A DNA stretch of 64,000 nucleotides, taken from positions 153,591 through 217,590 of the forward strand of contig PYIZ01000009.1 in the NCBI GenBank assembly GCA_003635265.1, given 5' to 3'. Position numbers and translations under genes: made by a program. The stretch comes from Candidatus Poribacteria bacterium. Lineage in GTDB: Bacteria > Poribacteria > WGA-4E > PCPOR2b. The notes under the pieces are model-generated. The model saw only the letters and a program-made list of their open reading frames with translations. It had not been told where the DNA came from and searched no databases. Each line of letters opens with the position of its first letter. Within the stretch, counting starts at the first letter, position 1. Shown piece after piece: positions 1 to 64,000 of this stretch.

Positions 1-255
1 GTCAACGCGGCGTGCGCCCATCCCACCGTAGTATCCCATTCGATAGATGTCTATCCGATAGTCGGTCGAGTCAGTTTTGATCTTGAAGAAGATCGTTTCG
101 CCCCGATTGATGCTGATGTCATGACCGAAGCCTTGAATGGTTGGATCGCCCCAACCGTTGATGTCCCACTCCGTTGGCGGATCCCCCGGCAGTTGGTTTT
201 CTCGGACGATGTCATTGGCGGTTTGGTCATGGTGACCCATCGTTTTGAGACTCAT
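1..255 (-). CDS. N,N-dimethylformamidase large-subunit-like protein, N-terminal part (cut by left edge)
   Basis: The minus strand is open from an ATG at 255 to the left edge, giving 85 residues without a stop. GGAAGGAG sits just upstream, which supports this ATG over a second Met at codon 6. The segment includes ENQLPGDPPTEWDI, then WGDPTIQGFG, and ends in IYRMGYYGGMGARRV. This is the opening beta-sandwich region seen in proteins annotated as N,N-dimethylformamidase beta-subunit-like. No signal peptide is present. The catalytic and C-terminal parts lie outside the window, so the reaction cannot be judged. The name comes from recognising the sequence; the substrate is unknown. Confidence 0.72.
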   Translation of the reverse strand, partial: MSLKTMGHHDQTANDIVRENQLPGDPPTEWDINGWGDPTIQGFGHDISINRGETIFFKIKTDSTDYRIDIYRMGYYGGMGARRVD

Positions 256-321
256 ATCTCCTTCCTTTCTACTTGGACCCATTCGTGCCGCGTATTGACC
301 CGTCATTGCAGGTAAGCATTG

Positions 322-1233
322 TCATTGCTCGCGTGCTTCCGCCCAAGCTCTTAATGGAACATCGTCCGGATTTTTTGTAATCCAGTATTGAGAGTGAGGT
401 TGAAATTCAGGGGAAGTCCCCAACGGATTGTCCTTCGACGCCAATGCACCGAGTAATTGCTGTCGTATCGGTGAACTTTTGGCAATCAACTCTGGTGACT
501 GCTCAATGAAATCCGCCGGACGGAGCCACCGGTAGTGGTAGCCGACGTGCATAATCTTGCGGGTTTTGTCCGATAAGTTTGGACCAACACAGTGCCAAGT
601 CGCTGTCCGCCACACGACCGCGGCCCCCGGTTTCAACCTGAGCTCGACCGCTTGGGAGAGATCGAGTTTGCCTTGCTTCTCCCGCCATTCTTGTAGAGGG
701 CGCAGGTGGCTACCCGGCATCAACCATAGATTGCCGGAATTGGACTCACTCATATCGGAGAAGGCATAGAACACCTTAATCTCCATGAAGGGCAACCGCC
801 CGTCCAGTGAGGGCCCCTCAAAAAGCTCTTTGCCCGACAGATCTGGATGCCAACCGAGATTATTGTAGCCGGCTTTTTGGTCGTCTCCATCGCCAGCACC
901 AATAGCACCGGGTTTCAGGTCTTTTGGGTAGGGAGGACGATAATCGAGATGCGTGGTTCGGATCTGAATGTTCCAGCCGATGGCGTCAACGACCAGCGGC
1001 AGCATCTTGGGGTGGTCAATCAGGTCGAGGAACGCTTCGTGCTGGGCTAACGCATTGCGGATAGTGAAGGGGTCGTTGGGAGCCCCGCCATCGGCGCGAC
1101 GAACCCTAGCTTTCACCTCGTCAATAGCCGAGAGTAATCGATCTAGCTCTTCTTGGGTCAAAAAATCTTCGAGGATAATATATCCTTTCTCATCAAAGTC
1201 CTTCTCCTGCTGCGGTGTCATTGCTATCGACAT
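322..1233 (-). CDS. Phytanoyl-CoA dioxygenase (PhyH) family protein
   Basis: This 303-residue protein belongs to the Fe(II)/2-oxoglutarate-dependent PhyH oxygenases, cytosolic enzymes that hydroxylate diverse small molecules. The metal triad is visible: H129-P-D131 in a WHPDLSG stretch and a distal H214 in ATWHCVGPNLSDKTR. R225 is placed to bind 2-oxoglutarate. The start is supported by AAAAGGAGAG upstream. It lies about 140 bp after the methyltransferase gene on the same strand and about 65 bp before the dimethylformamidase-like gene, so it may close the preceding operon. The substrate cannot be deduced. It is one of three PhyH paralogues in the window (others at 22677 and 47955), and they are only distantly alike. 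Confidence 0.85.
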   Translation of the reverse strand: MSIAMTPQQEKDFDEKGYIILEDFLTQEELDRLLSAIDEVKARVRRADGGAPNDPFTIRNALAQHEAFLDLIDHPKMLPLVVDAIGWNIQIRTTHLDYRPPYPKDLKPGAIGAGDGDDQKAGYNNLGWHPDLSGKELFEGPSLDGRLPFMEIKVFYAFSDMSESNSGNLWLMPGSHLRPLQEWREKQGKLDLSQAVELRLKPGAAVVWRTATWHCVGPNLSDKTRKIMHVGYHYRWLRPADFIEQSPELIAKSSPIRQQLLGALASKDNPLGTSPEFQPHSQYWITKNPDDVPLRAWAEAREQ

Positions 1234-1376
1234 CGGTTTCTCTCCTTTTGATGGATTTGTAAAGTACGCGTGATTTGTCAGATTCAGCTTTATGGATCGA
1301 AGGTCAACTGGATTTACGCCACTTTCAAGACCTGAGAAAACTTCAGTTTCCTATTGACCAGCTAGACTTGTGATTT

Positions 1377-2294
1377 TCACCTCTTTTTCGCATGGATGAT
1401 ATAATGTCGATGTACAAAGAAGTCATCTTCGGGGACATTTCTATGCTTGAATTCCGAAACGATCTCCGCAAGCTGTTCTAGCAATGCTTCTCGCTGCTTA
1501 GGAACACATATTGCCTTAATGACTTGACGAACAGATGCCACCCGCTTTTTAAATTCTTGAACTAAACGCACCTGAATATCAAAAAAATACCGTTTCAATT
1601 CTTTGAATCCTGCATTGATTAGCCAAGTACCGATCCACTGAGAGGGATAACGGTTGAATGTTAACGGAAACATGAACTTTAATGTAAGGGCGGTGGATAA
1701 AAGCAGATAAACTGCATCAATTAAATCCTGATGCCCTCGTTTTTCCAACTGGGCATCACCTTGAATTCCAAGTGCTGAGTTGAGTTCAAAATCTGGACGA
1801 AAAGGGATATTGGCTTCAGGATTTACGATAATCACCTCTCCACCAAGCCGCAAATATCTATGAAAATTACTCAATACGTCACAAATTTCCAACGGTGCAA
1901 AGGTATCAATCTCCTCCATGAGATAATCCGCTAATATCAAGTCAAATGAGTTTGCGGCGAACAGCTTCTCATCAGCTAAATTGCCATTGAGGAGCTGGTA
2001 GCTTTCATAGCTTGTTGATTGCAGAACCCTTTCAGCTTCTTCCTTCTTTCTTGTATCTCCGGGCCCGGAGACACAAACGATGTTCTTGGGCTTCTTCTCA
2101 GCCAGAAAGCGTGCACTCCAACCTCCAGTACCTGCATCTAAAACTACTTTATTTTTAAGATCAAGAGAAGCCAAAAATTCGCGTCTTGAAGTGATGGCGG
2201 TACTTTCTATAAATCCCATATCAATTCGAGAGGCATTTTTCTGTTTAACTCCATGACGGGTATAGAACAAGGGAATAAGCGGTGATACACCCAC
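1377..2294 (-). CDS. Class I SAM-dependent methyltransferase
   Basis: This is a 305-residue protein with a Rossmann methyltransferase core. Motif I reads VVLDAGTGGWSARFLA near residue 50, an acidic loop DLILADYLMEE follows, and the motif III region reads LRLGGEVIIVNPEAN. The ORF as drawn begins with GTG immediately after the TAG stop of the ThDP enzyme gene. An internal ATG at 2219, codon 26, is an alternative just before the conserved domain, and neither start has a strong Shine-Dalgarno. The zero-base spacing to the upstream gene argues for co-transcription. The acceptor substrate is unknown; the C-terminal 130 residues do not match a subfamily I recognise. Confidence 0.7.
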   Translation of the reverse strand: MGVSPLIPLFYTRHGVKQKNASRIDMGFIESTAITSRREFLASLDLKNKVVLDAGTGGWSARFLAEKKPKNIVCVSGPGDTRKKEEAERVLQSTSYESYQLLNGNLADEKLFAANSFDLILADYLMEEIDTFAPLEICDVLSNFHRYLRLGGEVIIVNPEANIPFRPDFELNSALGIQGDAQLEKRGHQDLIDAVYLLLSTALTLKFMFPLTFNRYPSQWIGTWLINAGFKELKRYFFDIQVRLVQEFKKRVASVRQVIKAICVPKQREALLEQLAEIVSEFKHRNVPEDDFFVHRHYIIHAKKR

Positions 2295-3968
2295 CTATGA
2301 CGGTGTCCACGCTCGCGGCGCAATACCTTCGACGTGCGTTTTGACATCGACTACTACCGGTCTCTCAGCCGAGAAAGCCTGATCTAATGCGCTAGAAAGT
2401 TCGCTCGGTTTGTTGACCGTAATTCCGAGACAGCCCATCGACTCGGCGATTTTCGCGAAATCGGCATCGGGGAACAGCCAGAGTTCATCGGAGCCTTTCG
2501 TCCGTCCGCCGTAGACTGATTCAACACCGCCCTGTTCTTGATTCAGGGAGTGGTTATTGTTGACCAGAATGACGGCGTTAATTTCGGATTTCACAGCGGT
2601 CTCCAAATCTCCCAGATGATACCAGATGCCGCCGTCGCCGGTGAAGCAGAGTACCGGTCTATTAGGCTGGGCACATTTGGCACCCATCGCCGCGGGCAGT
2701 CCCCAACCGAGCGAACCGGAGCAACGGATGTATATCTGGTCAGGATGTTTGAGATCGAGCATTGTGCCGGTCCAGACACCCGAATGCCCTGTGTCGGAGA
2801 CCAGAATTGCGTCGGCTGGCAGAAGGTCGGTCAGTTCTTTGCAGAGGCGTTCCGGGCGCATCGGCACGATCTCCGAGTTTGCCATGTCGCTGACACTCTC
2901 TTTCCAGTTCCGAACCAGCTCTTGGACTCGGTTGATCCATTCGGTCCGCGGTTCAGCGGTTTCCGCACCATCAATCATGCGGCGCAGCGAGTTTCTGATA
3001 TCGCCTTGCATCCCCAACTGAATTGAGTAATTGCGGCCCAATTCCTCTGGGTTGATATCGAGTTGGATGACCGGCGTTCCTTGGGGCGGAATACTGTATC
3101 CGTTAGTTACTTGCCCACCGGTATGGCTCCCGATGAAGAACACCAAATCCGCCTCACAGACCGCTTGGTTCGCACAATCTCGCGAGTATGAACCGGGGAC
3201 ACCGACCGCCAACGGATGGTCGTAGGGGAACATCGCTTTCGCATTGAGAGCGGTGGCAACCGGAATAGAAAGTTTCTCTGCGAGGGCGATAAGTTCGGCG
3301 CGCGCCCCTGAAGCGGTCACACCGCCACCGGCAACGATGATGGGACGGTTGGCGTTGGCGAGCAGTTGGAGTGCTTCTGTCACTTTTTCGGTTTCTGGTT
3401 CTGGTCGGAAAGGCGGTAGTTGAGCAAAGGACTCTTCGATGATAACTTCCAGATCCGCCTCGCGTTCTACGACCGCCTGACCGGCGAGCCCTTCCAGATC
3501 TATGTGTACGGGTCCCGGTGTGCCGGAGGTGGCGGAACGGAAGGCTTGACGCAGGTAGATCGGGAGTTGTTCTGGCGTAGCGACAAACGCGCTATATTTG
3601 GTCACCGCCGAAAATGGATTGATATGGTCAACCTCTTGATAAGCGTGGCGTTGTTGGTTGATCTGACTCTCCCGACCAGTGATAGCGATGACCGGGGAGC
3701 AGGCGAGGTAGGCATCTTGTAGTCCAGCGGCGAGATTGACCGCACCGACCGACTGCGCCATACAGAGGCTCGGTGCACGTTTGACGCGGGCGTAGGCGTC
3801 TGCCATATATGCGGCACCTTTCTCCCCGTGGGTTTGGACGCGTTTTATTCCCAGTTTTTCCATCTCCATCAGCGCCCTCGGCGCGATGTAGGGCATAAAA
3901 AAGACGTGGGTAATTCCGTAACCGTGGACTGTATCTGCGATGAATTTACTTCCTGTCATTTGAGGCAT
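2295..3968 (-). CDS. Thiamine-diphosphate-dependent enzyme, acetolactate-synthase-like
   Basis: This 557-residue protein has the three-domain ThDP fold: pyrimidine-binding domain (1-165), central domain (190-330) and pyrophosphate-binding domain (370-545). The catalytic glutamate is E49 in QTHGEKGAAYMADAYAR. The ThDP/Mg motif is GDGG at 444-447, followed about 23 residues later by NNN (470-472). The start has AGGAGA upstream. There is no ilvN-like regulatory gene next door and the neighbours are an SDR, a Rieske protein and an amidohydrolase. It is therefore more likely a decarboxylase or carboligase of a catabolic pathway than the biosynthetic acetolactate synthase. The substrate is not predictable from sequence alone. 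Confidence 0.82.
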   Translation of the reverse strand: MPQMTGSKFIADTVHGYGITHVFFMPYIAPRALMEMEKLGIKRVQTHGEKGAAYMADAYARVKRAPSLCMAQSVGAVNLAAGLQDAYLACSPVIAITGRESQINQQRHAYQEVDHINPFSAVTKYSAFVATPEQLPIYLRQAFRSATSGTPGPVHIDLEGLAGQAVVEREADLEVIIEESFAQLPPFRPEPETEKVTEALQLLANANRPIIVAGGGVTASGARAELIALAEKLSIPVATALNAKAMFPYDHPLAVGVPGSYSRDCANQAVCEADLVFFIGSHTGGQVTNGYSIPPQGTPVIQLDINPEELGRNYSIQLGMQGDIRNSLRRMIDGAETAEPRTEWINRVQELVRNWKESVSDMANSEIVPMRPERLCKELTDLLPADAILVSDTGHSGVWTGTMLDLKHPDQIYIRCSGSLGWGLPAAMGAKCAQPNRPVLCFTGDGGIWYHLGDLETAVKSEINAVILVNNNHSLNQEQGGVESVYGGRTKGSDELWLFPDADFAKIAESMGCLGITVNKPSELSSALDQAFSAERPVVVDVKTHVEGIAPRAWTPS

Positions 3969-3995
3969 ACTGTTTTCTCCTATAGGAACGATTTT

Positions 3996-4784
3996 TTACA
4001 GCTTTCTTGGGGTGCCACCATCGATGTTTATGATTTCGCCCGTTATGAACCGGGACTCGTCGGAAACAAGGAAAAGCACTAGATTTGCCACATCTTCAGG
4101 ATAACCCGGACCGTCGAGTATCTGCGACAGATCGAAAATTGGCTTGAAGAAGTGATGTTCTCTGCCACCGGTTGCCATCGGGGTGAGGATTTGTCCGGGG
4201 CGCACACAATTGACCCGAATATTGTGCTGCCCGCCCATACTCGATGTATATCGAGTAAAAGCCTCGACACCCGCTTTTGCCACATAGTATGAGGATGACG
4301 GTGCTCTGCCAGTTATATCATACATGTTCTTGCTAAATCCGATGACGGCGGCAATAGATGAATTGTTTACTATAGCACCGCCGCCTGCATCTACCATGTG
4401 GGGCCAGACCGCTCGCGACATGTAGAAGGTGCCGGACAAATTGACGTCAATCACTCGATCCCAGCCGTCGTCTCCTTCGTTGGGGAAGTTCTCTCCGACT
4501 CCTCCACCCGCGTTATTGAAGAGGATATTGATCGCGCCGTATGTCGAGACAGCTTCTTCTACCGCCGAATCAACGGCGCTACTATCTGAGACATCGCAAG
4601 AGATGAATGTTGCTTCGCCTCCCTCGCTATTTATGGCTTCCTGAACTTGAACCCCCTCCTCTTCCCTTCTTGCCATAATGGCGACTTTTGCGCCTTCTTG
4701 GGCAAAGAGGTGGGCGGTTGCTTTGCCGATACCGCTGTTTCCACCGGTGATAACTGCAACTTTACCTTCTAGCCTTCCTGACAT
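3996..4784 (-). CDS. Short-chain dehydrogenase/reductase (SDR)
   Basis: This 262-residue classical SDR is an NAD(P)-dependent alcohol/ketone oxidoreductase. It shows TGGNSGIG (13-20) for the cofactor, NNAGG at 90-94, Ser142/143, and the catalytic Y166-x-x-x-K170. The C-terminus FITGEIINIDGG is typical of the family. AAAGGAGAA precedes the ATG. It lies 27 bp from the downstream ThDP gene and about 50 bp from the upstream Rieske gene, all on the minus strand, consistent with one operon. It probably oxidises or reduces an intermediate handled by these neighbours, but the substrate is not readable. Confidence 0.88.
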   Translation of the reverse strand: MSGRLEGKVAVITGGNSGIGKATAHLFAQEGAKVAIMARREEEGVQVQEAINSEGGEATFISCDVSDSSAVDSAVEEAVSTYGAINILFNNAGGGVGENFPNEGDDGWDRVIDVNLSGTFYMSRAVWPHMVDAGGGAIVNNSSIAAVIGFSKNMYDITGRAPSSSYYVAKAGVEAFTRYTSSMGGQHNIRVNCVRPGQILTPMATGGREHHFFKPIFDLSQILDGPGYPEDVANLVLFLVSDESRFITGEIINIDGGTPRKL

Positions 4785-4832
4785 GATTTTCTCCTTTGCA
4801 GACGATCCACGGTTTATCTGTTTGACATCGCC

Positions 4833-5210
4833 TTAGTCCTCATATTCAACAACGATGTCATCGCCTTGGATCTTAACTGGGTAGGTTTTGGCTCGTATCT
4901 CTGGATCTACCAAACAACGTCCGGTCGCAATATCGAACGCCCACTGATGCCATGGACAGCGCAGCACCTCGCCTAAGCCATCGACGGAGATTGTGGAACC
5001 GGGCGTGGAGGCGGGCGCATCGGTACTAACCCGACCGCTAAGTTCGCCGGTGCAGAGGGGACCGTTCTTGTGAGGGCAGATGTTGCGTACGGCGTAGAAT
5101 GATCCATTGATGTTAAAGACGCCAATGCCAGCCCTGCCCCGGAACGGCACGACGATCTTGCGCTCACCCGGTGGGATGTCCCCCACTTTCCCGATAACAA
5201 CGCTTGCCAT
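4833..5210 (-). CDS. Rieske [2Fe-2S] ferredoxin-like protein
   Basis: This 125-residue protein is a single Rieske domain. The cluster ligands are C45-P-H47 and C85-P-W-H88. Its length fits the ferredoxin component or a stand-alone Rieske subunit of aromatic-ring or amine oxygenases. The ATG lies 2 bp after the stop of the amidohydrolase gene, with AGGGA inside that gene's end as ribosome site, so translation is probably coupled. No terminal oxygenase alpha subunit is present in the window. Its redox partner is therefore unknown; the dioxygenase at 322 is not a Rieske enzyme. Confidence 0.85.
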   Translation of the reverse strand: MASVVIGKVGDIPPGERKIVVPFRGRAGIGVFNINGSFYAVRNICPHKNGPLCTGELSGRVSTDAPASTPGSTISVDGLGEVLRCPWHQWAFDIATGRCLVDPEIRAKTYPVKIQGDDIVVEYED

Positions 5211-5212
5211 GG

Positions 5213-6379
5213 CTAATTCCCTGTGTCTATCCGGAGCATATCGAGCGCATTACCGGCAAAGATTCGGTGGTGCAGGTCGTCATCAAGCTTGGGGAAGATC
5301 GTCACCGGATCATTCCAGTCGAAGTGCGGGAAGTCTGAGCAGAATATCAGCGTTTCGTCTGCGTGCAGCATCTCCAACATCTGGTACATCTGCTCTGGTT
5401 TCTCTGGCTCGTGCATTGGTTGTGAACCGATTCGGATGTGCTCGCGGAAGTATTCGCTCGGCAGACGTTTGAGCCATGGGGTCTGGTCGCGCAGTGCTTT
5501 CCAGTCGGTGTCCAGATGCCACATCACAGAAACCGCCCAGAGCTGCTGCACTTCGATAAGGGCAAACTTGAAATTTGGGAACTTCTCGAACACACCTTCG
5601 CAGATCAGAGATGTCGCATGTGCGCTAGCGACGGTGGGTCGGCTCATCCGTGATTCCATATAGTAGGTGGGATAGCCAACTGGGGTTGGGATGGTCCTCG
5701 CTGCACCGCCACCTCCGCCGATATGGGAAACCACCGGCAGTCCGTGCTGTTCGCACGCCTCCCAGATGGGGTGATAGAAGCGATTGCCAAAGGGCATACT
5801 TGTCCCCATCGGCACCATCACGGCAACGGTGTCCTTGCGGTCAGCCAGTCGATTGATTTCTTCGACTGCTTGGGGTGGGTCTGAAGGCGAAACGAGGATG
5901 GCGTTGACGACACGCTCGTCACGGTCAAGCCAATGTTCGATCGTCCAATCGTTGAACGCCCGGCACAGTGCGGCAGCCCAATCTGGATCGGGCAGTCCCG
6001 AATATCCGTAAAACACCGGAGGTCCGGTCAGCAGCCCGTAGTCGATATTCCAAGGGTCGAGGTGTGTCTCTTGCAGAAATTCCAGCGTGAAATTGAAATC
6101 GCGTGGATCGCCACCGGTATTCCTCTTTCCCGGAACATCTTTGGTCTTCATGCGACCTTTCAGATCGGTGCGGTTGGTCCGAATTGGGATGTTGGGATAG
6201 CCACCCAGATGCAAACCTTGGTCTAGCAGATGCTCCTGATAGAATGTTGATAGATATGGTAGTAATTGTTCGGGGTTACGAAAGTTATGATGAACATCGC
6301 AATCGACAATTGCGACGCCATTTTTGGGCTTGCCGGTCCAGCCCGGCGCAGTAATCGGTGTGGCTCCGACTTGGCTCAT
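5213..6379 (-). CDS. Amidohydrolase family 2 (ACMSD-like metal-dependent hydrolase)
   Basis: This is a 388-residue TIM-barrel amidohydrolase. An N-terminal IVDCDVHHNF stands where amidohydrolase-2 proteins carry their first metal motif, VSHIGGGGG is a central His motif, and CSDFPHFDW near the C-terminus carries the conserved Asp. Family members decarboxylate or hydrolyse carboxylated rings and lactones. AAGGAGG precedes the ATG. It is the first gene of the run amidohydrolase-Rieske-SDR-ThDP enzyme-methyltransferase, with intergenic gaps of 0-50 bp. Operon membership is inferred from spacing. The organic substrate is unknown. Confidence 0.82.
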   Translation of the reverse strand: MSQVGATPITAPGWTGKPKNGVAIVDCDVHHNFRNPEQLLPYLSTFYQEHLLDQGLHLGGYPNIPIRTNRTDLKGRMKTKDVPGKRNTGGDPRDFNFTLEFLQETHLDPWNIDYGLLTGPPVFYGYSGLPDPDWAAALCRAFNDWTIEHWLDRDERVVNAILVSPSDPPQAVEEINRLADRKDTVAVMVPMGTSMPFGNRFYHPIWEACEQHGLPVVSHIGGGGGAARTIPTPVGYPTYYMESRMSRPTVASAHATSLICEGVFEKFPNFKFALIEVQQLWAVSVMWHLDTDWKALRDQTPWLKRLPSEYFREHIRIGSQPMHEPEKPEQMYQMLEMLHADETLIFCSDFPHFDWNDPVTIFPKLDDDLHHRIFAGNALDMLRIDTGN

Positions 6380-6713
6380 ATAGATGCCTCCTTACTTTTA
6401 AACTCCGCCTGACAAATCCTAATAATTTCGTTATAAGATACCATAGATGGGTGGGCAGATCAACAATTTATTTTCGTGATTTTCGGAATGACCTGAATTG
6501 GTAGGCGGGGCATCTTGCCCCGCCGTAGCCTTGACCGGGAGATCGAGGCTACGGGAGAATTAAATGACCCTAGGTGAATGCCCCTGATATTTGACATCAG
6601 GGGTAGATTTCAGGTAGAATAACGGTGTGGCAATTGTACGACAATCTCACCTTTTCACAGGTAAATAAGATATGGTTCCCGAAGCAAAAGCACGATAGCT
6701 AGCATAGCTGGAA
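6380..6713. other. Intergenic region with one G/C-rich palindrome
   Basis: This stretch holds the upstream region of the minus-strand amidohydrolase gene and the approach to the decayed restriction locus. The only structured element seen is the palindrome at 6501-6528. No convincing gene was found. The sequence just before 6714 may contain further HsdR-derived codons broken by stops and frameshifts, but I could not align them. Confidence 0.5.
6501..6528. repeat. G/C palindrome, GGCGGGGCA type
   Basis: GTA and TAG flank a near-perfect hairpin with arms GGCGGGGCA and TGCCCCGCC and a 3-nt loop. The same arms recur at 38077-38102, and a related arm pair (GGGTGGGGT/ACCCCGCCC) occurs at 31742-31766. 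All three are intergenic or just outside gene starts. They look like a dispersed short palindromic repeat family. Confidence 0.7.
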
Positions 6714-6872
6714 ATGATAAAAAACCATATTGCCACATCGCTACGCATTGAGATGGATGATTTGGAGAACATACCGTTTCAAGCAAAGGGCGGGACATTC
6801 AAAGTGTATAAGGTGTTTGGCGATGCGTTGGATACAATTCTTGAGACGCTGAATGAGGGTTTGGCGGCGTAA
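6714..6872 (+). pseudogene. HsdR C-terminal remnant (type I restriction endonuclease subunit)
   Basis: This is a 52-residue open frame starting MIKNHIATSLRIEMDDLE and ending in FGDALDTILETLNEGLAA. It matches the extreme C-terminus typical of EcoEI/EcoR124-like type I restriction subunits, which read roughly IxxHIAxSLSIxxDDF...GG...FGDxLxxLLxELNExLAA. A TAG stop lies two codons upstream in frame, and no helicase or nuclease part precedes it, so about 95 percent of the gene is gone. It sits 32 bp before the coiled-coil gene. The assignment rests on my recognition of the family tail and should be checked by profile search. Confidence 0.7.
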
Positions 6873-6904
6873 ACACCTCAATATGTTGGAAGGAGAACAC
6901 AGCG

Positions 6905-7267
6905 ATGAAACACACAAACCGGCAGTGTCGATTAGACGCGCTAAAAATCCGTGAAGCAGAGGGAACCCTGACAAAACAGGAGCGGACTGAGCTTGAGGCT
7001 ATTTTCGCGGAACTGGATGCTGAGGAAGCAGAGGCATTGAAACCAGCACGAAAAAGAGGCCAACAGTTACAAGCCAAAGCGTTTGAAGAAAAGACGGAAC
7101 TTGAGTCAACCGTTGCTCAGTTACAAGATATCATTAATGAGCAGCAAAAACTCCTAGATGATGCTTGCTCATATCTGGCTCAGTTGCGGGCAAAGCGTAC
7201 ATTGCTTGCTGATAAGTATCGACGTCTCACCGGACAGGAACTCACCTTCACTGTTGAAGGGAAATGA
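6905..7267 (+). CDS. Small coiled-coil protein paired with HNH nuclease
   Basis: This is a 120-residue, highly charged protein predicted to be mostly helical. From about residue 18 to 105 it carries long runs rich in Glu, Lys, Gln and Leu with heptad-like spacing (for example ELESTVAQLQDIINEQQKLLDD). GGAAGGAG precedes the ATG. Only 3 bp separate it from the HNH gene, so the two are almost certainly co-expressed. I do not recognise a named family. Its position between hsdR and hsdS remnants suggests cargo inserted in, or left over from, a restriction locus. A structural or DNA-bridging partner for the nuclease is a guess. Confidence 0.72.
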   Translation: MKHTNRQCRLDALKIREAEGTLTKQERTELEAIFAELDAEEAEALKPARKRGQQLQAKAFEEKTELESTVAQLQDIINEQQKLLDDACSYLAQLRAKRTLLADKYRRLTGQELTFTVEGK

Positions 7268-7270
7268 TAT

Positions 7271-7789
7271 ATGGATGAGCAACGGCGTGAGCAAGTGCGT
7301 GAACGATATACCTACCGTTGCGGATATTGTGGCGTTCACGAAGCCGATGTCGGTTCGACGTTGACAATTGACCACCATCGCCCACGGCGGCATGGCGGCA
7401 CAGATGATAATGGAAACATCGTTTATTGCTGCACCCGATGCAACCAACATAAAGGGGCGTATTGGCACGAAGTCCACGCGCCGTATATTCGCTTACTTCA
7501 CCCGCTTGATGATTCACTGGACTTACACCTTCTCGAAGAGCAAAACGGTCAACTTGTTGGACAGACGCCCGAAGGGGTGTTTTACATCCATCGGTTGCAT
7601 TTGAATCGTCCACAACTTATTGAACATCGTCTCGGTAGATGTGCCGATCAAAGAACGCTTAATGAGGTCAATGAACTACGTCAACAGCTACGCGATTTAC
7701 AGCAACAAATGAGGCGGTTGCATTCATCTTTCCAAGAAACGATGGATGAAATTGAACGAGAGACCATAATAGACAACTCTTTCCCCTAG
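7271..7789 (+). CDS. HNH endonuclease
   Basis: This is a 172-residue protein with a compact HNH domain in its first 65 residues. It shows zinc-type C17-x-x-C20, the D34-H35-H36 core in TIDHHRPRRHGG, then C54-x-x-C57-N58 and K61. The remainder is a coiled-coil tail (about 125-165, LRQQLRDLQQQMRR). HNH proteins nick or cleave DNA, either in defence, as homing enzymes or in repair. AAGGG lies upstream, and the gene directly follows the coiled-coil gene. The nearest genes are restriction-system relics, so a defence role is plausible but not shown. Confidence 0.85.
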   Translation: MDEQRREQVRERYTYRCGYCGVHEADVGSTLTIDHHRPRRHGGTDDNGNIVYCCTRCNQHKGAYWHEVHAPYIRLLHPLDDSLDLHLLEEQNGQLVGQTPEGVFYIHRLHLNRPQLIEHRLGRCADQRTLNEVNELRQQLRDLQQQMRRLHSSFQETMDEIERETIIDNSFP

Positions 7790-7844
7790 TATTGGATAAT
7801 ATCTTTGATGTTACCAAACGCTTTAACACGAACCCGCAAAAAAA

Positions 7845-7923
7845 CGTTAATAACACTGCGTCTTATTAACGGCAATGAAAATAAAGGTTGACAAAACGTT
7901 AATAGTGCTTCGTCCTATTAACG
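7845..7923. repeat. Two tandem hairpins with a covarying base pair
   Basis: Hairpin 1 (7845-7871) has arms CGTTAATAA and TTATTAACG around a 9-nt loop. Hairpin 2 (7897-7923) has arms CGTTAATAG and CTATTAACG, also with a 9-nt loop. The innermost stem pair changes from A-T to G-C with both partners altered, which suggests the fold is maintained. Each copy is followed by an A-rich tract. They lie between the HNH gene and the HsdS stub. They could be terminators, recombination sites or a structured RNA. Confidence 0.7.
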
Positions 7924-7959
7924 GGAAGTAATAAAAATAAACCTAAAGAGGGATTTGAT

Positions 7960-8046
7960 ATGAGCGAAAGAGATATGAGTTTGTCTGCCTTGCCTGATGG
8001 GTGGAGATGGCTGATTTTGGATAGGTGCTTCCAGCTCACCTTTTGA
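7960..8046 (+). pseudogene. HsdS N-terminal remnant (type I specificity subunit)
   Basis: This is a 28-residue open frame, MSERDMSLSALPDGWRWLIL then a short tail and TGA. LP-x-GWRW followed by a hydrophobic stretch is the classic opening of HsdS target-recognition domains. The frame stops where the first recognition domain should continue, and nothing HsdS-like follows. AGAGGG lies upstream, so a short peptide could still be made. Together with the HsdR stub at 6714 it brackets a decayed type I system. The evidence is a short motif, hence the moderate confidence. Confidence 0.55.
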
Positions 8047-8078
8047 CTCAGGCTCATGCTCATGGCTTTGCCTCACGT

Positions 8079-8702
8079 TCATTTTTCACCTGACGCCACG
8101 AATATGTTGACGCTAGCAGACTGACTCCCACCATCGGATTGAGCGCAGCACTGTTCACCCACACAGTCTATAGTCACACGCCGAAGCCCTGCATCTGTAA
8201 ACCATCCTCGAATATGACCTCTATCGAAACCGAGCCAACGATCGTGATGTTCATCTCTCAGAAATTCAGAGGTATGATTATCCAGATCTGTAATCACCAG
8301 TGTCCCGCTTGGCTTCAAAATCCGCGCCATCTCCTTGATTGCTATCGGTGGTCTTTCGACATGATGGAGATACATATTGGCAAAGGCGTAATCCACGGAG
8401 TCATCGGGAATCGGTAACTGCTCTGCCTTGCCACAACGGTAGTCAATATCGGCGGTATTAGCGAACTTCCTTTTCATTTTTGATAGCATCGCTTCGGACT
8501 GATCGACGGCAATCACATGCAGCCCAGCCCGAATCAACCCTTCAGTGATGAAACCGCTACCGCAGCCAATATCCGCAGCGATGTCGCCCGCTTGTACGGC
8601 GGCGGTAGCAAGTGCCCGGTCTCTGACTTTCTCCGAATAGAGATTCGCTTGAAGGTTATCCCATTGGTCCGCAACCTGATCAAAATAATCCTTACTACTC
8701 AT
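8079..8702 (-). CDS. Class I SAM-dependent methyltransferase (UbiE/type-11 like)
   Basis: This 207-residue methyltransferase carries motif I ADIGCGSGFITEGLIRAG near residue 40, the acidic loop VIAVDQSEAML, a YAFANMYLHHV motif and a VITDLDNH motif. Members act on small molecules, quinones or metal species. GAGG precedes the ATG, and it starts 5 bp after the trpG stop, making it the last gene of the hisI-trp transcription unit. Its acceptor is unknown. The location means its expression would follow tryptophan control if the attenuator upstream of hisI governs the whole operon. Confidence 0.78.
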   Translation of the reverse strand: MSSKDYFDQVADQWDNLQANLYSEKVRDRALATAAVQAGDIAADIGCGSGFITEGLIRAGLHVIAVDQSEAMLSKMKRKFANTADIDYRCGKAEQLPIPDDSVDYAFANMYLHHVERPPIAIKEMARILKPSGTLVITDLDNHTSEFLRDEHHDRWLGFDRGHIRGWFTDAGLRRVTIDCVGEQCCAQSDGGSQSASVNIFVASGEK

Positions 8703-8707
8703 CGGTT

Positions 8708-9271
8708 TTACCTCTTCAAAAAATTCTCCAACAGTTTTTTTCCCTCAACGGTCAAAATCGACTCTGGATGGAACTGCACCCCCCAGATCGGGTAGTCTGT
8801 GTGCCGAAATCCCATAATTTCGTCTTGGAGTGTCCACGCGGTGAGTTCGAGACAATCCGGGAGTGTCTCCTTTTTCACAATGAGGGAGTGGTAGCGTGTC
8901 GCCTCAAACGGGTTTTCGAGGTCGTCGAAAATCTGCTTGCCGTTGTGATGGATCATTGACGTTTTGCCGTGCATCAGCCGTTCGGCGCGAACGACATCGC
9001 CGCCAAAGACATCGCCGATACACTGATGCCCCAAGCAGACGCCGAGAAGGGGCACACGCCCGGCAAATTGACGGATCAGATCGCAGGAGATGCCCGCTTC
9101 CCGTGGCGTGCAGGGACCCGGCGATATGACAATCTTTTCAGGGGCGAGATCCTCTATCTGGTCGAGCGTGATTTTGTCGTTGCGATGCACAACAAGATTC
9201 GCTCCCAACTCGCCGAGATATTGCACGAGGTTGTAGGTGAATGAATCGTAATTGTCAATCATGAGTATCAT
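8708..9271 (-). CDS. trpG: Anthranilate synthase component II, glutamine amidotransferase (TrpG/PabA)
   Basis: This 187-residue class I glutamine amidotransferase supplies ammonia from glutamine to TrpE for anthranilate formation. The catalytic triad is C79 in LLGVCLGHQ, with H168 and E170 in GVQFHPES. Length matches stand-alone TrpG/PabA. AGGAGA lies upstream. It is separated from trpE by one methyltransferase-like gene, all on the minus strand. TrpG may also serve as PabA for folate synthesis in bacteria with one copy, and this window shows no pabB to decide. Confidence 0.92.
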
Positions 9272-9282
9272 GGGTTCTTCTC

Positions 9283-9969
9283 CTAACCGTTTCTGCGGAT
9301 TCTCATCATCTCATTGCCGCCTTTCTGGAATTCATAAGGCACGCGACAAATATCAACCGTAAATCCAGCTTCCGAAAAATGCGATTGAATCGGTGCAACG
9401 TAGGACGATTTCTCGCAATTCAACGTCAACAGCGGGAAAATTCGCACCTCTTGAGAAACGCGACAGAGTTCCTGTATAGAATCCCGATGAAAATCGAAAG
9501 ATAGTTGAACAGAATATAGAAAGAACAGATGCGAGCAGAGTGCTAAATCGAACTGGCAATCGGTGAAATTGAGTGTGGGCAGAGACGCAGGCAGATAACG
9601 TCCTTGCATCTTTCCCGCCTCAAAATCTTCCAGAAACTTCCTCATGGTTTCAAGACGGTAGTGCCCCCAATGCGCTGGATCCGAAAAGAAATCCCAAACG
9701 AAGTTGTCGGACTTCCGCTCCACTTGAGAGATCATGTTATCGTAGTTCTCTTCAATTCTCCGCTCGATCTGTGCTCTTGAAAACGAGTAGATCGGATCAA
9801 CTGACAGAACCGTATGCCCCAAGGTGTTCATCTCGGTGTTAAAACTGGCAGGTCCGTCACCGACGCCGAGGATCCGTAAGTTCAGTTCCTCAGCCGAGAG
9901 ATTGAACATCTGCGTGTACTCTTGCAGCGATCTTCCCCAAGGGATAACTTTATTAAGTGTTACGCTCAC
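9283..9969 (-). CDS. SAM-methyltransferase-like protein embedded between trpE and trpG
   Basis: This 228-residue protein starts at a GTG with AGGAGG 7 nt upstream. [33 protein letters not shown] resembles a SAM-binding motif I plus the acidic end of strand beta2. [13 protein letters not shown] sits where motif IV of class I methyltransferases lies. The C-terminus is unlike the methyltransferases at 1377 and 8079. It lies 21 bp after trpE and 11 bp before trpG, so it is co-transcribed with tryptophan genes. I do not know a role for such a protein in tryptophan synthesis. Function unassigned. Confidence 0.65.
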
Positions 9970-9990
9970 GGTTTGCCTCCTATCGTCGAT

Positions 9991-11475
9991 CTACTCTAAT
10001 CCCGCTTCAGCGAGTTCAATGGCTCTTAACACCGCTCGTGCCTTGTTGATCGTTTCTTCATACTCCGTTTCGGGCACAGAGTCTGCGACGATGCCACCTC
10101 CCGCTTGGACGTAGGCGATTCCGTCTTTGACGACGAGCGTGCGAATCGTGATTGCTGTATCCGCGTTTCCGGAGAAACTGAAGTAGCCGACGGCTCCGCC
10201 GTAAGGTCCTCGCCGCGTCGGTTCAAGTTCATCGATAATCTCCATCGCCCGGATCTTGGGTGCACCGGACAACGTCCCAGCGGGCAAGCAGGCGCGAATC
10301 ACATCGTAAGGGGTTTGCCCTTCGCGCAACTCTCCGATAACGTGCGAAACAATGTGCATCACGTGTGAGTACCGTTCGACTACCATCATCTCACTCACAC
10401 GCACCGTGTGGTATTCGCAAACACGCCCCAAGTCGTTGCGTCCGAGATCAACGAGCATGACGTGCTCTGCTCGTTCCTTCGGATCCGCAAGCAGTTCCGT
10501 CCCCAATGCCTCATCTTCGGCTGGAGTCGCTCCACGTGGGCGGGTTCCTGCGATTGGGCGCATCTCCGCAACACTGTCCTCAACGCGCACCATCATCTCA
10601 GGTGAGGCACCCGCAATCTGGAGTTCATCAAACTTGAGGTAGAACATATAAGGTGAGGGGTTCACGGTACGCAAAGCACGATACGCATCGAATGTATCGA
10701 CCGATATCGGCACGCTAAAACGTTGCGATGGCACAACCTGAATGATGTCCCCTGCGGCGATATACTCCTTCGCTCGAAGGACAACCTGATGGTAATCCTC
10801 CTTCGTGAAGTTTGAAGTGACAGGCACACCGCTTGGACGGGCAGCTGGCTTATTGGTATAATTCATCAACAGCGGCTGCTTGAGTTTAGCGATGAGTTCA
10901 TCAATCTGATCAAGTGCTTTTTCATAGGCTTGGTCAATATCGCCGTTGATGTGGGCGTTGGCGACCACCTTTATCTGATGGTTCACATGGTCAAATACAA
11001 GCAGGGTATCGGTGACCATGAAAAAGCAATCGGGTAGCTCGCGATCATCTTCGGTGGTGTCGGGGAGTTCTTCGACGTAACGCACCATGTCGTAGTTCAG
11101 GTAGCCGACCGCCCCACCGTGAAACCGCGGCAATCCCTCGACCTCAACGGGTTGGTAGTGAGTCATCAACTCTTCAAGTACCTCTAGCGGGTCTTCGGTT
11201 TCCTGTTCAACCGTCTCTCCGGTGCGAAGGTCATCAATCTGGACTAGATCGCCCTTGCCCCTAAGTAGGATTGATGGGTCACTGCCAAGGAACGAGTATC
11301 GAGCGACGTGTTCGCCGCCTTCGACGCTCTCCAACAAGAATGCGTGATCGTTCCCTCCGATTTTGTAAAACGCGGACACAGGTGTTTCCATATCCGCCAG
11401 CATCGTCTTGTAGACGGGAATCAAGTTTCCGTGTTGCGCTTTTTCTCTAAAATCTTCTAGGTTTGGGTAATACAT
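9991..11475 (-). CDS. trpE: Anthranilate synthase component I
   Basis: This 494-residue TrpE converts chorismate plus ammonia to anthranilate, the first committed step of tryptophan synthesis. The N-terminal LLESVEGG segment is the site associated with tryptophan feedback binding. The C-terminal chorismate-binding domain shows PIAGTRPRG, DLGRNDLGRVC and AGGGIVADS. Length and motifs are full and normal. AAGGAGA precedes the ATG. It lies 20 bp after hisI. Its partner TrpG is encoded one gene downstream. Regulation by transcription attenuation is supported by the leader and terminator upstream of hisI. Confidence 0.95.
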   Translation of the reverse strand: MYYPNLEDFREKAQHGNLIPVYKTMLADMETPVSAFYKIGGNDHAFLLESVEGGEHVARYSFLGSDPSILLRGKGDLVQIDDLRTGETVEQETEDPLEVLEELMTHYQPVEVEGLPRFHGGAVGYLNYDMVRYVEELPDTTEDDRELPDCFFMVTDTLLVFDHVNHQIKVVANAHINGDIDQAYEKALDQIDELIAKLKQPLLMNYTNKPAARPSGVPVTSNFTKEDYHQVVLRAKEYIAAGDIIQVVPSQRFSVPISVDTFDAYRALRTVNPSPYMFYLKFDELQIAGASPEMMVRVEDSVAEMRPIAGTRPRGATPAEDEALGTELLADPKERAEHVMLVDLGRNDLGRVCEYHTVRVSEMMVVERYSHVMHIVSHVIGELREGQTPYDVIRACLPAGTLSGAPKIRAMEIIDELEPTRRGPYGGAVGYFSFSGNADTAITIRTLVVKDGIAYVQAGGGIVADSVPETEYEETINKARAVLRAIELAEAGLE

Positions 11476-11495
11476 GGAAGTCTCCTTAAAAACTA

Positions 11496-11876
11496 TCAGT
11501 ATACTGCATCTGGGTCAAAAACCTTTTCACCAACGATGCGCGTAGAGTTGCCATCGGGGGAGACTTCCCGAAAGAAGCAGGAACGGTAGCCGACGTGGCA
11601 CGCCCCGCCTTTCTGTTCGACTTTGATTAGTAGCGCATCGGCATCGCAATCAAAGGCGACCGTTCGCACGGTTTGCGTGTGCCCTGAAGTCTCCCCCTTG
11701 ATCCAGTATTCCTGGCGGGAGCGGCTCCAGAAGCAGACACGCCCTGATTCGAGTGTTTTCCGCACAGCCTCACGGTTCATGTAGCCGACCATGAGAACCT
11801 CTTTGTTTTCATCATCCTGTATAATGGCAGGAATTAAACCGTTCTGATCGGTCTTGAGTTGATTTAGGATTTCCAT
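11496..11876 (-). CDS. hisI: Phosphoribosyl-AMP cyclohydrolase
   Basis: HisI opens the purine ring of phosphoribosyl-AMP in histidine synthesis. Key segments are [17 protein letters not shown] and the zinc/metal residues in FDCDADALL and [10 protein letters not shown]. The protein is HisI only; there is no C-terminal HisE domain. I chose the ATG at 11876 because AGGAGA lies just upstream, whereas a start at 11894 would put the ribosome site inside the gene. It is the first structural gene after the attenuator and is followed by trpE. The pairing of a histidine and a tryptophan gene matches the mixed His and Trp codons in the leader peptide. Confidence 0.92.
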
Positions 11877-11907
11877 TTTTTCTCCTCGCTTCACAGAAAA
11901 TAGGCAG

Positions 11908-11951
11908 AAAAAAAGCCGTAGACAATCAGGGTCGTATGCCTACGGCTTTGG
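11908..11951 (-). terminator. Transcription attenuator of the hisI-trp operon
   Basis: Reading the minus strand, AAAGCCGTAG (11949-11940) pairs perfectly with CTACGGCTTT (11921-11912) across an 18-nt loop. A run of T follows, ending at about 11908. This is an intrinsic terminator placed between the leader peptide and hisI. An alternative helix is possible: CTTTGG (11972-11967) with CCAAAG (11951-11946), which would occupy the 5' arm and act as antiterminator. Further upstream, GGCACTG over the Trp codons (12027-12021) can partly pair with CAGTGTGCC (11996-11988). Confidence 0.85.
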
Positions 11952-11974
11952 TTTATAGATATGAGTCCAAAGGT

Positions 11975-12076
11975 TTATCTCAGCAAAGGCACACTGCTCC
12001 CCTCAACACGATGCCACCACCAGTGCCAATGATGAGATGCGATTTGAAATTGTGGTTGTCGGTTCAGGGTTTGCAT
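11975..12076 (-). CDS. trpL: Leader peptide with His and Trp codon run (TrpL-like)
   Basis: This is a 33-residue leader ORF, too short for ordinary gene calling. Residues 15-22 read HHWHWWWH: four Trp codons (17, 19, 20, 21) and four His codons (15, 16, 18, 22), encoded at 12034-12011. AAAGG lies 5 nt before the ATG. A promoter lies 37-66 bp upstream and a terminator hairpin starts 24 bp after the stop. This is the classic attenuation layout: ribosome stalling at scarce Trp-tRNA, and perhaps His-tRNA, would favour the antiterminator and expression of hisI and trpE. Dual amino acid sensing is my inference. Confidence 0.88.
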   Translation of the reverse strand: MQTLNRQPQFQIASHHWHWWWHRVEGSSVPLLR

Positions 12077-12112
12077 AGTACCTTTCAACTTCCTATTCCT
12101 CAGATTGTGTAA

Positions 12113-12142
12113 AGCATATCACAATTCCAGTTTCGGTGTCAA
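12113..12142 (-). promoter_or_regulatory. Sigma-70-like promoter of the trpL-hisI-trpE operon
   Basis: On the minus strand TTGACA (12142-12137) is followed after 18 bp by TATGCT (12118-12113). It precedes the leader peptide ATG by about 37 bp. It lies in the intergenic space after the sugar isomerase-like gene, so the operon has its own start. Confidence 0.75.
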
Positions 12143-12163
12143 GAAAAATCCGATGCGGTGTTC

Positions 12164-12976
12164 TCACCCGACCAACGGCTGCAAAAACTCGATGCTTCGA
12201 CGTGCAATTGTTTCTGGGTCTGGCTCAAAGTTGAAGACCTCGGTTGAAAGGTAACCTGTGTAATTGATTTCCTTCAATGCCTCAATGATTGGTGGGTAAT
12301 CCACATTACCTGAACCGGGGAGATATCCGTTATCGTCGTTGGTGTGAAAGTGTGCCACGTGTTCGGCGTATTTGCGGATTTGCGTGGGCATGTCCAAGTT
12401 TTCGGCTGCTGTACTCGTTACATCAAGAATAATCTGGAAATTCGGGTTATCAACCACTTGGACCATCTCTACCGCTGCCGCGGGTGTAGTGATGAAATTT
12501 GTGTGTTGGCTTGCCAACGGTTCCATGCACAGGAGGACCTCCTGTTCTTGAGCGAATTCTGCACACGCTGCGAAGGTTTCTTGGGCGTAGCCCCACGCCT
12601 GCTCTGGTGTCAGTGGATCCAGTACGTTGCGTTCATTGGGTGAACCGATGACCATGATCTTCCCACCCAGATCAGCACAACACGAAATCAGGGCGAAAAA
12701 ATAATCTCGTGTTTTCTCGCGGATATCTCCGTCGGGGTGATTGACGTGCAGTCCCTTTGGCGAGACCAGCAGCCAGTGAAGTCCGGCGATCTCGATTTTC
12801 GCTGTATCCGCTGCTTTTCGGATGCGATCCCTTTCGGTTTGGCTGATGTCCACCACCGATTCCGCGAGCGTGAAAGGTGCAAGCTCTACCGCATCGTAGC
12901 CGAGTTTGGCAGCGCACAGAAAGACATCTTCGATCCGCCAATCCTCAAACATTTCGTTGCAGATAGCCAGTTTCAT
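12164..12976 (-). CDS. Sugar phosphate isomerase/epimerase-like TIM-barrel protein
   Basis: This is a 270-residue protein of the xylose-isomerase-like AP-endonuclease-2 fold. Typical segments are FEDWRIEDVFLCAAKLGYDAVELAPF, LHWLL, CMEPL with a metal-binding Glu, ILDVTST, HFHTNDD with His/Asp ligands, and GYLSTEVFNF with a C-terminal Glu. AGGAG lies upstream. Family members isomerise or dehydrate keto-sugars and inositols. It stands just upstream of the trp promoter on the same strand and about 130 bp downstream of ubiX. A repeat element (12996-13105) fills the gap. Substrate unknown. Confidence 0.82.
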   Translation of the reverse strand: MKLAICNEMFEDWRIEDVFLCAAKLGYDAVELAPFTLAESVVDISQTERDRIRKAADTAKIEIAGLHWLLVSPKGLHVNHPDGDIREKTRDYFFALISCCADLGGKIMVIGSPNERNVLDPLTPEQAWGYAQETFAACAEFAQEQEVLLCMEPLASQHTNFITTPAAAVEMVQVVDNPNFQIILDVTSTAAENLDMPTQIRKYAEHVAHFHTNDDNGYLPGSGNVDYPPIIEALKEINYTGYLSTEVFNFEPDPETIARRSIEFLQPLVG

Positions 12977-12995
12977 GATCTACTCCTGATTCCAC

Positions 12996-13105
12996 CTATG
13001 GTGGATTTTGGAATTAATGAGACACTCCAAATCGGCGCAGTTGGAAACAGCGCCTACCAAACATGGAGAGCGAAAGTGTTTATTTATTTTTAGAATTCAC
13101 TATAA
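12996..13105. repeat. Inverted-repeat element copy A (MITE-like)
   Basis: A 110-bp unit has imperfect terminal inverted repeats of about 30 bp: CTATGGTGGATTTTGGAATT on the left and, read inward from the right, TTATAGTGAATTCTAAAAAT. The interior holds a 28-bp hairpin core (13033-13060) with arms GGCGCAGTT and AACAGCGCC. The same termini occur at 39303-39457, where the identical 28-bp core is in the opposite orientation. No coding capacity. Confidence 0.75.
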
Positions 13106-13702
13106 TTACAGATCTTCCTTCCACCGCTGGATGAGATCCGTTTCGATGTCAAACTGATCAAGGGTCTTCGTGATGACGAAATTAATCATATCATCAACCG
13201 TTTTGGGGAAATGGTAAAAACCGGGCATGGCAGGCAACACCACCACGCCGAGTTGGGATAGCTTGAGCATATTTTCGAGATGGATGGCACTGAGCGGCGT
13301 TTCTCTTGGCACAAGGACCAGTTTACGCCGCTCTTTGATGCAGACATCGGCGGCACGTTGGATGAGGTTTCGGGAGATGCCCGCTGCTATTGCGCCGATC
13401 GTTCCCATGCTGCACGGTGCGACGACCATACCCGTAGTGCGGAAGGAACCGCTGGCAATTGACGCTCCGATGTCGGATTGGTGGTGGTAAATCACCTGAT
13501 CCGATGAATAGCCGATGAGGGAGTCAAGGCGGAAATTGTCCAGATCTACGCGGAGCTGCAATTCTTCCCACAACGCCCTTGCGCCGGAGTCGGAAATCGT
13601 CAGGTGGATTTCATAGTCATCGCATCGGGTGAGGGTTTCCAACAAACGCACACCGTAGATGACGGCACTCGCCCCCGTTATCCCGACAATTATACGTTTC
13701 AA
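13106..13702 (-). CDS. ubiX: UbiX-like flavin prenyltransferase
   Basis: This 198-residue flavoprotein attaches a dimethylallyl group to FMN, producing the prenyl-FMN cofactor for UbiD-type decarboxylases. The N-terminus GITGASAVIYGVRLLETL and the VAPCSMGTIGAIAAGISRNLIQRAADV stretch are diagnostic. The gene starts at TTG, with GGAGG six bases upstream. It is 14 bp after the LarA-like gene. No ubiD is visible in the window. The prenyl-FMN could serve ubiquinone or menaquinone synthesis or an aromatic decarboxylase elsewhere. Confidence 0.88.
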   Translation of the reverse strand: MKRIIVGITGASAVIYGVRLLETLTRCDDYEIHLTISDSGARALWEELQLRVDLDNFRLDSLIGYSSDQVIYHHQSDIGASIASGSFRTTGMVVAPCSMGTIGAIAAGISRNLIQRAADVCIKERRKLVLVPRETPLSAIHLENMLKLSQLGVVVLPAMPGFYHFPKTVDDMINFVITKTLDQFDIETDLIQRWKEDL

Positions 13703-13716
13703 GCAATCCTCCCGGT

Positions 13717-14976
13717 TTATTCATGAAACGGTGGTAGGTTGCCGTCGGCATTAAAGGCTAAAGGCTTCAGTTCGCCGGTAACTTCCAGATCTGTGCGGAA
13801 TTTTGCGTCTTCAAGCAGGGCTTCGGAGATATCCACTTCCCCCAAACCGAGTGTGCTTTCAATTCGCACTACTTTTGATTCTTCAGGCGGAGTTAGTCCA
13901 ACTGTGTTCAGTGCGACCTCGATAGCCTCTCTGTCTGTATCGTAGTAGAAGGGTGTTTTCGACTTCTGCGGTCCCATCCCGGTGATGCCGTTCATGTAGG
14001 TTGCGTGCCGATCCATCTTTTCCACAAGACGTGTCGTGGTGAAGTCTGCCAACCCAACGCCTGTTGCGTTGCCGTCGCTATCGTCGGTCAGATCTCGGAC
14101 AAAGATTCGCACAATCGCCGGCTTCTCTGGCTCTGGTTCAAGGATCTGCATCATTCGACCGATGATGTTTGTATCCATACCCGTCCCGCTGATGTTTTTG
14201 CCCATCCAATCCACGATTAAGAGGTCAAAGGCATCGAACGGAAGACGTCCCATCAACGACTTGGATTCGACGAGGAGTTCACGTTCGCGACGCGTGATCT
14301 CGTCGGCGCGCATCGCGGCGACCCTTGCCGTCTGTTCGTGTGCGTTTTCGACCAATCCAACGCCAAAACCAACTTTCCCGGCATCTATGAGCAAGCCGGT
14401 AACGGTCCGGATGATATGCTCAAATCCGTAGTGGAAGAAGGCGCGGTGGTACATATTCGCACCGTGCTGTTTGCCGAACCCAATCGTCAACATCTTCAGG
14501 GTGCCGCTCTCAACCGTGCCTCTGAAATCGGTGTGAGCTTTGATCCGATTGATTGGGACGATGTGATCCGCGTTGGCGGCGTGGGTATCAAGGAATACCG
14601 GCAACTCGTCGGCGGTCTGACCGATTTCAACAACCTCCATTGTTGCCTTGATCGGTACACCGACCGTCTCTTCGGTGACGCCGTAATGTTCTAGTACGGC
14701 TCGCTGTCCTTCTGCGGTTGCGCCGCCATGGCTCCCCATCGCTGGTACAACAAACGGGTTTGCACCGATGTCCTTGAGGTAATCTGCTGTTGCTTTAATG
14801 ACGACGGCGATGTTAGCAACCCCGCGGCTGCCGCCACCGATAGCGACGGTATCTCCTTTGCCGATAATTGATGCCGTGCCGATCTGGTCCAGTTCCTCTT
14901 TAACCGCTGCGGGCAGATCTGCGACGACGGGAGCATCAAAATGTTGTTTTATACGAACCATTCTTGGTAGTGCCAT
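13717..14976 (-). CDS. LarA-like (DUF2088) protein, nickel-pincer racemase family
   Basis: This 419-residue protein resembles the N-terminal catalytic domain of lactate racemase LarA. It shows GGGSRGVANIAVVIKA near residue 50, AMGSHGGATAEGQRAVLEHYG near 85-105, RIKAHTDFRGTVESGTLKML near 145, and GKQHG. LarA uses a nickel pincer nucleotide to epimerise 2-hydroxyacids. The LarB/LarC/LarE maturation genes are not in the window. GGAGG lies 9 bp upstream of the ATG. It is followed directly by ubiX. The actual substrate is unknown; related DUF2088 proteins epimerise various 2-hydroxyacids. Confidence 0.75.
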   Translation of the reverse strand: MALPRMVRIKQHFDAPVVADLPAAVKEELDQIGTASIIGKGDTVAIGGGSRGVANIAVVIKATADYLKDIGANPFVVPAMGSHGGATAEGQRAVLEHYGVTEETVGVPIKATMEVVEIGQTADELPVFLDTHAANADHIVPINRIKAHTDFRGTVESGTLKMLTIGFGKQHGANMYHRAFFHYGFEHIIRTVTGLLIDAGKVGFGVGLVENAHEQTARVAAMRADEITRRERELLVESKSLMGRLPFDAFDLLIVDWMGKNISGTGMDTNIIGRMMQILEPEPEKPAIVRIFVRDLTDDSDGNATGVGLADFTTTRLVEKMDRHATYMNGITGMGPQKSKTPFYYDTDREAIEVALNTVGLTPPEESKVVRIESTLGLGEVDISEALLEDAKFRTDLEVTGELKPLAFNADGNLPPFHE

Positions 14977-15042
14977 TGATTCATTCCTCCATATCTTTGA
15001 AATGTTGATACCATGTTACCAGAAGTTAAGGTAAATAACAAG

Positions 15043-15100
15043 AGAGAAATACATGATGCGTGAAACGTGATGCGTGAAAGACATTTGTTCATTAGTGAAC
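15043..15100. repeat. Short imperfect ATGCGTGAAA-type repeats
   Basis: The sequence contains two near copies of a GATGCGTGAAA unit in tandem, followed by the near-palindrome TTCATTAGTGAA. Related CGTAAT-type units form an imperfect inverted pair at 27615-27700. No function assigned. Confidence 0.45.
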
Positions 15101-15184
15101 TAGTGAGCTAAATTGGTTTCTGTTGTACAATTTCTTAACATGAGCGAAGGTAAAAGTCAATTCGTCCGGCTGGTCATAGATGGT

Positions 15185-16204
15185 CTAAAATGTTCGTCCG
15201 CTCGCTTGGATGAATGGTTTGAGTTCTTTAACCAACTGCCGGAATTTGTCTGGACGAAGCGATTGCGCGCCATCGGACAACGCGTTTTCAGGATCCGGAT
15301 GAACTTCAATCATCAGTCCGTCCGCCCCTGCGGCGACCGCAGCCTTTGCCATTGGATTGACATATTCCCAATGTCCTGTCCCGTGGCTCGGATCAGCGAT
15401 GATGGGCAGGTGACTCATCTTCTTGATTACCGGAATTGCGTTCAGGTCAAAGGTGTTCCGTGTCGCCGTTTCAAAGGTACGGATGCCTCGCTCGCACAGG
15501 ATAACGTTGTAATTCCCTTCGGAAAGAATGTATTCCGCTGAAAGCAGAAGTTCATTGATTTCCGACATCATGCCCCGTTTGAGCATTACGGGCTTTTTCG
15601 TTTCACTGAGGCGTGAGAGGAGTCCGTAGTTCTGCATATTCCGTGCGCCGATTTGGATGATGTCGGTATATTGTTCAACAAGCCGGAGATCGTGGCTATC
15701 CATCAATTCTGTGATGATCAAGAGTCCTGTTTTGTCTCGTGCTTCGGCGAGGTATTGCAGTCCTTCCTCCCCAAGTCCCTGAAAGCTATACGGCGATGTG
15801 CGCGGCTTGAACGCTCCACCCCGCAGGATTTGCGCGCCAGATTCTTTGACGATTTCTGCCGATTCCAAAATCTGCTCCCGACTTTCAACGGAGCAGGGAC
15901 CTGCCATCAGGATTAACGTTTCACCACCGATTTCGACATCTCCGATCTGTATCTTCGTTCTTTCGCCGGGGCGAATCTCGCTGCTTGAAAGCTTATACGG
16001 TTCTAGGATTGGTACAACCTTATTGACACCACGCATTGACTCCAACTGCTGCAACTCATGCTTGCCCCGTTCGTCCCCAATCGCTGCGATAACGGTACGC
16101 TCTGTGCCCTGAATCGGATGGGGTGTGTAGTTGAGTTCCCTGATTTGAGCGATAACAGCGTCAATAGATTGTTGTTCCGCTCCTGCTTTCATAACGATGA
16201 CCAT
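15185..16204 (-). CDS. aroF: 3-deoxy-7-phosphoheptulonate synthase (DAHP synthase, AroA-beta/KDO8P-like type)
   Basis: This 339-residue enzyme condenses phosphoenolpyruvate and erythrose 4-phosphate in the first step of the shikimate pathway. Residues 1-72 form a ferredoxin-like regulatory domain ([20 protein letters not shown]...). The catalytic barrel follows, with [50 protein letters not shown] and DPSHGTGHW. This domain order matches the Thermotoga-type allosteric enzyme. AAGGGG precedes the ATG. It is near the trp operon but has its own flanks, so it is functionally linked through chorismate rather than clearly co-transcribed. Confidence 0.93.
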
Positions 16205-16247
16205 GATGTATCCCCTTGATCAATCCGTTTCACCTTCTAGGAAAAGG

Positions 16248-17828
16248 CTATGCTTCAGGCAGACTTATTCGCTTGACTTCTCCAGATTTAATATGCATGT
16301 CCTCCCAATCTGGCTCTGCTTCCGTGTCTGTTTTGGGTCGCCAAGAAAAGGATAATGTTGAATCGCCACCATTATAGAATACCACATCCCCGTAACCCTC
16401 CATAGGTGGTCGTATCAGTGATAGGAGATTCTGAGGTAGGCAATGTTCACCGTCCTCCGTTTGCACTTCCAACATCGGTACAACCGCGCTCTGGATTTCA
16501 CACGTACCAAGCAGAAGCGTGCCGTAGCACGATGTGACCGCTCCATGTCCCCAATTCCGTCCATGTCCCGCTGCAACTGAACAGACGGCGCCCCCCATAT
16601 CCGCGTGTTCCCTACCGCCGCGAAGGACTCTCCGTGCGGTCTTCAGGCGCCTTGATGCGCTTTGGAATGCCCGCGTCGCAAACTCCGGGTTACCGCTGAG
16701 TTGGTAAGCGAGGGTCATGGCTGCTGTTGATGGTTCCCGGATTGGCTGCACCGAACCGTCGTCCGACCATTCACCCCAATACGCCATATCTGCTCGACGA
16801 CCAACACCATGCTCCCGTCGTCGGACCTCCTGCGGAAAGATGAGGGCAAGGTGGCTTGGTGTGGGCGGCATCCCTACCAGTTGACCGCGCATAGGCTGAT
16901 CAAAAGTAGTGTCCTGAAATGTGCGGCGATAGTAACCGATTGCGGCGGCAGCAGGATCGTGGTACGGGTCAAGTACGGATTCAACGAGTGGTTCGACAAT
17001 CCGCTTTGCGGCATCTCTGAAAATCGTATTCTTCGATAGATGGTAGAGATCGCCCAACGCATAAATAGCACCGGAGGCGAGCAGATTTTCGATTCCCGCC
17101 AACGGATCACCTGAGAGGTGATGCGTACCGTGAGCAGCTATCCCGTGTAATTTTTTCTCTTCAACTGCCGCTTCGCCCAAGCCAGTTCCCTCCAGATCCC
17201 AGAGCAGCGGCATTGGTGATTCAGCAGCGATAATCCGTTCTGCCCTTTTCCGACCGTATCGCAACGACCAATCGAGGTAACGCTCTTCCCCCGTGATTCG
17301 ATATGCTGCAAGGGCAATATGGATAAATCGGAAGTGTTCGGCAAGTTCGTATGCCGTAGATGCATCGTTATGGACTGTTCGGCTTCCAATATAGTAGCCG
17401 CAAAAGTTATCGCGGTCATAATCGTACCAAGCGGGGATTTCCTCGACCCAATTCCCGATATGTTCAGCGGCATCTATCAACATTGAGCGCGCTTCCTGAT
17501 CATCCGGCACAAAATCTATGTATCGCGGCAGGAATAACAAAAACGGCTCCGTGCCGTGGTGCGCTTCCGCCTCTGGTTCGTAGCCGTGCAGACATTCGCG
17601 CTCGACCCAACCCGCCAATGCGGATTTTAGGTCCTCGAAATGTTTCAATACGGTTTTATCGCCGGTCACGAGGTAGTGTGGAAACCACGCTAGGGCATAA
17701 TTGGCTTCATCTTCACCGCCACCGTTTGGTCCGGGCGGGTCGAGTGCCATGCTCTGCTTCAGCCATTGATCCATCTCTTCGCGGAGATCTACATAGTATT
17801 TGTAACATTCTTGAAGGGTGTTATTCAT
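16248..17828 (-). CDS. Uncharacterised 526-residue protein, possibly an (alpha/alpha)-barrel
   Basis: I do not recognise a named family. No signal peptide or membrane segment is seen. The sequence is rich in helical, aromatic-dense stretches (WFPHYLVTGDKTVLKHFEDLK, RYIDFVPDD, HFRFIHIALAAYRITGEERYLDWSLRYGRKRAE) spaced like the toroid helices of six-hairpin glycosidases and lyases. The last 80 residues look like beta strands. GAGAGGA lies upstream. It lies 22 bp after the desaturase gene and about 40 bp before aroF. A carbohydrate- or lipid-modifying role is possible but only a fold-level guess. Confidence 0.6.
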   Translation of the reverse strand: MNNTLQECYKYYVDLREEMDQWLKQSMALDPPGPNGGGEDEANYALAWFPHYLVTGDKTVLKHFEDLKSALAGWVERECLHGYEPEAEAHHGTEPFLLFLPRYIDFVPDDQEARSMLIDAAEHIGNWVEEIPAWYDYDRDNFCGYYIGSRTVHNDASTAYELAEHFRFIHIALAAYRITGEERYLDWSLRYGRKRAERIIAAESPMPLLWDLEGTGLGEAAVEEKKLHGIAAHGTHHLSGDPLAGIENLLASGAIYALGDLYHLSKNTIFRDAAKRIVEPLVESVLDPYHDPAAAAIGYYRRTFQDTTFDQPMRGQLVGMPPTPSHLALIFPQEVRRREHGVGRRADMAYWGEWSDDGSVQPIREPSTAAMTLAYQLSGNPEFATRAFQSASRRLKTARRVLRGGREHADMGGAVCSVAAGHGRNWGHGAVTSCYGTLLLGTCEIQSAVVPMLEVQTEDGEHCLPQNLLSLIRPPMEGYGDVVFYNGGDSTLSFSWRPKTDTEAEPDWEDMHIKSGEVKRISLPEA

Positions 17829-17850
17829 TAGGTCCTCTCGTAGGTTAAGG

Positions 17851-18864
17851 TCAAGCCTCTGACGGTGCTGGCAATTCAGGCGTGTACTGATATTCCGGAT
17901 CCGTCTCCTGTATCTTTAGGATAGTAATAATCTCCTTCCAAGTTTCATAAAGACCGGCAGGACAATGCGGAAGTTCATGTTTAATTAACCTATGCAATTT
18001 CCCTAGGTTGTAGCATGGGACTGCGGCATACATGTGGTGTTCTATATGAAAATTCATGTGCCAGTATAGGAACTGAACCAACGGATTGAGGATAATCGTC
18101 CGACAGCAGAGCCGGAAATCCGGCACATTGTCTGTAAGTCCTACATGTTGGGTGGTGTTGCATAGGAAAAGGAGCCATCCGCCGTATGCCGGAGCCAACG
18201 TGATAAGAACCGGCACCAACCAGAGACCGAAGTAGAGTGAGACGCCAACGATTAGGATGTGCCCCACGAGTTGAGTGCGAGCCCAGTTGAATAACTCCCG
18301 TCGTTTCTCCATATCCGACTCAGGAAACATGACTGTTTTTTCATGATCATCTAACTTGCCAAGACTGAGCCGAATAATCGACTTCCACCGAGCGTAGAAC
18401 CCCCATGGGTTCACAATCGCACTTTTGAGGAAGCCGGTGAATGTCAACTTTACTGGGAACACGACTTCATAATCGTCCGGAGGGTGCAGGGTATATTTGT
18501 GATGTTCGGAGTGGCTCGCCCAGAACCGAACGTGGTTATACGCACCAAGAAAGCTAAAGATTCGCAGGAAGAAGACATTCAGGAATCTCGTCTTAAAAAC
18601 CGAGTTGTGAACCAGTTCATGGAATCCGTTCAGGAGGAATGCCCACATGGTTCCATGGAGGAATAAAATCAAGAGTAATACCGGCAAAGGTAAGTGCGCT
18701 GCAGCGTAGAAAGCACCGGTGCCTGTCAACGTGAGCAATCCGAGATGGCCGAGGGTTTGGAGCATTCCTTTCCAATCGCTGCGTTGGTTAAGGGATCTAA
18801 ACACTTCACGATCAATCTGTGGTCTATACCAATTAATTTTTCGTTGATCCACCTCATTGTTCAT
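17851..18864 (-). CDS. Membrane fatty-acid-desaturase-type enzyme
   Basis: This roughly 337-residue integral membrane di-iron enzyme shows three histidine boxes: HELVH, HSEHHKY and HIEHHMY. Hydrophobic spans lie around residues 45-90 and 200-240. The fold covers fatty acid desaturases, hydroxylases and carotenoid oxygenases. I chose ATG 18864 because GAAAGGAAA lies upstream; the ORF could extend 10 codons to 18894 without a ribosome site. Its substrate is unknown. The downstream 526-residue protein probably shares its transcript. Confidence 0.85.
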   Translation of the reverse strand: MNNEVDQRKINWYRPQIDREVFRSLNQRSDWKGMLQTLGHLGLLTLTGTGAFYAAAHLPLPVLLLILFLHGTMWAFLLNGFHELVHNSVFKTRFLNVFFLRIFSFLGAYNHVRFWASHSEHHKYTLHPPDDYEVVFPVKLTFTGFLKSAIVNPWGFYARWKSIIRLSLGKLDDHEKTVMFPESDMEKRRELFNWARTQLVGHILIVGVSLYFGLWLVPVLITLAPAYGGWLLFLCNTTQHVGLTDNVPDFRLCCRTIILNPLVQFLYWHMNFHIEHHMYAAVPCYNLGKLHRLIKHELPHCPAGLYETWKEIITILKIQETDPEYQYTPELPAPSEA

Positions 18865-18969
18865 ACGATGCGTTTCCTTTCGGTTTGCTAACATCTATAT
18901 CACGTGGTCGAAAGTTAGAACTAAAGTTTTTGTACCTGTACGTTCTTTAAGAAGATATTATACACTATA

Positions 18970-20061
18970 TCAGAAGCGAATGAGTCCGCGTGCAACATCC
19001 CCATTGAGCATGTCACTAAACGCTTCATTCACCTCTTCCAATTGATAGGTTCGGGTAATCAGTTCATCCAACTTGAGTATACCCGCACGATAAAGCCCAA
19101 GTAAACGTGGCATGTCATAACGAGGACGCGCCGAACCGTAGTTACTGCCCATTATCGTTTTTTCGCCCCAGAACACAATCCCCGCATCGAGGGATAGTGG
19201 TTCGAGGGGTGGAGCACCCACCCAAATTGCCTTTCCTCGATTTCGTATCGCCTGCACTGTTTGTTCATAGGTGGTGCGTGTGCCGATTGCTTCAAAAGCG
19301 TAATCTGCGCCTAAGCCATCTGTCAAGGCTTGAATCGCCGGGATCGGATCGATGTCGCTAGCGTTAATCGTATGCGTGGCACCAAATTGACGCGCCATCT
19401 CTAATTTTGAATCCATCAAATCAACCGCGATAATTTTCTCAGCGCCGGCGATAACTGCTCCCTGAACGACGTTTAAGCCAATGCCGCCTGCGCCAAAAAG
19501 CACAACACTGCTCCCCGGACGGACTTGGGCGGTATTGACGGCTGCACCAACCCCCGTTGTAACGCTACAACCGATGAGGGCAGCCTTATCGAGCGGGATG
19601 TCGTTATCAATGGGAATAGCGCACTCTTGTGGAATCACGCTGTACTCGGCAAAGGAAGCTACCATTCCGAAATGGTGGATGGGCACCCCATTCTTTTTGT
19701 AACGTGTTGTGCCATCAAGAAGGTTTCCACGCCCCCCTCGTCTTGATGTCATGCAGAGATTTCCATGTCCCTGCGTACAGTAGCTACAGTGACCGCACGA
19801 CGGAACCCATGAAAGAATCACGTGGTCGCCCGGCTTGACTAACGTGACGCCTGCGCCGACCTCTTCAACGATACCTGCACCTTCATCTCCCAGCACCGCA
19901 GGGAAAGGGATACTCAACATGCCAGTGACCGCATGATAACAGCTATGACAAACCCCAGTCGCTGCAACCTTTACGACAATTTCTCCTGCTTTGGGCCCTT
20001 CCATCTCGATATCTTCGACAACAACCTGTTGATTCAGTCCATATAAAACGGCAGCTTTCAT
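18970..20061 (-). CDS. Zinc-dependent alcohol dehydrogenase
   Basis: This 363-residue medium-chain dehydrogenase has catalytic-zinc residues C38-H39 in TGVCHSCYHAV and GDEGAG at 58-63. The structural-zinc cysteines are C89, C92, C95 and C103 in CGHCSYCTQGHGNLC, and the NAD-binding motif is GAGGIGLNVVQGAVIAGA. It oxidises alcohols or hydroxymethyl adducts with NAD. The ATG at 20061 follows AGGA; a GTG one codon earlier is also possible. The His after the catalytic Cys and the overall motifs resemble class III and NDMA-type enzymes, but the exact class is open. Confidence 0.85.
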   Translation of the reverse strand: MKAAVLYGLNQQVVVEDIEMEGPKAGEIVVKVAATGVCHSCYHAVTGMLSIPFPAVLGDEGAGIVEEVGAGVTLVKPGDHVILSWVPSCGHCSYCTQGHGNLCMTSRRGGRGNLLDGTTRYKKNGVPIHHFGMVASFAEYSVIPQECAIPIDNDIPLDKAALIGCSVTTGVGAAVNTAQVRPGSSVVLFGAGGIGLNVVQGAVIAGAEKIIAVDLMDSKLEMARQFGATHTINASDIDPIPAIQALTDGLGADYAFEAIGTRTTYEQTVQAIRNRGKAIWVGAPPLEPLSLDAGIVFWGEKTIMGSNYGSARPRYDMPRLLGLYRAGILKLDELITRTYQLEEVNEAFSDMLNGDVARGLIRF

Positions 20062-20119
20062 CACTTTTCCTCACAGTAGTTCAACTATTCTCCGATTTTT
20101 CTTCGTCTGTAGCGACAAG

Positions 20120-20440
20120 CTAGGATTCAATGTAGATAACTTGCTGAGGTCGAATAGACAGCAGCACTTTGCGTAGTTTCAATATCATCGGCAGCAGTGT
20201 TTCCAGCCGATTATTTGGCGCAACAAGCACAATGACTGCAATTTTAAATCGGCTAAGGTTCTGTTGATATTCAATGTTCTGATCCACAGTTACCCAAACA
20301 TCAAATTCGTTTTCCGCTACACGAAGCAATTCACCATTTTTCATGCCTGACCAGCCTTTTTCTTGAACCATAAAAACAGTGTGATCCGCCAATTCTCTTT
20401 TCAGTTTTTTGGGTAGGCATTCATCAATGAGAATTTGCAT
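20120..20440 (-). CDS. DUF5615-like PIN-fold protein, putative toxin
   Basis: This 106-residue protein begins MQILIDECLPKKLKREL and contains VWVTVDQNIEYQQNLSR. Both are hallmark acidic motifs of the DUF5615/Mut7-C-like PIN nuclease fold (D6, E7, D-x-N). It overlaps the DUF433 gene by 17 bp at its start, the usual toxin-antitoxin arrangement. Such pairs are thought to be RNase-type toxin-antitoxin modules. Activity is inferred from the family, not shown. Confidence 0.75.
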   Translation of the reverse strand: MQILIDECLPKKLKRELADHTVFMVQEKGWSGMKNGELLRVAENEFDVWVTVDQNIEYQQNLSRFKIAVIVLVAPNNRLETLLPMILKLRKVLLSIRPQQVIYIES

Positions 20441-20675
20441 ATGCTCGTGTTAACAGCATTTCCTTCGCTAGTTCCAACGTTTGGATAGCTTGGTCGCGAC
20501 TTACAGAAGGAAAATCATCTAGGAATTCGTCAAGGCTATCGCCAGCTTCCAAATAGTCGATTAGGTTTTTGATGGGAACGCGAGTGCTCTTAAACACAGG
20601 TGTGCCAGAAAGAATATCGTCATCGCATGTGATCACACTGTCCACCGTTATCGTTTTTCGTTTTTTAGGTTCCAT
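20424..20675 (-). CDS. DUF433 protein, putative antitoxin
   Basis: This is an 83-residue protein of the DUF433 (VapB-like, helix-turn-helix) family. The signature ISGTPVF-like segment is ILSGTPVFKSTRVPIKNLIDYLEAGDSLDEFLDDFPSVSRDQAIQTLELA. A lysine-rich start precedes it. AAGGAGG lies upstream. Its end overlaps the PIN-fold gene by 17 bp. It probably binds the toxin and its own promoter. A second DUF433 gene without a partner lies at 54954. Confidence 0.82.
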   Translation of the reverse strand: MEPKKRKTITVDSVITCDDDILSGTPVFKSTRVPIKNLIDYLEAGDSLDEFLDDFPSVSRDQAIQTLELAKEMLLTRAYANSH

Positions 20676-20740
20676 AATTTACCACCTCCTTGATGATATC
20701 GCTTTATCAATCGGGCTATCATCTCACAGTTTTAAGTATA

Positions 20741-20756
20741 TGAGGGGTGCTCATAA
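20741..20756 (+). repeat. Left copy of a 16-bp inverted repeat flanking the radical SAM gene
   Basis: TGAGGGGTGCTCATAA here matches exactly the reverse complement of 22614-22629, pointing inward on both sides of the radical SAM gene. GTATA lies just outside both copies (20736-20740 and 22631-22635), a possible target-site duplication that is offset by one base on the right. Confidence 0.65.
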
Positions 20757-20782
20757 CTAAGGGTGTTATTTACAACTTCAGT

Positions 20783-22351
20783 TTATTCACCCCCTAACTC
20801 TTTTAAGGCGACAACTTTGGTGTCATTCGCTTGTTCCGATTTGAGGTAGGCATTTGGATCGTAATACAGTGCGCCCTCTGGAAGCCAATCCCGCAGGGGA
20901 CCGAGGTCCTTTCGTATCCAATTGATATAAAATTGGGGCAACTCAGCTGTCTCTTGTTCAAAGTAAGCCCGGAACTCGGAATCACTCTCAAGTTGTTGAA
21001 GCACTTGCGCGTATCGCCCAATTTTATGACGTTTTGTTGATAAACTTCGCGGTACAGTCAACCCTCCTGCAAGAGGTTCATCATTTGCTTTGCAACGATT
21101 GGCAATGGCTTTCCACGAAAATGTATGGTTGCCTAAATCAACCATGTGCTTGTAGAATTCAGTCCATGAGTAATTATTTGGTTTTACGTTCATCATATCG
21201 TTGTTTAGAAAGTGAAATGGCAATGGAATCACGCGATTGGTTTGTTGGTAATCAAGATTGAGCGGGGCGGCTCTTCCGTAAGCAGTCAGCAAATTATAGG
21301 ACGGATACGCACCGGGGGTCATAGCCACAAACTGTTTGGTCAGTTCAAAAGGTTCAGCACCTTCGTCGGTGTCCAATCCGAATACAAAATTGGTTTGCAC
21401 ATAAGGGATATATTTCAGGATGGTATTGACTTGGTCAGACACTTTCTGGACTTTTTCGAGACCGACTCTCGAACCTGTCTTCGATTTATTGCCGAGATCA
21501 TACCACGACTCAATACCGGGTAAGATCGCCTTAAATCCGTTCCGCTTAAGCCGTTTGAGATGGGGTTCCGACAAGAGCGACAGACTGCTTTCAGCAACGA
21601 AAGTAATGCTGTCCGACGGTACTGCCTCCTCAATTGCGCCCATGTAGTCATCAAATCGAATCCCAAAGTTCGGGTCATGCCAGCCAACCAAAGGTCGTGT
21701 GAACTGACCCAACAGAAAACGGAGGTCATCCTTGATAACATCAAAATCAAACGGACGATAGGGGATGCTTGCATCAATACAGAACGCACAAGTGTATGGA
21801 CACCCCATACTTCCAAGCATTGGAACGCCCTTCACCAAAGGTGCTTTTTGCAATATCGGCTCAATAAACTGCCAACGCTCTCGTACGCTAGGGAGTGCTG
21901 TCGGTTGTTGTTTCGCTGAGAGATAGGTGCCCGTCGGTCGGTATTGTGAACAATCAGATAAGACCTCTCGGATGACAGACTTGTCAGTAAAGCCAAGAAC
22001 GTAATCGAAGTACTTCTGTGCATCTTCTGGGTAACAGCGGGCGTGAGGACCGCCTAATACGGTGACGATGCCTTCTGACCGAAGCCGGTTGCTTAACGCA
22101 TAGGCAAGTTGTGCGCCCTGCGTAAAAGTCCCGATGAAGGCTAAATCTAGATTATCGGGCAAATCTTCAACCACATCCCCGAACCCGGTATAACACAGGA
22201 GTGTGACATCGTGTCCCGCTTGTTGACACCAAACACCTATCGCTTGAGGCATAACGCTTGCGTAATTGGAATGCAGAATATGCTTGTATAAGGATCGGGT
22301 ACTGCTATTGGTGGTGAGGTCAATAATCCCAATTTTTTTCTTAGCGTTCAT
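20783..22351 (-). CDS. Radical SAM protein with cobalamin-binding-like N-terminal domain
   Basis: This 522-residue protein has an N-terminal alpha/beta domain (1-135; LAFIGTFTQGAQLAYAL, VTVLGGPHARCYPEDA) like B12-binding domains, but the DxHxxG cobalamin ligand motif is absent. The radical SAM cluster motif is C184-P-Y-T-C188-A-F-C191. The barrel continues with ILPGIESWYDLG and QTNFVFGLDTDEG. AAGGAGA precedes the ATG. It stands alone between inverted repeats, with no obvious substrate peptide or partner except a doubtful small ORF overlapping its start. The reaction is unknown. Confidence 0.83.
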   Translation of the reverse strand: MNAKKKIGIIDLTTNSSTRSLYKHILHSNYASVMPQAIGVWCQQAGHDVTLLCYTGFGDVVEDLPDNLDLAFIGTFTQGAQLAYALSNRLRSEGIVTVLGGPHARCYPEDAQKYFDYVLGFTDKSVIREVLSDCSQYRPTGTYLSAKQQPTALPSVRERWQFIEPILQKAPLVKGVPMLGSMGCPYTCAFCIDASIPYRPFDFDVIKDDLRFLLGQFTRPLVGWHDPNFGIRFDDYMGAIEEAVPSDSITFVAESSLSLLSEPHLKRLKRNGFKAILPGIESWYDLGNKSKTGSRVGLEKVQKVSDQVNTILKYIPYVQTNFVFGLDTDEGAEPFELTKQFVAMTPGAYPSYNLLTAYGRAAPLNLDYQQTNRVIPLPFHFLNNDMMNVKPNNYSWTEFYKHMVDLGNHTFSWKAIANRCKANDEPLAGGLTVPRSLSTKRHKIGRYAQVLQQLESDSEFRAYFEQETAELPQFYINWIRKDLGPLRDWLPEGALYYDPNAYLKSEQANDTKVVALKELGGE

Positions 22352-22676
22352 AGACTCTCCTTTTTGACATCTTGCTCGAAGACGGACCTTTGTACCTTCG
22401 TGGCACGTTGTAATTGATGATAGTTCCCTGAGTTGTCACTTCCGACTTGGTTTGTTCTAATTTAACGCGAGTTGCTAGGTGAATATCCGTGGGATTTCCA
22501 TTAGCATATTTGTTAGCCAACAAAACTCATAAACAGGAGAATTCCATGGACTTAATCATCGGAGCATTTTACATGCTTTGTAACAATTCTTTGATCGGAC
22601 ATTTAGACAATAATTATGAGCACCCCTCAGGTATATAGGAATCAGTTTATTTCTAAAAATCGTCTGCAGAGTAGGT
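22352..22676. other. Upstream region of the radical SAM gene, no firm gene
   Basis: It contains the right inverted repeat (22614-22629) and an open frame of 60 codons (22341-22523, minus) that starts at TTG without a ribosome site and overlaps the radical SAM start. No consensus promoter stands out. Confidence 0.5.
22614..22629 (-). repeat. Right copy of the 16-bp inverted repeat
   Basis: This is the reverse complement of 20741-20756. Together the two copies bound a unit of about 1.9 kb containing only the radical SAM gene. Confidence 0.65.
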
Positions 22677-23483
22677 TTACAGCGTGTTCTCTCTTACCCA
22701 ATGCCGGAACAACGGTTTGACGTTACTGGGGAAAGCGTCGTAAACGTTCGGCGGAATGGGTGGCACATTGTTCTCCTGTCCACCAGCCTCGTCCACAATC
22801 CGGGCGCGCTCATCTGAACCGTCCATCAGCACATCTAGATTGAGCCACCACGGTGCATAGCGTACCACCACCGAAGTCCGCGGTCGGTCAGTGCGATTTG
22901 GGGCGGTGGCATGCCACATACGGCTGTCCATCACAAGCACACTGCCTGCGGGTCCTGTCGCCTGCATTTCGGTCGGATAGGGAGCATTTGGATCTACGCC
23001 GTTGTTTCCGGTCGGGTTGTTATTCGATCGATGGCTGCCGGGGACAATAAGGGTGCCCCCATTTTCGCAGGTGAACGGTGAGAGCATCCACAGCGTTGTG
23101 ATGTGCATCGTTGCGTCAGGGTACGGGGCAGGGATATGACCGGCGTTATTCTGGTTAAAGGGCCAATCGCCGTGCCACCCGCCGCGCTCGTTTCCCGGAT
23201 AGTTAATTGTGCCGGTGGTGAAGGAGACCCGCACATGGGGTCCTAAAAGTGCTTCGGCAAGGGCAAGCATGCGTTGGTCAGCCAAGTATGGAGCGATTGA
23301 TTGGTCGTAGCGGATAAATCCCGGCACATGACCGATACCGTCGGGAGCGTTGGGATTGCGATGCACAATGGTCGATCTTTCGACGGTCTCGCGCACAGCA
23401 TCAACCTCCTTTTCTGGAATGACCCCTTCCATAACATACCACCCATCAATTTTCAGGTGTTGCAACGCTTGATCCAAACTCAT
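22677..23483 (-). CDS. Phytanoyl-CoA dioxygenase (PhyH) family protein
   Basis: This 268-residue Fe(II)/2-oxoglutarate oxygenase has metal ligands H104-G-D106 in GGWHGDWPFN and distal H191 in MWHATAPNRTDRPRTSV. R200 or R202 is placed for 2-oxoglutarate. GGAGGGG lies upstream of the ATG. It begins 12 bp after the Gfo/Idh/MocA gene on the same strand, so the two probably act on one catabolic route. The substrate is unknown. It belongs to a different subgroup from the PhyH proteins at 322 and 47955. Confidence 0.88.
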   Translation of the reverse strand: MSLDQALQHLKIDGWYVMEGVIPEKEVDAVRETVERSTIVHRNPNAPDGIGHVPGFIRYDQSIAPYLADQRMLALAEALLGPHVRVSFTTGTINYPGNERGGWHGDWPFNQNNAGHIPAPYPDATMHITTLWMLSPFTCENGGTLIVPGSHRSNNNPTGNNGVDPNAPYPTEMQATGPAGSVLVMDSRMWHATAPNRTDRPRTSVVVRYAPWWLNLDVLMDGSDERARIVDEAGGQENNVPPIPPNVYDAFPSNVKPLFRHWVRENTL

Positions 23484-23495
23484 TGTGAACCCCTC

Positions 23496-24551
23496 CTACC
23501 AATCGGGTCGACCGACATAGAGTCCGCGGTTGACCATCGGTAGCGACACACGCATACCGCCCAGACGGTCGGATTCGATCATTCCCATCAGCATTTCTTG
23601 GCTGCGACGTGCGAGTTGAATCGGGCCCTGTGTCTCCTCCCCAGTGTCTAACGCTTCCGCAACGTTCTTAATGCCCATCTCCGTGCCGCTCTCGCGGGGT
23701 ACGTCTGGAAAGGGCATCTCCTCTAGGATACGAGAGGAATCCGATGCTTTGCGAAACTGACAGGTCATGCCGTTATTAATGGTACGCATTTTTCCCTTTG
23801 TGCCGCACACCTCAAACTCAGGACCGGTGCCTGCTGTGTTATAACCGTGGACTCCGTTGGAGAAACGGACATACCCGCCGGCGATTCCAGGGTCGGTATT
23901 GAGACGATTGCCGTCCCAATCTTCGGGGTCGCACATGATTGAGCCTTGAACGAAGTCAATCTCTACATCGCCCGCGAGGTAGAGTAGCATATCGGCGGCG
24001 TGGGTCAACCCCCACAGGGCAGAGGTGGCACCGTATTGGGCAATGACACACTGAACGTCGCCAATCTCGCCTGCATCGATTAGCTCCCGCATCTTGCGAT
24101 AAAACGGCATAAAGCGCCGTTGCGTTCCGTAGTTGAACTTGGTGCCATTTCGCTCAACGGCGTCTACCATGGCATCGGCTTCCTCCATTGAGCAGCAGAG
24201 CGGTTTCTCGGCGTAGATACCTTTCACGCCGTGGTCAGCGGCGAAGATTGCCACTTCGGCACGTTGCGGCGGACGGGTAGCAACGCATACAATATCCGGC
24301 TGTTCCTTTTCAATCATTTCGTGGTAGTCGGTGTAGGCGTGTTGCGCGTCATAGCGTTGGCGTGCGGTTTCTGCCTTCTCGGGGATCACATCTGACACTG
24401 CTACCAGATCTGTTCTATCGCATGCGACAGCGGCTGCTGCGTGGGAGTAGGGAATCCAAAGGAAACGCTCCGGACGTCCCTCCATTTCGTCATCAATTGT
24501 AGCACCCATTCTACCACATCCAACTAAACATGCACGGTATTGCTTTGCCAT
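23496..24551 (-). CDS. Gfo/Idh/MocA family oxidoreductase
   Basis: This roughly 351-residue NAD(P)-dependent sugar or inositol dehydrogenase family protein has the Rossmann motif CLVGCGRMGATIDDE at the N-terminus and GIYAEKPLCCSMEEADAM, carrying the conserved EKP lysine, near residue 100. The C-terminal half is the alpha/beta substrate domain. I start at ATG 24551 because AAAGGAG is six bases upstream; ATG 24554 is nearly as good. It is followed by the PhyH gene after 12 bp and preceded by hyuB after about 40 bp. Substrate unknown. Confidence 0.85.
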   Translation of the reverse strand: MAKQYRACLVGCGRMGATIDDEMEGRPERFLWIPYSHAAAAVACDRTDLVAVSDVIPEKAETARQRYDAQHAYTDYHEMIEKEQPDIVCVATRPPQRAEVAIFAADHGVKGIYAEKPLCCSMEEADAMVDAVERNGTKFNYGTQRRFMPFYRKMRELIDAGEIGDVQCVIAQYGATSALWGLTHAADMLLYLAGDVEIDFVQGSIMCDPEDWDGNRLNTDPGIAGGYVRFSNGVHGYNTAGTGPEFEVCGTKGKMRTINNGMTCQFRKASDSSRILEEMPFPDVPRESGTEMGIKNVAEALDTGEETQGPIQLARRSQEMLMGMIESDRLGGMRVSLPMVNRGLYVGRPDW

Positions 24552-24590
24552 CATGTACTCCTTTCGTGGAATCATTGCGTGGTTGTTATG

Positions 24591-26342
24591 CTACTCTGTT
24601 GCTCGCAGCTGTTTTGTAGCAATTTCATCTACCTTATAGGTCTGGGGGTTAATGACCACACCGTAGGTATCACGGGCATGTGCGAGCGAAACTTTTTCTT
24701 CGAGCACATCTTTCAGTACCGCTTGTGGTTCGCGCTCAAAAGGACTTCCCCACCCACCTGCACCCGCAGCGATATGACGAAAGACATCACCGCGTTGGAT
24801 GGTCAGTGTGGGTTTGGGCGGCAGTTCACTAGCATCGCCATCAGGATTCAGGATATTTTGCGACGGGGCACCTGCACTCCCGCCTTGCAGTCCGTAGGGT
24901 TGATATTTTGTCCGATCTGCGCGAATTTGTAGCGTTGCTTCTTCGGCTAGCAAGCGAAAATCTCGTACCAAACTCAGTCCCCCGCGGTAGATCCCTGCGC
25001 CGCCGGTGTCGGGAAGGTAACTGTAACTCTCGATGCGGAGTGGTAGCTCGACTTCTAGCACTTCAGCGGGATTGTTGGAAAAGTTGACTACACTGCTCGC
25101 TGCACCGTCAATACCATCTTTATCCGAACGCCCACCCCATGAGCCGTAGAGAAATTCAAGGAATACAAATCCGCGCAATTCCGTTTTTCCATCTTGCACG
25201 ATACGCTCGTAACCGCCGATGCTGACACCGGTATCGCCTCCTATTTCACAGGCGGGGACCCGCTCCGGCGCGGCTTGAGCGAGTGCACCAAAGACCACAT
25301 TGGCAATGCGAAAACCGGTCAAGCCGCGTGCAGCGACGGGACCCGGTGCAAGTGGATTGACAATCGTGCCCTCCGGAGCAATGACGGTAATTGGACGGAA
25401 GTAGCCACCATTGTTCGGGACATCTGCTCCCATCAAACAGCGCACACAGGCGTAGGCGGTTGATTGCGTAAATGAGAGCGGACAGTTGATGCCGCCTCTG
25501 ACCTGTGGCGATGAATCTGTAAAGTCTATGGTCATTTGGTCGCCGGCAATGGTAATGCTAACCGTAATCGGAATTGGATCAGGGTCTATACCATCATCGT
25601 CAAGGTAGTCGGTAAACGAATAAGTACCATCAGGCAGCGCATCAATTTCTGCTTTCGCGGTTCGTTCAGCGTAGTTGAGCAGCTCCGCGAAATAGGCTGA
25701 GAGTTGCGCTGCGCCGTATTTCTCGAATAACGCCTGGACTCCCTCCTGACCAACATGCAGGCACGCCAGTTCTGCCCGTAAATCGCCAAGGACCTGACGC
25801 GGGATGCGTACATTGCGAGCGATGAAGTCGAAAACGGTTTGATTCGCTTCGCCTTTGTCATAGAGTTTGAGCAGTGGGATGCGCAAGCCTTCCTGATAAA
25901 GTTCTGTTGCGTCACAGCCATTTCCGCCCGGCGTTTTGCCTCCGATATCGGTGTGGTGTGCGATACAGACGACGAAGGCAATCGGGGTCGAATAGTCGAG
26001 AAAAATGGGTTTGCACAGATACATATCTGGCAGGTGTGAACCGCCTTCGTACGGGTCGTTGGTGATATAAATGTCGCCGTCACACATCTTTCCGCCGAAC
26101 TTAGCAATGACCGCTCGCATAAATTCGGGTACAGATCCGAGATGCAGTGGCAGCGTTAAGCCTTGTGCGATAAGTTGCCCCTCTGCGTCGCACACTGCTG
26201 CGGACAAGTCCATCGCATTTTTCAGATTGGATGAATACGCCGTACGTACTAGCGTCAGTGCCATCTCATCCACCAGCGCGTCTAGTGCGTTTTTAATAAG
26301 TTCTGATGTAATAGGATCAAGAGAGTTTGCCGTGGTGTTCAT
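24591..26342 (-). CDS. hyuB: Hydantoinase B/oxoprolinase-type protein (HyuB)
   Basis: This 583-residue protein matches the HyuB/5-oxoprolinase C-terminal family. It begins DPITSELIKNALDALVDEMALTLVRTAYS and contains ITNDPYEGGSHLPDMYL, VVCIAHHTDIGGKTPGG and a Gly-rich end (GGSAGAPSQNI, AAGAGGWGSPFERE). HyuB works with HyuA in ATP-dependent hydrolysis of hydantoins, oxoproline or N-methylhydantoin, and in acetone-type carboxylases. No hyuA is next to it. The ribosome site is weak. An orphan HyuB suggests either that HyuA is elsewhere or that the substrate role differs. Confidence 0.9.
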   Translation of the reverse strand: MNTTANSLDPITSELIKNALDALVDEMALTLVRTAYSSNLKNAMDLSAAVCDAEGQLIAQGLTLPLHLGSVPEFMRAVIAKFGGKMCDGDIYITNDPYEGGSHLPDMYLCKPIFLDYSTPIAFVVCIAHHTDIGGKTPGGNGCDATELYQEGLRIPLLKLYDKGEANQTVFDFIARNVRIPRQVLGDLRAELACLHVGQEGVQALFEKYGAAQLSAYFAELLNYAERTAKAEIDALPDGTYSFTDYLDDDGIDPDPIPITVSITIAGDQMTIDFTDSSPQVRGGINCPLSFTQSTAYACVRCLMGADVPNNGGYFRPITVIAPEGTIVNPLAPGPVAARGLTGFRIANVVFGALAQAAPERVPACEIGGDTGVSIGGYERIVQDGKTELRGFVFLEFLYGSWGGRSDKDGIDGAASSVVNFSNNPAEVLEVELPLRIESYSYLPDTGGAGIYRGGLSLVRDFRLLAEEATLQIRADRTKYQPYGLQGGSAGAPSQNILNPDGDASELPPKPTLTIQRGDVFRHIAAGAGGWGSPFEREPQAVLKDVLEEKVSLAHARDTYGVVINPQTYKVDEIATKQLRATE

Positions 26343-26448
26343 CGTCTGCTCTTTTTGCTATTTATCAAAGGTAAGTTTGAAGACTTGGTAGAAATTTCCT
26401 ATTCCTTTTGGATGCTGCAATCTGACGGAAACGGGAAATCTTTCTCTG

Positions 26449-26477
26449 TTGACATCGCGCCCTAATGGTGCTACACT
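26449..26477 (+). promoter_or_regulatory. Sigma-70-like promoter for the TPR lipoprotein gene
   Basis: TTGACA (26449-26454) and TACACT (26472-26477) are separated by 17 bp, about 145 bp before the ATG at 26621. It lies in the divergent gap with hyuB. Confidence 0.65.
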
Positions 26478-26620
26478 GTACCGCAAAATCCGAGAAAAAT
26501 CAAGATCAAAATCTAATCGAATGGAAAGAACTTTCGGTTAGTGTGTCGTAGGAACTATCTTTACCATTTATTGACGGTGATAAACCTGTTGAGAACTCTG
26601 GGATATGAGGGTAATTGAGA

Positions 26621-27562
26621 ATGAAATACATCCTTGCCATCTGCCTTATTGGAGTAAGTGCTATTTTTATTTCCTGTGATGATGAAGAGGTTGCAGCGCA
26701 TTACAATCGGGGAAATGCCTATCAGGAAGAAGGCAGATTTAATGAAGCGATTTTAGCGTACAAAAAGGCGATTGAGATAGACTCCGACTTTGCGGAAGCA
26801 CATTATAACTTAGGAAACGCCTACTATCGCCAAGGTCAAATTGATGAAGCGGCGCTAGCGTATAAAAATGCGATCCGTATCCAGCCAGATTTTGTGGAGG
26901 CACGTAACAGCTTAGGACTTGTCTATCGTATACAGGAGAACAATGAGGCTGCGATAGTGCAGCTCAAAGAGGCAGTAAGAATTGCCCCGGATAACGCACA
27001 AGCATATAACCATCTGGGCCGCTCCTACATGGAGCAAGGTAACTTTGCAGATGCTATTGTTGCTTTCGAGAAAGCGCTTCAACTCAATCCGGATAGTGCA
27101 TACGCTTACTACTATCTCGGAAATTCTTACAGATCGCAGGATAAACTCGACCAAGCCATCGCTGCATATAAAAAAGCTGTTTCAATAAGTCCACACGACG
27201 CTTTATCACATCATAATCTAGGAATCTCTCTTTCTGATCAAAACCGGTTTGATGAAGCGATAACCCACTTTGAAGCAGCGGTTCGCATTAGCCCTAGTTT
27301 GGCAAATCTACACAACAACCTTGGAAATGCGTACAAGGCACAGGGCAAACTTGATGAAGCTGTTGCTGCGTTCGAGAGAGCGGCGAACGTCAACCCGGGT
27401 GATGCAAAGGCATATTACAATTTGGGAATTATCTACGCTGAACGAGGGGGCGATGGGGAGGCTCTAACCCAGTACAGGCGGGCTCTCCACCTTGCTCGTA
27501 CCAATCCTGACCTACAGGAACTTATACCTGAGATAGAAGGTCGTATGAGCAAATTGAAATGA
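26621..27562 (+). CDS. TPR-repeat lipoprotein
   Basis: This 313-residue protein starts with a lipoprotein-type signal (MKYILAICLIGVSAIFISC, Cys near residue 19). Eight tandem 34-residue tetratricopeptide repeats follow from about residue 27 to 300. They show the TPR pattern YNxGNAYxxxGxxxEAIxxYxxAIxIxP. The repeats form a superhelical scaffold for protein-protein contacts at the cell envelope. GAGGG lies upstream of the ATG; an upstream TTG in frame at 26615 is less likely. It has its own promoter and no operon partners. The binding partner is unknown. Confidence 0.88.
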   Translation: MKYILAICLIGVSAIFISCDDEEVAAHYNRGNAYQEEGRFNEAILAYKKAIEIDSDFAEAHYNLGNAYYRQGQIDEAALAYKNAIRIQPDFVEARNSLGLVYRIQENNEAAIVQLKEAVRIAPDNAQAYNHLGRSYMEQGNFADAIVAFEKALQLNPDSAYAYYYLGNSYRSQDKLDQAIAAYKKAVSISPHDALSHHNLGISLSDQNRFDEAITHFEAAVRISPSLANLHNNLGNAYKAQGKLDEAVAAFERAANVNPGDAKAYYNLGIIYAERGGDGEALTQYRRALHLARTNPDLQELIPEIEGRMSKLK

Positions 27563-27614
27563 ATAGGTGATCAGTCGCTATTGACTTCTCTGTGTTTTCG
27601 GGACTGTCTAAAAA

Positions 27615-27700
27615 TAATACGTAATACGTAAAAAAACATGCCTATGAAATAACAGTAATCGCGTAGATAGTGCCTTGCATATTACTCGTTACGCATTACG
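27615..27700. repeat. Imperfect inverted CGTAAT-rich repeat
   Basis: TAATACGTAATACGTA at 27615-27630 is partly complementary to TACTCGTTACGCATTACG at 27683-27700. It could form a long imperfect hairpin between the TPR gene and the next gene, possibly a terminator or a repeat relic. Confidence 0.4.
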
Positions 27701-27775
27701 CTCTGGAAACGCGGAAAAAGGTCCGTAGCGACTTGTTTGTGACTGAATACGCCCTTTGGGGCATCGGAGGAAAAC

Positions 27776-28363
27776 ATGCGCGTTATTGTAGTTGGCTGTG
27801 AATACACCGGCGTTACAACTTTAATTGAGGGGCTTATGGACTGGGGGCATGAGCGGGACATCAACCATCACCTCGATGATCACTTTACCATCCCAGACCG
27901 TCAACATCTAGCACCTGAAGATAGAGAGACGATGGCCAACCTCTCTCCTGCGCTCAAAGAGCGGTTTCAGCGGATGCAGCTCGTTTATCATATCCGGCTG
28001 ATGCATCGCTTTGACCATATCTTGTTGGGTGGCTTTCACATTGAGGAAGCGATTTATGGTCCCCTCTATTACTATCCGGGTGGCGTAGCGAGTGAGATAC
28101 GTCAGTATGAAGAGGAGATGCCAAAGAACGCAATCTTGGTGCATTTGACAGCCAGCGCCGAAGTGGTTCAGAAGCGTATGGAGACAGATCCTCACGAGTA
28201 TTCCCTTATTAGGAAAGCGGATATTCCGATGCTTCTGGATCGTTTCCAAGAAGAATTCGACGCATCTTTGATTCCGAACAAAATTCAGATTGATACCTCC
28301 GATTTGGCACCGGAGGCACTTCTTCAGACTTTTTTGAGCGAATCCGCCCAATTTGCAGAGTGA
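27776..28363 (+). CDS. P-loop-like protein lacking the Walker A lysine
   Basis: This 195-residue protein begins MRVIVVGCEYTGVTTLIEGL. The layout G7-x4-G12-V-T-T looks like a Walker A loop (GxxxxGKT) in which the Lys is replaced by Val13. FDHILLGGFHIEEA may correspond to a Walker B strand and NAILVHLTASAEVVQKRM resembles the lid of small kinases. It therefore has a kinase-like fold that may not hydrolyse ATP normally. GGAGG lies 5 bp upstream of the ATG. It stands between the TPR gene and hflX with gaps over 200 bp, so the context is uninformative. Function unknown. Confidence 0.72.
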   Translation: MRVIVVGCEYTGVTTLIEGLMDWGHERDINHHLDDHFTIPDRQHLAPEDRETMANLSPALKERFQRMQLVYHIRLMHRFDHILLGGFHIEEAIYGPLYYYPGGVASEIRQYEEEMPKNAILVHLTASAEVVQKRMETDPHEYSLIRKADIPMLLDRFQEEFDASLIPNKIQIDTSDLAPEALLQTFLSESAQFAE

Positions 28364-28743
28364 AATCATAACAAGATAGCGTGAGCAGAACTATGCTCGA
28401 TTCTGTATGGATGTACACATCTTACCTCCTCCCCGGATCGTGTGCCTCCAATGCTTCTTTGTGATGGCACATTGCTGCTAATTTTGTAATGCACTTCCTC
28501 TTTACCGTCCCGATAGGTCGAGATCTCGCTTTGCTAGAGATGTGATGGTATATTTCTGTTCTCTACTTTCAAGAACTTACTACTCCGCGATTTCAATGAT
28601 GAAAAGAGAATAATTGTCTGGGAGCTTTCAAGGGATCGGTCAAAAGAATTACGAAGAAATACCCCACATCTGGATTTAAGAGATTAAATTTGAACTCCGA
28701 AGTTCCTACTGACTCATATGCATTATCGCCGAAAGGAGACGAT
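28364..28743. other. Intergenic region before hflX, nothing recognised
   Basis: About 380 bp holds no convincing gene, RNA or promoter. A small palindromic patch (GAGATCTCGC...GCTAGAGAT) lies near 28518-28540. An ORF extension of hflX to 28690 covers its end but lacks a ribosome site. Confidence 0.4.
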
Positions 28744-30090
28744 ATGCACGAAACACATGATACTATGACAACTTCCCCAACGCGGGCGTTTCTTGTTGGG
28801 GTCAAGTTGAAAGATGAGTTACAGAGAGATGCAGAAAGTTCACTTGAAGAACTGAGACGACTTGCTGAAACAGCGGGGATGGAAGTGCTCGCCGAAATCA
28901 TACAGCCGAAAGAAACACCCGATCCTGCCTATTTTATCGGGCGAGGCAAGTTAGAGGAATTAGAGGCGATAGTCAGTGAACTCAAAGTAGAGGCGATAAT
29001 TTTTGATAATGATCTCACACCGGCACAAACTCGTAACTTGGAAAAGGTCCTTGATATTGTTGTTGTCGATCGAACAAGCCTGATTCTACAAATCTTTGCT
29101 CAACGCGCACAGACCAGAGCTGCTAAATTACAGGTGGATCTTGCCCAACTACAATATGCGTTGCCACGTTTGACGCGGATGTGGACACACCTTTCCCGAC
29201 TTGGTACGGGCGCAGGTGGTACAGCAGGTGTAAGCGCTGGACGTGCTGGCGGTGTGGTGCGTGGTCCGGGCGAAACCCAACTTCAGATTGACCGGCGGTT
29301 GATTCTCTCACAAATTTCACGTGTGAAAAAAGCGCTCCAGAAAGTTGAAAAACGTCGTCGCGTACAGCGAAAGCAACGTCAGGAGATGATTAATGTCTCA
29401 CTTGTCGGTTACACCAATGCGGGGAAATCAACGCTGTTTAACGCTTTGACAAGCGAAAAGCGGCTGGCTGAAGATAAATTGTTTGCGACATTGGATCCAA
29501 CAACCCGTTTGCTCGATTTGCCGGATAACCAACACGTACTATTAAGTGATACGGTGGGTTTTCTCAAAAAACTACCGCACCATTTGGTGGCTGCGTTCAA
29601 GGCAACGTTAGAGGAGGTTGCAGAGGCAGATCTGCTACTGCATGTTGTTGATGTGTGCCATCCCGAAGCGGAGAGTCAGATTGACGCTGTTGATGAGGTG
29701 CTTAAAGAGCTGGGTGCCCTTGAGCGACCAACGCTCATGCTGTTCAACAAAATTGATCTGCTGGAGGAGGGAGGACATATCCAGCTATTCCGAAGTAAAT
29801 ATCCCGATAGCCTTGCAATATCGGCGGAGGATGGTACAGGACTGGAAGCGTTAAAGGACCTTCTCGCTGAACGGTTTTCAACTCAGGACGTAGATGTGTC
29901 ACTCGCGCTTGCCTATCAAGATGGAAAGGCATTGGATTATCTTTATAAGCATGGTGAGGTGTTTGATACAGACTATCAAGGTGAGTCAATCCGGGTCAAA
30001 GCGAAGCTTCCCCAACGCTACCTGAAGGCTTTGCAACGGCTCACGACGAATTCGACCGCTGTCATACTAGATTCAGAGACTGATTTGTAG
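28744..30090 (+). CDS. hflX: GTPase HflX
   Basis: This 448-residue ribosome-associated GTPase splits stalled or stress-inactivated ribosomes. The N-terminal nucleotide-binding domain contains DPAYFIGRGKLEEL and IIFDNDLTPAQTRNLE. A linker with GAGGTAGVSAGRAGGVVRGPGETQLQIDRR and a coiled coil follow. The G domain has G1 GYTNAGKST, G3 DTVGF and G4 NKID. AAAGGAG lies upstream of ATG 28744; the ORF could extend to 28690 but without a ribosome site. Complete and normal length. Confidence 0.95.
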   Translation: MHETHDTMTTSPTRAFLVGVKLKDELQRDAESSLEELRRLAETAGMEVLAEIIQPKETPDPAYFIGRGKLEELEAIVSELKVEAIIFDNDLTPAQTRNLEKVLDIVVVDRTSLILQIFAQRAQTRAAKLQVDLAQLQYALPRLTRMWTHLSRLGTGAGGTAGVSAGRAGGVVRGPGETQLQIDRRLILSQISRVKKALQKVEKRRRVQRKQRQEMINVSLVGYTNAGKSTLFNALTSEKRLAEDKLFATLDPTTRLLDLPDNQHVLLSDTVGFLKKLPHHLVAAFKATLEEVAEADLLLHVVDVCHPEAESQIDAVDEVLKELGALERPTLMLFNKIDLLEEGGHIQLFRSKYPDSLAISAEDGTGLEALKDLLAERFSTQDVDVSLALAYQDGKALDYLYKHGEVFDTDYQGESIRVKAKLPQRYLKALQRLTTNSTAVILDSETDL

Positions 30091-30161
30091 GGGCAATCCT
30101 TGCTTCGTTCAGGCACTGCCTTAATAACATATCTTTGATCAAGACTTTGGTGGTATTGGGA

Positions 30162-30809
30162 ATGTTCCAACATCTTTATGGTGATGTCTACTATTGGACT
30201 GAACGCCACGGTAAACCCCAAACAACTTATGATTGGAATAGTTACGCGATTCGCATAGATGGTGCAAATGTCTTCGCATTAGTTGATCCACTGCCTTTGA
30301 CGGATAGGGAGATTCGACAAATCGAGGCGATCGGTACGCCAACCCACATCCTCTTGACCTGCAATTGGCATCTCAGGGAAGGGGAGATTTACCGACAGCG
30401 ATGGGGTTGTAAAATTTATCTCAACGCGCTCGGATTGTCAGAAGCGGAAACGAGGGTAGACGGTACTTTTAAGGATGGAGATCGGTTGTGGGATGCTATC
30501 GAAGTGATTCACCTTCCTCATTCTGGTTGGGGGGAAGAAACCGCGTTTCTGGTGAAACAAGAGAAGGGACTTCTCATCGTGGGAGATGCGGTATGTGGCG
30601 GACGGGCGGACATTGGTGTCCCTGACGGCGAAATCGGTATCTTTACCACTCAGCTTGCAGCTATTTCGGACCGCCAGAAAGCGCGAAAGTCGCTGGTTGG
30701 TCTGATGAAATATCCTTTTGATGCTATCTGTTTTGCACATGGCACCCCAATCCGGCATCAAGCGAAAGCAGCATTGCAGCGATTTCTCGACACGAACACA
30801 TTGTCATGA
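30162..30809 (+). CDS. Metallo-beta-lactamase-fold protein with altered metal motif
   Basis: This roughly 215-residue protein follows the MBL-fold plan (a beta strand with VDPLPLTDREI, ILLTCNWHLREGE, HLPHSGWGEETAFLV, LLIVGDAVCGG, CFAHGTPI). The usual HxHxDH is degenerate (TCNWHLREGE). LPHSGWG, VGDAV and AHG partly keep the other ligands. It is likely a hydrolase relic or an enzyme with a changed metal site. I chose ATG 30162 because the ORF start at 30135 is TTG with no ribosome site. It lies about 70 bp after hflX, possibly on the same transcript. Confidence 0.68.
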   Translation: MFQHLYGDVYYWTERHGKPQTTYDWNSYAIRIDGANVFALVDPLPLTDREIRQIEAIGTPTHILLTCNWHLREGEIYRQRWGCKIYLNALGLSEAETRVDGTFKDGDRLWDAIEVIHLPHSGWGEETAFLVKQEKGLLIVGDAVCGGRADIGVPDGEIGIFTTQLAAISDRQKARKSLVGLMKYPFDAICFAHGTPIRHQAKAALQRFLDTNTLS

Positions 30810-30939
30810 AGCAAGCGAAGGTTGAAGTCGAGAGATAGCTAAGTGGTAGGAGTTGTGATCGTTTTGGCTTTTCAACATATACGACGCCATCAATTCCCTC
30901 AAAATCCGAATCCCAAAGTGTGAAACGGGAGGATTAACC

Positions 30940-31698
30940 ATGGAACCAATTCAGTCAACGTGGAGACGCTATCAAGAACTTCGTCCCGACGAATTGGCGG
31001 ACTGTATTAAAGCAACTCCAATTGCCTTCTGGCCGCTTGGTCTTATTGAACATCATGGGTGGCATTTGCCTGTTGGATATGATGGACTTAAAGCGGAACG
31101 CATCTGCATTCGGATTGCTGAAAAGACGGGCGGAATCATCCTACCGACGATGTGGTGGGGCGCAAATGGCGGCCATGGGGATTTTCTGTGGACGCACTAC
31201 CAGCCGGAGGAAGCGACCGCTTCGATTTTGATCAATACCACCGAACAACTGATCGGATTCGGGTTTCGGATTATCGTGCTACTCGCAGGACACTATCCTT
31301 GGCAGGGGATACTAGACAAACATATCCCGCCGGTCCAACAGGCGCATCCCAACACCTTTTTTTTCTGGGGCACGGAAATGTCAATCTGCGGAGCAGACGT
31401 AAAACTCCCCGGCGATCACGCGGCACGGGAGGAGACTTCCTACGGGCTCTGTCTATTCCCGGAGTTGATTGATATAAACGCCCTGCATTCAGGGCGAGAT
31501 ACATCAACTTGGCCCAAGGGTGAAGTTCCTCCGACCGAGAATCGCCATCCCGGCGTGTGCTTTGATCCAAACGACCCGCTGTTTGGACAGATGGGGGAGG
31601 ATGCACGGACCGCCTCTGCAGAGAGGGGAGAGCAAGGTATTTCGCGTCTGGTTGCTCATCTATCGGACGTAATAGAATATCTAGGTGAACAGGCGTAG
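30940..31698 (+). CDS. Creatininase-family amidohydrolase
   Basis: This 252-residue protein is of the creatininase/mycofactocin-MftE/FAPy-hydrolase type. The opening motif PLGLIEHHGWHLPVGYDG carries candidate metal ligands E37, H38 and D48. GHGDFLWTHYQP and LAGHYPW (H118) follow the family pattern. Family members hydrolyse cyclic or linear amide bonds using two zinc ions. GGGAGG lies upstream. Its neighbours do not suggest a particular substrate; no mycofactocin genes are present. Confidence 0.83.
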   Translation: MEPIQSTWRRYQELRPDELADCIKATPIAFWPLGLIEHHGWHLPVGYDGLKAERICIRIAEKTGGIILPTMWWGANGGHGDFLWTHYQPEEATASILINTTEQLIGFGFRIIVLLAGHYPWQGILDKHIPPVQQAHPNTFFFWGTEMSICGADVKLPGDHAAREETSYGLCLFPELIDINALHSGRDTSTWPKGEVPPTENRHPGVCFDPNDPLFGQMGEDARTASAERGEQGISRLVAHLSDVIEYLGEQA

Positions 31699-31741
31699 GA
31701 GTGTAGCTGTAAAAAAAAGCAACAGAGTTTTTTCGCAAGTA

Positions 31742-31766
31742 AGGGTGGGGTGACCCCGCCCCTACG
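31742..31766. repeat. G/C palindrome, GGGTGGGGT type
   Basis: The arms GGGTGGGGT and ACCCCGCCC lie between convergent genes (creatininase-like on plus, flavin oxidoreductase on minus). The element is of the same general kind as those at 6501 and 38077. It could serve as a bidirectional terminator stem. Confidence 0.55.
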
Positions 31767-31808
31767 CAGGACCAAGAGTCCTAATGGCAATGAATGCGGA
31801 GGCAAGCC

Positions 31809-33086
31809 CTACTTTTTCACGCGCTGCCCACCCTCAATAGCTAGGAGAAACGCCTTCCCATCTTCCGACATCTCCGCTTCTGCGGGGGGCTTGCCTTCAC
31901 GTTGTTGTTTTAACGCAGGATAAGCGGTGACAGTGGGTATTTCGTCAAGCTCTGTGAGCGGTGGGATACGAGACTCGGCAGCTTCAATTATGGGCGCAAG
32001 TCTGTCCAGTTTTTGCTTCTTGTGTAGTTCGTCCCGTCCTTTGAATTCGGGCATGACACGCGATGCGAGCAATTCCAAAGATTCACAGATATCCTCATGG
32101 CGGTTGCGTCCTGCCTGTTGGATGAAGACTACCTGATCGACGCCCATCTCCTCATACTTCAACAGATGCTCGCGGAGTTGGTCTGGCGTACCGATACCTC
32201 CTCTCGCCTCACGGGGTGGCTCCGGCGCTGCCTGAAACGATTCCCAAACGTCCGTGTGGCCGGGGACATGGGATCCGCCGACGTAATAGTGTGAGAGTCC
32301 GTGTGTGAAAAATCGTAAGCCCTCCAAACCTCGTTCGATCGCTGTCTCCTCGTCTTCATGGCAGGAAAAGCCACTCACCATTGCGACGCTCAGATTTACC
32401 GCCTGACCGATGGGCTGACACTCCTTCTCGGCAATGTCGTAATACTCCTCGACCCAAAACTTCGCATCGTCTGGATGGACAAACGCAAACGTCAGGGCAC
32501 CCATACCGTTCCGTGCTGCGTATCGCATAGTGTCCCGACTCGGACAGGCAACCCAGATAGGCGGGTGTGGCTTCTGAAGCGGCTTGGGTAACACGTTGCG
32601 GGGCGGCATCGAAAAATACTTCCCCTCAAAACCGGCGTAAGGCGTTTGTACCATCATTTTGGCGGCTTCGCGGGTGCACTCCTCCCACATCTCACGCTTC
32701 TGTTCAGGTTCGACTCTGAAACCGCCAAGTTCTATGTGTGAAGCGGCTTCGCCGGTGCCCCATTCCACACGCCCGTTTGAGACAAGATCGAGCGTCGCAA
32801 TCCGTTCAGCGACACGTGCGGGATGATTATATGCGGGTGGCATCAGGACAATACCGTGACCGAGCCGAATCTGCTTTGTCCGCTGACTGCACGCGGCGAG
32901 GAACACTTCGGGAGCGGAGGAGTGGGAGTATTCCTCAAGGAAGTGGTGTTCAACCTCCCATACGTAGTCATAGCCGAGTTGATCCGCAAGTTCGACCTGA
33001 TCGAGGGCGTCTTGAAACAACTTCAGTTCGTCGCCCTCGTTCCACGGGCGCGGGATTTGGTGTTCGTAGAATATACCAAATTGCAC
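31809..33086 (-). CDS. LLM-class flavin-dependent oxidoreductase
   Basis: This 425-residue protein belongs to the bacterial luciferase-like monooxygenase family. It begins MQFGIFYEHQIPRPWNEGDELKLFQDALDQVELADQLGYDYVWEVEHHF and contains RVEWGTGEAASHIELGGF and KPLQKPHPPIWVAC, both typical. It uses FMN or F420 with a reductase from elsewhere to oxidise small molecules. The start is GTG with GGAGG about 9 bp upstream. It is immediately downstream of the TAXI binding protein gene (16-bp gap), so the imported solute could be its substrate, but this is only positional inference. Confidence 0.87.
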   Translation of the reverse strand: MQFGIFYEHQIPRPWNEGDELKLFQDALDQVELADQLGYDYVWEVEHHFLEEYSHSSAPEVFLAACSQRTKQIRLGHGIVLMPPAYNHPARVAERIATLDLVSNGRVEWGTGEAASHIELGGFRVEPEQKREMWEECTREAAKMMVQTPYAGFEGKYFSMPPRNVLPKPLQKPHPPIWVACPSRDTMRYAARNGMGALTFAFVHPDDAKFWVEEYYDIAEKECQPIGQAVNLSVAMVSGFSCHEDEETAIERGLEGLRFFTHGLSHYYVGGSHVPGHTDVWESFQAAPEPPREARGGIGTPDQLREHLLKYEEMGVDQVVFIQQAGRNRHEDICESLELLASRVMPEFKGRDELHKKQKLDRLAPIIEAAESRIPPLTELDEIPTVTAYPALKQQREGKPPAEAEMSEDGKAFLLAIEGGQRVKK

Positions 33087-33102
33087 AGGTCACAGCCTCC
33101 AC

Positions 33103-34128
33103 TTAGTTCCCTGAAGATTTAGAGGATGTTGAGCCTTCGTCCTGCCAAATTCCAATCTCCTTAAAATAGCGGATTGCTCCGGGGTGAAACGGTGTGCCAG
33201 TATCCTTCACAACATTTTTAGGGTTGATTGCCTTACCCGCAGGGTGTATCTTCACGACTTCGGCCCGTTGTTCATAGAGGGTTTTGGTGAATTGATAAAC
33301 AGTTTCCTCCTCTATATTCGCTGCGGTAATCAGGTGCATGGCACCGACATTCATACCGTGGAAAGGTTCGTCTTGACCTCGGTATGTCCCCGAAGGGATG
33401 ACAACAGCGTTAAAAAACGGATAGTTTTCAAACAGACTCTGTTTCGCTGCGTCATCAAACGGGATGAAAAAAATATTCTGAGACGAACTGGCTCGCGTAA
33501 TTGATGCAGTTGGGACTGCTCCACCTAAGAACGCAGCGGCGGCGGAACCGTCAGCGAGCATATCAACAGCACCGGCTTGGGTGTTGTGGAGCGGTGTGAA
33601 ATCTTGATAAGTCACGCCGTGTGCAGCGAGAATCGGTTCCAGAAAATACTCAAAGCCTGCGCCTGCGGGACCCACTACCGCGCGCTTTCCCTTCAAATCC
33701 GAAAGAGTTTTTACACCAGAGGATTGTGGCGTGATAAAGAGGGCAACATTGGGAGCAAGAGTCATCACCGTCCGAATGGGTTGCTCCCCTTTCCACGCAC
33801 CTTCCCCTCGAACTGCAAAGTAAGAGATAGCGGCGTTGGCAAGGGCAAATTCTAATTCACCCTTGGCGAGACGTCGGATATTTTCCTGTGTGCCTTTGGT
33901 CGCTTCGGCGGAAACTTCCCAGTTCATGTCGTCTGTATGGTTGCTGACGACCTGCGCAATTGCACCACCGACGACAAAAAATGCTCCACCCGGCGGTGCC
34001 GTACCCACGCTGAGAAATCTACGTTTTTGCGCACCTGCGTTGGAAGTGGCGAAACTTAGTGAAACGATAAGCCCGATAATCACAAGGCAGGTACAGTTGA
34101 TTCGTTTGTTTGTTTTCGTTAAATTCAT
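33103..34128 (-). CDS. TAXI-type TRAP solute-binding protein
   Basis: This 341-residue periplasmic protein has a Sec signal (residues 1 to about 33, NCTCLVIIGLIVSLSFATSNAGA). It continues FLSVGTAPPGGAFFVVGGAIAQVVSNH, the characteristic TAXI opening (GTxxxxGxYYxxGxAIA). It binds a carboxylate or amino acid for a TRAP transporter. No DctQM permease gene is next to it. AAAGGAAT lies upstream of the ATG. It precedes the luciferase-like enzyme, suggesting a linked uptake-and-oxidation function. Ligand unknown. Confidence 0.87.
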   Translation of the reverse strand: MNLTKTNKRINCTCLVIIGLIVSLSFATSNAGAQKRRFLSVGTAPPGGAFFVVGGAIAQVVSNHTDDMNWEVSAEATKGTQENIRRLAKGELEFALANAAISYFAVRGEGAWKGEQPIRTVMTLAPNVALFITPQSSGVKTLSDLKGKRAVVGPAGAGFEYFLEPILAAHGVTYQDFTPLHNTQAGAVDMLADGSAAAAFLGGAVPTASITRASSSQNIFFIPFDDAAKQSLFENYPFFNAVVIPSGTYRGQDEPFHGMNVGAMHLITAANIEEETVYQFTKTLYEQRAEVVKIHPAGKAINPKNVVKDTGTPFHPGAIRYFKEIGIWQDEGSTSSKSSGN

Positions 34129-34218
34129 TTTTTCATTCCTTTTATGAGAATAAATTAACCCACGTTGCTCTGTTGATATTTGAAAATTAAGTCAATCCTA
34201 ACGCACTTGAACCTTGTT

Positions 34219-34647
34219 TCAGCGGTTCTCATCTGTCCACAAGCATCGATCAGGTCCGTTGCATTGGTAAGGTACTATTTTTGATAAGCTGCCTACGCTG
34301 TACTCCGGAAAATCATGCCCTGCCTCTATAACGTATCCTTCATTTGTAAAGATAGGCAATTCTAATTTGGCAAGAGCGTCAAAGGGTTCGATTTCCAACC
34401 ACACATCAAGTTCACCTTCCACTGTTTTGTAAAAAAGATCTGCAGAATGGCTTTCATGTTTCAGAATCATGACCGCACCGAATTGCATAACCTCACCATT
34501 AGACGAGCGGACTTTCAAGCCCACGACAAGATCGGCTGTTGGTAGGGGATCCGATTTGACCTTAAACCATAAACCGTGGACTGAACCCTCCGGTGCCCCT
34601 TCATTTGGACCGAGAATTTGGAATCCGACAGTTGGGATCACACTCAT
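34219..34647 (-). CDS. Hypothetical protein, 142 residues
   Basis: Unknown family. The sequence is largely beta-type with no signal peptide, membrane segment or known motif. Its tail YQCNGPDRCLWTDENR has two Cys. It is minus-strand, 35 bp after the LRR gene stop region and before the TAXI gene. The ORF is plausible on length and lack of competing frames, but it has only a weak ribosome site. Confidence 0.5.
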   Translation of the reverse strand: MSVIPTVGFQILGPNEGAPEGSVHGLWFKVKSDPLPTADLVVGLKVRSSNGEVMQFGAVMILKHESHSADLFYKTVEGELDVWLEIEPFDALAKLELPIFTNEGYVIEAGHDFPEYSVGSLSKIVPYQCNGPDRCLWTDENR

Positions 34648-34682
34648 TATTTATTTCTCCGTTTCATAGTGGATTTTAACAA

Positions 34683-36872
34683 TTACTCAAAATGGACCGT
34701 AACCCCTCTGCTCTGGAGGGTGGGAATGTGGGTGTTGATGGATTCGGCACTCAAGGGGTTGCCCCGGACATCAACCGAATCTCCACTCCCTAGCCCCGTA
34801 TTTGTGACGAGGGGTGAAATATCTGCGATATTGTTGTTGTTAAGATGCAGGACTAGTAGGTTAGTCAATTCCGACAATGCTGAGATGTCCGAGATGCGGT
34901 TATCTGCAAGATAAAGATGTGTCAGGTTGGTGGCATATTCAAGCCCCGTTAGTGTGCTTATCTCGGCGGAAGAGGTATGAAGCGTGGTCAACATCGCCAT
35001 ATCTGCGCGCTTGATGGTTGCTCCCACCGCTGTGCCGAGCGTAGTCTTAATCTTAGCGCGGAGGTCGCGGTCGTAGATATCTACCGGTTTGTCAACCCGA
35101 ACATCAACCCCCTTTCCTAGGAGGGTGGGGATATGCGTGTTGGTGGACTCGGCACTCAGGGGGTTTTCATCCACATCAACTGTATCGTTACGTCCCAATC
35201 CTGCATTTGAAACTAATGGCGAGAGATCTGAGATGTTGTTATCCCAAAGCCCTATCAGTGTCAGTTTGGTTAACCTCGATAACGCTGAAACGTCCGAGAT
35301 GCTGTTACCCTGAAGCTCCAGCCATGTCAGGTTGGTCAATCCTGATATCACTGAAATATCCGATAGGCTGTTGTAATAAAGAGTCAACCGTGTCAGGTTA
35401 GTCAACCCCGACAACGCTGAGATGTCGGAAATGTTGTTCTTCCCAAGCTCTAGTTCTGTCAGGTTAGTCAACCCTGACAACGATGAAATGTCAGAGATAC
35501 TATTCTTCCTAAGTACCAGTTCTGTCAGGTTAGTCAATCCCGATACCGCTGATATGTCCGATAGGCTGTTGTCGCCAAGCCACAGTCGTGTCAGGTTGGT
35601 CAATCCTAATACCGCTGATATGTCGGAGATACTGTTGTTGTGAAGCCACAGGTGTGTCAGATTGGTCAATCCCGACAACACTGATATGTCAGAGATGCCG
35701 GTGTCGAAAAGTGACAAGTGCGTCAGGTTTGTCAACTCCGACAACACTGAAATGTCCGATAGATCGTTGCGGGAAAGCATCAGTCGTGTCAGGTTTGTCA
35801 ACCGCGACAACACTGAGAGATCTGATACTGAGTTCCCTGAAAGATCCAGTTTTGTCAAGTTAGTCAATCCCAACAACGCTGAGATGTCCGATAGGTTGTT
35901 GCGGGAAAGTGTCAGCCATGTCAGGTTGATTGCCGCTTCAAGCCCTGTCAAATCACTGATGTCAGCTCTATCGGCATCAAGCGCGGTCAAACTCTCCATA
36001 TCCGCGACCGTGATGGGAGCAATAGAGGTTCTGCCCAGTTCCCTCTCAATTTCAGTGCGGAGGTTGGGATCGGGAATCTCTACTGAGTTGTCAGATTCAA
36101 TCGTAATAGGGGGCTCTAAACTTTTGCCCCCAATGGTTTCGCGCTGCCGGGTGCCAGCCGATTCATCGCCAGCCGCTCCTTCTTCAAGGATCTGATCGGC
36201 CGTTTCTTCAAGCCGTTTCAACAACCCTACGGAAAGGCTAGGGCGAGCCTCTTTTTCTGTAAGGGAAACCGCCTTTGACACATCTGCCTCTATTTCCTTT
36301 ATCGCGTCATAATCCTTGATCGATGCCTTAGCGACCTTGATCACTAAATCTATCGGAAGCTCGACAGCTCGACTCAGATTCTCCTCCCTCATTTCGTTAT
36401 GATAATCACTATAACGATTTGTCTTGTATGTGTAAGGGATATAGACCTTATTATCCGTTACTATTATTTTTCCACCAGGTCGAAAGATACGATACTTGCC
36501 GTGTGATCCCCCCATAACGAGCAAGAGCCGCTCGCCTAGTTTAAATTCGAGTCTCCCCGATAAGTGCCAGTTTATGCGCTTGCCTCTGTGTTTCTTCATA
36601 CCAGCATTCCCCGAAACCGTAAACCTCAGAAGGCGGTCCCCGACGACTTTTTCACCTTTTATCACGGACTCTACGGTCAAGGTGATGGACGTTGAATATT
36701 CTTGCGGTATCAACTTCATGCCTGTGACTTTACCGAGGACAACCAGATCGGCGTGCTTCACCAGATTTGCTATATTGTAGTCCCATGGTGGAGTTGCAAG
36801 GGTAAGCGCATATAATGAGCAGGGGGAGAATAGGAACAGCATCAGCAGCGTGAGTGTCGCAAAAACTTTCAT
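34683..36872 (-). CDS. Secreted leucine-rich-repeat protein (internalin-like)
   Basis: This 729-residue protein starts with a signal peptide (MKVFATLTLLMLFLFSPCSLYA). I use the ATG at 36872, preceded by AGGAGG; the ORF extends 23 codons further upstream without one. Residues about 25-160 form a beta-rich domain (DLVVLGKVTGMKL, SITLTVESVIKGEK). Many 22-residue LRRs of the SGLTNLTxLxLxxNSISDIS type follow. A linker (PDPNLRTEIERELG) precedes the main block, and a second small LRR block (KIKTTLG...) ends in the C-terminus. Such proteins mediate adhesion or protein binding outside the cell. Ligand unknown. Confidence 0.88.
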   Translation of the reverse strand: MKVFATLTLLMLFLFSPCSLYALTLATPPWDYNIANLVKHADLVVLGKVTGMKLIPQEYSTSITLTVESVIKGEKVVGDRLLRFTVSGNAGMKKHRGKRINWHLSGRLEFKLGERLLLVMGGSHGKYRIFRPGGKIIVTDNKVYIPYTYKTNRYSDYHNEMREENLSRAVELPIDLVIKVAKASIKDYDAIKEIEADVSKAVSLTEKEARPSLSVGLLKRLEETADQILEEGAAGDESAGTRQRETIGGKSLEPPITIESDNSVEIPDPNLRTEIERELGRTSIAPITVADMESLTALDADRADISDLTGLEAAINLTWLTLSRNNLSDISALLGLTNLTKLDLSGNSVSDLSVLSRLTNLTRLMLSRNDLSDISVLSELTNLTHLSLFDTGISDISVLSGLTNLTHLWLHNNSISDISAVLGLTNLTRLWLGDNSLSDISAVSGLTNLTELVLRKNSISDISSLSGLTNLTELELGKNNISDISALSGLTNLTRLTLYYNSLSDISVISGLTNLTWLELQGNSISDVSALSRLTKLTLIGLWDNNISDLSPLVSNAGLGRNDTVDVDENPLSAESTNTHIPTLLGKGVDVRVDKPVDIYDRDLRAKIKTTLGTAVGATIKRADMAMLTTLHTSSAEISTLTGLEYATNLTHLYLADNRISDISALSELTNLLVLHLNNNNIADISPLVTNTGLGSGDSVDVRGNPLSAESINTHIPTLQSRGVTVHFE
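35230..35930. repeat. 66-bp tandem repeats encoding LRRs
   Basis: Within the LRR gene, 22-codon units repeat with high DNA similarity (period 66 bp; recurrent motifs such as GTCAGGTTAGTCAA). The homogeneity makes recombination or slippage plausible, so repeat number may vary between strains. Confidence 0.7.
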
Positions 36873-36953
36873 CTTTGGCCTCCTGTCGGTGTAATCCAAG
36901 GACTGAATACGGCGCGATGCTCCTATCTTCACCCAACACAACCTTTAACCATA

Positions 36954-38030
36954 CTAGCCGACCCGATACTGTTCGACCGCATCCATATCGAGCCCCACAC
37001 CCAATCCCGGCCCCTCCGGAACCTTCGCCAGCCCGTCTTTAATAATCAACGGTTCAGCGAGAAGCGAGTGCTCTAGCAGTATGTAAAGTGAAACGTGACT
37101 CAACGACGCATTCGGAAGGGCGGCGGCGAGATGTGTCATAAAGACTGCCGAGACACCTGTAAAGCCCATCTGGAGCCAGAACGGCTTGTTTGCAGCAGAG
37201 GCGATGTTGGCACATCGTAGAATGCCAGCGAACCATCCACCCACCACGTAATAATCATAAGCAGGCGAGGGAAGCGAAATCGTTGGAGATGGCGAGCCAA
37301 AGTGGATCGCTAGCGGAAGACCGAGTTCTTTCTTGATCCGCAGATATCCCTCAACATCATCCTGAACGATTGGCGATTCCAAACACTTAACGTGGGGATA
37401 TTCTTTCAGCCGCCTTCCAAAAGAAATGGTGCGCTCTACAGTTCCAAAGGTAGTGTTGGCATCAATCGTGAGTTCATAATCCTCCGGTGCTACCTCCGCA
37501 ATGGCTTGTACCTGTTCCACCACGTCGGTGTGGGCACGGCGTTTGAATTTATGCACTCGAAAGCCGCCTTCTAGCGCAATTTTTACCTCCTCTTGCATCA
37601 CCTCCGGCGGAAAACACTGTGACCAATATGCGATTGGAGCGCTCTCCTGACAGGTGCCAAACATCTGCGCCATTGGCAACCCAACCGCCTGGCCCATCAG
37701 ATCATAAAAGGCAATCTGAAGGGGACCCGCACTATCGTCCATGATGAACTCAAAGGGACTTCTACCTAGATACGTCTGGAGTTTCTCTTGGGCGATACCT
37801 GCCCCTTCACCGATCCCGATGTTTCCCTCATCGGTGTGCACGCGATAGATTGACGTTTCTACAGTGGGCGGCGACGATTCACGCCACTGTCTTTCATGTT
37901 CACCTCTGTTTGCTTGAAACTCATCATCCGTCGCGCGATTGCCGAAGTTCCAACCTTTCTGAAGATGGTCCCGCACACGCTCCATATAAGGGATCTCCAC
38001 GGGAATCTGTTCAATTTGGGTAATTTTCAC
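36954..38030 (-). CDS. Enolase-superfamily protein with HFGSP metal-site variant (copy 1)
   Basis: This roughly 358-residue mandelate-racemase/muconate-lactonizing fold protein retains a KxK catalytic segment (VHKFKRR), a first metal motif TIDANTTFG and a second metal region KCLESPIVQDD. The third ligand site, normally a carboxylate, is replaced by AIHFGSPSP. The C-terminus has KVPEGPGLGVGLD. I start at GTG 38030, which has AAAGGA upstream and begins VKITQIEQIPV like its paralogues. The ORF extends 19 codons further into a palindromic repeat and is likely non-coding there. The substrate and even the metal count are unknown. The closest relative here is the protein at 59412, which shares the HFGSP motif. 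Confidence 0.8.
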   Translation of the reverse strand: MKITQIEQIPVEIPYMERVRDHLQKGWNFGNRATDDEFQANRGEHERQWRESSPPTVETSIYRVHTDEGNIGIGEGAGIAQEKLQTYLGRSPFEFIMDDSAGPLQIAFYDLMGQAVGLPMAQMFGTCQESAPIAYWSQCFPPEVMQEEVKIALEGGFRVHKFKRRAHTDVVEQVQAIAEVAPEDYELTIDANTTFGTVERTISFGRRLKEYPHVKCLESPIVQDDVEGYLRIKKELGLPLAIHFGSPSPTISLPSPAYDYYVVGGWFAGILRCANIASAANKPFWLQMGFTGVSAVFMTHLAAALPNASLSHVSLYILLEHSLLAEPLIIKDGLAKVPEGPGLGVGLDMDAVEQYRVG

Positions 38031-38076
38031 GGTTTTTCCTTTCGCATGGTAATCTTTATAGGACTCACGCGTTTCA

Positions 38077-38102
38077 GGGCGGGGCAAGATGCCCCGCCTA
38101 CA
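38077..38102. repeat. G/C palindrome, GGCGGGGCA type
   Basis: The arms GGCGGGGCA and TGCCCCGCC have a 3-nt spacer, the same as at 6501-6528. This copy lies in the short gap upstream of the enolase-family gene. Confidence 0.7.
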
Positions 38103-38146
38103 GTTGGCTGCGTAAGTCGTTTTTATATGTCCCGATGAACCTTATA

Positions 38147-39268
38147 TCATACGCTCTTATCCTTCCAATGCGCTAACTGCTCTTCAGCCAACTCAACACC
38201 CAATCCAGGACCTTCGGGGACGCGAGCAACTTCAGGTCCGAGAGTGAGTGACTCGCGCAGTAGATCTGCTTCATGGTAAAGCGGTCCAATAATGTCTGCC
38301 GGATAAGTTTCGCTGTCAATGGCAGGCATTGCAGCTGCAGCGTGCAGCATCGCAGCAGTCCCAATCCCCAATTCCAGATTGCTCCCAATACTACCGACCG
38401 CGCCGGCAGCCTTTGCCACATGTACAATTTCGAGGGTAGCACTTAACCCGCCGTGTTTACCGGGGTACACGCTGAAGATATCAGCGGCACGTGCGTTGGC
38501 TAGCAGCCACGCATCTGCAAGTGTGAAAAGACTTTCATCCGCCATGATTGGAATGTGCGTCGCTTCCCTGAGCTGCGCAAGTGATTTCGGGTCATCGGGA
38601 GAGATGGGTTGCTCCGCGAAAAGTATATCGTAAGATTCAAGTTTGGGGAGCATACGGCGAGCGGTATCCAGACTCCAACCACAATTGACGTCAATGCCGA
38701 TCGGAATCGTTGGACCGGCGACCTCCCGCACCGCTTTAACGCGCTGCAAATCTATCTCTGGATCGAGTCCAACTTTGACCTTCAGGCAACGGGCACCCCA
38801 ATTGAGAAATCGTTCTGCCAAACTGACCGCTTGGGGCACATCGAACGCACCGACAACCATCTTGATTGGGATTTCGTCGCGGACCTGACCGCCGAGCAGT
38901 TGATAGACGGGGACCCCTGCCACTTTGCCAGACAGATCCCATAGTGCCATCTCCACCGCCGCCTTTGTGAACGGATTAAGCTTAATCTCTCTGTCCATGA
39001 TGGCTCGCAGCGAATTGATCTGGGTGGGGTTTGCACCAACCAGTGCAGGGGCAATCAATTCCTCAATAGCAGCGACGCAGCCGCGACTGGTTTCACCGCT
39101 CCAGCGCGGTGAAACCGTCGCTTCGCCTAGACCGACTAAGTCCGTATCTGTGTGGATGCGAACGATGACGTAAGGCGAGTCGATATGTTCGCCGTGGGCG
39201 GTCTTTGTTGTCAAGCCCGCCTTCAAGGGAACTCGGACAGGGATCGGTTCAATCTGCGTAATTCTCAT
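38147..39268 (-). CDS. Enolase-superfamily muconate-lactonizing/dipeptide-epimerase-like enzyme
   Basis: This 373-residue protein shows canonical muconate-lactonizing subgroup residues: KxK in LKVKVG, metal Asp in DVNCGW, Glu in FAEQPISPD, D/E in MADESLFT, and YPGKHGG with the C-terminal Lys. GPGLGVEL closes the barrel. It may epimerise, cycloisomerise or dehydrate a carboxylate. AGAG lies upstream. It lies about 117 bp before the variant enolase at 36954 on the same strand. MLE, dipeptide epimerase and N-acyl amino acid racemase cannot be separated by eye. Confidence 0.85.
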   Translation of the reverse strand: MRITQIEPIPVRVPLKAGLTTKTAHGEHIDSPYVIVRIHTDTDLVGLGEATVSPRWSGETSRGCVAAIEELIAPALVGANPTQINSLRAIMDREIKLNPFTKAAVEMALWDLSGKVAGVPVYQLLGGQVRDEIPIKMVVGAFDVPQAVSLAERFLNWGARCLKVKVGLDPEIDLQRVKAVREVAGPTIPIGIDVNCGWSLDTARRMLPKLESYDILFAEQPISPDDPKSLAQLREATHIPIMADESLFTLADAWLLANARAADIFSVYPGKHGGLSATLEIVHVAKAAGAVGSIGSNLELGIGTAAMLHAAAAMPAIDSETYPADIIGPLYHEADLLRESLTLGPEVARVPEGPGLGVELAEEQLAHWKDKSV

Positions 39269-39302
39269 GGGAAGTCTCTATTTGCGTTGGGGTGTAGTTA
39301 TA

Positions 39303-39457
39303 CTATAGTAGATCTTAGAATTAATGGAACACTCCAAATTGGTAGGCGCTGTTTCCAACTGCGCCGTTTCAACCGACCATAGCATCTATTCGGTGCGGTT
39401 GAAAACCGCACCTACCGGGAGGCGAAAGTGTCCCTTTATTTTTAGAATTCACTATAA
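39303..39457. repeat. Inverted-repeat element copy B (MITE-like, flipped core)
   Basis: A 155-bp unit has terminal inverted repeats like those of 12996-13105. The 28-bp core (39339-39366) is the exact reverse complement of the core in copy A. A second hairpin (arms GGTGCGGTT and AACCGCACC, at 39391-39415) is extra to this copy. Confidence 0.75.
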
Positions 39458-39606
39458 ATACGTGGTGTGTAGATCGGTAGGCGTGTGCTACGACAATATG
39501 TACAGCAAAATTATGTCCTATCGGGAATCAATCGAGTGAAATGAATTGTCTACATTCAATCTGAATCATTCATCTTGTCCTTCTGCTTCCCACAATGACC
39601 TTTCGA

Positions 39607-39930
39607 CTATTGCTCTTTATCCTTATCCATGTAATGAGTAAGGAGAACCTCATATAGTTTGTCTACCTTCTTATCAACTTTGTCTATTTGAGTTGAAAGG
39701 CTTGTTTCAACTCTATCTACCTTCTTATCAACTTTGTCTATTTGGGTTGAGAGATTTGTTTCAACTCCGTCTATTCTCTTATCAACTTTGTCTATTTGGG
39801 TTGAAAGATTTGTTTCAACTCCATCTATTCTCTTATCAAGGGGCTCTTTAACAAACTTGACCATAAGCAAAAATAGGGTTATTACTGAAACAGCGATCCC
39901 TATGACTGTAAGGATTATTGGTGTTACCAT
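39607..39930 (-). CDS. Membrane-anchored coiled-coil protein with 18-residue repeats
   Basis: This 107-residue protein has an N-terminal transmembrane helix (about residues 4-28, TPIILTVIGIAVSVITLFLLMV). A Lys/Asp-rich coiled coil follows, made of three and a half near-identical 18-residue units (DKRIDGVETNLSTQIDKV). GGAGG lies upstream of the ATG at 39930; an earlier TTG in frame is not needed. The 54-bp DNA repeats may expand or contract. Family unknown; its role may be envelope spacing or oligomerisation. Confidence 0.68.
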   Translation of the reverse strand: MVTPIILTVIGIAVSVITLFLLMVKFVKEPLDKRIDGVETNLSTQIDKVDKRIDGVETNLSTQIDKVDKKVDRVETSLSTQIDKVDKKVDKLYEVLLTHYMDKDKEQ

Positions 39931-40089
39931 TGTAACCTCCAATTAGATCAGGATTTTGGTGTAAATTGTATCACAGACCTTGATATAACTACAAACATGT
40001 TTTGAAGGTTCAAAATGCTTGAGACGACATCATAGTTGAAGTGAGACTTATAGTAATAGATTCTATAGATGGAAGTGAACCATCATTTC

Positions 40090-40980
40090 TCACACTACAT
40101 TGAGTTGCCTCCAATTCTCGTAGATAATGTTGTAAATCGCTTCTTCGGGAAACTTGGGGAAGTTAGTTCCCTCGACGATATCGTTCACCTTATACTGCCC
40201 GGCGATTACCTGTTCCGGGGTGGCGGAGGGAAAATCGGAACCGAAAATCAGTTTATGCTCTACCCCGTATTCAAGCGCCGTAATGAACGCTTGGTAGTGC
40301 CGCCACGGACGATAATGGAGTGCAGAGATGTCTGCGTACAAGTTAGGGTGTTTGCGAATCAGTACCACGCAGTCGGTTTCCCATGGATGTCCCATGTGTG
40401 CGATAATCATGCGAAGATCCGGGCACGCGACTGCAATGTCTTCCAGAAAAATTGGATTGGAGTATTTCAGCGGCCCGGGACGAACAAACGATGTACCCTG
40501 ATGCCAAATCACCGGAATGTCCAACGCTTCGGCTTTTTTAAAAAGCGGCAGATGTTTCGGATCCTGTGGATCAAAGTTCTGGTAGATAGGCGCGACCTTC
40601 AGTCCGCGAAGCCCAAGTGTCTCGACGTTGTAGACAAGTTGATCCACACAATCTTCGTCATTTGGATCTACCGAACACCAGCCGATAAAGCGATCTGAAT
40701 GCTGGTTGACAAAGTCCGCGATCAGTTCCTGCGGGATATTGATGCCGCAGAACGGTGCCTTTATTCCGAACACAACGACCTTATCGCAATCCTTCGTTGC
40801 TTCAAGTAGGGTTTCAGGCGTAGAGTCAAAGGCATTCTTTTCCTCTTCCTCCTCACCGGCAAAGTAGACGTCCGGCGTAATCCGCATCTTCGCTTTCTTT
40901 GCGGCAAGCGCGAATTCGACAAATTCATCGGAATAGTGATCAGGATACCAACCGAGATTCGTGTGAATGTCAACAAGCAT
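40090..40980 (-). CDS. Amidohydrolase family 2 (TIM-barrel metal-dependent hydrolase)
   Basis: This roughly 296-residue protein begins MLVDIHTNLGWYPD, with DIHT in place of the usual DxHxH. WHQGTSF, IIAHMGHPWETD and FGSDFPSATP give the central His motifs and the catalytic Asp. AAAGGAG precedes ATG 40980; the ORF extends 15 codons upstream without a good ribosome site. It is the second amidohydrolase-2 in the window. It sits between the coiled-coil gene and an enolase-family gene. Substrate unknown. Confidence 0.8.
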   Translation of the reverse strand: MLVDIHTNLGWYPDHYSDEFVEFALAAKKAKMRITPDVYFAGEEEEEKNAFDSTPETLLEATKDCDKVVVFGIKAPFCGINIPQELIADFVNQHSDRFIGWCSVDPNDEDCVDQLVYNVETLGLRGLKVAPIYQNFDPQDPKHLPLFKKAEALDIPVIWHQGTSFVRPGPLKYSNPIFLEDIAVACPDLRMIIAHMGHPWETDCVVLIRKHPNLYADISALHYRPWRHYQAFITALEYGVEHKLIFGSDFPSATPEQVIAGQYKVNDIVEGTNFPKFPEEAIYNIIYENWRQLNVV

Positions 40981-41104
40981 TAAAACACTCCTTTTATTTT
41001 GAATTCTTTTCAACTGATTCTGCAAAAGACAGCGTCAACTGAGTTGGAGGAGTATGCTATCACACCTCCATGAGCAAGTCAATTGATAAGTACTCTAAAC
41101 ATTC

Positions 41105-42253
41105 TCACAGTGATTCGATGAGATGTCCCTTCAGCACCTCCTCATCGAACTCGACACCTAGCCCCGGTCCCGTTGGTGGAATAATGTAGCCGTTCTCGAA
41201 CACAAGTGGTTCTTTGAAGATTATCTTGTGAAGCGGTCCTTGGTTTGCTTCTTGGATGAGGAAGTTCGGAGAGCAGGTGTCGACCTGAATCGCGGAGGCA
41301 GCCGCTATGGGACCACAAGCCATATGGGGTGCGATGACCGCATAGTGGGCTTCAGCGATGATCGCGATCTTCTTCGCCTCCATGATTCCCCCGCACTGTC
41401 CGACATCCAACTGAATAATCTGGGCAGCCCGTTTTTCAAGCACTTGTGAGAACTCATACTTCGTAACCAATCGTTCCCCTGTAGCTATTGGAATGCTTGT
41501 GTGAGCAGCAACTCTTGCCATCTCATCAACGTTCTCCGGGGGAACTGGCTCCTCGAACCAGAAGGGGTGGTACGGTTCGAGATAATCGGCGACGCGGATT
41601 GCACTATAGGTTGTTAGTTGACCGTGAGTTCCGAGTCCGACCTCTATCTTGTTGCCGACAGTCTTCCGGATGCTTTCAAATATCTTCGCTGCGTGTTCAA
41701 TCTCCCACAGTGGAATGTCCCTCGGTATGGGATACTCTGGCATGAATGGATCGAGTTTGCACGCAGTGTTGCCCGCTTCAAGCAGCTGTGCTGCGACTTC
41801 CCCCGCCTGTTCGGGGTTATCTCGAAATCCGCCGCCGGGCATATATGCGTAAGCCCGAAGTTTATCGTGGTACTTGCCGCCCAGAAGATTGTAGATCGGT
41901 TGGTTCGTCGCCTTACCGACGATGTCCCATAGTGCCATTTCGATTGCACTGATCACTGGTGTCGCGTGGAGGCTTGGGTGTCGGAAGTCGTGGCGGGAAG
42001 CGTACATCCGATCCCAAAGTCTCTCGATGTTGAACGGGTTTTCGCCGATAATGAACGCACGTCCCATCTCCTCTATCAGGTGGATCTGCGACTTCAGGTC
42101 CTCCAGATTACGTGAGTAGGTATTCCCGGTGATGCGCTCGCCCAATCCGGATATACCCTCGTCGGTTATGAGTTCCAGAAACAGCAGGTATCTGCCACCA
42201 CTGTAAGGCGGCTCGTTTTCAACGACCATCGTTTTTAGATCGGTAACTTTCAA
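41105..42253 (-). CDS. Enolase-superfamily galactonate-dehydratase-like enzyme with GTHG motif
   Basis: This 382-residue member begins at TTG with AGGAGG upstream. The KxK equivalent reads ACKLDPF. The usual D-x-H/N after strand 3 is GLGTHGQLT, where the metal Asp is replaced. FEEPVPPEN and ATGERLVTKYEF supply acidic ligands, and PGLGVEFDEE ends the barrel. It resembles galactonate-dehydratase-type sequences; a similar GTHGQ segment occurs in that group as far as I recall. A sugar acid is a plausible substrate. The metal site should be checked. Confidence 0.8.
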   Translation of the reverse strand: MKVTDLKTMVVENEPPYSGGRYLLFLELITDEGISGLGERITGNTYSRNLEDLKSQIHLIEEMGRAFIIGENPFNIERLWDRMYASRHDFRHPSLHATPVISAIEMALWDIVGKATNQPIYNLLGGKYHDKLRAYAYMPGGGFRDNPEQAGEVAAQLLEAGNTACKLDPFMPEYPIPRDIPLWEIEHAAKIFESIRKTVGNKIEVGLGTHGQLTTYSAIRVADYLEPYHPFWFEEPVPPENVDEMARVAAHTSIPIATGERLVTKYEFSQVLEKRAAQIIQLDVGQCGGIMEAKKIAIIAEAHYAVIAPHMACGPIAAASAIQVDTCSPNFLIQEANQGPLHKIIFKEPLVFENGYIIPPTGPGLGVEFDEEVLKGHLIESL

Positions 42254-42286
42254 TGTGCCCTCCTATCTGAATCATGTTTGGCTGAG

Positions 42287-43774
42287 TTACAGACGCGCCA
42301 CCCAGCGGCGTAACTGCAGCTCCAAATCGTCCGCAAGATCCCCATGATCTGCTACCACATCCCGTTGGTCATACGGATCTAACCCCCGATCGTACAGTTC
42401 GGCGGGTGCGTTGTCTTCCAGTGGAACGTGCAACCGCCACGCTGTATCCTGAATTGACCACGACCGATCATGATGACCTGTGTAGGCATAGTCGCGCACA
42501 CGGTCTGTCTCTCCGCGAACCACTGGCACAAGGCTATGTCCGTGCAAGGTAACTGTTTCCGTTCCTAGTTGCATATCCTGCGGGAAGAGTTCTGCTGTTG
42601 GGCGCGGTCCTGTGCGAGACAAGGTCAGGTTCTCGCCGATGCCAAGAAGGTCTAAGATAGTGGGGAACAGATCGGTCGGCTGAACAAGCGCGTCAACCAC
42701 ACCTTGACGTGAGTTGGCCAATCCTATATCGTCCGGCAGACGAAACACCATCGGAATCCTCACCAATTCTTCATAGTTCCACGGTCTCGCTTTACGGATA
42801 ATTCCATGCTCCCCAAACGGTTCACCATGATCACTTAGCCAGACGATTAGCGTATTTTCAAGCAATCCCAAATCTCGCACGTGATCCACCAGTACTCCTA
42901 CCCACTTGTCAGTAAACGTGACCTCCCCCGCGTAGAGTGAGCGGACGCGGACGATTTCATCAGGTGTGAGATAGTCATGTGCGCCCTTGGCTTGCGGTTT
43001 TCCAGTCGAGGGCGGACCAATCTTCGTACAGGGACCTGCCACGGGATCGATGATGTCTTGCCCAGAGTAGTCGGAGGCTTTGTACATAGACCAGAACGGT
43101 TCGGGCGGATCCCAGGGCTCGTGTGGGTCGAAGTAATCTACCCAGAGGAAGAGCTTATCTTCTTTGCCTTGCTGGTTCACCATAGCGTCGAGCCAACGAA
43201 TCGCTTCATGGGTCACACGCGGGGCAAAAAAATCCTCCTCGGTCCGGAATGTGGAACGGTTTTTCATATATTGCTCGAATCGAGGTGCCCAGAGTGCGTC
43301 GGTGTCATCTCCGCGTAGACGGTGCCAGATATCCGTGTCAACAGTAAGGTCGTCGACAATCCACGGGTCATATTCCTGCCCACGCACAAAAACCGTTGTA
43401 TCGAAACCGCGCCCTATATTGTACACTGGCTTATGCCCATGGTAGACATCGGTGACGAGAGCACTGGTATATCCGTGACTCCAGAGGACTTCCGCAAGCA
43501 GATAATCCGATTCCTGAAACGGCTGCCAAGGTTTGAAGGGAAAACCGACACGTCCCGTCCACCATGTGGTGCGGGTCGGTATTGTAGGCAAGCTTTCGGC
43601 GTAGCAGTGGGAAAAGAGAACGCCTTCCGCCGCAAGCCGGTCAAGGTTAGGGGTAGCGGTCTTCTTTATGCCCTCGGCGGTATGATATTGGACGGCGTTG
43701 ATACCGCCTACGCCGTCATAGCAACCACAGTGATCTGCTCGCAGCGAATCATTGACAATGCAAATGATGTTCAT
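42287..43774 (-). CDS. Alkaline-phosphatase-superfamily hydrolase, sulfatase-like with Thr nucleophile
   Basis: This 495-residue protein has the sulfatase fold: IVNDSLRADHCGCYD for metal binding at the N-terminus and VWLSDHGEPFGEHG for the late metal motif. The nucleophile motif reads T64-I-P66-T-R68 instead of C/S-x-P-x-R, so it cannot form the formylglycine that true sulfatases need. Thr nucleophiles occur in phosphonoacetate hydrolases and phosphoglycerol transferases. It may therefore act on phosphoesters or phosphonates. AGGAGG lies upstream. It lies between two enolase-family genes. Confidence 0.8.
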   Translation of the reverse strand: MNIICIVNDSLRADHCGCYDGVGGINAVQYHTAEGIKKTATPNLDRLAAEGVLFSHCYAESLPTIPTRTTWWTGRVGFPFKPWQPFQESDYLLAEVLWSHGYTSALVTDVYHGHKPVYNIGRGFDTTVFVRGQEYDPWIVDDLTVDTDIWHRLRGDDTDALWAPRFEQYMKNRSTFRTEEDFFAPRVTHEAIRWLDAMVNQQGKEDKLFLWVDYFDPHEPWDPPEPFWSMYKASDYSGQDIIDPVAGPCTKIGPPSTGKPQAKGAHDYLTPDEIVRVRSLYAGEVTFTDKWVGVLVDHVRDLGLLENTLIVWLSDHGEPFGEHGIIRKARPWNYEELVRIPMVFRLPDDIGLANSRQGVVDALVQPTDLFPTILDLLGIGENLTLSRTGPRPTAELFPQDMQLGTETVTLHGHSLVPVVRGETDRVRDYAYTGHHDRSWSIQDTAWRLHVPLEDNAPAELYDRGLDPYDQRDVVADHGDLADDLELQLRRWVARL

Positions 43775-43783
43775 TTTTACCTC

Positions 43784-44959
43784 CTAGAGATAGGGCGGCC
43801 ACTGCCAGCCTCTTTTTGTGGCAAACCAGAGTTCTTCTGGATCTGGTTTCGGTGCTGCCCGCAGCCTCGTGAGGACCTCTTCGTCGTATTGGATCCCGAA
43901 GCCGGGTCTCTTCGGAGGCGAGATCTCGCCGTTTTTCGGAAGAATCGGGTCTATGACAGCCGATGAACCCTTGGGAGGCGGCGCGAATCTGAAACATTCC
44001 ACGAACAGTCCGTTTGGCACGGCTGCTACCAGCGATGCTGCGATCTCAGTGGTCGCATGGGGGCACATAGGCAGACCGTATGAATCGGCGATAGCGGCGA
44101 TCTTTACCCACTCGGTTACGCCACCGGTCCGGACGATGTCTGCTTGGACGAACTGCACTGCTCCCTGTTCCATCAGTTCCCGGAACTCCCACTTCGTTGC
44201 GTGCGTTTCACCGAGGGCTATAGGGATGCTTATCTCCGCAGCGAGTTTGACATGATTGTCTAGCTCGTCGGGAGGCAGCGGCTCCTCAAGCCAGTAGATG
44301 TTGTACTTCTCCAGCTTATCTGACATTCGTATTGCCGTGTTGAGACTCCAGCCAGAGTTGACGTCTATTGCAAGGTCTACATTGGGACCAATGGTGTCCC
44401 TCACTAGCTTAACCCGCTCCACGTCTTCGTTCGTATTTCTCCGTCCGACTTTCATCTTTACCATCTTGAACCCAGCCTCGACGAACCCGGAATAGATGTC
44501 GACAAGTTCTTCCTCGCTGGCGAGGAGACTGACGCTGCTCCCGTACGCCGCCACCGTGTTTCTGTGGGCACCGAGCAGTTTGTGAACCGGTTGGTTGAGA
44601 ATCTTCCCTTTCAGGTCCCACAGAGCGATGTCTATCCCACCAATTACCGATAGCACAACACCTCGTCTGCCCCACCGTACGCTACCCCAGTACATCTTGT
44701 CCCAGATCCGCTCGGTATCAAGGGGATCCTCACCGACAACTAGCGGTTTGAACATGTGCTCAATGAGTAGTTTGTTCAATGAAACACCTTCGGGACCCAC
44801 CTGCGGTTCGCCGAGCGAGGCAAACCCTGTGATCCCTTCGTCCGTGGATATCTGCACAAGCGAACTCGCACGAATCGCTGGATTTACCACCGTAGCGTCG
44901 GTGCTCTGCTTGACGTTGGCGTACACGGGATCGGATAGTTTTACATCTGTGATTTTCAT
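43784..44959 (-). CDS. Enolase-superfamily mandelate-racemase-like dehydratase
   Basis: This 391-residue member has intact canonical residues: KxK in MVKMKVGRR, metal Asp in IDVNSGW, Glu in LEEPLPPDE, Glu in LGETHATKWEF, and CPHATTE with the C-terminal His region. AGGAGA precedes the ATG. It lies 10 bp after the sulfatase-like gene's upstream neighbour region, close to the other enolase genes at 45026 and 42287. It probably dehydrates a sugar acid. Specific substrate unknown. Confidence 0.87.
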   Translation of the reverse strand: MKITDVKLSDPVYANVKQSTDATVVNPAIRASSLVQISTDEGITGFASLGEPQVGPEGVSLNKLLIEHMFKPLVVGEDPLDTERIWDKMYWGSVRWGRRGVVLSVIGGIDIALWDLKGKILNQPVHKLLGAHRNTVAAYGSSVSLLASEEELVDIYSGFVEAGFKMVKMKVGRRNTNEDVERVKLVRDTIGPNVDLAIDVNSGWSLNTAIRMSDKLEKYNIYWLEEPLPPDELDNHVKLAAEISIPIALGETHATKWEFRELMEQGAVQFVQADIVRTGGVTEWVKIAAIADSYGLPMCPHATTEIAASLVAAVPNGLFVECFRFAPPPKGSSAVIDPILPKNGEISPPKRPGFGIQYDEEVLTRLRAAPKPDPEELWFATKRGWQWPPYL

Positions 44960-45025
44960 CTGATTTTCTCCTATCTAATTTCTTTGATTGGCATTCTGTA
45001 ATATTAGACGCCAACTCTGCCATTT

Positions 45026-46234
45026 CTACACGCTTATCTTTGTTTCGTTCACCGCGTACACGCTTTGGAATATGTCTTCATCGACTTCTAACCCAAGGCC
45101 CGGTGCGTCGGCAACGGCGTACGAACCGTTCTCAAGCGTGAAATCGTCAGGCTTGTATACGCTCGGTGCACAGCGCTCATCCTCGATGGTGATGAACGAT
45201 TCGGAAGCTGCTCCCCAAATCAGCGCTGCGCGGGTACCGAATACGCCGTTGTGGAAGCAGTGCGGCTGCGACCTGACACCGTACCTGTCTAACTGTTCCT
45301 CGATCTCGTTCCAACGCGAGAAACCGTGCCTGACGATGTCCGGCTGGTAACCATCCATCAAGCCATCTTCCATCATATCCACGTACACGTCGCTGATTGG
45401 ATCGGGGTCTACTTCGCCACATACCAGTAGTGCCTCCAAACCAACTTTTTCTTGGATGTCCCTGATTGCTCGATAGTCTTCAACGCTCGGAGGGACCATC
45501 TCCTCAAGCCAGAACACATCCGCAGGCTGCGTCTCCCGAATGAACATCTCCAGTAGGTCTAGTCGATCCCTGTACCCGAAGTTGCCGTCCGTCAATATCG
45601 TTGCGTCTGGTCCAATGGCTTCCCGCACAGCATGGATAACCTCGATATCGCGCCGAGCGCCTGCCTCTGGGTTCATCCAGCGGCCGCATCGTCCGGTCTT
45701 AATCTTGAACTGCCTCCAGCCAGCATCAAATCCCTCTTTAGCCTGTTCGGCAACCATCGCTGCACCTTTTTCGGGGAAGTTCAGATCGCTAAAGTAAAGG
45801 GTCGTGTCATAGGCATCTACGCGGTCACGCTTCTTGCCGCCAAGTAGGTCTACGCAAGAGACGTCCAGCGCCCTGCCGACCAGATCGTAGGCGAGGATGC
45901 TCATCCATCCTTGACCCCGGAATGCTCGTTTCGCCTCCTTTGTGGGGCCCGTAACGCGGTCATCGGAGACGTGCAAGAGCTCATCTAATCGTTTGCCGAG
46001 AAACACCTCTTTGAGTTGGTTCATGGCGTCTGCCACTGACCCGTCTCTGCCGATTGCTCCGAGGTGCCCCTTGTTGATTGCTAGCCCCTCAACTCCGCCG
46101 TCCGTGCGAGCGCGGGTAAGCCATTCGATTCCTATTGACCCGTGGCCCCAGTTGTAAGCGTTCCTAGCAATTTCATGGGGGTAGCGAGCTGGAATTGGCG
46201 TAACACTAATTTCGGTAATACGTTGCGATGTCAT
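45026..46234 (-). CDS. Enolase-superfamily protein, D-galactarate/altronate-dehydratase-like
   Basis: This roughly 402-residue member shows KIKTGRCGRW (KxK), ILTDGNFGYRD (Asp of the metal site), FWLEEMVPPS (Glu), VCGEVDPDP (Glu) and SQPHCFHNG (late His). It is longer than its neighbours between strands. ATG 46234 has AGGTG upstream; a GTG 15 bp earlier is an alternative. It is the leftmost gene of the group transcribed away from 46250. Substrate not deducible. Confidence 0.8.
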   Translation of the reverse strand: MTSQRITEISVTPIPARYPHEIARNAYNWGHGSIGIEWLTRARTDGGVEGLAINKGHLGAIGRDGSVADAMNQLKEVFLGKRLDELLHVSDDRVTGPTKEAKRAFRGQGWMSILAYDLVGRALDVSCVDLLGGKKRDRVDAYDTTLYFSDLNFPEKGAAMVAEQAKEGFDAGWRQFKIKTGRCGRWMNPEAGARRDIEVIHAVREAIGPDATILTDGNFGYRDRLDLLEMFIRETQPADVFWLEEMVPPSVEDYRAIRDIQEKVGLEALLVCGEVDPDPISDVYVDMMEDGLMDGYQPDIVRHGFSRWNEIEEQLDRYGVRSQPHCFHNGVFGTRAALIWGAASESFITIEDERCAPSVYKPDDFTLENGSYAVADAPGLGLEVDEDIFQSVYAVNETKISV

Positions 46235-46404
46235 TTTAATACACCTCACCTTTCATAACAAACCGGCTACCAAATAAGTCAACACAAGTTCCAACACCTT
46301 ATATTTTAGGGGGAGGCGCAATTTCAGTCAACCCAAAAGCCAGCGCAAATTACGGGGTTCTATAGACAGAAATCCGTACAATCGGTGTCACTCCCACTCC
46401 AGAA

Positions 46405-46433
46405 TTGACACAGTTCTTTGTGTTCAGTATAAT
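46405..46433 (+). promoter_or_regulatory. Consensus sigma-70 promoter (TTGACA-17-TATAAT)
   Basis: TTGACA (46405-46410) and TATAAT (46428-46433) with exactly 17 bp between them give a perfect consensus, the strongest promoter seen in the window. It lies 48 bp upstream of the TrpD-like gene's ATG, in the divergent gap with the enolase cluster. Confidence 0.9.
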
Positions 46434-46480
46434 ACTCTATAGTCCATTTTAATTGCTCTGCGGAAGGAGGAGGAGCCACA

Positions 46481-47932
46481 ATGCACAGAAAACAGTATCT
46501 AGGCCCCAATGCGGAGGTCGAAGAAGCCTTGGCACGAGTTTGCACCGGACCGCACCAAACCCGACCGTTGGGTGCAAAGGCAGACGATCCAATCAAACCA
46601 TCGGCAATTCTTGAGATCATTCTGAGGTCGGTCAAAGGTGAGTTGCCAGAAGATCAAGCGGTTTCGGAGGCTCAGATGGGGGCGTTTTTCGCGGGGATGA
46701 CGATTCGGAAAGGTTTCCCAAAAAAGACGCAGTGGAGCGAAGCGGAGATCGCGGCTTTCGATAAATACCGACCGGATTTGGAACGGCTTATGCCTCCAGA
46801 GATTCGGTTCATCATGCAACCGGAAGTAGGACATACCGATACAAATCCCTCTGAGCATATCGTCGTAAAAGCGCTCGAAAAGATCTTAAGAGGTGGCCAT
46901 TTAAGTTACGATGAAACGCGCGAGATGGGGAAGGCTATCCTGAATGAAGATATGAGCGGTGCACTGAAGGGAGCAGCCCTCATCGGTCAGCGCATGAACC
47001 TTGAGAACTACGATGAGGTGCGCGGATATCTAGATGCGACTTTCGGTCCAGAGGGGGTGCGCGATGTTTTCGTTGAATCGCTGACGCATTTCGGTCAACC
47101 GTTTGATGGTGCAACGCGATACTTTAGACCGACGCTATTTATCGCAGCGGTGCGCGCTGCGTTGGATGAGCCATCGGTGCTACACGGTGTTGATGAGATG
47201 CCGCCGAAAAGCGGAATCACGGAGGAGAGGATTCTGCATGTCCTCGGTGCCCGCACGGACCTCTCCCTTGACGAAGCGGCACGTTTAATCGAAGATCCAG
47301 CGGTTGGGTTTGCTTACGTGAGTCAGCGAGAATATGCACCCGGTGCATACGACGTCCGAGAGTTACGGGTGCATATCAAAAAGCGTCCCCCTTGGGCAGC
47401 GACGGAGAAAGCGCAGCAGCTGTTCAACGCTTCCGGGGCAAACTATATGGTAATTGGGTATTACCACCCCGGTTATGAAACACCGTTGCTACAGTTGATA
47501 TGGGAGCGCGGTTTCCAAGCGGGGCTTGTGGTCAAGGGTGAAGAGGGGACGAGCCACTACGCCTTGCGTTTGGGGAATCCCTCAACGGAAGAGCGACAAG
47601 CGATAAATTATTCCCAAGGGTTTCGGCGTATCGGTGGACGACGTGAGGATTTTTCGTTGGACATAGATCCATCGGAGTTCGGATTCAATTATAAAAAAAA
47701 CCCACGCATAGAGACGATAAGCCCTGAAGCATTTGCATCGGCAGGAAGGGAAGCACTGTCCGGCCAGAAGGGGCAGATATATGATCGACTGGTGCTCAAT
47801 ACGGCGATGACCGATTACCTGTTAGGACTTTGCTCGGACCCACATGAAGCCATTGAGCGGACGAAGGAAGCGATTGATAGCGGCCGCGCCCTGACGCATT
47901 TGAAGAAGTATATCGCGAAAAGCAACCTTTAA
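46481..47932 (+). CDS. Anthranilate-phosphoribosyltransferase-like (TrpD-fold) protein of unknown activity
   Basis: This is a 483-residue protein. Residues about 132-180 (LRGGHLSYDETREMGKAIL ... LIGQRMNLENYDEVRGYLDA) match the N-terminal helical domain of TrpD. A similar stretch occurs earlier (38-78, VSEAQMGAFFAGMTIRKGF). RPTLFIAAVRAALDEPSVLHGVDEMPPKSGITEE follows. The hallmark PRPP motifs of TrpD (GTGGD, KHGNRxxSS, GSAD) are absent, so PRPP use is doubtful. Very strong promoter and GGAGGAGG upstream. It is not near the trp operon. Function unknown. Confidence 0.75.
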   Translation: MHRKQYLGPNAEVEEALARVCTGPHQTRPLGAKADDPIKPSAILEIILRSVKGELPEDQAVSEAQMGAFFAGMTIRKGFPKKTQWSEAEIAAFDKYRPDLERLMPPEIRFIMQPEVGHTDTNPSEHIVVKALEKILRGGHLSYDETREMGKAILNEDMSGALKGAALIGQRMNLENYDEVRGYLDATFGPEGVRDVFVESLTHFGQPFDGATRYFRPTLFIAAVRAALDEPSVLHGVDEMPPKSGITEERILHVLGARTDLSLDEAARLIEDPAVGFAYVSQREYAPGAYDVRELRVHIKKRPPWAATEKAQQLFNASGANYMVIGYYHPGYETPLLQLIWERGFQAGLVVKGEEGTSHYALRLGNPSTEERQAINYSQGFRRIGGRREDFSLDIDPSEFGFNYKKNPRIETISPEAFASAGREALSGQKGQIYDRLVLNTAMTDYLLGLCSDPHEAIERTKEAIDSGRALTHLKKYIAKSNL

Positions 47933-47954
47933 GCCCGATGCCGGTGCGAATTAT

Positions 47955-48779
47955 CTATGCCTCCACAACCCAAGAGATAGGTTCCGGATTGACACCGTGA
48001 TTCTCTGCCCAATCTGTCAAGGCTTGGGGCGGAGTATCAACGTCCCGATACGCGCCCAAGAGCTGTTTGTCGATAGCGTTTTCCACTCGCTCTATTACCC
48101 GTTCATCCGGCGGATCCAGATTGACATCGACTTTCATCCATCGATACGCGTAACCGTAGATTATCACCTTTGATGTGAAATTGCTCAAGTTCGGTGCTGC
48201 GGTATGGTAAATCCGATTTTCAAAAAAGATAGCGTCACCGGCGCGTAAACGCGGATCAACCACTGTCGGCGGATCGGGTTCGCCTTTTTGAATAGCCAAC
48301 GGTTCACCACTCTGATGGCTCCCGCGTGCCATCAAAGTCATACCGGAGTTAGGCTCGAGAAAGTCTGTTAAGCAGTAGCAGACCTTTATTCCGACTCGCG
48401 GCAAGCCTTTATGTCCAAGATCCTCTGCAATGCCGATGTCGCGGTGCCACCCACGGTCAGGAGGCGTTGTGTCAGGAGGTTGGGGCTGCTTGTAGATTAG
48501 TGAGGCTGTGTGGAGATGGATATTGGGACTAAGCAACTGAACGACTCGTGAAACGGTAGTAGCGTTAGAGATGAGCGAGTCGAATGCCTCTTCCTGCACG
48601 ATGCCATCACGGCGCTGCGAATAGACGCTTTCCGGGTCGTCCATGAATGATTTCATCAATCGGTCCCCCGCTTTAGTCAGACGGGCAACAGTCTCGGCAT
48701 CAATGGCTTGTGGGATAATAAGAAAGCCATCTGCATCAAAGTCCCGGCGTTGCGCCTCAGTCAGTTGAAAGAAATCCAT
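47955..48779 (-). CDS. Phytanoyl-CoA dioxygenase (PhyH) family protein
   Basis: This 274-residue Fe(II)/2-oxoglutarate oxygenase has H112-R-D114 in GWHRDIGIAED and distal H192 in IYHTAAPNLSNFTSK. A basic residue for 2-oxoglutarate is probably K204 or a nearby Arg. GAGGAGG lies 11 bp upstream of the ATG. It converges with the TrpD-like gene (about 20 bp between their ends) and is isolated otherwise. It starts a region of about 440 bp without genes. Confidence 0.86.
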   Translation of the reverse strand: MDFFQLTEAQRRDFDADGFLIIPQAIDAETVARLTKAGDRLMKSFMDDPESVYSQRRDGIVQEEAFDSLISNATTVSRVVQLLSPNIHLHTASLIYKQPQPPDTTPPDRGWHRDIGIAEDLGHKGLPRVGIKVCYCLTDFLEPNSGMTLMARGSHQSGEPLAIQKGEPDPPTVVDPRLRAGDAIFFENRIYHTAAPNLSNFTSKVIIYGYAYRWMKVDVNLDPPDERVIERVENAIDKQLLGAYRDVDTPPQALTDWAENHGVNPEPISWVVEA

Positions 48780-49048
48780 TAAGTAATAAACCTCCTCTAA
48801 TCATGGTATGTACGCCGAATTCCATGCCGCGCTCCAGTACAACATTTTTCCAATGCTATCACTATGCCTCAATTTTGTCAAGCGAACTTGAACGATGCGC
48901 TAGGGGGATCTAATTCTTCGGGCGGTGCCAGTCCGATAAATCCCCGATAAATCGGGACAGGTGGGATGCAAGCACTTACAGATTCGGGTCATTCCGAAAT
49001 CGGTCAAGAAACGGAAAACTAAATCACCTTAATTGTCTTACGAAAATC
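48780..49048. other. Intergenic region between divergent genes, one small palindrome
   Basis: The gap between the PhyH and cyclophilin genes runs to 49222. It holds a short palindrome with arms CCCGAT and ATCGGG near 48943-48956. No gene is recognised. The downstream cyclophilin promoter begins at 49049. Confidence 0.5.
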
Positions 49049-49077
49049 TTGACTTTTCAATTAATCTTTGCTATGCT
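49049..49077 (+). promoter_or_regulatory. Sigma-70-like promoter for the cyclophilin-lipoprotein genes
   Basis: TTGACT (49049-49054) and TATGCT (49072-49077) are 17 bp apart. They lie about 145 bp upstream of the ATG at 49223. Confidence 0.7.
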
Positions 49078-49222
49078 AGTATCTAATGTGGTTTAATTCG
49101 TATAAAGTTCCTTCTGAGTCCGTGCAGATTAATGTCTGCCCTACGTCAATATGCAATCAGTGTTTGCTCCGGCGAACGCTGAGACAGAACCTGTGATCCC
49201 AACAACGAGGAAAGGGGTGGTG

Positions 49223-49801
49223 ATGCGAAAACGTATTCTGCTTACCGCTTCCGTATTTGCTGTACTGCTACCGCTATCCACTTGGGTTGGCTGTGCTGCC
49301 TCAAGTGGAGGGGGTAACATGAGGGCGGAAGAGGAGCAGGTGGTTGTGATAACAACGGATAAAGGCAAAATTGTGATTGAATTGTATCCGGACGCAGCAC
49401 CTGTCACAGTTGATAACTTTAGAAAGCTAACTAAGAAAAAGTTCTACGATTGGCTAACATTTCATCGTAGAGTGGACAAACCGGGCCTGAATATTATTCA
49501 GGGAGGCGATCCGAACGGGGATGGGACGGGTGGTCCCGGCTATACTATCATTGATGAGCATAACAACCCGAACCAAGTCCCTCATCAACGCGGGACAATT
49601 GCCATGGCAAATACAGGCAACCCCAACTCGGCAGGAAGTCAATTTTATATATGTCTAAAAGCGCAGCCGCATTTAGACGGCCGGTACACAACGTTTGGTC
49701 AAGTTATTCAGGGTATGGCAGTCGTAGATCTGTTGAAGGTCGGCGACGAAATGAAAAAAGTTCGATTGGAGGCGAAGTCAAAATATGTTATTTCAGAATA
49801 A
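49223..49801 (+). CDS. Cyclophilin-type peptidyl-prolyl isomerase, lipoprotein (copy 1)
   Basis: This 192-residue enzyme starts with a lipoprotein signal (MRKRILLTASVFAVLLPLSTWVGC, lipobox WVGC). A cyclophilin domain follows: VITTDKGKIVIELYPDAAP, FHRRVDKP with the catalytic Arg, GTIAMANTGNPNSAGSQFYICL and FGQVIQGMAVVDLL. It speeds proline isomerisation of exported proteins at the envelope. GGGGTGGTG lies upstream of ATG 49223. It overlaps the next cyclophilin gene by 17 bp, so the two are coupled. It is the first gene after the promoter at 49049. Confidence 0.92.
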   Translation: MRKRILLTASVFAVLLPLSTWVGCAASSGGGNMRAEEEQVVVITTDKGKIVIELYPDAAPVTVDNFRKLTKKKFYDWLTFHRRVDKPGLNIIQGGDPNGDGTGGPGYTIIDEHNNPNQVPHQRGTIAMANTGNPNSAGSQFYICLKAQPHLDGRYTTFGQVIQGMAVVDLLKVGDEMKKVRLEAKSKYVISE

Positions 49802-50387
49802 AAACCGACGAAGCTACATTGAACGTTTTATTGTGATGCTCCTCGCAGCATTGTTTACCGTATACCTTGTAAGTTGTTCGCAGGAACAGAAGGGTCCACC
49901 AAAGCCGAAGGCACGTCCGACAGTATCGGCTGACACGACGCAAGCAACCAAAACGAAAATTGACATCCACAACGCTATGGCTGTCATTGAGACAGACAAG
50001 GGGGCAATTGAGGTCGAGTTTTTTGCGGACGTTGCGCCCAAAACCGTAGAAAACTTTCTAAAGAACGCACGGTTGGAATATTATAATCATGCAACCTTCC
50101 ATCGCGTCGAACCCGGAAAACTGATTCAAGCCGGATCGCGTTTTCCCACTGAAGATACGATAGCGATTGAAACGAGTGATCACGAACCGGTGAGAGGGAT
50201 CCTCGCTATGGCAAAAGCGGAGGGCGCGACTGTTGCAGATGCCACCCAATTCTTTATCTGCCTCGACACGATTATATTAGACAGCGACTACACCCTATTT
50301 GGACAGGTCACGAGCGGGCTGGATGTGATTGACAACATTGCAGTAGGCGACCAGATCATGACGGTCAAGGTTCGTGAAAAAGGTTAA
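49785..50387 (+). CDS. Cyclophilin-type peptidyl-prolyl isomerase, lipoprotein (copy 2)
   Basis: This 200-residue enzyme has a signal with lipobox YLVSC, then an unusual linker rich in Lys and Pro before the cyclophilin domain. The domain shows VIETDKGAIEVEFFADVAP, FHRVEPGKLIQAGS, GILAMAKAEGATVADATQFFICL and FGQVTSGLDVID. Its start overlaps the end of copy 1 by 17 bp, so translation is probably coupled. It may assist different client proteins from copy 1. It is followed by a perfect 12-bp inverted repeat, a possible terminator. Confidence 0.9.
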   Translation: MLFQNKNRRSYIERFIVMLLAALFTVYLVSCSQEQKGPPKPKARPTVSADTTQATKTKIDIHNAMAVIETDKGAIEVEFFADVAPKTVENFLKNARLEYYNHATFHRVEPGKLIQAGSRFPTEDTIAIETSDHEPVRGILAMAKAEGATVADATQFFICLDTIILDSDYTLFGQVTSGLDVIDNIAVGDQIMTVKVREKG

Positions 50388-50400
50388 AAATAGGCGACGG

Positions 50401-50452
50401 TGCAAATGAGCAGCGAAGACAGAGCATCGGCTGTTTTTCTTGCTCATTTGCA
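50401..50452. repeat. Perfect 12-bp inverted repeat after the cyclophilin pair
   Basis: TGCAAATGAGCA (50401-50412) and TGCTCATTTGCA (50441-50452) are perfect arms around a 28-nt loop. No strong T run follows, so it may be a weak terminator, an RNA 3' stem or a protein site. Confidence 0.7.
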
Positions 50453-50512
50453 TTATTATAAGTTTGTTCATTTCTTCTTGGAACTCATATTGATTAAAAG
50501 AAAGGATTTTTT

Positions 50513-50881
50513 ATGGCATTAACCATTATTCATACAGCCCGTCCGAGTCCGGTCTGGCAAGAGACGTACGTTCGCGTTAAAAAAGGACAACGCATGGTCA
50601 TTGATGTACAAGGCGCATGGTCTCCAGATACACAGAATCGAATCTGCTGGTGCGGTGCAGATGGGATTGCCAATCTACCCGCTGAAGAGGGGTTCCTGAT
50701 GCCCGGTGCCAACGTCGGCGCATTAATCGCAAAAATTGATGACATGGTGTTTGCTGTTGGGTCGCGATACGACAACGCTGCACCGGCTGAAGGCGTAATC
50801 TTTCTCGCAATGAATGAAAATCCGGAACACAATAATCAAGCCGGATCGTTACCTGCACAAATCATTATCTTTGATGAGTAA
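50513..50881 (+). CDS. LecA-like (PA-IL fold) protein, putative lectin
   Basis: This 122-residue cytosolic-looking protein lacks a signal. VRVKKGQRMVIDVQGAWSP, LPAEEGFLMPGANVGALIAKI and VIFLAMNENPEHNNQAGSLPAQIIIF resemble LecA/PA-IL sugar-binding proteins, which end with a Gly/Asn-rich Ca-binding loop and a last beta strand. The NNQAGS stretch corresponds to the NNSGSF of PA-IL. Sugar binding is an inference from this similarity. It lies between the cyclophilin pair and DUF1844 genes. No ribosome site was singled out. Confidence 0.6.
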   Translation: MALTIIHTARPSPVWQETYVRVKKGQRMVIDVQGAWSPDTQNRICWCGADGIANLPAEEGFLMPGANVGALIAKIDDMVFAVGSRYDNAAPAEGVIFLAMNENPEHNNQAGSLPAQIIIFDE

Positions 50882-50926
50882 ATATTTATCATTATTTTCG
50901 TAGAGTAGTGATAAAGAGGTGCACAG

Positions 50927-51313
50927 ATGGCAGAGGCCTCAAACGAATCATCAGATAGTTCCCAATCGACTCAAGACAGACCTAAACTGCCGCCCGTTGA
51001 TTTCTCCGCCTTCATTGCAGAGCTAGGGATGACCGCCGTTACTTACCTCGGTGGGTATCAAAATCCGGAGACAAAAGAGGTGTTGGTAGATCTCGAAATG
51101 GCAAAACGAACAATCGACACAATTGATCTCCTCAAAGAGAAGACCAAGGGCAACTTAACTGCGCCTGAAAGCAATCTGTTGGATAATACCCTGTATAATC
51201 TCCGGATGACTTACATACGGATAGCGAATAATCCTCCACCTCCCCCGACGCCGGGAACCTCAGAATCGGGGAGCGAAGCGCCATCGGAAGAGACAAAGCC
51301 GGAAAATGAATAG
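50927..51313 (+). CDS. DUF1844 protein
   Basis: This 128-residue protein has the DUF1844 core (PPVDFSAFIAELGMTAVTYLGGYQNPETKEVLVDLEMAKRTIDTIDLLKEKTKGNLT, about residues 25-95). An acidic Ser/Pro/Glu-rich tail follows. Function of the family is unknown. GAGGTG lies upstream. Its stop overlaps the start of the following Memo-like ORF as drawn, so the two are probably co-expressed. Confidence 0.85.
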   Translation: MAEASNESSDSSQSTQDRPKLPPVDFSAFIAELGMTAVTYLGGYQNPETKEVLVDLEMAKRTIDTIDLLKEKTKGNLTAPESNLLDNTLYNLRMTYIRIANNPPPPPTPGTSESGSEAPSEETKPENE

Positions 51314-51326
51314 AGGGAGGGGCAGA

Positions 51327-52211
51327 ATGGCTATCAGTTGGAAAAGGAAAGCTGCCCAGACTGAAACCGTTCGTTCCCCCGCAGTCGCAGGCAGTTTCTA
51401 TCCGGACTCACCCAAAGTGCTCTCTGCACAGGTAGGCAAATTCATTGATGATGCAGCGTTGCACGAAAGCGATGGCACACTGATTGGGCTTATCGCGCCC
51501 CATGCCGGTTACGTCTACTCTGGTCATGTCGCAGGGTATGCCTACAAACAGTTGATGGGACAATCCTTTGACACGGTGGTGCTCCTCGGGTTAAGCCATC
51601 GCTACCGAATTGACGGCGCAGCGATTTATGCACGTGGCGCGTTCCGTACACCGCTTGGCAATATCCAGATTGATGAGGACCTCGCGGCTGAGATTATGCG
51701 CCTGAATAGCAACATCGTTGACCTACCACCCACTCACGCAAACGAGCATAGCCTCGAAGTGCAGTTACCCTTCCTACAGTACCTTCTCTCCGACTTCCGT
51801 ATCGTTCCTATCTTGTTACAAGATGACTCACCAGAAAATGTTGTTCCCCTAAGTCAAGCGATTGCAGAAGTAATGAGCGATCGATTCTGCCTGCTTATCG
51901 GGAGTACTGATCTCTGCCACTATCCCACCTACGAAGCGGCGCGAAAATCCGATCAGGTTGTCATTGAGGCGATTGAGCATTTTGACTCCGACTACTTGCG
52001 CCAGCAGATGGACGAATACATGCGGATTCACCCTACCCAGAATTTTCACTGCATGATGTGCAGCACCGGCGCAATCTACACGACAATGCGAGCGGCAAAG
52101 GCGTTGGGCGGGAATCGGCTTGAGGTGCTGAAATCGGCGAACTCTGGCGATGTCCCGATCGGGGGACGAGATCAGGTGGTTGGATATATGGCGGTGGGGA
52201 TTTATCGGTAA
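51327..52211 (+). CDS. AmmeMemoRadiSam-system protein B/Memo-family protein
   Basis: This 294-residue protein of the Memo family (LigB-like dioxygenase fold) contains LIGLIAPHAGYVYSGHVAGYAY, GLSHRYRIDGAAIYARGAF and ANEHSLEVQLPFLQYLL, with the His residues at the usual positions. In bacteria it is often encoded beside an AMMECR1 and a radical SAM partner; neither is next to it here. GGAGGGG precedes ATG 51327. The reaction is not established for this family. It ends 12 bp before the LRR-dockerin gene. Confidence 0.87.
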   Translation: MAISWKRKAAQTETVRSPAVAGSFYPDSPKVLSAQVGKFIDDAALHESDGTLIGLIAPHAGYVYSGHVAGYAYKQLMGQSFDTVVLLGLSHRYRIDGAAIYARGAFRTPLGNIQIDEDLAAEIMRLNSNIVDLPPTHANEHSLEVQLPFLQYLLSDFRIVPILLQDDSPENVVPLSQAIAEVMSDRFCLLIGSTDLCHYPTYEAARKSDQVVIEAIEHFDSDYLRQQMDEYMRIHPTQNFHCMMCSTGAIYTTMRAAKALGGNRLEVLKSANSGDVPIGGRDQVVGYMAVGIYR

Positions 52212-52223
52212 GTTGGAGGGTAA

Positions 52224-54878
52224 ATGACATCTTTAGTACGTTGCTGCGTGTGTAGTTTTATTATATTTATTTACTGGTGCAGCACCGTTTCTGCCCAAAT
52301 TGTAGAAATCCCCGATCCCAACCTTGAGACAGCCCTCCGAGAAGCCCTAGAACTTCCCTATCAAACTCCCATTACCCCGCAGGAGATGCTACGATTAACT
52401 AGATTGGCTGCATCTAAGAGGCAGATAACAGACCTCACTGGATTGGAACATGCTACCAATTTGACGGTCTTATCTGTTTGGGGGAATCCCATTTCTGATA
52501 TTTCTTCATTGGGGCATCTCATCGAACTCAAATATCTTGATCTCGCCGGCTGTCAAGTAAGAGATCTAAGTCCACTTGCTAACTTAACACAGTTAAAAAC
52601 ATTAAACGTTGGTTGGAACGATTTTATCCAAGACATCAGTCCGTTGGCAAATCTGACACAACTTGTTTCATTGCGGTTGACTGCTAATCGAATTATGGAT
52701 CTAAGTCCACTTGCTAATTTAGCAATGTTGGAGAAATTAGAAATTGATAACAACGTGGTTACAGATGTTAGCCCGCTTGCAGACTTGGTAAATCTGATGG
52801 ACTTGAAGCTCGCTGGCAATCCAATCAGAGACTTTAGTCCACTCCTTGAACTCAACCTGAAGCACGTCGATATTGATATTCATATGTTGCAAGAACTTGC
52901 CTCCGTAGAGGTGGAGATACCCGATCCCAATTTGGAGCGTGCTATCCGAGAGAAGCTAGGTCTGTCTGATGAGATTCCCCTTACGCAGGCGGATATGCTG
53001 CAATTAGGGGGCTTAGATGCCAAAGGAAGGCAGATAACAAACCTCACCGGATTGAAGCACGCTACGAATTTGACATGGCTAACTCTTGGAAACAATGATA
53101 TTCAAGACTTACATCCAATTGCAGGATTAATTCAGCTAGAGGCCTTATATATTTGGGATAACCCTATCTCTGACATATCTCCGTTAGAAAATTTAACTTC
53201 ATTGAGGACGCTTGGGCTAGTAGCATGCGAAATTGTGGATATCACACCGCTTGCAGCTTTAACGCAATTGGAAACGCTCTCCCTTGATTGGAATCGATTG
53301 ATTGTTGACATTAGTCCGTTAAGAAACCTAACACGATTGACTCAATTGAGATTATCTCATAACCGCATTGTAGATGTCAGTCCGCTTGCCAATTTAACGC
53401 AATTGCAGGAGTTACGAATTGACAACAATCGGATTGTAGATTTCAGTCCACTTGAAGGGCTTCCTTTAACCCGTTTTGAATACGATGAAGTTTGTGAATT
53501 GCAAGAAGTTTCAGGATTTCCTATTCAAGAACGGATTCAAAATCGGAATTTCCCCTCGGTTTTCCAAGCATGGTATGACATCTTAAACCGTCCGACATTA
53601 TCGCGCGAAGATCGAATTGCACATCATGATCTGCAGTTGGGGGCTTGGTTTGGACTACATTGGCTAGAAACAGAACAAGGTTTTAAGCTCGTAGGTAATC
53701 TCGAAAGGGCACGTCAGGAACGCGACGCATTGCTTGCTTTAAATCCGAATATGATTTTCATCGTCTCAATTCTCATGAGAGATGACTGGCCACATAAGCA
53801 TCCGGAGGATTGGCCGCATTGGATACGAGATGCAGAGGGTAATCGAGTTTCAGCAACGGATTATTCTGCGTTCCTGATGGATTTCACGCATCCTGATGTC
53901 CAAGATATAATCGTTCAGCAAGCTGCCGCTGCAGCGAAATGTGGGTTATATGATGGGATCTTCTTGGATTGGTGGAGGGAAGATTGGATAGTCCTTAAGG
54001 GTTACCGGACGTATGAAGAAGAACAACGGGCGCGAGACACAATTATTCGGCGAGTCCGTGCAGCGGTGGGAGATGATTTTTTGATATGGGTAAATCCAAA
54101 CCGGAGCAAACCTCTGCGGACAATGCCTTATATCAATGGTCTCTTTATGGAAACTGTGCGAGATCATGATGGAGGCTACACCCGCAACGGTCTGGTTGAG
54201 ATTGAGAGCACCTTGCTTTGGGCGGAGGAAAATCTCGGTGAACTACCAATAAACGGTTTGGAAGGCTGGGGTGTCGAGCCTGAAGCACCGGATAGCCCAA
54301 CCAACCGCCGTTGGATGCGCGTCTTTACCGCGATGGGACTCACGCATTCTAATGGTTACGTGCTATACATCACAGGTAGCAGATCTCTAAACCATGAACA
54401 CGATTGGAGTACCTTTGAACCGACACATGCAGAAACACATAACCGCGGTATCACTCACAACCATGGTCACGACCACTACTGGTATGATTTCTGGGACGCC
54501 GATCTCGGGCGACCTATAGGTGAAAAAGCCATAGCGTATCAGGATATCGAGGGATTGTTTGTCCGTGAGTTTGATAACGGGTGGGCAGTCTATAACCGGA
54601 GTGGGAAAGCCCAAACAATCGCGCTGCCCGCATCTGCTACCCCCGTCTCCGATAGGGGAAATAACGCTGCGTCCCTGACCCACCTCATCCCCGATCTCGA
54701 TGGTGAAATCTATCTCACGACCCGAAGCTTCGCTGATGTCAACGCCGATGGAAAGGTCAATATCTTGGATTTGGTGCAGGTCGCTAACGGCTTCGGTAAA
54801 TCTGCTCCAGACCCCAATGGCGATGGTGTCGTCAACATCTTGGATTTGGTTTTTGTCGCCCAGCAGTTCAGTCAATAA
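52224..54878 (+). CDS. Secreted LRR - glycoside-hydrolase-like - dockerin protein
   Basis: This 884-residue protein has a signal peptide (MTSLVRCCVCSFIIFIYWCSTVSA). Two LRR blocks (about 50-215 and 250-435) are each introduced by PDPNLExxxRExL. A hydrolase-like region (about 440-790) contains MIFIVSILMRDDWP, DYSAFLMDFTHPDVQD, GIFLDWWREDW and FLIWVNPNRSK, consistent with a TIM-barrel glycoside hydrolase. A His-rich stretch (THNHGHDH) follows. A type I dockerin ends the protein: two Ca loops, DVNADGKVNILDL and DPNGDGVVNILDL (about 838-880). The dockerin implies attachment to a cohesin partner. The catalytic activity is an inference. Confidence 0.85.
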   Translation: MTSLVRCCVCSFIIFIYWCSTVSAQIVEIPDPNLETALREALELPYQTPITPQEMLRLTRLAASKRQITDLTGLEHATNLTVLSVWGNPISDISSLGHLIELKYLDLAGCQVRDLSPLANLTQLKTLNVGWNDFIQDISPLANLTQLVSLRLTANRIMDLSPLANLAMLEKLEIDNNVVTDVSPLADLVNLMDLKLAGNPIRDFSPLLELNLKHVDIDIHMLQELASVEVEIPDPNLERAIREKLGLSDEIPLTQADMLQLGGLDAKGRQITNLTGLKHATNLTWLTLGNNDIQDLHPIAGLIQLEALYIWDNPISDISPLENLTSLRTLGLVACEIVDITPLAALTQLETLSLDWNRLIVDISPLRNLTRLTQLRLSHNRIVDVSPLANLTQLQELRIDNNRIVDFSPLEGLPLTRFEYDEVCELQEVSGFPIQERIQNRNFPSVFQAWYDILNRPTLSREDRIAHHDLQLGAWFGLHWLETEQGFKLVGNLERARQERDALLALNPNMIFIVSILMRDDWPHKHPEDWPHWIRDAEGNRVSATDYSAFLMDFTHPDVQDIIVQQAAAAAKCGLYDGIFLDWWREDWIVLKGYRTYEEEQRARDTIIRRVRAAVGDDFLIWVNPNRSKPLRTMPYINGLFMETVRDHDGGYTRNGLVEIESTLLWAEENLGELPINGLEGWGVEPEAPDSPTNRRWMRVFTAMGLTHSNGYVLYITGSRSLNHEHDWSTFEPTHAETHNRGITHNHGHDHYWYDFWDADLGRPIGEKAIAYQDIEGLFVREFDNGWAVYNRSGKAQTIALPASATPVSDRGNNAASLTHLIPDLDGEIYLTTRSFADVNADGKVNILDLVQVANGFGKSAPDPNGDGVVNILDLVFVAQQFSQ

Positions 54879-54953
54879 AATAATCCTTTTTTGCCTTTTC
54901 AGTCCTGAAATCTGATATAATGGACGATTAAAACGTGAAAAAGGAGAACTATT

Positions 54954-55178
54954 ATGGCAGACCGAATAGATATTCACCCTGACATTTGCAATGGACGACC
55001 TGTGATTGCCGGGACTCGCATCGCTGTTCAAACCATCATGGAGTTTTTGGGCATAGGCGATTCTATAGACGAAGTACTTAAAGTGTATCCTTCTCTTAAA
55101 AGAGAGGACGTTTATGCCTGTATCCAATTCGCTGCCAAATTAATGGCAAATCATTATCAGATCCAAAAAATTGCATGA
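54954..55178 (+). CDS. DUF433 protein without an adjacent toxin
   Basis: This is a 74-residue DUF433 protein: ICNGRPVIAGTRIAVQTIMEFLGIGDSIDEVLKVYPSLKREDVYACIQFAA. AAGGAGA precedes the ATG and TATAAT lies at 54916-54921 with a weak -35. Unlike the pair at 20120-20675, no DUF5615 gene follows, so it may be a solitary antitoxin or repressor, or its partner has been lost. Confidence 0.8.
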   Translation: MADRIDIHPDICNGRPVIAGTRIAVQTIMEFLGIGDSIDEVLKVYPSLKREDVYACIQFAAKLMANHYQIQKIA

Positions 55179-55195
55179 ATGGCTTTTTATTTTAT

Positions 55196-55223
55196 TTGAC
55201 GACTACGCTGGAATCCATAGAAT
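55196..55223 (+). promoter_or_regulatory. Candidate promoter before dapF
   Basis: TTGACG (55196-55201) and TAGAAT (55218-55223) are 16 bp apart, about 90 bp before the dapF ATG. It is a plausible but not perfect sigma-70 site. Confidence 0.45.
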
Positions 55224-55312
55224 AGCTGTTATCAAATAGATAGAACCATCGTGTGGTGAATAGATAGCAAATATGATACAATAATTCGACATTAAGAATA
55301 AGGAGAACCGAT

Positions 55313-56140
55313 ATGGCTCAAAAAATACCCTTCATGAAACTAAGTGGTGCAGGCAACGACTTCGTTATCATTGATAACCGTGAAGACGTTGTCCAATACG
55401 AAAATACCAATTTTGTCGAAAAGGTGTGCCAACGCCGAATGTCTGCCGGTGCAGATGGTGTGCTGCTCGTCGAAAATACGGATAAAGCGGATTTCCGGAT
55501 GCGTTACTTCAACGCGGACGGAGGCGAAGCGGAGACCTGCGGAAATGGTGCGCGTTGTATCTCACGGTTTGCCTATATCAACGGCATCGTTTCGGAGCGG
55601 ATGTCCTTTGAGACGCAAGCCGGAATCTACGAATCCGAGATTGTCGGTACTGATGTCAAGGTCCGGATGAGCGATCCAACAGACCTCCGCTTGAACTTTC
55701 CGCTTCAGTTGGAAGATGGTGTCCATAACATTTCTTTCGCCAACAGCGGTGTCCCCCACGTTCTCTTTTACGCAGAAGATTTAGAGGGAACGGATGTGTT
55801 CGGGCTTGGCAGGCAGACGCGTTACCACGACGACTTCAAGCCTGCGGGGACAAACGCCAATTTCGTTCGGGTTCAAGATTCTCACGCGATAGACATCCGC
55901 ACCTACGAGCGCGGCGTCGAAGATGAAACCCTTGCCTGTGGCACAGGCTCTATTGCTGCTGCGGTTGTCTCCGCCGCGCTAGGGAAAGTTCAGTCCCCGG
56001 TCGCCGTGAAGACCGCTAGTGGTTCGGTGTTGACCATCCATTTTGACCTCGTTAACGGCGAACCGGAAAATGTCTATCTGGAAGGGGATGCGCGAGTCAT
56101 CTATTCAGGTGAACTCACAGAGGACGCTTGGGCGTATTAA
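55313..56140 (+). CDS. dapF: Diaminopimelate epimerase
   Basis: This 275-residue enzyme converts LL- to meso-diaminopimelate for lysine and peptidoglycan. The two catalytic cysteines are C76 in CGNGARC and C209 in ACGTGS. SGAGNDFVIIDN at the N-terminus is diagnostic. Length is normal and both halves are intact. AAGGAGA lies upstream. Presence of DapF supports a meso-DAP cell wall or lysine route. Monocistronic by its flanks. Confidence 0.95.
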   Translation: MAQKIPFMKLSGAGNDFVIIDNREDVVQYENTNFVEKVCQRRMSAGADGVLLVENTDKADFRMRYFNADGGEAETCGNGARCISRFAYINGIVSERMSFETQAGIYESEIVGTDVKVRMSDPTDLRLNFPLQLEDGVHNISFANSGVPHVLFYAEDLEGTDVFGLGRQTRYHDDFKPAGTNANFVRVQDSHAIDIRTYERGVEDETLACGTGSIAAAVVSAALGKVQSPVAVKTASGSVLTIHFDLVNGEPENVYLEGDARVIYSGELTEDAWAY

Positions 56141-56198
56141 CAGGATTTCCGGGACAATCTGATTCTTTGGGCAATCGTAGTCTTTTTTGGAGGGCAAA

Positions 56199-57860
56199 TT
56201 GAAGAAAGTCTTATTAATCATTAACGGTCCGCATCCCCCGTTTAGCGAGTTTGCGGAGATGTTTAAGCCGTTGGTTGAAGATGCCGGGCAGTTTGAAGTA
56301 GAGGTCAGCGACGATCGCAACCGATTGACGGATCCTTCTGGGTTTGATGCAGTTGTGCTATACATCGGTGGCGGAGAAATTACACCAGAGGTTGAGCGGG
56401 GGTTGACGGGATATGTCAGAGGTGGCGGTGGATTGCTTGCGGTGCATGGTGCCAACGCCGGACTTGGGGGGTATGATGATTACATCGAACTCATCGGCAC
56501 GGAGTTTATCCAACACGACCCGTTAGCACCTTTTGAAGTGACAGTAGAGGATGGGATTGACGATATCCTGCCGCGCCTCAACAAGCAGTTCCGCATCGTA
56601 GACGAGTGTTACCAGATGAAGGTTCGCACGGATGCGCCGTTGCGTTATTTTCAACACGGTGCGTGGCGACTCGAAAAATATCCGCTCGGCTATGTGCGTA
56701 ACTATGGTGAGGGGAAGGTATTTTATACCGCGCTTGGACACGACAACCGTGCTTTCGGCAATACGGACTTCCAAGACCAACTGCTCAAGGGACTCCGCTA
56801 TGTGACCAACCTGAAGGATAACCCACCAATCCGCATCGGTTTGGTCGGCTACGGTCCACTGTTTAATATGGGCAGCCATCACGCCGGTATGATTGCACAG
56901 ACCCACGGGTTTGAGTTGGCGGCTGTCTGCGATAGAGATCCTGAACGCCTCCGTGCTGCGAAAGAGGAACAAGGGGAAGGAATTACTACTTTCACCGATG
57001 CACGGGAGATGGCAGAAAGCGGTCAAATTGATTTGGGCATTGTGATTGTGCCGCACGTCTATCACGCACCGGTTGCGAAGATAATGTTGGAAGCGGGGCT
57101 GCACACCATCACTGAAAAGCCGTTTGTCGTCCACGTCTCCGAAGCGGACGAGCTGATTGCGCTTGCACGCGAAAAGGGCGTTATGCTGTCGGTTTATCAC
57201 AACCGCCACTGGGATCCGGACATCCTTACCCTCTGCGATGCCGTTGAATCGGGCATAATTGGCGAAGTCTACTCGATTGAGTGCAACATGGTCGGCTACG
57301 GTGCGCCCGGACAGATGTGGCGGGACCATAAAGAGATTTCGGGCGGATTGTTGTACGATATGGGAGCACATCAGTTTGAGAAGATCCTGCAATTAGTGCC
57401 TCAACATGACCGAAACGGAAACCGCATCAATAAACGTGCGACGTTGTATGGCAATTTCCTCAAGCGGCACTGGCAAGCCAGTTCGGTTGAAGATTTCTGC
57501 CGGGCATATGTGCGATTTGACAGCGGCTTGGAAGCGCAACTGATCCAGTCGAATCTGCACGCAGCTGAGAAACCGCTATGGACTGTACTCGGTACACATG
57601 GCTCTATTGTGGTGGGAAATTTCCAAGGCGAAACAACTGTAACCTCCATCATGGAGGACGGGCGCAAAATGGTTTCCGATTATCCGACGGTGACCAACCG
57701 AGGTTGGCAGACGTATTACAAGAACGTATCAGACCATCTGCTCTCCGGGCAGCCCTTACTGATTACAGCGGAGTGGGCGAAGGGAACCATCCAGTGTATC
57801 GAGGGATGTGAGACCGCTGCGCGTGAAAACCGATTGGTGGAGATTGAGTTTGACTATTAG
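56199..57860 (+). CDS. ThuA - Gfo/Idh/MocA fusion protein
   Basis: This roughly 553-residue protein starts at TTG with GGAGGG upstream; the ORF runs four codons further back to another TTG. Residues 1-205 form a ThuA-type glutamine-amidotransferase-fold domain (VLLIINGPHPPFSEF, GGGEITPEVERG, GLLAVHGANAG). A Gfo/Idh/MocA dehydrogenase follows (IGLVGYGPLFNMGSHHAGM, HTITEKPFVVHVS, YDMGAHQFEKIL). ThuA proteins are usually separate neighbours of such dehydrogenases in sugar catabolism, and here they are one polypeptide. The substrate is likely a sugar or its oxidised form, unproven. Confidence 0.85.
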   Translation: MKKVLLIINGPHPPFSEFAEMFKPLVEDAGQFEVEVSDDRNRLTDPSGFDAVVLYIGGGEITPEVERGLTGYVRGGGGLLAVHGANAGLGGYDDYIELIGTEFIQHDPLAPFEVTVEDGIDDILPRLNKQFRIVDECYQMKVRTDAPLRYFQHGAWRLEKYPLGYVRNYGEGKVFYTALGHDNRAFGNTDFQDQLLKGLRYVTNLKDNPPIRIGLVGYGPLFNMGSHHAGMIAQTHGFELAAVCDRDPERLRAAKEEQGEGITTFTDAREMAESGQIDLGIVIVPHVYHAPVAKIMLEAGLHTITEKPFVVHVSEADELIALAREKGVMLSVYHNRHWDPDILTLCDAVESGIIGEVYSIECNMVGYGAPGQMWRDHKEISGGLLYDMGAHQFEKILQLVPQHDRNGNRINKRATLYGNFLKRHWQASSVEDFCRAYVRFDSGLEAQLIQSNLHAAEKPLWTVLGTHGSIVVGNFQGETTVTSIMEDGRKMVSDYPTVTNRGWQTYYKNVSDHLLSGQPLLITAEWAKGTIQCIEGCETAARENRLVEIEFDY

Positions 57861-57900
57861 TTAGAGTACCCAATTGTATCAAGAGCGAAAGGATTCTGCT

Positions 57901-58722
57901 ATGCAGTATCGAACGTTAGGTCGCACCCAGCTGCGCGTTTCGGAAATCGGATACGGGGGCGGGCGTGTGCGCGCCGATCAAGACGAACAAGCCCTCATCC
58001 ATATGCTCCACCATGCCTTTGACATGGGACTCAATTACATTGACACGGCACCGACCTACGGGAGCGGTCTGAGCGAAACCGTTATAGGAAAAGCGATTCG
58101 GGGTCGTAAGGATGGGCTTATTCTCGCGACCAAAACGGAAGCCTTTGACCCGCAAGGTATCCTCGCTGATGTGGAAGGAAGCCTGAAACGATTGCAGACA
58201 GACGTTATTGATGTCTTGCAGTTTCATGGAGGCTGGCATCAGGGGGAGGATGCAGACCAAATCTTAGAGCAAGGTGGGTTGGAAACTTACCAGAAATTGC
58301 GAGATCAAGGGAAAATCCGTTTCATTGGATTCTCAGCAGATGGTCCTTCAGGGGGCGTTGAGCGAATGATTGCGTCCGGTGAATTTGATATGATTCAGGT
58401 GCATTACAACCTCATGTATCAGAGCACCTGCGACATCTTTGGCAATCGTGGGACGATACCGGAGGCGGTTGCCCAAGACATGGGGGTTGTGCTGATGCGA
58501 TCGACGACAAGCAACGCCTTCCAAAATCTGATGCAGCGGTGCTTTCCTACACAGATGGAGGGGGTCGATCTGGACAATTTTCTACTGAACTATGTCCTCT
58601 CCAACCCGCTCGTTGATGTCGCACTGATGAGTCTGCAAAGCCTCGACGATGTGGAATGGACGAACGCAGTTTCAGACGGTGTTGACCAACGGCTAGATTT
58701 GCAAACTGTTCACGGTCGGTAA
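57901..58722 (+). CDS. Aldo/keto reductase
   Basis: This 273-residue NADPH-dependent TIM-barrel oxidoreductase shows MQYRTLGRTQLRVSEIGYGGG at the start, MGLNYIDTAPTYGSGLSETVIGKAI with catalytic Asp and Tyr, the catalytic Lys in LILATKTEA, and His in VLQFHGG. AAAGGA lies upstream of ATG 57901; the ORF start at 57874 has none. It lies 40 bp after the ThuA-Gfo gene, so it probably shares that transcript and pathway. The C-terminus is slightly short against some family members. Confidence 0.87.
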   Translation: MQYRTLGRTQLRVSEIGYGGGRVRADQDEQALIHMLHHAFDMGLNYIDTAPTYGSGLSETVIGKAIRGRKDGLILATKTEAFDPQGILADVEGSLKRLQTDVIDVLQFHGGWHQGEDADQILEQGGLETYQKLRDQGKIRFIGFSADGPSGGVERMIASGEFDMIQVHYNLMYQSTCDIFGNRGTIPEAVAQDMGVVLMRSTTSNAFQNLMQRCFPTQMEGVDLDNFLLNYVLSNPLVDVALMSLQSLDDVEWTNAVSDGVDQRLDLQTVHGR

Positions 58723-58734
58723 ACGCAGCGGTGT

Positions 58735-59409
58735 TCAATCCAGCGCCGATATCCATTCATTGATAACCCGCGCTATCTCTACGAACACATCTTCGTCAGT
58801 GTTGCGAGAGCGTTTGAGGGTCTTAAATCCGTGGTCGGCCGTGTCCAGAAGATGTAGCGTCGCTTTGTCGATCTGATCGCAGGTAGGTTGCAGCAGGTTG
58901 AGTTCACCCAATTTGTCGCGTGTGCCAGACAGGAAGAGCATCGGTATCGTGACCTCGCTCAGGTGCGCTGCACGTTCCGTCGAAGGTTTGCCGGACGGGT
59001 GCAAGGGAAAAGCAAAGAACACCAAGCCACGCACATCCTCTAACGGTGCTTCTGCCGCAGCCATTGATGACATTCGCCCGCTGAAGGAGTGCCCACCGAC
59101 GAGGATTGACAGATTGCTTGCCGCTGTGTGCGCCGCCGCGATCGCTGAACGGACAGTCTCCTGACAGACAGCGTTTGAATTTCGACCACCCCCGCGTTCC
59201 GAATAAGGGAAATTGTACCGGAATGTAGCGATGCCGACATCCGCCAATCGTTCCGCAATGGTTTGAAGGGTTGCGTGCCGCATATTCGTGCTAGCACCAT
59301 GCCCCAGCACCAGCAGCCACTGTGCACCATTAGGACGAATCAGCAACGACGACACTTCACCCTGCTCCTCGGTTGCGACAAACTTGGATTCAACAGCTTC
59401 ATAGCTCAT
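58735..59409 (-). CDS. Alpha/beta hydrolase (dienelactone-hydrolase-like)
   Basis: This roughly 224-residue protein has the oxyanion-type segment LVLGHGASTNMRHATLQTIAERL, the nucleophile elbow GGHSFSGRMSS (GxSxG) and a late His in DTADHGF. The acid is probably Asp in SGTRDKLGE. GGAGG is seven bases before ATG 59409; ATG 59415 overlaps the stop of the upstream gene as ATGA. The ORF could extend to 59475 but without a ribosome site. It is transcribed with the enolase-family gene at 59412. Substrate unknown. Confidence 0.82.
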   Translation of the reverse strand: MSYEAVESKFVATEEQGEVSSLLIRPNGAQWLLVLGHGASTNMRHATLQTIAERLADVGIATFRYNFPYSERGGGRNSNAVCQETVRSAIAAAHTAASNLSILVGGHSFSGRMSSMAAAEAPLEDVRGLVFFAFPLHPSGKPSTERAAHLSEVTIPMLFLSGTRDKLGELNLLQPTCDQIDKATLHLLDTADHGFKTLKRSRNTDEDVFVEIARVINEWISALD

Positions 59410-59411
59410 CT

Positions 59412-60701
59412 TCATACCTCCTCCCACCGACCACGTACCGGGTGTTGCTGCGCTCGCTCGAATAGGTCCCGCCACGCTTCAGATCCATCGTCCGGCTGCG
59501 CTTCCAGACGCACACCTTCTACATACGCGGGTCCATGTCCCGCATTGAAATAGCCGTATCCCTGACTACTGTAACCCATGTGAATGCAGCTGCCATCTGG
59601 ATATACGATGGTGTTAATGATGCGTGGTTTTGGACGATCGTAGGTTTCGCCCCTTTGTTTCAATTCTTCGAGTGTATCTTCGGGGACGCGATACTTCTCA
59701 ACTGCCTCTTCGTCGACCTCAACGCCTAACCCCGGTCCATCGGGCACCTTGTGATACCCACCGACAACCTCGATTTCCTTTTTCAGTAATTGGTGGCTAT
59801 AGAGGTTTATGCAGGTAATCGCGGGCCAAGTGGCGTGGGTTAAAACCGATCCTAGGTGGGCAGCCCAAGTCGTGGTTAGTCCGTTGCCCACCAATTGCAG
59901 CCAGAAAGGCATCTGTGCCTCAGCACTTAAAATCCCTTGTTGCATGACGCCAGACTTCCCGGTGCAGATAACGTAACCATCACAGACCCCTTCGCGGATA
60001 TTGGTGATATAGGGCGGTGATCCGAAGTGCATCGCAATCGGTCGATTAATCGCCTGACGAATCTGCATATTCCCAAGCACATCGTTCTGCGGAATGGGTG
60101 TTTCAAACATCGCAACATTAGTGTGTTTTTCCAGTTTTTTGATGATGGGAATCGCGGCAGCCGCATTCTGCCACGTACCGTTGGCATCGAGATCTAGCTT
60201 AAAGTGCGGTGGCACAACTTGGGCGATGGCATTGACTTGTGCAACAATGTCCCACCAAGGACGGGGCTTGAGTTTGATACTGGTGTATCCCTCTGCCACG
60301 GCGTCTGCAGCTTCGGCAGCCCAGTCTTCAGGAGAGGCATCAATACACCACCAAGAGATAGGCACCCAATCGCGTACCTGTGTCCCCATCAACTCGTACG
60401 CCGGCACGTCCAACACCTTGCCAACCACATCAAACAGTGCCATCTGTAAGCCCGCTCCGAGAGAGTCATCATTCATTAATTTTGCGGGGCTCTGTCCTTT
60501 CACCCGTTTGACGGCATCGTCCGTTACCCGCGCCCAAGTGTAGTGAATCACAGTTTCGCCCCAACCGATATGTCCGGTATCCGTAGTCACTTTGCACAGT
60601 TCTAGGACTGCCCAGTTGTATACTTCCCGCGCTGTAATCTTTTGCTGTCGTGGGGTAAATGGCACATCAACGATTATGCGTTCTACATCTACGACTTTCA
60701 T
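59412..60701 (-). CDS. Enolase-superfamily protein with HFGSP metal-site variant (copy 2)
   Basis: This 429-residue member has KxK in SIKLKPRPW, metal motif DLDANGTWQ, second metal region VAMFETPIPQND, then AMHFGSPPYI where a third carboxylate is expected. WLQLVGNGLTTTWAAHLGS and KVPDGPGLGVEVDEEA follow. A C-terminal extension of about 85 residues (PRIINTIVYPDGSCIHMGYSS ...) is absent from the other copy. GAAAGG lies upstream. The alpha/beta hydrolase gene downstream is coupled to it. It shares HFGSP with the protein at 36954. Confidence 0.83.
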   Translation of the reverse strand: MKVVDVERIIVDVPFTPRQQKITAREVYNWAVLELCKVTTDTGHIGWGETVIHYTWARVTDDAVKRVKGQSPAKLMNDDSLGAGLQMALFDVVGKVLDVPAYELMGTQVRDWVPISWWCIDASPEDWAAEAADAVAEGYTSIKLKPRPWWDIVAQVNAIAQVVPPHFKLDLDANGTWQNAAAAIPIIKKLEKHTNVAMFETPIPQNDVLGNMQIRQAINRPIAMHFGSPPYITNIREGVCDGYVICTGKSGVMQQGILSAEAQMPFWLQLVGNGLTTTWAAHLGSVLTHATWPAITCINLYSHQLLKKEIEVVGGYHKVPDGPGLGVEVDEEAVEKYRVPEDTLEELKQRGETYDRPKPRIINTIVYPDGSCIHMGYSSQGYGYFNAGHGPAYVEGVRLEAQPDDGSEAWRDLFERAQQHPVRGRWEEV

Positions 60702-60910
60702 CCAATTATCCTTTCAAGTAAGTGGGTAAAAATGTCGAGACCGTTTCGTGTCAAAACTATCTGCGTTTTTGGTGAAACCTTTATCTTTATTTCTTTGTTC
60801 CCTCAATTTCCCCTGATATGATAAAATTAGGGCGAGTTTGTTAGTATGCTTCCAACCTCTAATCATGAGGAGTTTTACGATTCTCTGTTTTCACTCTTGG
60901 ATCTAACGGC

Positions 60911-60939
60911 TTGACTTTGAGGCTTGCTGCTATTATAGA
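60911..60939 (+). promoter_or_regulatory. Sigma-70-like promoter for the NSAR/OSBS-like gene
   Basis: TTGACT (60911-60916) and TATAGA (60934-60939) are 17 bp apart and 57 bp upstream of the ATG at 60996. They lie in the divergent gap with the HFGSP enolase gene. Confidence 0.6.
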
Positions 60940-60995
60940 CATTTTCAGATAGGCGTCAACAACAAAATATACGTACCCGATAGAGAGGAATTACC

Positions 60996-62120
60996 ATGCA
61001 GATAGATCGCATTGACGTTTACTATGTCAGTCTGCCCCTAATTTACCCTTGGCGCACCGCTTACGGTGAGGATTACGCTGTTGATTCGGTCCTTGTCCGA
61101 ATGGAATCGGACGGGCATGAAGGTTGGGGTGAGACCACACCACTAAAGGCACCCGCCTACTCACCCGAATCCACAATGTCGGCATACCACACAATAACCG
61201 AGTTCATTGCACCGCTATTGGTTGGAAAATCGTTTGATACGGCTGATGAATTACTTGCTGCATACAGGTGGATCAAGGGGAACCCGTTTGCCAAAGCAGG
61301 TCCAGAGGTTGCTTGGTGGGTGCTCAAAGCAAATATGGAGGGCGTGCCGCTGCACCAGCTGTTGGGAGGCAGCTTTAGGAAGGTGGATGCCGGTGCCGAT
61401 TTTGGTGTGCAGGATTCCATTGATATGCTGTTGGAGAAGATTCAGGGTGCGGTTGATGATGGCTTCAAGCGGGTCAAACTCAAGGTGCGACCGGGTTGGG
61501 ATCTTGAGATGTTGCGGGCGGTCCGTGCGGCTTTTCCACATCAAACATTCCACATCGATTGCAACTCGGGATATACGCTAGATGATCTTGATTTCTTCAA
61601 GCGGGTTGATGAGCTAGGGTTAGCGATGATCGAGCAGCCTTTGTACCACTATGATCTATTAGAACATGCCGAATTACAGCGCCAGATTGAGACACCGGTC
61701 TGCCTAGATGAGTCAATTGTATCGGTGCACACCTTTGAATGGGCGTTGAAACTGCAATCGTGTCAGATTCTTAATCTCAAGACGGGCCGTGTCGGTGGAC
61801 TCTCCATTGCGGTGAAGCTGCACAACATGGCGCGCGATGCCGGCATCCCGTGCTGGGTGGGTAGTATGTTAGAGAGCGGCATTGGTGCGGGTGTCTTGGT
61901 CGAGCTAGCAACATTGGACAACTTCACCTATCCCGGCGATCTGTTCCCGAGTAATTTCTTCTATCGACAAGATTTGACGGAAACAGAGTTGGTTCTGAAC
62001 GATGACTGCACATTTACGCCATCGCAGTCGGCTGGGACAGGGTATCAGCCGGTCTTGGAACGTGTTGAAAAAGCTGCACGATTCAGCCAGACATTTTTAC
62101 CGGAGTCACATCGCTTGTAA
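60996..62120 (+). CDS. N-acylamino acid racemase/o-succinylbenzoate-synthase-like enolase
   Basis: This 374-residue enolase-superfamily member of the MLE/NSAR/OSBS group shows KxK in RVKLKVRPGWD, metal D-x-N in HIDCNSGYTLDD, Glu in MIEQPLYHYD, D/E in PVCLDESIVSV, and the catalytic Lys in LNLKTGRVGGL. PAYSPESTMSAYHTITEFIAPLLVG near the start matches the NSAR/OSBS capping domain. Length fits NSAR. It may racemise N-succinylamino acids or make o-succinylbenzoate; no menaquinone genes are next to it, so NSAR is favoured. GAGAGGAA precedes the ATG. Confidence 0.87.
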   Translation: MQIDRIDVYYVSLPLIYPWRTAYGEDYAVDSVLVRMESDGHEGWGETTPLKAPAYSPESTMSAYHTITEFIAPLLVGKSFDTADELLAAYRWIKGNPFAKAGPEVAWWVLKANMEGVPLHQLLGGSFRKVDAGADFGVQDSIDMLLEKIQGAVDDGFKRVKLKVRPGWDLEMLRAVRAAFPHQTFHIDCNSGYTLDDLDFFKRVDELGLAMIEQPLYHYDLLEHAELQRQIETPVCLDESIVSVHTFEWALKLQSCQILNLKTGRVGGLSIAVKLHNMARDAGIPCWVGSMLESGIGAGVLVELATLDNFTYPGDLFPSNFFYRQDLTETELVLNDDCTFTPSQSAGTGYQPVLERVEKAARFSQTFLPESHRL

Positions 62121-62177
62121 GTGGATAGTATTCAATATGAGTGGACATCTTGCCTAAAATACTAACCGCACGTACTT

Positions 62178-62753
62178 ATGTTCTTCTATCTAAAACATCG
62201 ATGGCAAATCGCTCTGCTCGCAACGGCTGTGGGTGGGCTGCTCAGTTGGCAATTCGGAGCTTTCACGTATCTGACGACGAGTCCATGGTCGCTGGGTGCT
62301 CAGATTGGAATTGGTTTGGCGGCTGGAATTTTGTCGTTAGTGTTCGACGGTGTGCTGCATGAAATCTTTAAGCGAACGTCGGGACCGACATATTTAGAAG
62401 CATTTAATCGTCATGGTCGCGTGGTATTGGACAGGATGCGTTTGCCCGAGTACATAACCGGTGGATTGATGGCAGCCCTTGCTGAAGAACCGCTCTTTCG
62501 GGGGACACTGTTGGTGGCTATAGACCACGGTGTCCTTGGAGCTATGATTACGGGGCTGTTATTTGCTGCTTGTCACTGGCTGCGACGGGAGTTTCTGTTG
62601 TTTTGGTTTTGGGCGATGTTAGAGGGAATCTGGTTTGGACTGCTGATGATTGCTACCGAATCTTTATTAATCCCGATGATTGCACACGGGCTCCATGATA
62701 TCGTGGGCTACCGTGTTTTCCAAGCGATGATTCGAGACAGAAATTTCGCTTGA
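62178..62753 (+). CDS. CPBP-family intramembrane glutamic protease
   Basis: This 191-residue polytopic membrane protein carries the Abi/CPBP signature: E103-E104-P-L-F-R108 in a transmembrane helix, H133 in AACHWLRRE, and H170 and H173-D174 in MIAHGLHD. Several hydrophobic spans lie along the sequence. The family (Rce1-like) cleaves membrane or lipidated substrates; many bacterial members are of unknown role. There is no clear ribosome site, so the start is less sure. It ends just over the tRNA-Leu promoter. Confidence 0.82.
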   Translation: MFFYLKHRWQIALLATAVGGLLSWQFGAFTYLTTSPWSLGAQIGIGLAAGILSLVFDGVLHEIFKRTSGPTYLEAFNRHGRVVLDRMRLPEYITGGLMAALAEEPLFRGTLLVAIDHGVLGAMITGLLFAACHWLRREFLLFWFWAMLEGIWFGLLMIATESLLIPMIAHGLHDIVGYRVFQAMIRDRNFA

Positions 62754-62779
62754 CAATTTTCTTCCCCGATGGGTATAAT
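62750..62779 (+). promoter_or_regulatory. Sigma-70 promoter of tRNA-Leu
   Basis: TTGACA (62750-62755) and TATAAT (62774-62779) are 18 bp apart and 15 bp before the tRNA 5' end. The -35 overlaps the stop of the CPBP gene. Confidence 0.8.
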
Positions 62780-62793
62780 TAGGTCGTTTCATT

Positions 62794-62877
62794 GCCCCTG
62801 TGGTGGAATTTGGTATACACAGCAGGTTGAGGGCCTGTGCCTTAACTGGCATGCTGGTTCGAGTCCAGTCGGGGGCA
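62794..62877 (+). tRNA. tRNA-Leu (GAG anticodon)
   Basis: This is an 84-nt class II tRNA. The acceptor stem GCCCCTG pairs with CGGGGGC, with discriminator A. The anticodon loop TTGAGGG gives GAG for leucine CTC/CTT codons. A long variable arm (TGCC...GGCA) and the T-arm TTCGAGT loop are present. CCA is not encoded. It has its own promoter and is followed by a terminator-like hairpin. Confidence 0.95.
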
Positions 62878-62898
62878 TTACAAATTCGGAGAGGCTGA

Positions 62899-62939
62899 AG
62901 GGGTAGGGATGGTGCTATAGCCATTTCCACCCCTTTTTT
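62899..62939 (+). terminator. Intrinsic terminator after tRNA-Leu
   Basis: GGGGTAGGGATGG pairs imperfectly with CCATTTCCACCCC around an 8-nt loop, followed by TTTTTT. It ends the tRNA transcript before the PpiD-like gene. Confidence 0.8.
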
Positions 62940-63061
62940 CTTTGCAGGTTAAACAGACGATGTAAGCTTCAGAAAAAATCAAGTTGCAAAACTGAGATTA
63001 ATCGAGTATTATACTAGCCGTTTTACGTTGAACTGAATATATACATACAGGAGAGATTTTC

Positions 63062-64000
63062 ATGATTGTTTTTCTGCGGGAGAAATTTATCGCACAACTT
63101 TTTTTAATCGTTGTCGGTATCGTTTTTATTATTGGTTCATTTCTGCTCTTCGACATTGTTGGTGGGGGCGGTGCGTTGGGTGGAGGTAGTGACAACCCAG
63201 TCGCTTTTGAGATCAATGGTGTCAAAATACAACAACGCGAATTTGAAAACCTTGTCTCCGGCGAAATGGCCCGGCAACAGCAACAGAGCCAAAACCGCTC
63301 TCAGATTGAACGTGAGGAGATTGAACAACAAATTCTTGATTTGCTCATTAGTCGTCAGGTCCTGCTTGGCAGCGTCCAGATTAGTAATGCAGAGGTCGAA
63401 CAATATATCCGTAATGATGACGACTTACTATCTAACTATAATGCAATTCTGCAGAGTGGCAATGGCGATGATTTTCGTGAATATGTTCGTTCGCTCCTGA
63501 TTAATCAGGTTCTGCTGAATCAGATTCAAGGACTGGAACTGGTCACGGATGCAGAAGTGGAAAATGAATATCGCCGGCAGAACACAAAAGCCAAGCTCAA
63601 ATACATTCAATTCCAGCATTTCTGGTACAATGGTGCTGCTAAAGTCAATGATGCCGAAGCACAAGCCTATTTTGAAGCGCACAAGGAGAAATATGAAAAG
63701 GGGGAAGAAGTCAATCTAAGATTCATCAAACTCGATCCGCAAAACTTCATTTCCGGCGAGGACCTGCAAGCCTATTATAATGAGCATCAACAGGAGTTTA
63801 AGACACCGGAAGCGGTAAAAGCGCGCCATATCTTGAAAAAGTTTCCAGATAATGCGACCGATGAGCAGAAGACGGAGGTTAAGGCAGAGGCGGAAAAACT
63901 GCTTGAAACGGTCAAAGCTGCGATTGCCGAAGGAGAGGATTTTGCTGAACTTGCAAAGGAACATTCTGAGGATACCGGTTCGGCTCCACAGGGAGGCGCA
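63062..64000 (+). CDS. PpiD/SurA-like periplasmic peptidyl-prolyl isomerase, N-terminal part (cut by right edge)
   Basis: Open from ATG 63062 to the right edge, 313 residues. GGAGAG is upstream. Residues about 10-33 form a single membrane anchor (AQLFLIVVGIVFIIGSFLLF) and a Gly-rich linker follows. The SurA-N-like helical region comes next (EINGVKIQQREFENLVSGEMARQ, QILDLLISRQVLLGSV, VEQYIRNDDDL). A parvulin-type rotamase domain begins near residue 250 (AVKARHILKKFPDNATDEQ, ELAKEHSEDTGSAPQGG), which is where the window ends. It folds envelope proteins. Confidence 0.9.
   Translation, partial: MIVFLREKFIAQLFLIVVGIVFIIGSFLLFDIVGGGGALGGGSDNPVAFEINGVKIQQREFENLVSGEMARQQQQSQNRSQIEREEIEQQILDLLISRQVLLGSVQISNAEVEQYIRNDDDLLSNYNAILQSGNGDDFREYVRSLLINQVLLNQIQGLELVTDAEVENEYRRQNTKAKLKYIQFQHFWYNGAAKVNDAEAQAYFEAHKEKYEKGEEVNLRFIKLDPQNFISGEDLQAYYNEHQQEFKTPEAVKARHILKKFPDNATDEQKTEVKAEAEKLLETVKAAIAEGEDFAELAKEHSEDTGSAPQGGA

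Follow-up and report, generated by a model that had tools for sequence, protein, structure and literature searches.

A leader with His and Trp codons as a putative dual-sensing attenuator of hisI-trpE operons in Candidatus Poribacteria

Introduction

In Candidatus Poribacteria, the hisI-trpE operon is preceded by a short leader peptide in which codons for histidine and tryptophan are clustered, and this leader likely acts as a ribosome-mediated transcription attenuator that is read for both His and Trp with OR logic. The His codons follow the presence of hisI in the operon: they are found in all 68 leaders linked to hisI, and they number 0, 0, 0, and 1 in four homologous leaders located on trpE without hisI. 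Dual sensing of His and Trp, which the first-pass annotation had guessed from one locus, is well supported by this comparison across the phylum. One leader apparently reads the ends of two separate pathways, and the contrast between operons with and without hisI shows the codons following the genes. It makes testable how regulation stays coherent once genes of different pathways join in one operon, and it points to attenuation in an uncultured phylum.

Organization of the Locus

The source genome belongs to Candidatus Poribacteria as judged by the closest named relatives of its TrpE (92, 88, and 73% identity, all from that group); the remaining 77 TrpE relatives among the matches listed show at most 60% identity to the TrpE of the window (the whole 64-kb stretch of DNA that was analyzed). 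The leader and the operon both lie on the minus strand, which the first-pass annotation left unnamed. A promoter-like site comes first, followed by the leader, an antiterminator/terminator pair with a T-run, and then the genes hisI-trpE-ORF-trpG (Table 1). A short ORF with His and Trp codons is placed ahead of the cognate biosynthetic genes hisI and trpE/trpG. The span 11908-12142 fits the element, as the -35-like TTGACA starts at 12142 and the T-run ends at 11908. The 33-residue leader with HHWHWWWH and four codons of each amino acid, as described in the first-pass annotation, was verified in the minus-strand sequence, and the hairpin with T-run reported after it was also recovered. The gene order given there, hisI then trpE then trpG, holds for the first two genes; trpG is present but separated from trpE by an intervening ORF, for which no match was found in NCBIfam or Pfam.

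Table 1. Features of the leader and operon in the window
Feature	Position	Strand	Remarks
Sigma-70-type promoter-like site	12113..12142	-	-35 TTGACA at 12142-12137, 18-nt spacer, -10 TATGCT at 12118-12113; assigned by consensus match only
Leader peptide ORF	11975..12076	-	33 aa and stop, MQTLNRQPQFQIASHHWHWWWHRVEGSSVPLLR; ATG at 12076, stop at 11977-11975; 4 His and 4 Trp; conserved in relatives
Regulatory codon cluster H H W H W W W H (segment 1)	12011..12034	-	CAT CAT TGG CAC TGG TGG TGG CAT
Segment 2, GTGTGCC	11988..11994	-	Candidate partner of segment 3 (antiterminator) or of GGCAC of the Trp/His codons (segment 1)
Segment 3, GGCATAC	11934..11940	-	Within the 5' arm of the terminator; candidate antiterminator partner of segment 2
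Intrinsic terminator hairpin	11912..11949	-	By folding, about -19.5 kcal/mol
Terminator T-run	11908..11914	-	7 T; first three paired in the hairpin model
hisI, phosphoribosyl-AMP cyclohydrolase	11496..11894	-	NCBIfam equivalog above cut-off; sole hisI match found in the genome
trpE, anthranilate synthase component I	9991..11475	-	TIGR00564, 604.5 bits (cut-off 517.7); 20 nt past hisI
228-aa ORF, family unassigned	9283..9969	-	Between trpE and trpG; operon spacing
trpG, anthranilate synthase component II	8708..9271	-	Fourth gene of the operon

The promoter-like site agrees with the consensus at 10 of 12 positions, with a spacer of 18; four such sites were obtained in a scan of 5.1 kb, compared with a mean of 5.1 in shuffles. 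Sites with at least 9 of 12 matches are located upstream of 61 of the 71 leaders examined, a count that has no shuffle control. The hisD gene of the same genome is found on another contig, adjoining a MurA-like gene (named from a reading of its sequence), and no His-only leader was found in 14 kb near it.

Distribution of the Leader in Poribacteria

HisI was searched in 58 genomes (the window genome and relatives from its order) and then in all 84 genomes of the phylum, and TrpE likewise. A single hisI match per genome was obtained in 78 of the 79 matching genomes, with two in G036. Eighty-one of the 84 genomes were tabulated; the three left out are G076, in which trpE was not matched, and two genomes with weak trpE matches, PabB-like or partial (G064, G067). 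W/H motifs served in part to locate the leader frames, and that of G066 was picked by eye. The leader is present in 72 of the 81 genomes. Within the order, a leader whose core resembles [H/N/D]-H-W-H-W-W is found ahead of hisI at 53 of 59 loci (the window's own among them, G036 counted twice); together with the diverged forms seen in other families, this indicates that the leader is more than a chance occurrence.

All 68 leaders located before hisI carry both His and Trp codons, with a His within codons -3 to +6 of the first core Trp; both codon types, whose conservation in relatives the first-pass annotation had put forward as a check, are thus retained. The core contains one His in 9 of these leaders, two in 32, three in 19, and four in 8, and at least two His are present in the leader ORF of 67. 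The exception is G060, hisI-linked, with a single His three codons before the Trp run (DHICWWPWW). The contig continues into trpE in 66 of these cases; in G025 and G036 it breaks off before trpE is reached, the leader again standing ahead of hisI. Contig C149 of G036 holds a second hisI, which was excluded from the counts, and 52 of the 68 linked leaders come from one family, f3. In G081 (L197) and G083 (L199), the core is interrupted in frame by a partly palindromic insert of about 13 codons and reads HW...WWH, and owing to this insert the His at position +1 is absent.

In nine of the 81 genomes no leader was found. The contig of G012 ends 92 nt before hisI (the terminator is present), those of G039 and G077 end near hisI, G062 has trpE 182 nt from the contig end and no hisI match, and in G079 hisI lies on a separate contig whose upstream region was outside the survey. 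No leader was found in the 415 nt available in G061, nor, by the motif used, in G016, G045, and G070, where hisI-trpE is present. The gaps between hisI and trpE (78 sequences) contained no second leader, apart from two short matches and a GTGTGC stretch in G016 and L038. The gap of G016 (L202) reads AGTGTGCCTGTA...CAAGATCC and resembles segment 2 and the following stretch of the trpE leader in G011; hisI may have been inserted into the leader in this genome.

Two leader-hisI copies are found in G036, a member of f3, on contigs C149 (L008, L149) and C3 (L060). On C149, the leader and hisI are f1-like, matching the window at 86% DNA identity across 566 nt, and the trpE that follows is f3-like, with 89% identity to G038 and 68% to the window; an f3-like copy lies at the end of C3. 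The leader and hisI may have been transferred as a unit, or the contig may be misassembled. Another irregularity concerns G005, in which trpE was matched as two overlapping pieces (G005:C103:34871-36327), suggesting a frameshift.

The hisI-trpE pair was also seen outside Poribacteria. In seven loci of other groups (L068-L073 and L087, Omnitrophota among them), hisI ends an apparent his cluster, recognized by eye with no family search, and trpE comes next. At these loci and at L118 (other phyla, hisI-trpE), no H/W leader was found in about 400 nt upstream of hisI, the starts of the seven his-cluster operons lying beyond that reach. The hisI-trpE pair may descend from a his-trp cluster or may have arisen in parallel to it.

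RNA Architecture and the Proposed Mechanism

A folding check of the 235-nt leader RNA was advised in the first-pass annotation; the RNA of 11895-12100 folds better than all 200 of its dinucleotide shuffles (z -2.89). By folding, a terminator-like hairpin was called in 71 of the 81 genomes, and in the window it is placed between the leader ORF and the first gene; for the window locus, a simple but stricter consensus terminator scan listed none. A terminator-like hairpin can be recognized in the sequences of G060 and G068. A search of the 64-kb window with Rfam 15 at gathering score gave no match to a T-box or another catalogued RNA family.

In the window, segment 2 (GUGUGCC) can pair with GGCAUAC of the terminator 5' arm, and in G000 an equally good duplex was formed by 4 of 200 shuffles. 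The pairing is kept through sequence changes, as GUGUGC/GCACAC in most of f3, UAUGCCUGC/GUAGGCAU in f8, AGUGUGUCC/GGAUACACU in f9, and GUGUGUCC/GGACACAU in f10. The duplex beats 95% of shuffles (at most 10 of 200 as good) in 35 of 68 leaders, with a mean z of -2.07, and is at chance level in several f3 members (147 of 200 shuffles as good in G036, 127 in G029) and in G066 (95). The antiterminator, named as a possibility in the first-pass annotation and exclusive of the terminator, shows compensated changes across families and is weak in some f3 members and G066.

The effect of a paused ribosome was considered in a simple footprint model, in which the freed RNA begins 13 nt past the start of the A-site codon and the transcript ends before the 3' arm of the terminator. 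The model set comprised 69 leaders, one of them the second G036 copy; leaderless genomes and G060, G068, G081, and G083 (terminator uncalled or core unmatched) were omitted from both the stall and the duplex tests. For f3 (n=50), mean antiterminator pairing amounted to 11.9-12.4 nt at offsets 0 to +5, with core His/Trp codons in the A site, 6.4 at +8, and 3.3 at +10, compared with 6.8 nt without a ribosome. For f1/f2 (11 rows, including the second G036 copy), the values were 13.1-14.3, then 6.3 and 2.5, and 7.2 without a ribosome. According to the model, a ribosome paused at a core His or Trp codon would leave the antiterminator able to form, both codon types being located where a pause permits antitermination. 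Upstream codons are also permissive; hence the model sets a downstream limit only and does not single out the core. As to a hairpin of segments 1 and 2 before any ribosome is bound, ribosome-free antiterminator pairing differs among leaders, being low in G000 (2.6 against about 15) and high in G009 (16.6) and G066 (15.4).

From the sequence and this model, we infer ribosome pausing, a response to His, and OR logic. When charged tRNA-His and tRNA-Trp are both plentiful, the ribosome would clear the H/W cluster and cover segment 2, segment 3 would fold into the terminator, and transcription would stop before hisI. When either charged tRNA is scarce, the ribosome would pause in the H/W cluster and leave segment 2 free; segments 2 and 3 would then pair, the terminator would not form, and hisI-trpE-ORF-trpG would be transcribed. 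A shortage of His or of Trp alone probably turns the genes on. If the only hisI of a genome stood behind a Trp-only attenuator, plentiful Trp would shut off His synthesis, a conflict that His codons in the leader would remove.

Leaders of trpE without hisI

Four homologous leaders stand directly before trpE in operons without hisI and keep the RNA architecture (a like segment 2 and a terminator). Their peptides are Trp-only or nearly so: RFWRWWWRSV (G058), RNWCWWWRNE (G059), VKRWWYTSW (G014), and VSRWRHIDRS (G011), the last holding the single His in the 127 residues of the four ORFs. Arg or Cys replaces His in the cores WRWWW and WCWWW, the others being KRWWYT and RWRH. No hisI was found upstream of trpE in 2.1-2.5 kb (G058, G011, G014) or in the 627 nt available (G059). 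G059, G011, and G014 carry the gene on a different contig, and no match was found in the genome of G058. In G011 and G014 this hisI is of a distant type (about 50% identity), which suggests replacement of the formerly linked hisI. Among outgroups, a Desulfobacterales contig on which trpE has no hisI nearby contains an ORF that reads SNWCWWWSSGG, a comparison made at the level of the peptide. The first-pass annotation had named homologous leaders with Trp codons only as evidence against its proposal; such leaders exist (G058, G059, G014), yet they are restricted to trpE operons without hisI, which supports dual sensing rather than refuting it.

A TrpE tree with 34 Poribacteria and 4 outgroups (38 rows) was used to place these genomes. 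G058 and G059 branch off at the base of the phylum (support 86/66 for the clade that unites the remaining Poribacteria), and G011 and G014 are nested in the order, among families with the hisI link, where G016 is their sister (99/92). The four unlinked genomes thus form two separate clades and provide two independent contrasts only, with which a sign test, for which at least six would be required, cannot reach 0.05. Traits were mapped on 29 rows, consisting of 27 leader-bearing Poribacteria and two outgroups coded manually as lacking both hisI and His. Linkage requires two changes on this tree and the His trait (at least two His in the last 30 residues) four, the mismatches being G060 and G081, in which the insert pushes the upstream His outside the counted stretch. 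For two independent pairs, the His trait changed in the same direction as linkage in 1.8 on average (200 pairings) and never in the opposite one.

The simplest reading of this history is that a Trp-only leader came first, and that His codons were gained with hisI and lost in G011/G014. We lean, with some reserve, toward a broader proposal, an attenuator that follows its cargo: a Trp-only ancestor would have gained His codons with hisI, selection on decoding would have kept them, and they would have been lost on the exit of hisI, with the OR gate operating phylum-wide. The leader and hisI may also move as a unit, as the two copies in G036 would allow.

Codon Choice and Alternative Explanations

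The debatable issue is whether the His codons are kept for the residues they encode or for the RNA they form. In 60 leaders of f1-f3 (G081 and G083 excluded), core position +1 is CAT in 55, CAC in 4, and CGT in 1, whereas sixteen genes of the window use 79 CAT and 93 CAC. This near-invariance indicates a contribution from RNA-level constraint or shared ancestry as well. At position -1, it is chiefly the first base that varies (GAT 4, TAT 3 of 60). It can be argued that the attenuator senses Trp only and that the His codon is kept since TGGCAT of segment 1 must pair with segment 2 or mimic segment 3 (GGCAUAC); GGCAC/GGCAU is indeed able to pair with GUGCC of segment 2, and the nearly invariant CAT codons agree with this. 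However, CGT (Arg) could pair as well, through G-U wobble, and is the codon of G058, yet it occurs at +1 once in the 60 leaders, and that leader (VIHWRWWHS) retains two flanking His. In f5, f7, and f8, His is kept at shifted positions (HHHWCWWH, WWWHWRGH, GHWHWGW, WRHWHWR, YHRHWRRLRH). Six leaders of these families have 17 His in 161 residues, encoded by 10 CAT and 7 CAC; a naive binomial gives 7e-7 at 2.5% background, a value biased small, as the frames were partly chosen by motif. Such turnover of positions with both codons makes a fixed RNA motif an unlikely cause, and in f7/f8 the His are mostly outside the TGGCAT context. Since the unlinked leaders also retain the attenuator architecture with little or no His, we consider sensing of Trp alone unlikely.

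Shared ancestry would mean that the ancestor of the linked clade acquired its His codons a single time, by chance, and that their match with hisI is a coincidence. This reading draws on the small number of independent contrasts and on the share of f3 among the linked leaders. The number of His is maintained in f1, f7, and f8 while their positions turn over, and the nested G011/G014 lineage without a hisI link has 1 and 0 His, which makes coincidence very improbable. TnaC is an arrest peptide that senses free Trp. A nascent chain of this kind, sensing free Trp or another ligand through H/W residues acting in the exit tunnel, would agree with the strong conservation of the short aromatic/His motif within f1-f3. 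It is hardly credible here, as the order and spacing of the motif differ between families, the operon is biosynthetic, and the unlinked leaders are simple Trp runs. Attenuation by a leader decoded for both His and Trp accounts for these observations better.

Comparison with Known Systems

In E. coli, trpL is the leader attenuator of the trp operon. A short ORF, tandem UGG codons, an antiterminator, a terminator with a U-run, and trp genes are common to trpL, to the Actinobacteria trp leaders in the part of PMC1262725 available to us, and to the leaders of Poribacteria; the hisI-linked ones differ in adding His codons in or around the Trp run and in having hisI as the first gene. In the same part of that source, the UGG repeats of the Actinobacteria leaders are double or triple, and histidine operons of that group are described as lacking a conserved RNA structure (PMC1262725). 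The accessible portion of PMC1183508 models trp and his attenuators as separate cases, and no dual leader appears in the corresponding portions of PMC10138114 and PMC8632094. Two papers found with both "Poribacteria" and "leader peptide" concern natural products, as judged by title. No report of a His+Trp leader was found in the literature searched, outside which most subscription papers lie, so that absence from print is not established.

The leaders described here share with the enterobacterial his attenuator the use of leader His codons in the control of a his gene. The enterobacterial leaders carry a His-only run and control the whole his operon, and to our knowledge they contain no Trp run, whereas the Poribacteria leader mixes in Trp codons and precedes hisI as the only his gene. 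Multivalent leaders are present in E. coli, namely thrL (Thr, Ile) and ilvL (Ile, Val, Leu), which likewise combine several regulatory amino acids in one leader. The amino acids of thrL and ilvL, however, share one branched pathway, whereas His and Trp are the ends of separate pathways, joined in Poribacteria by the content of the operon.
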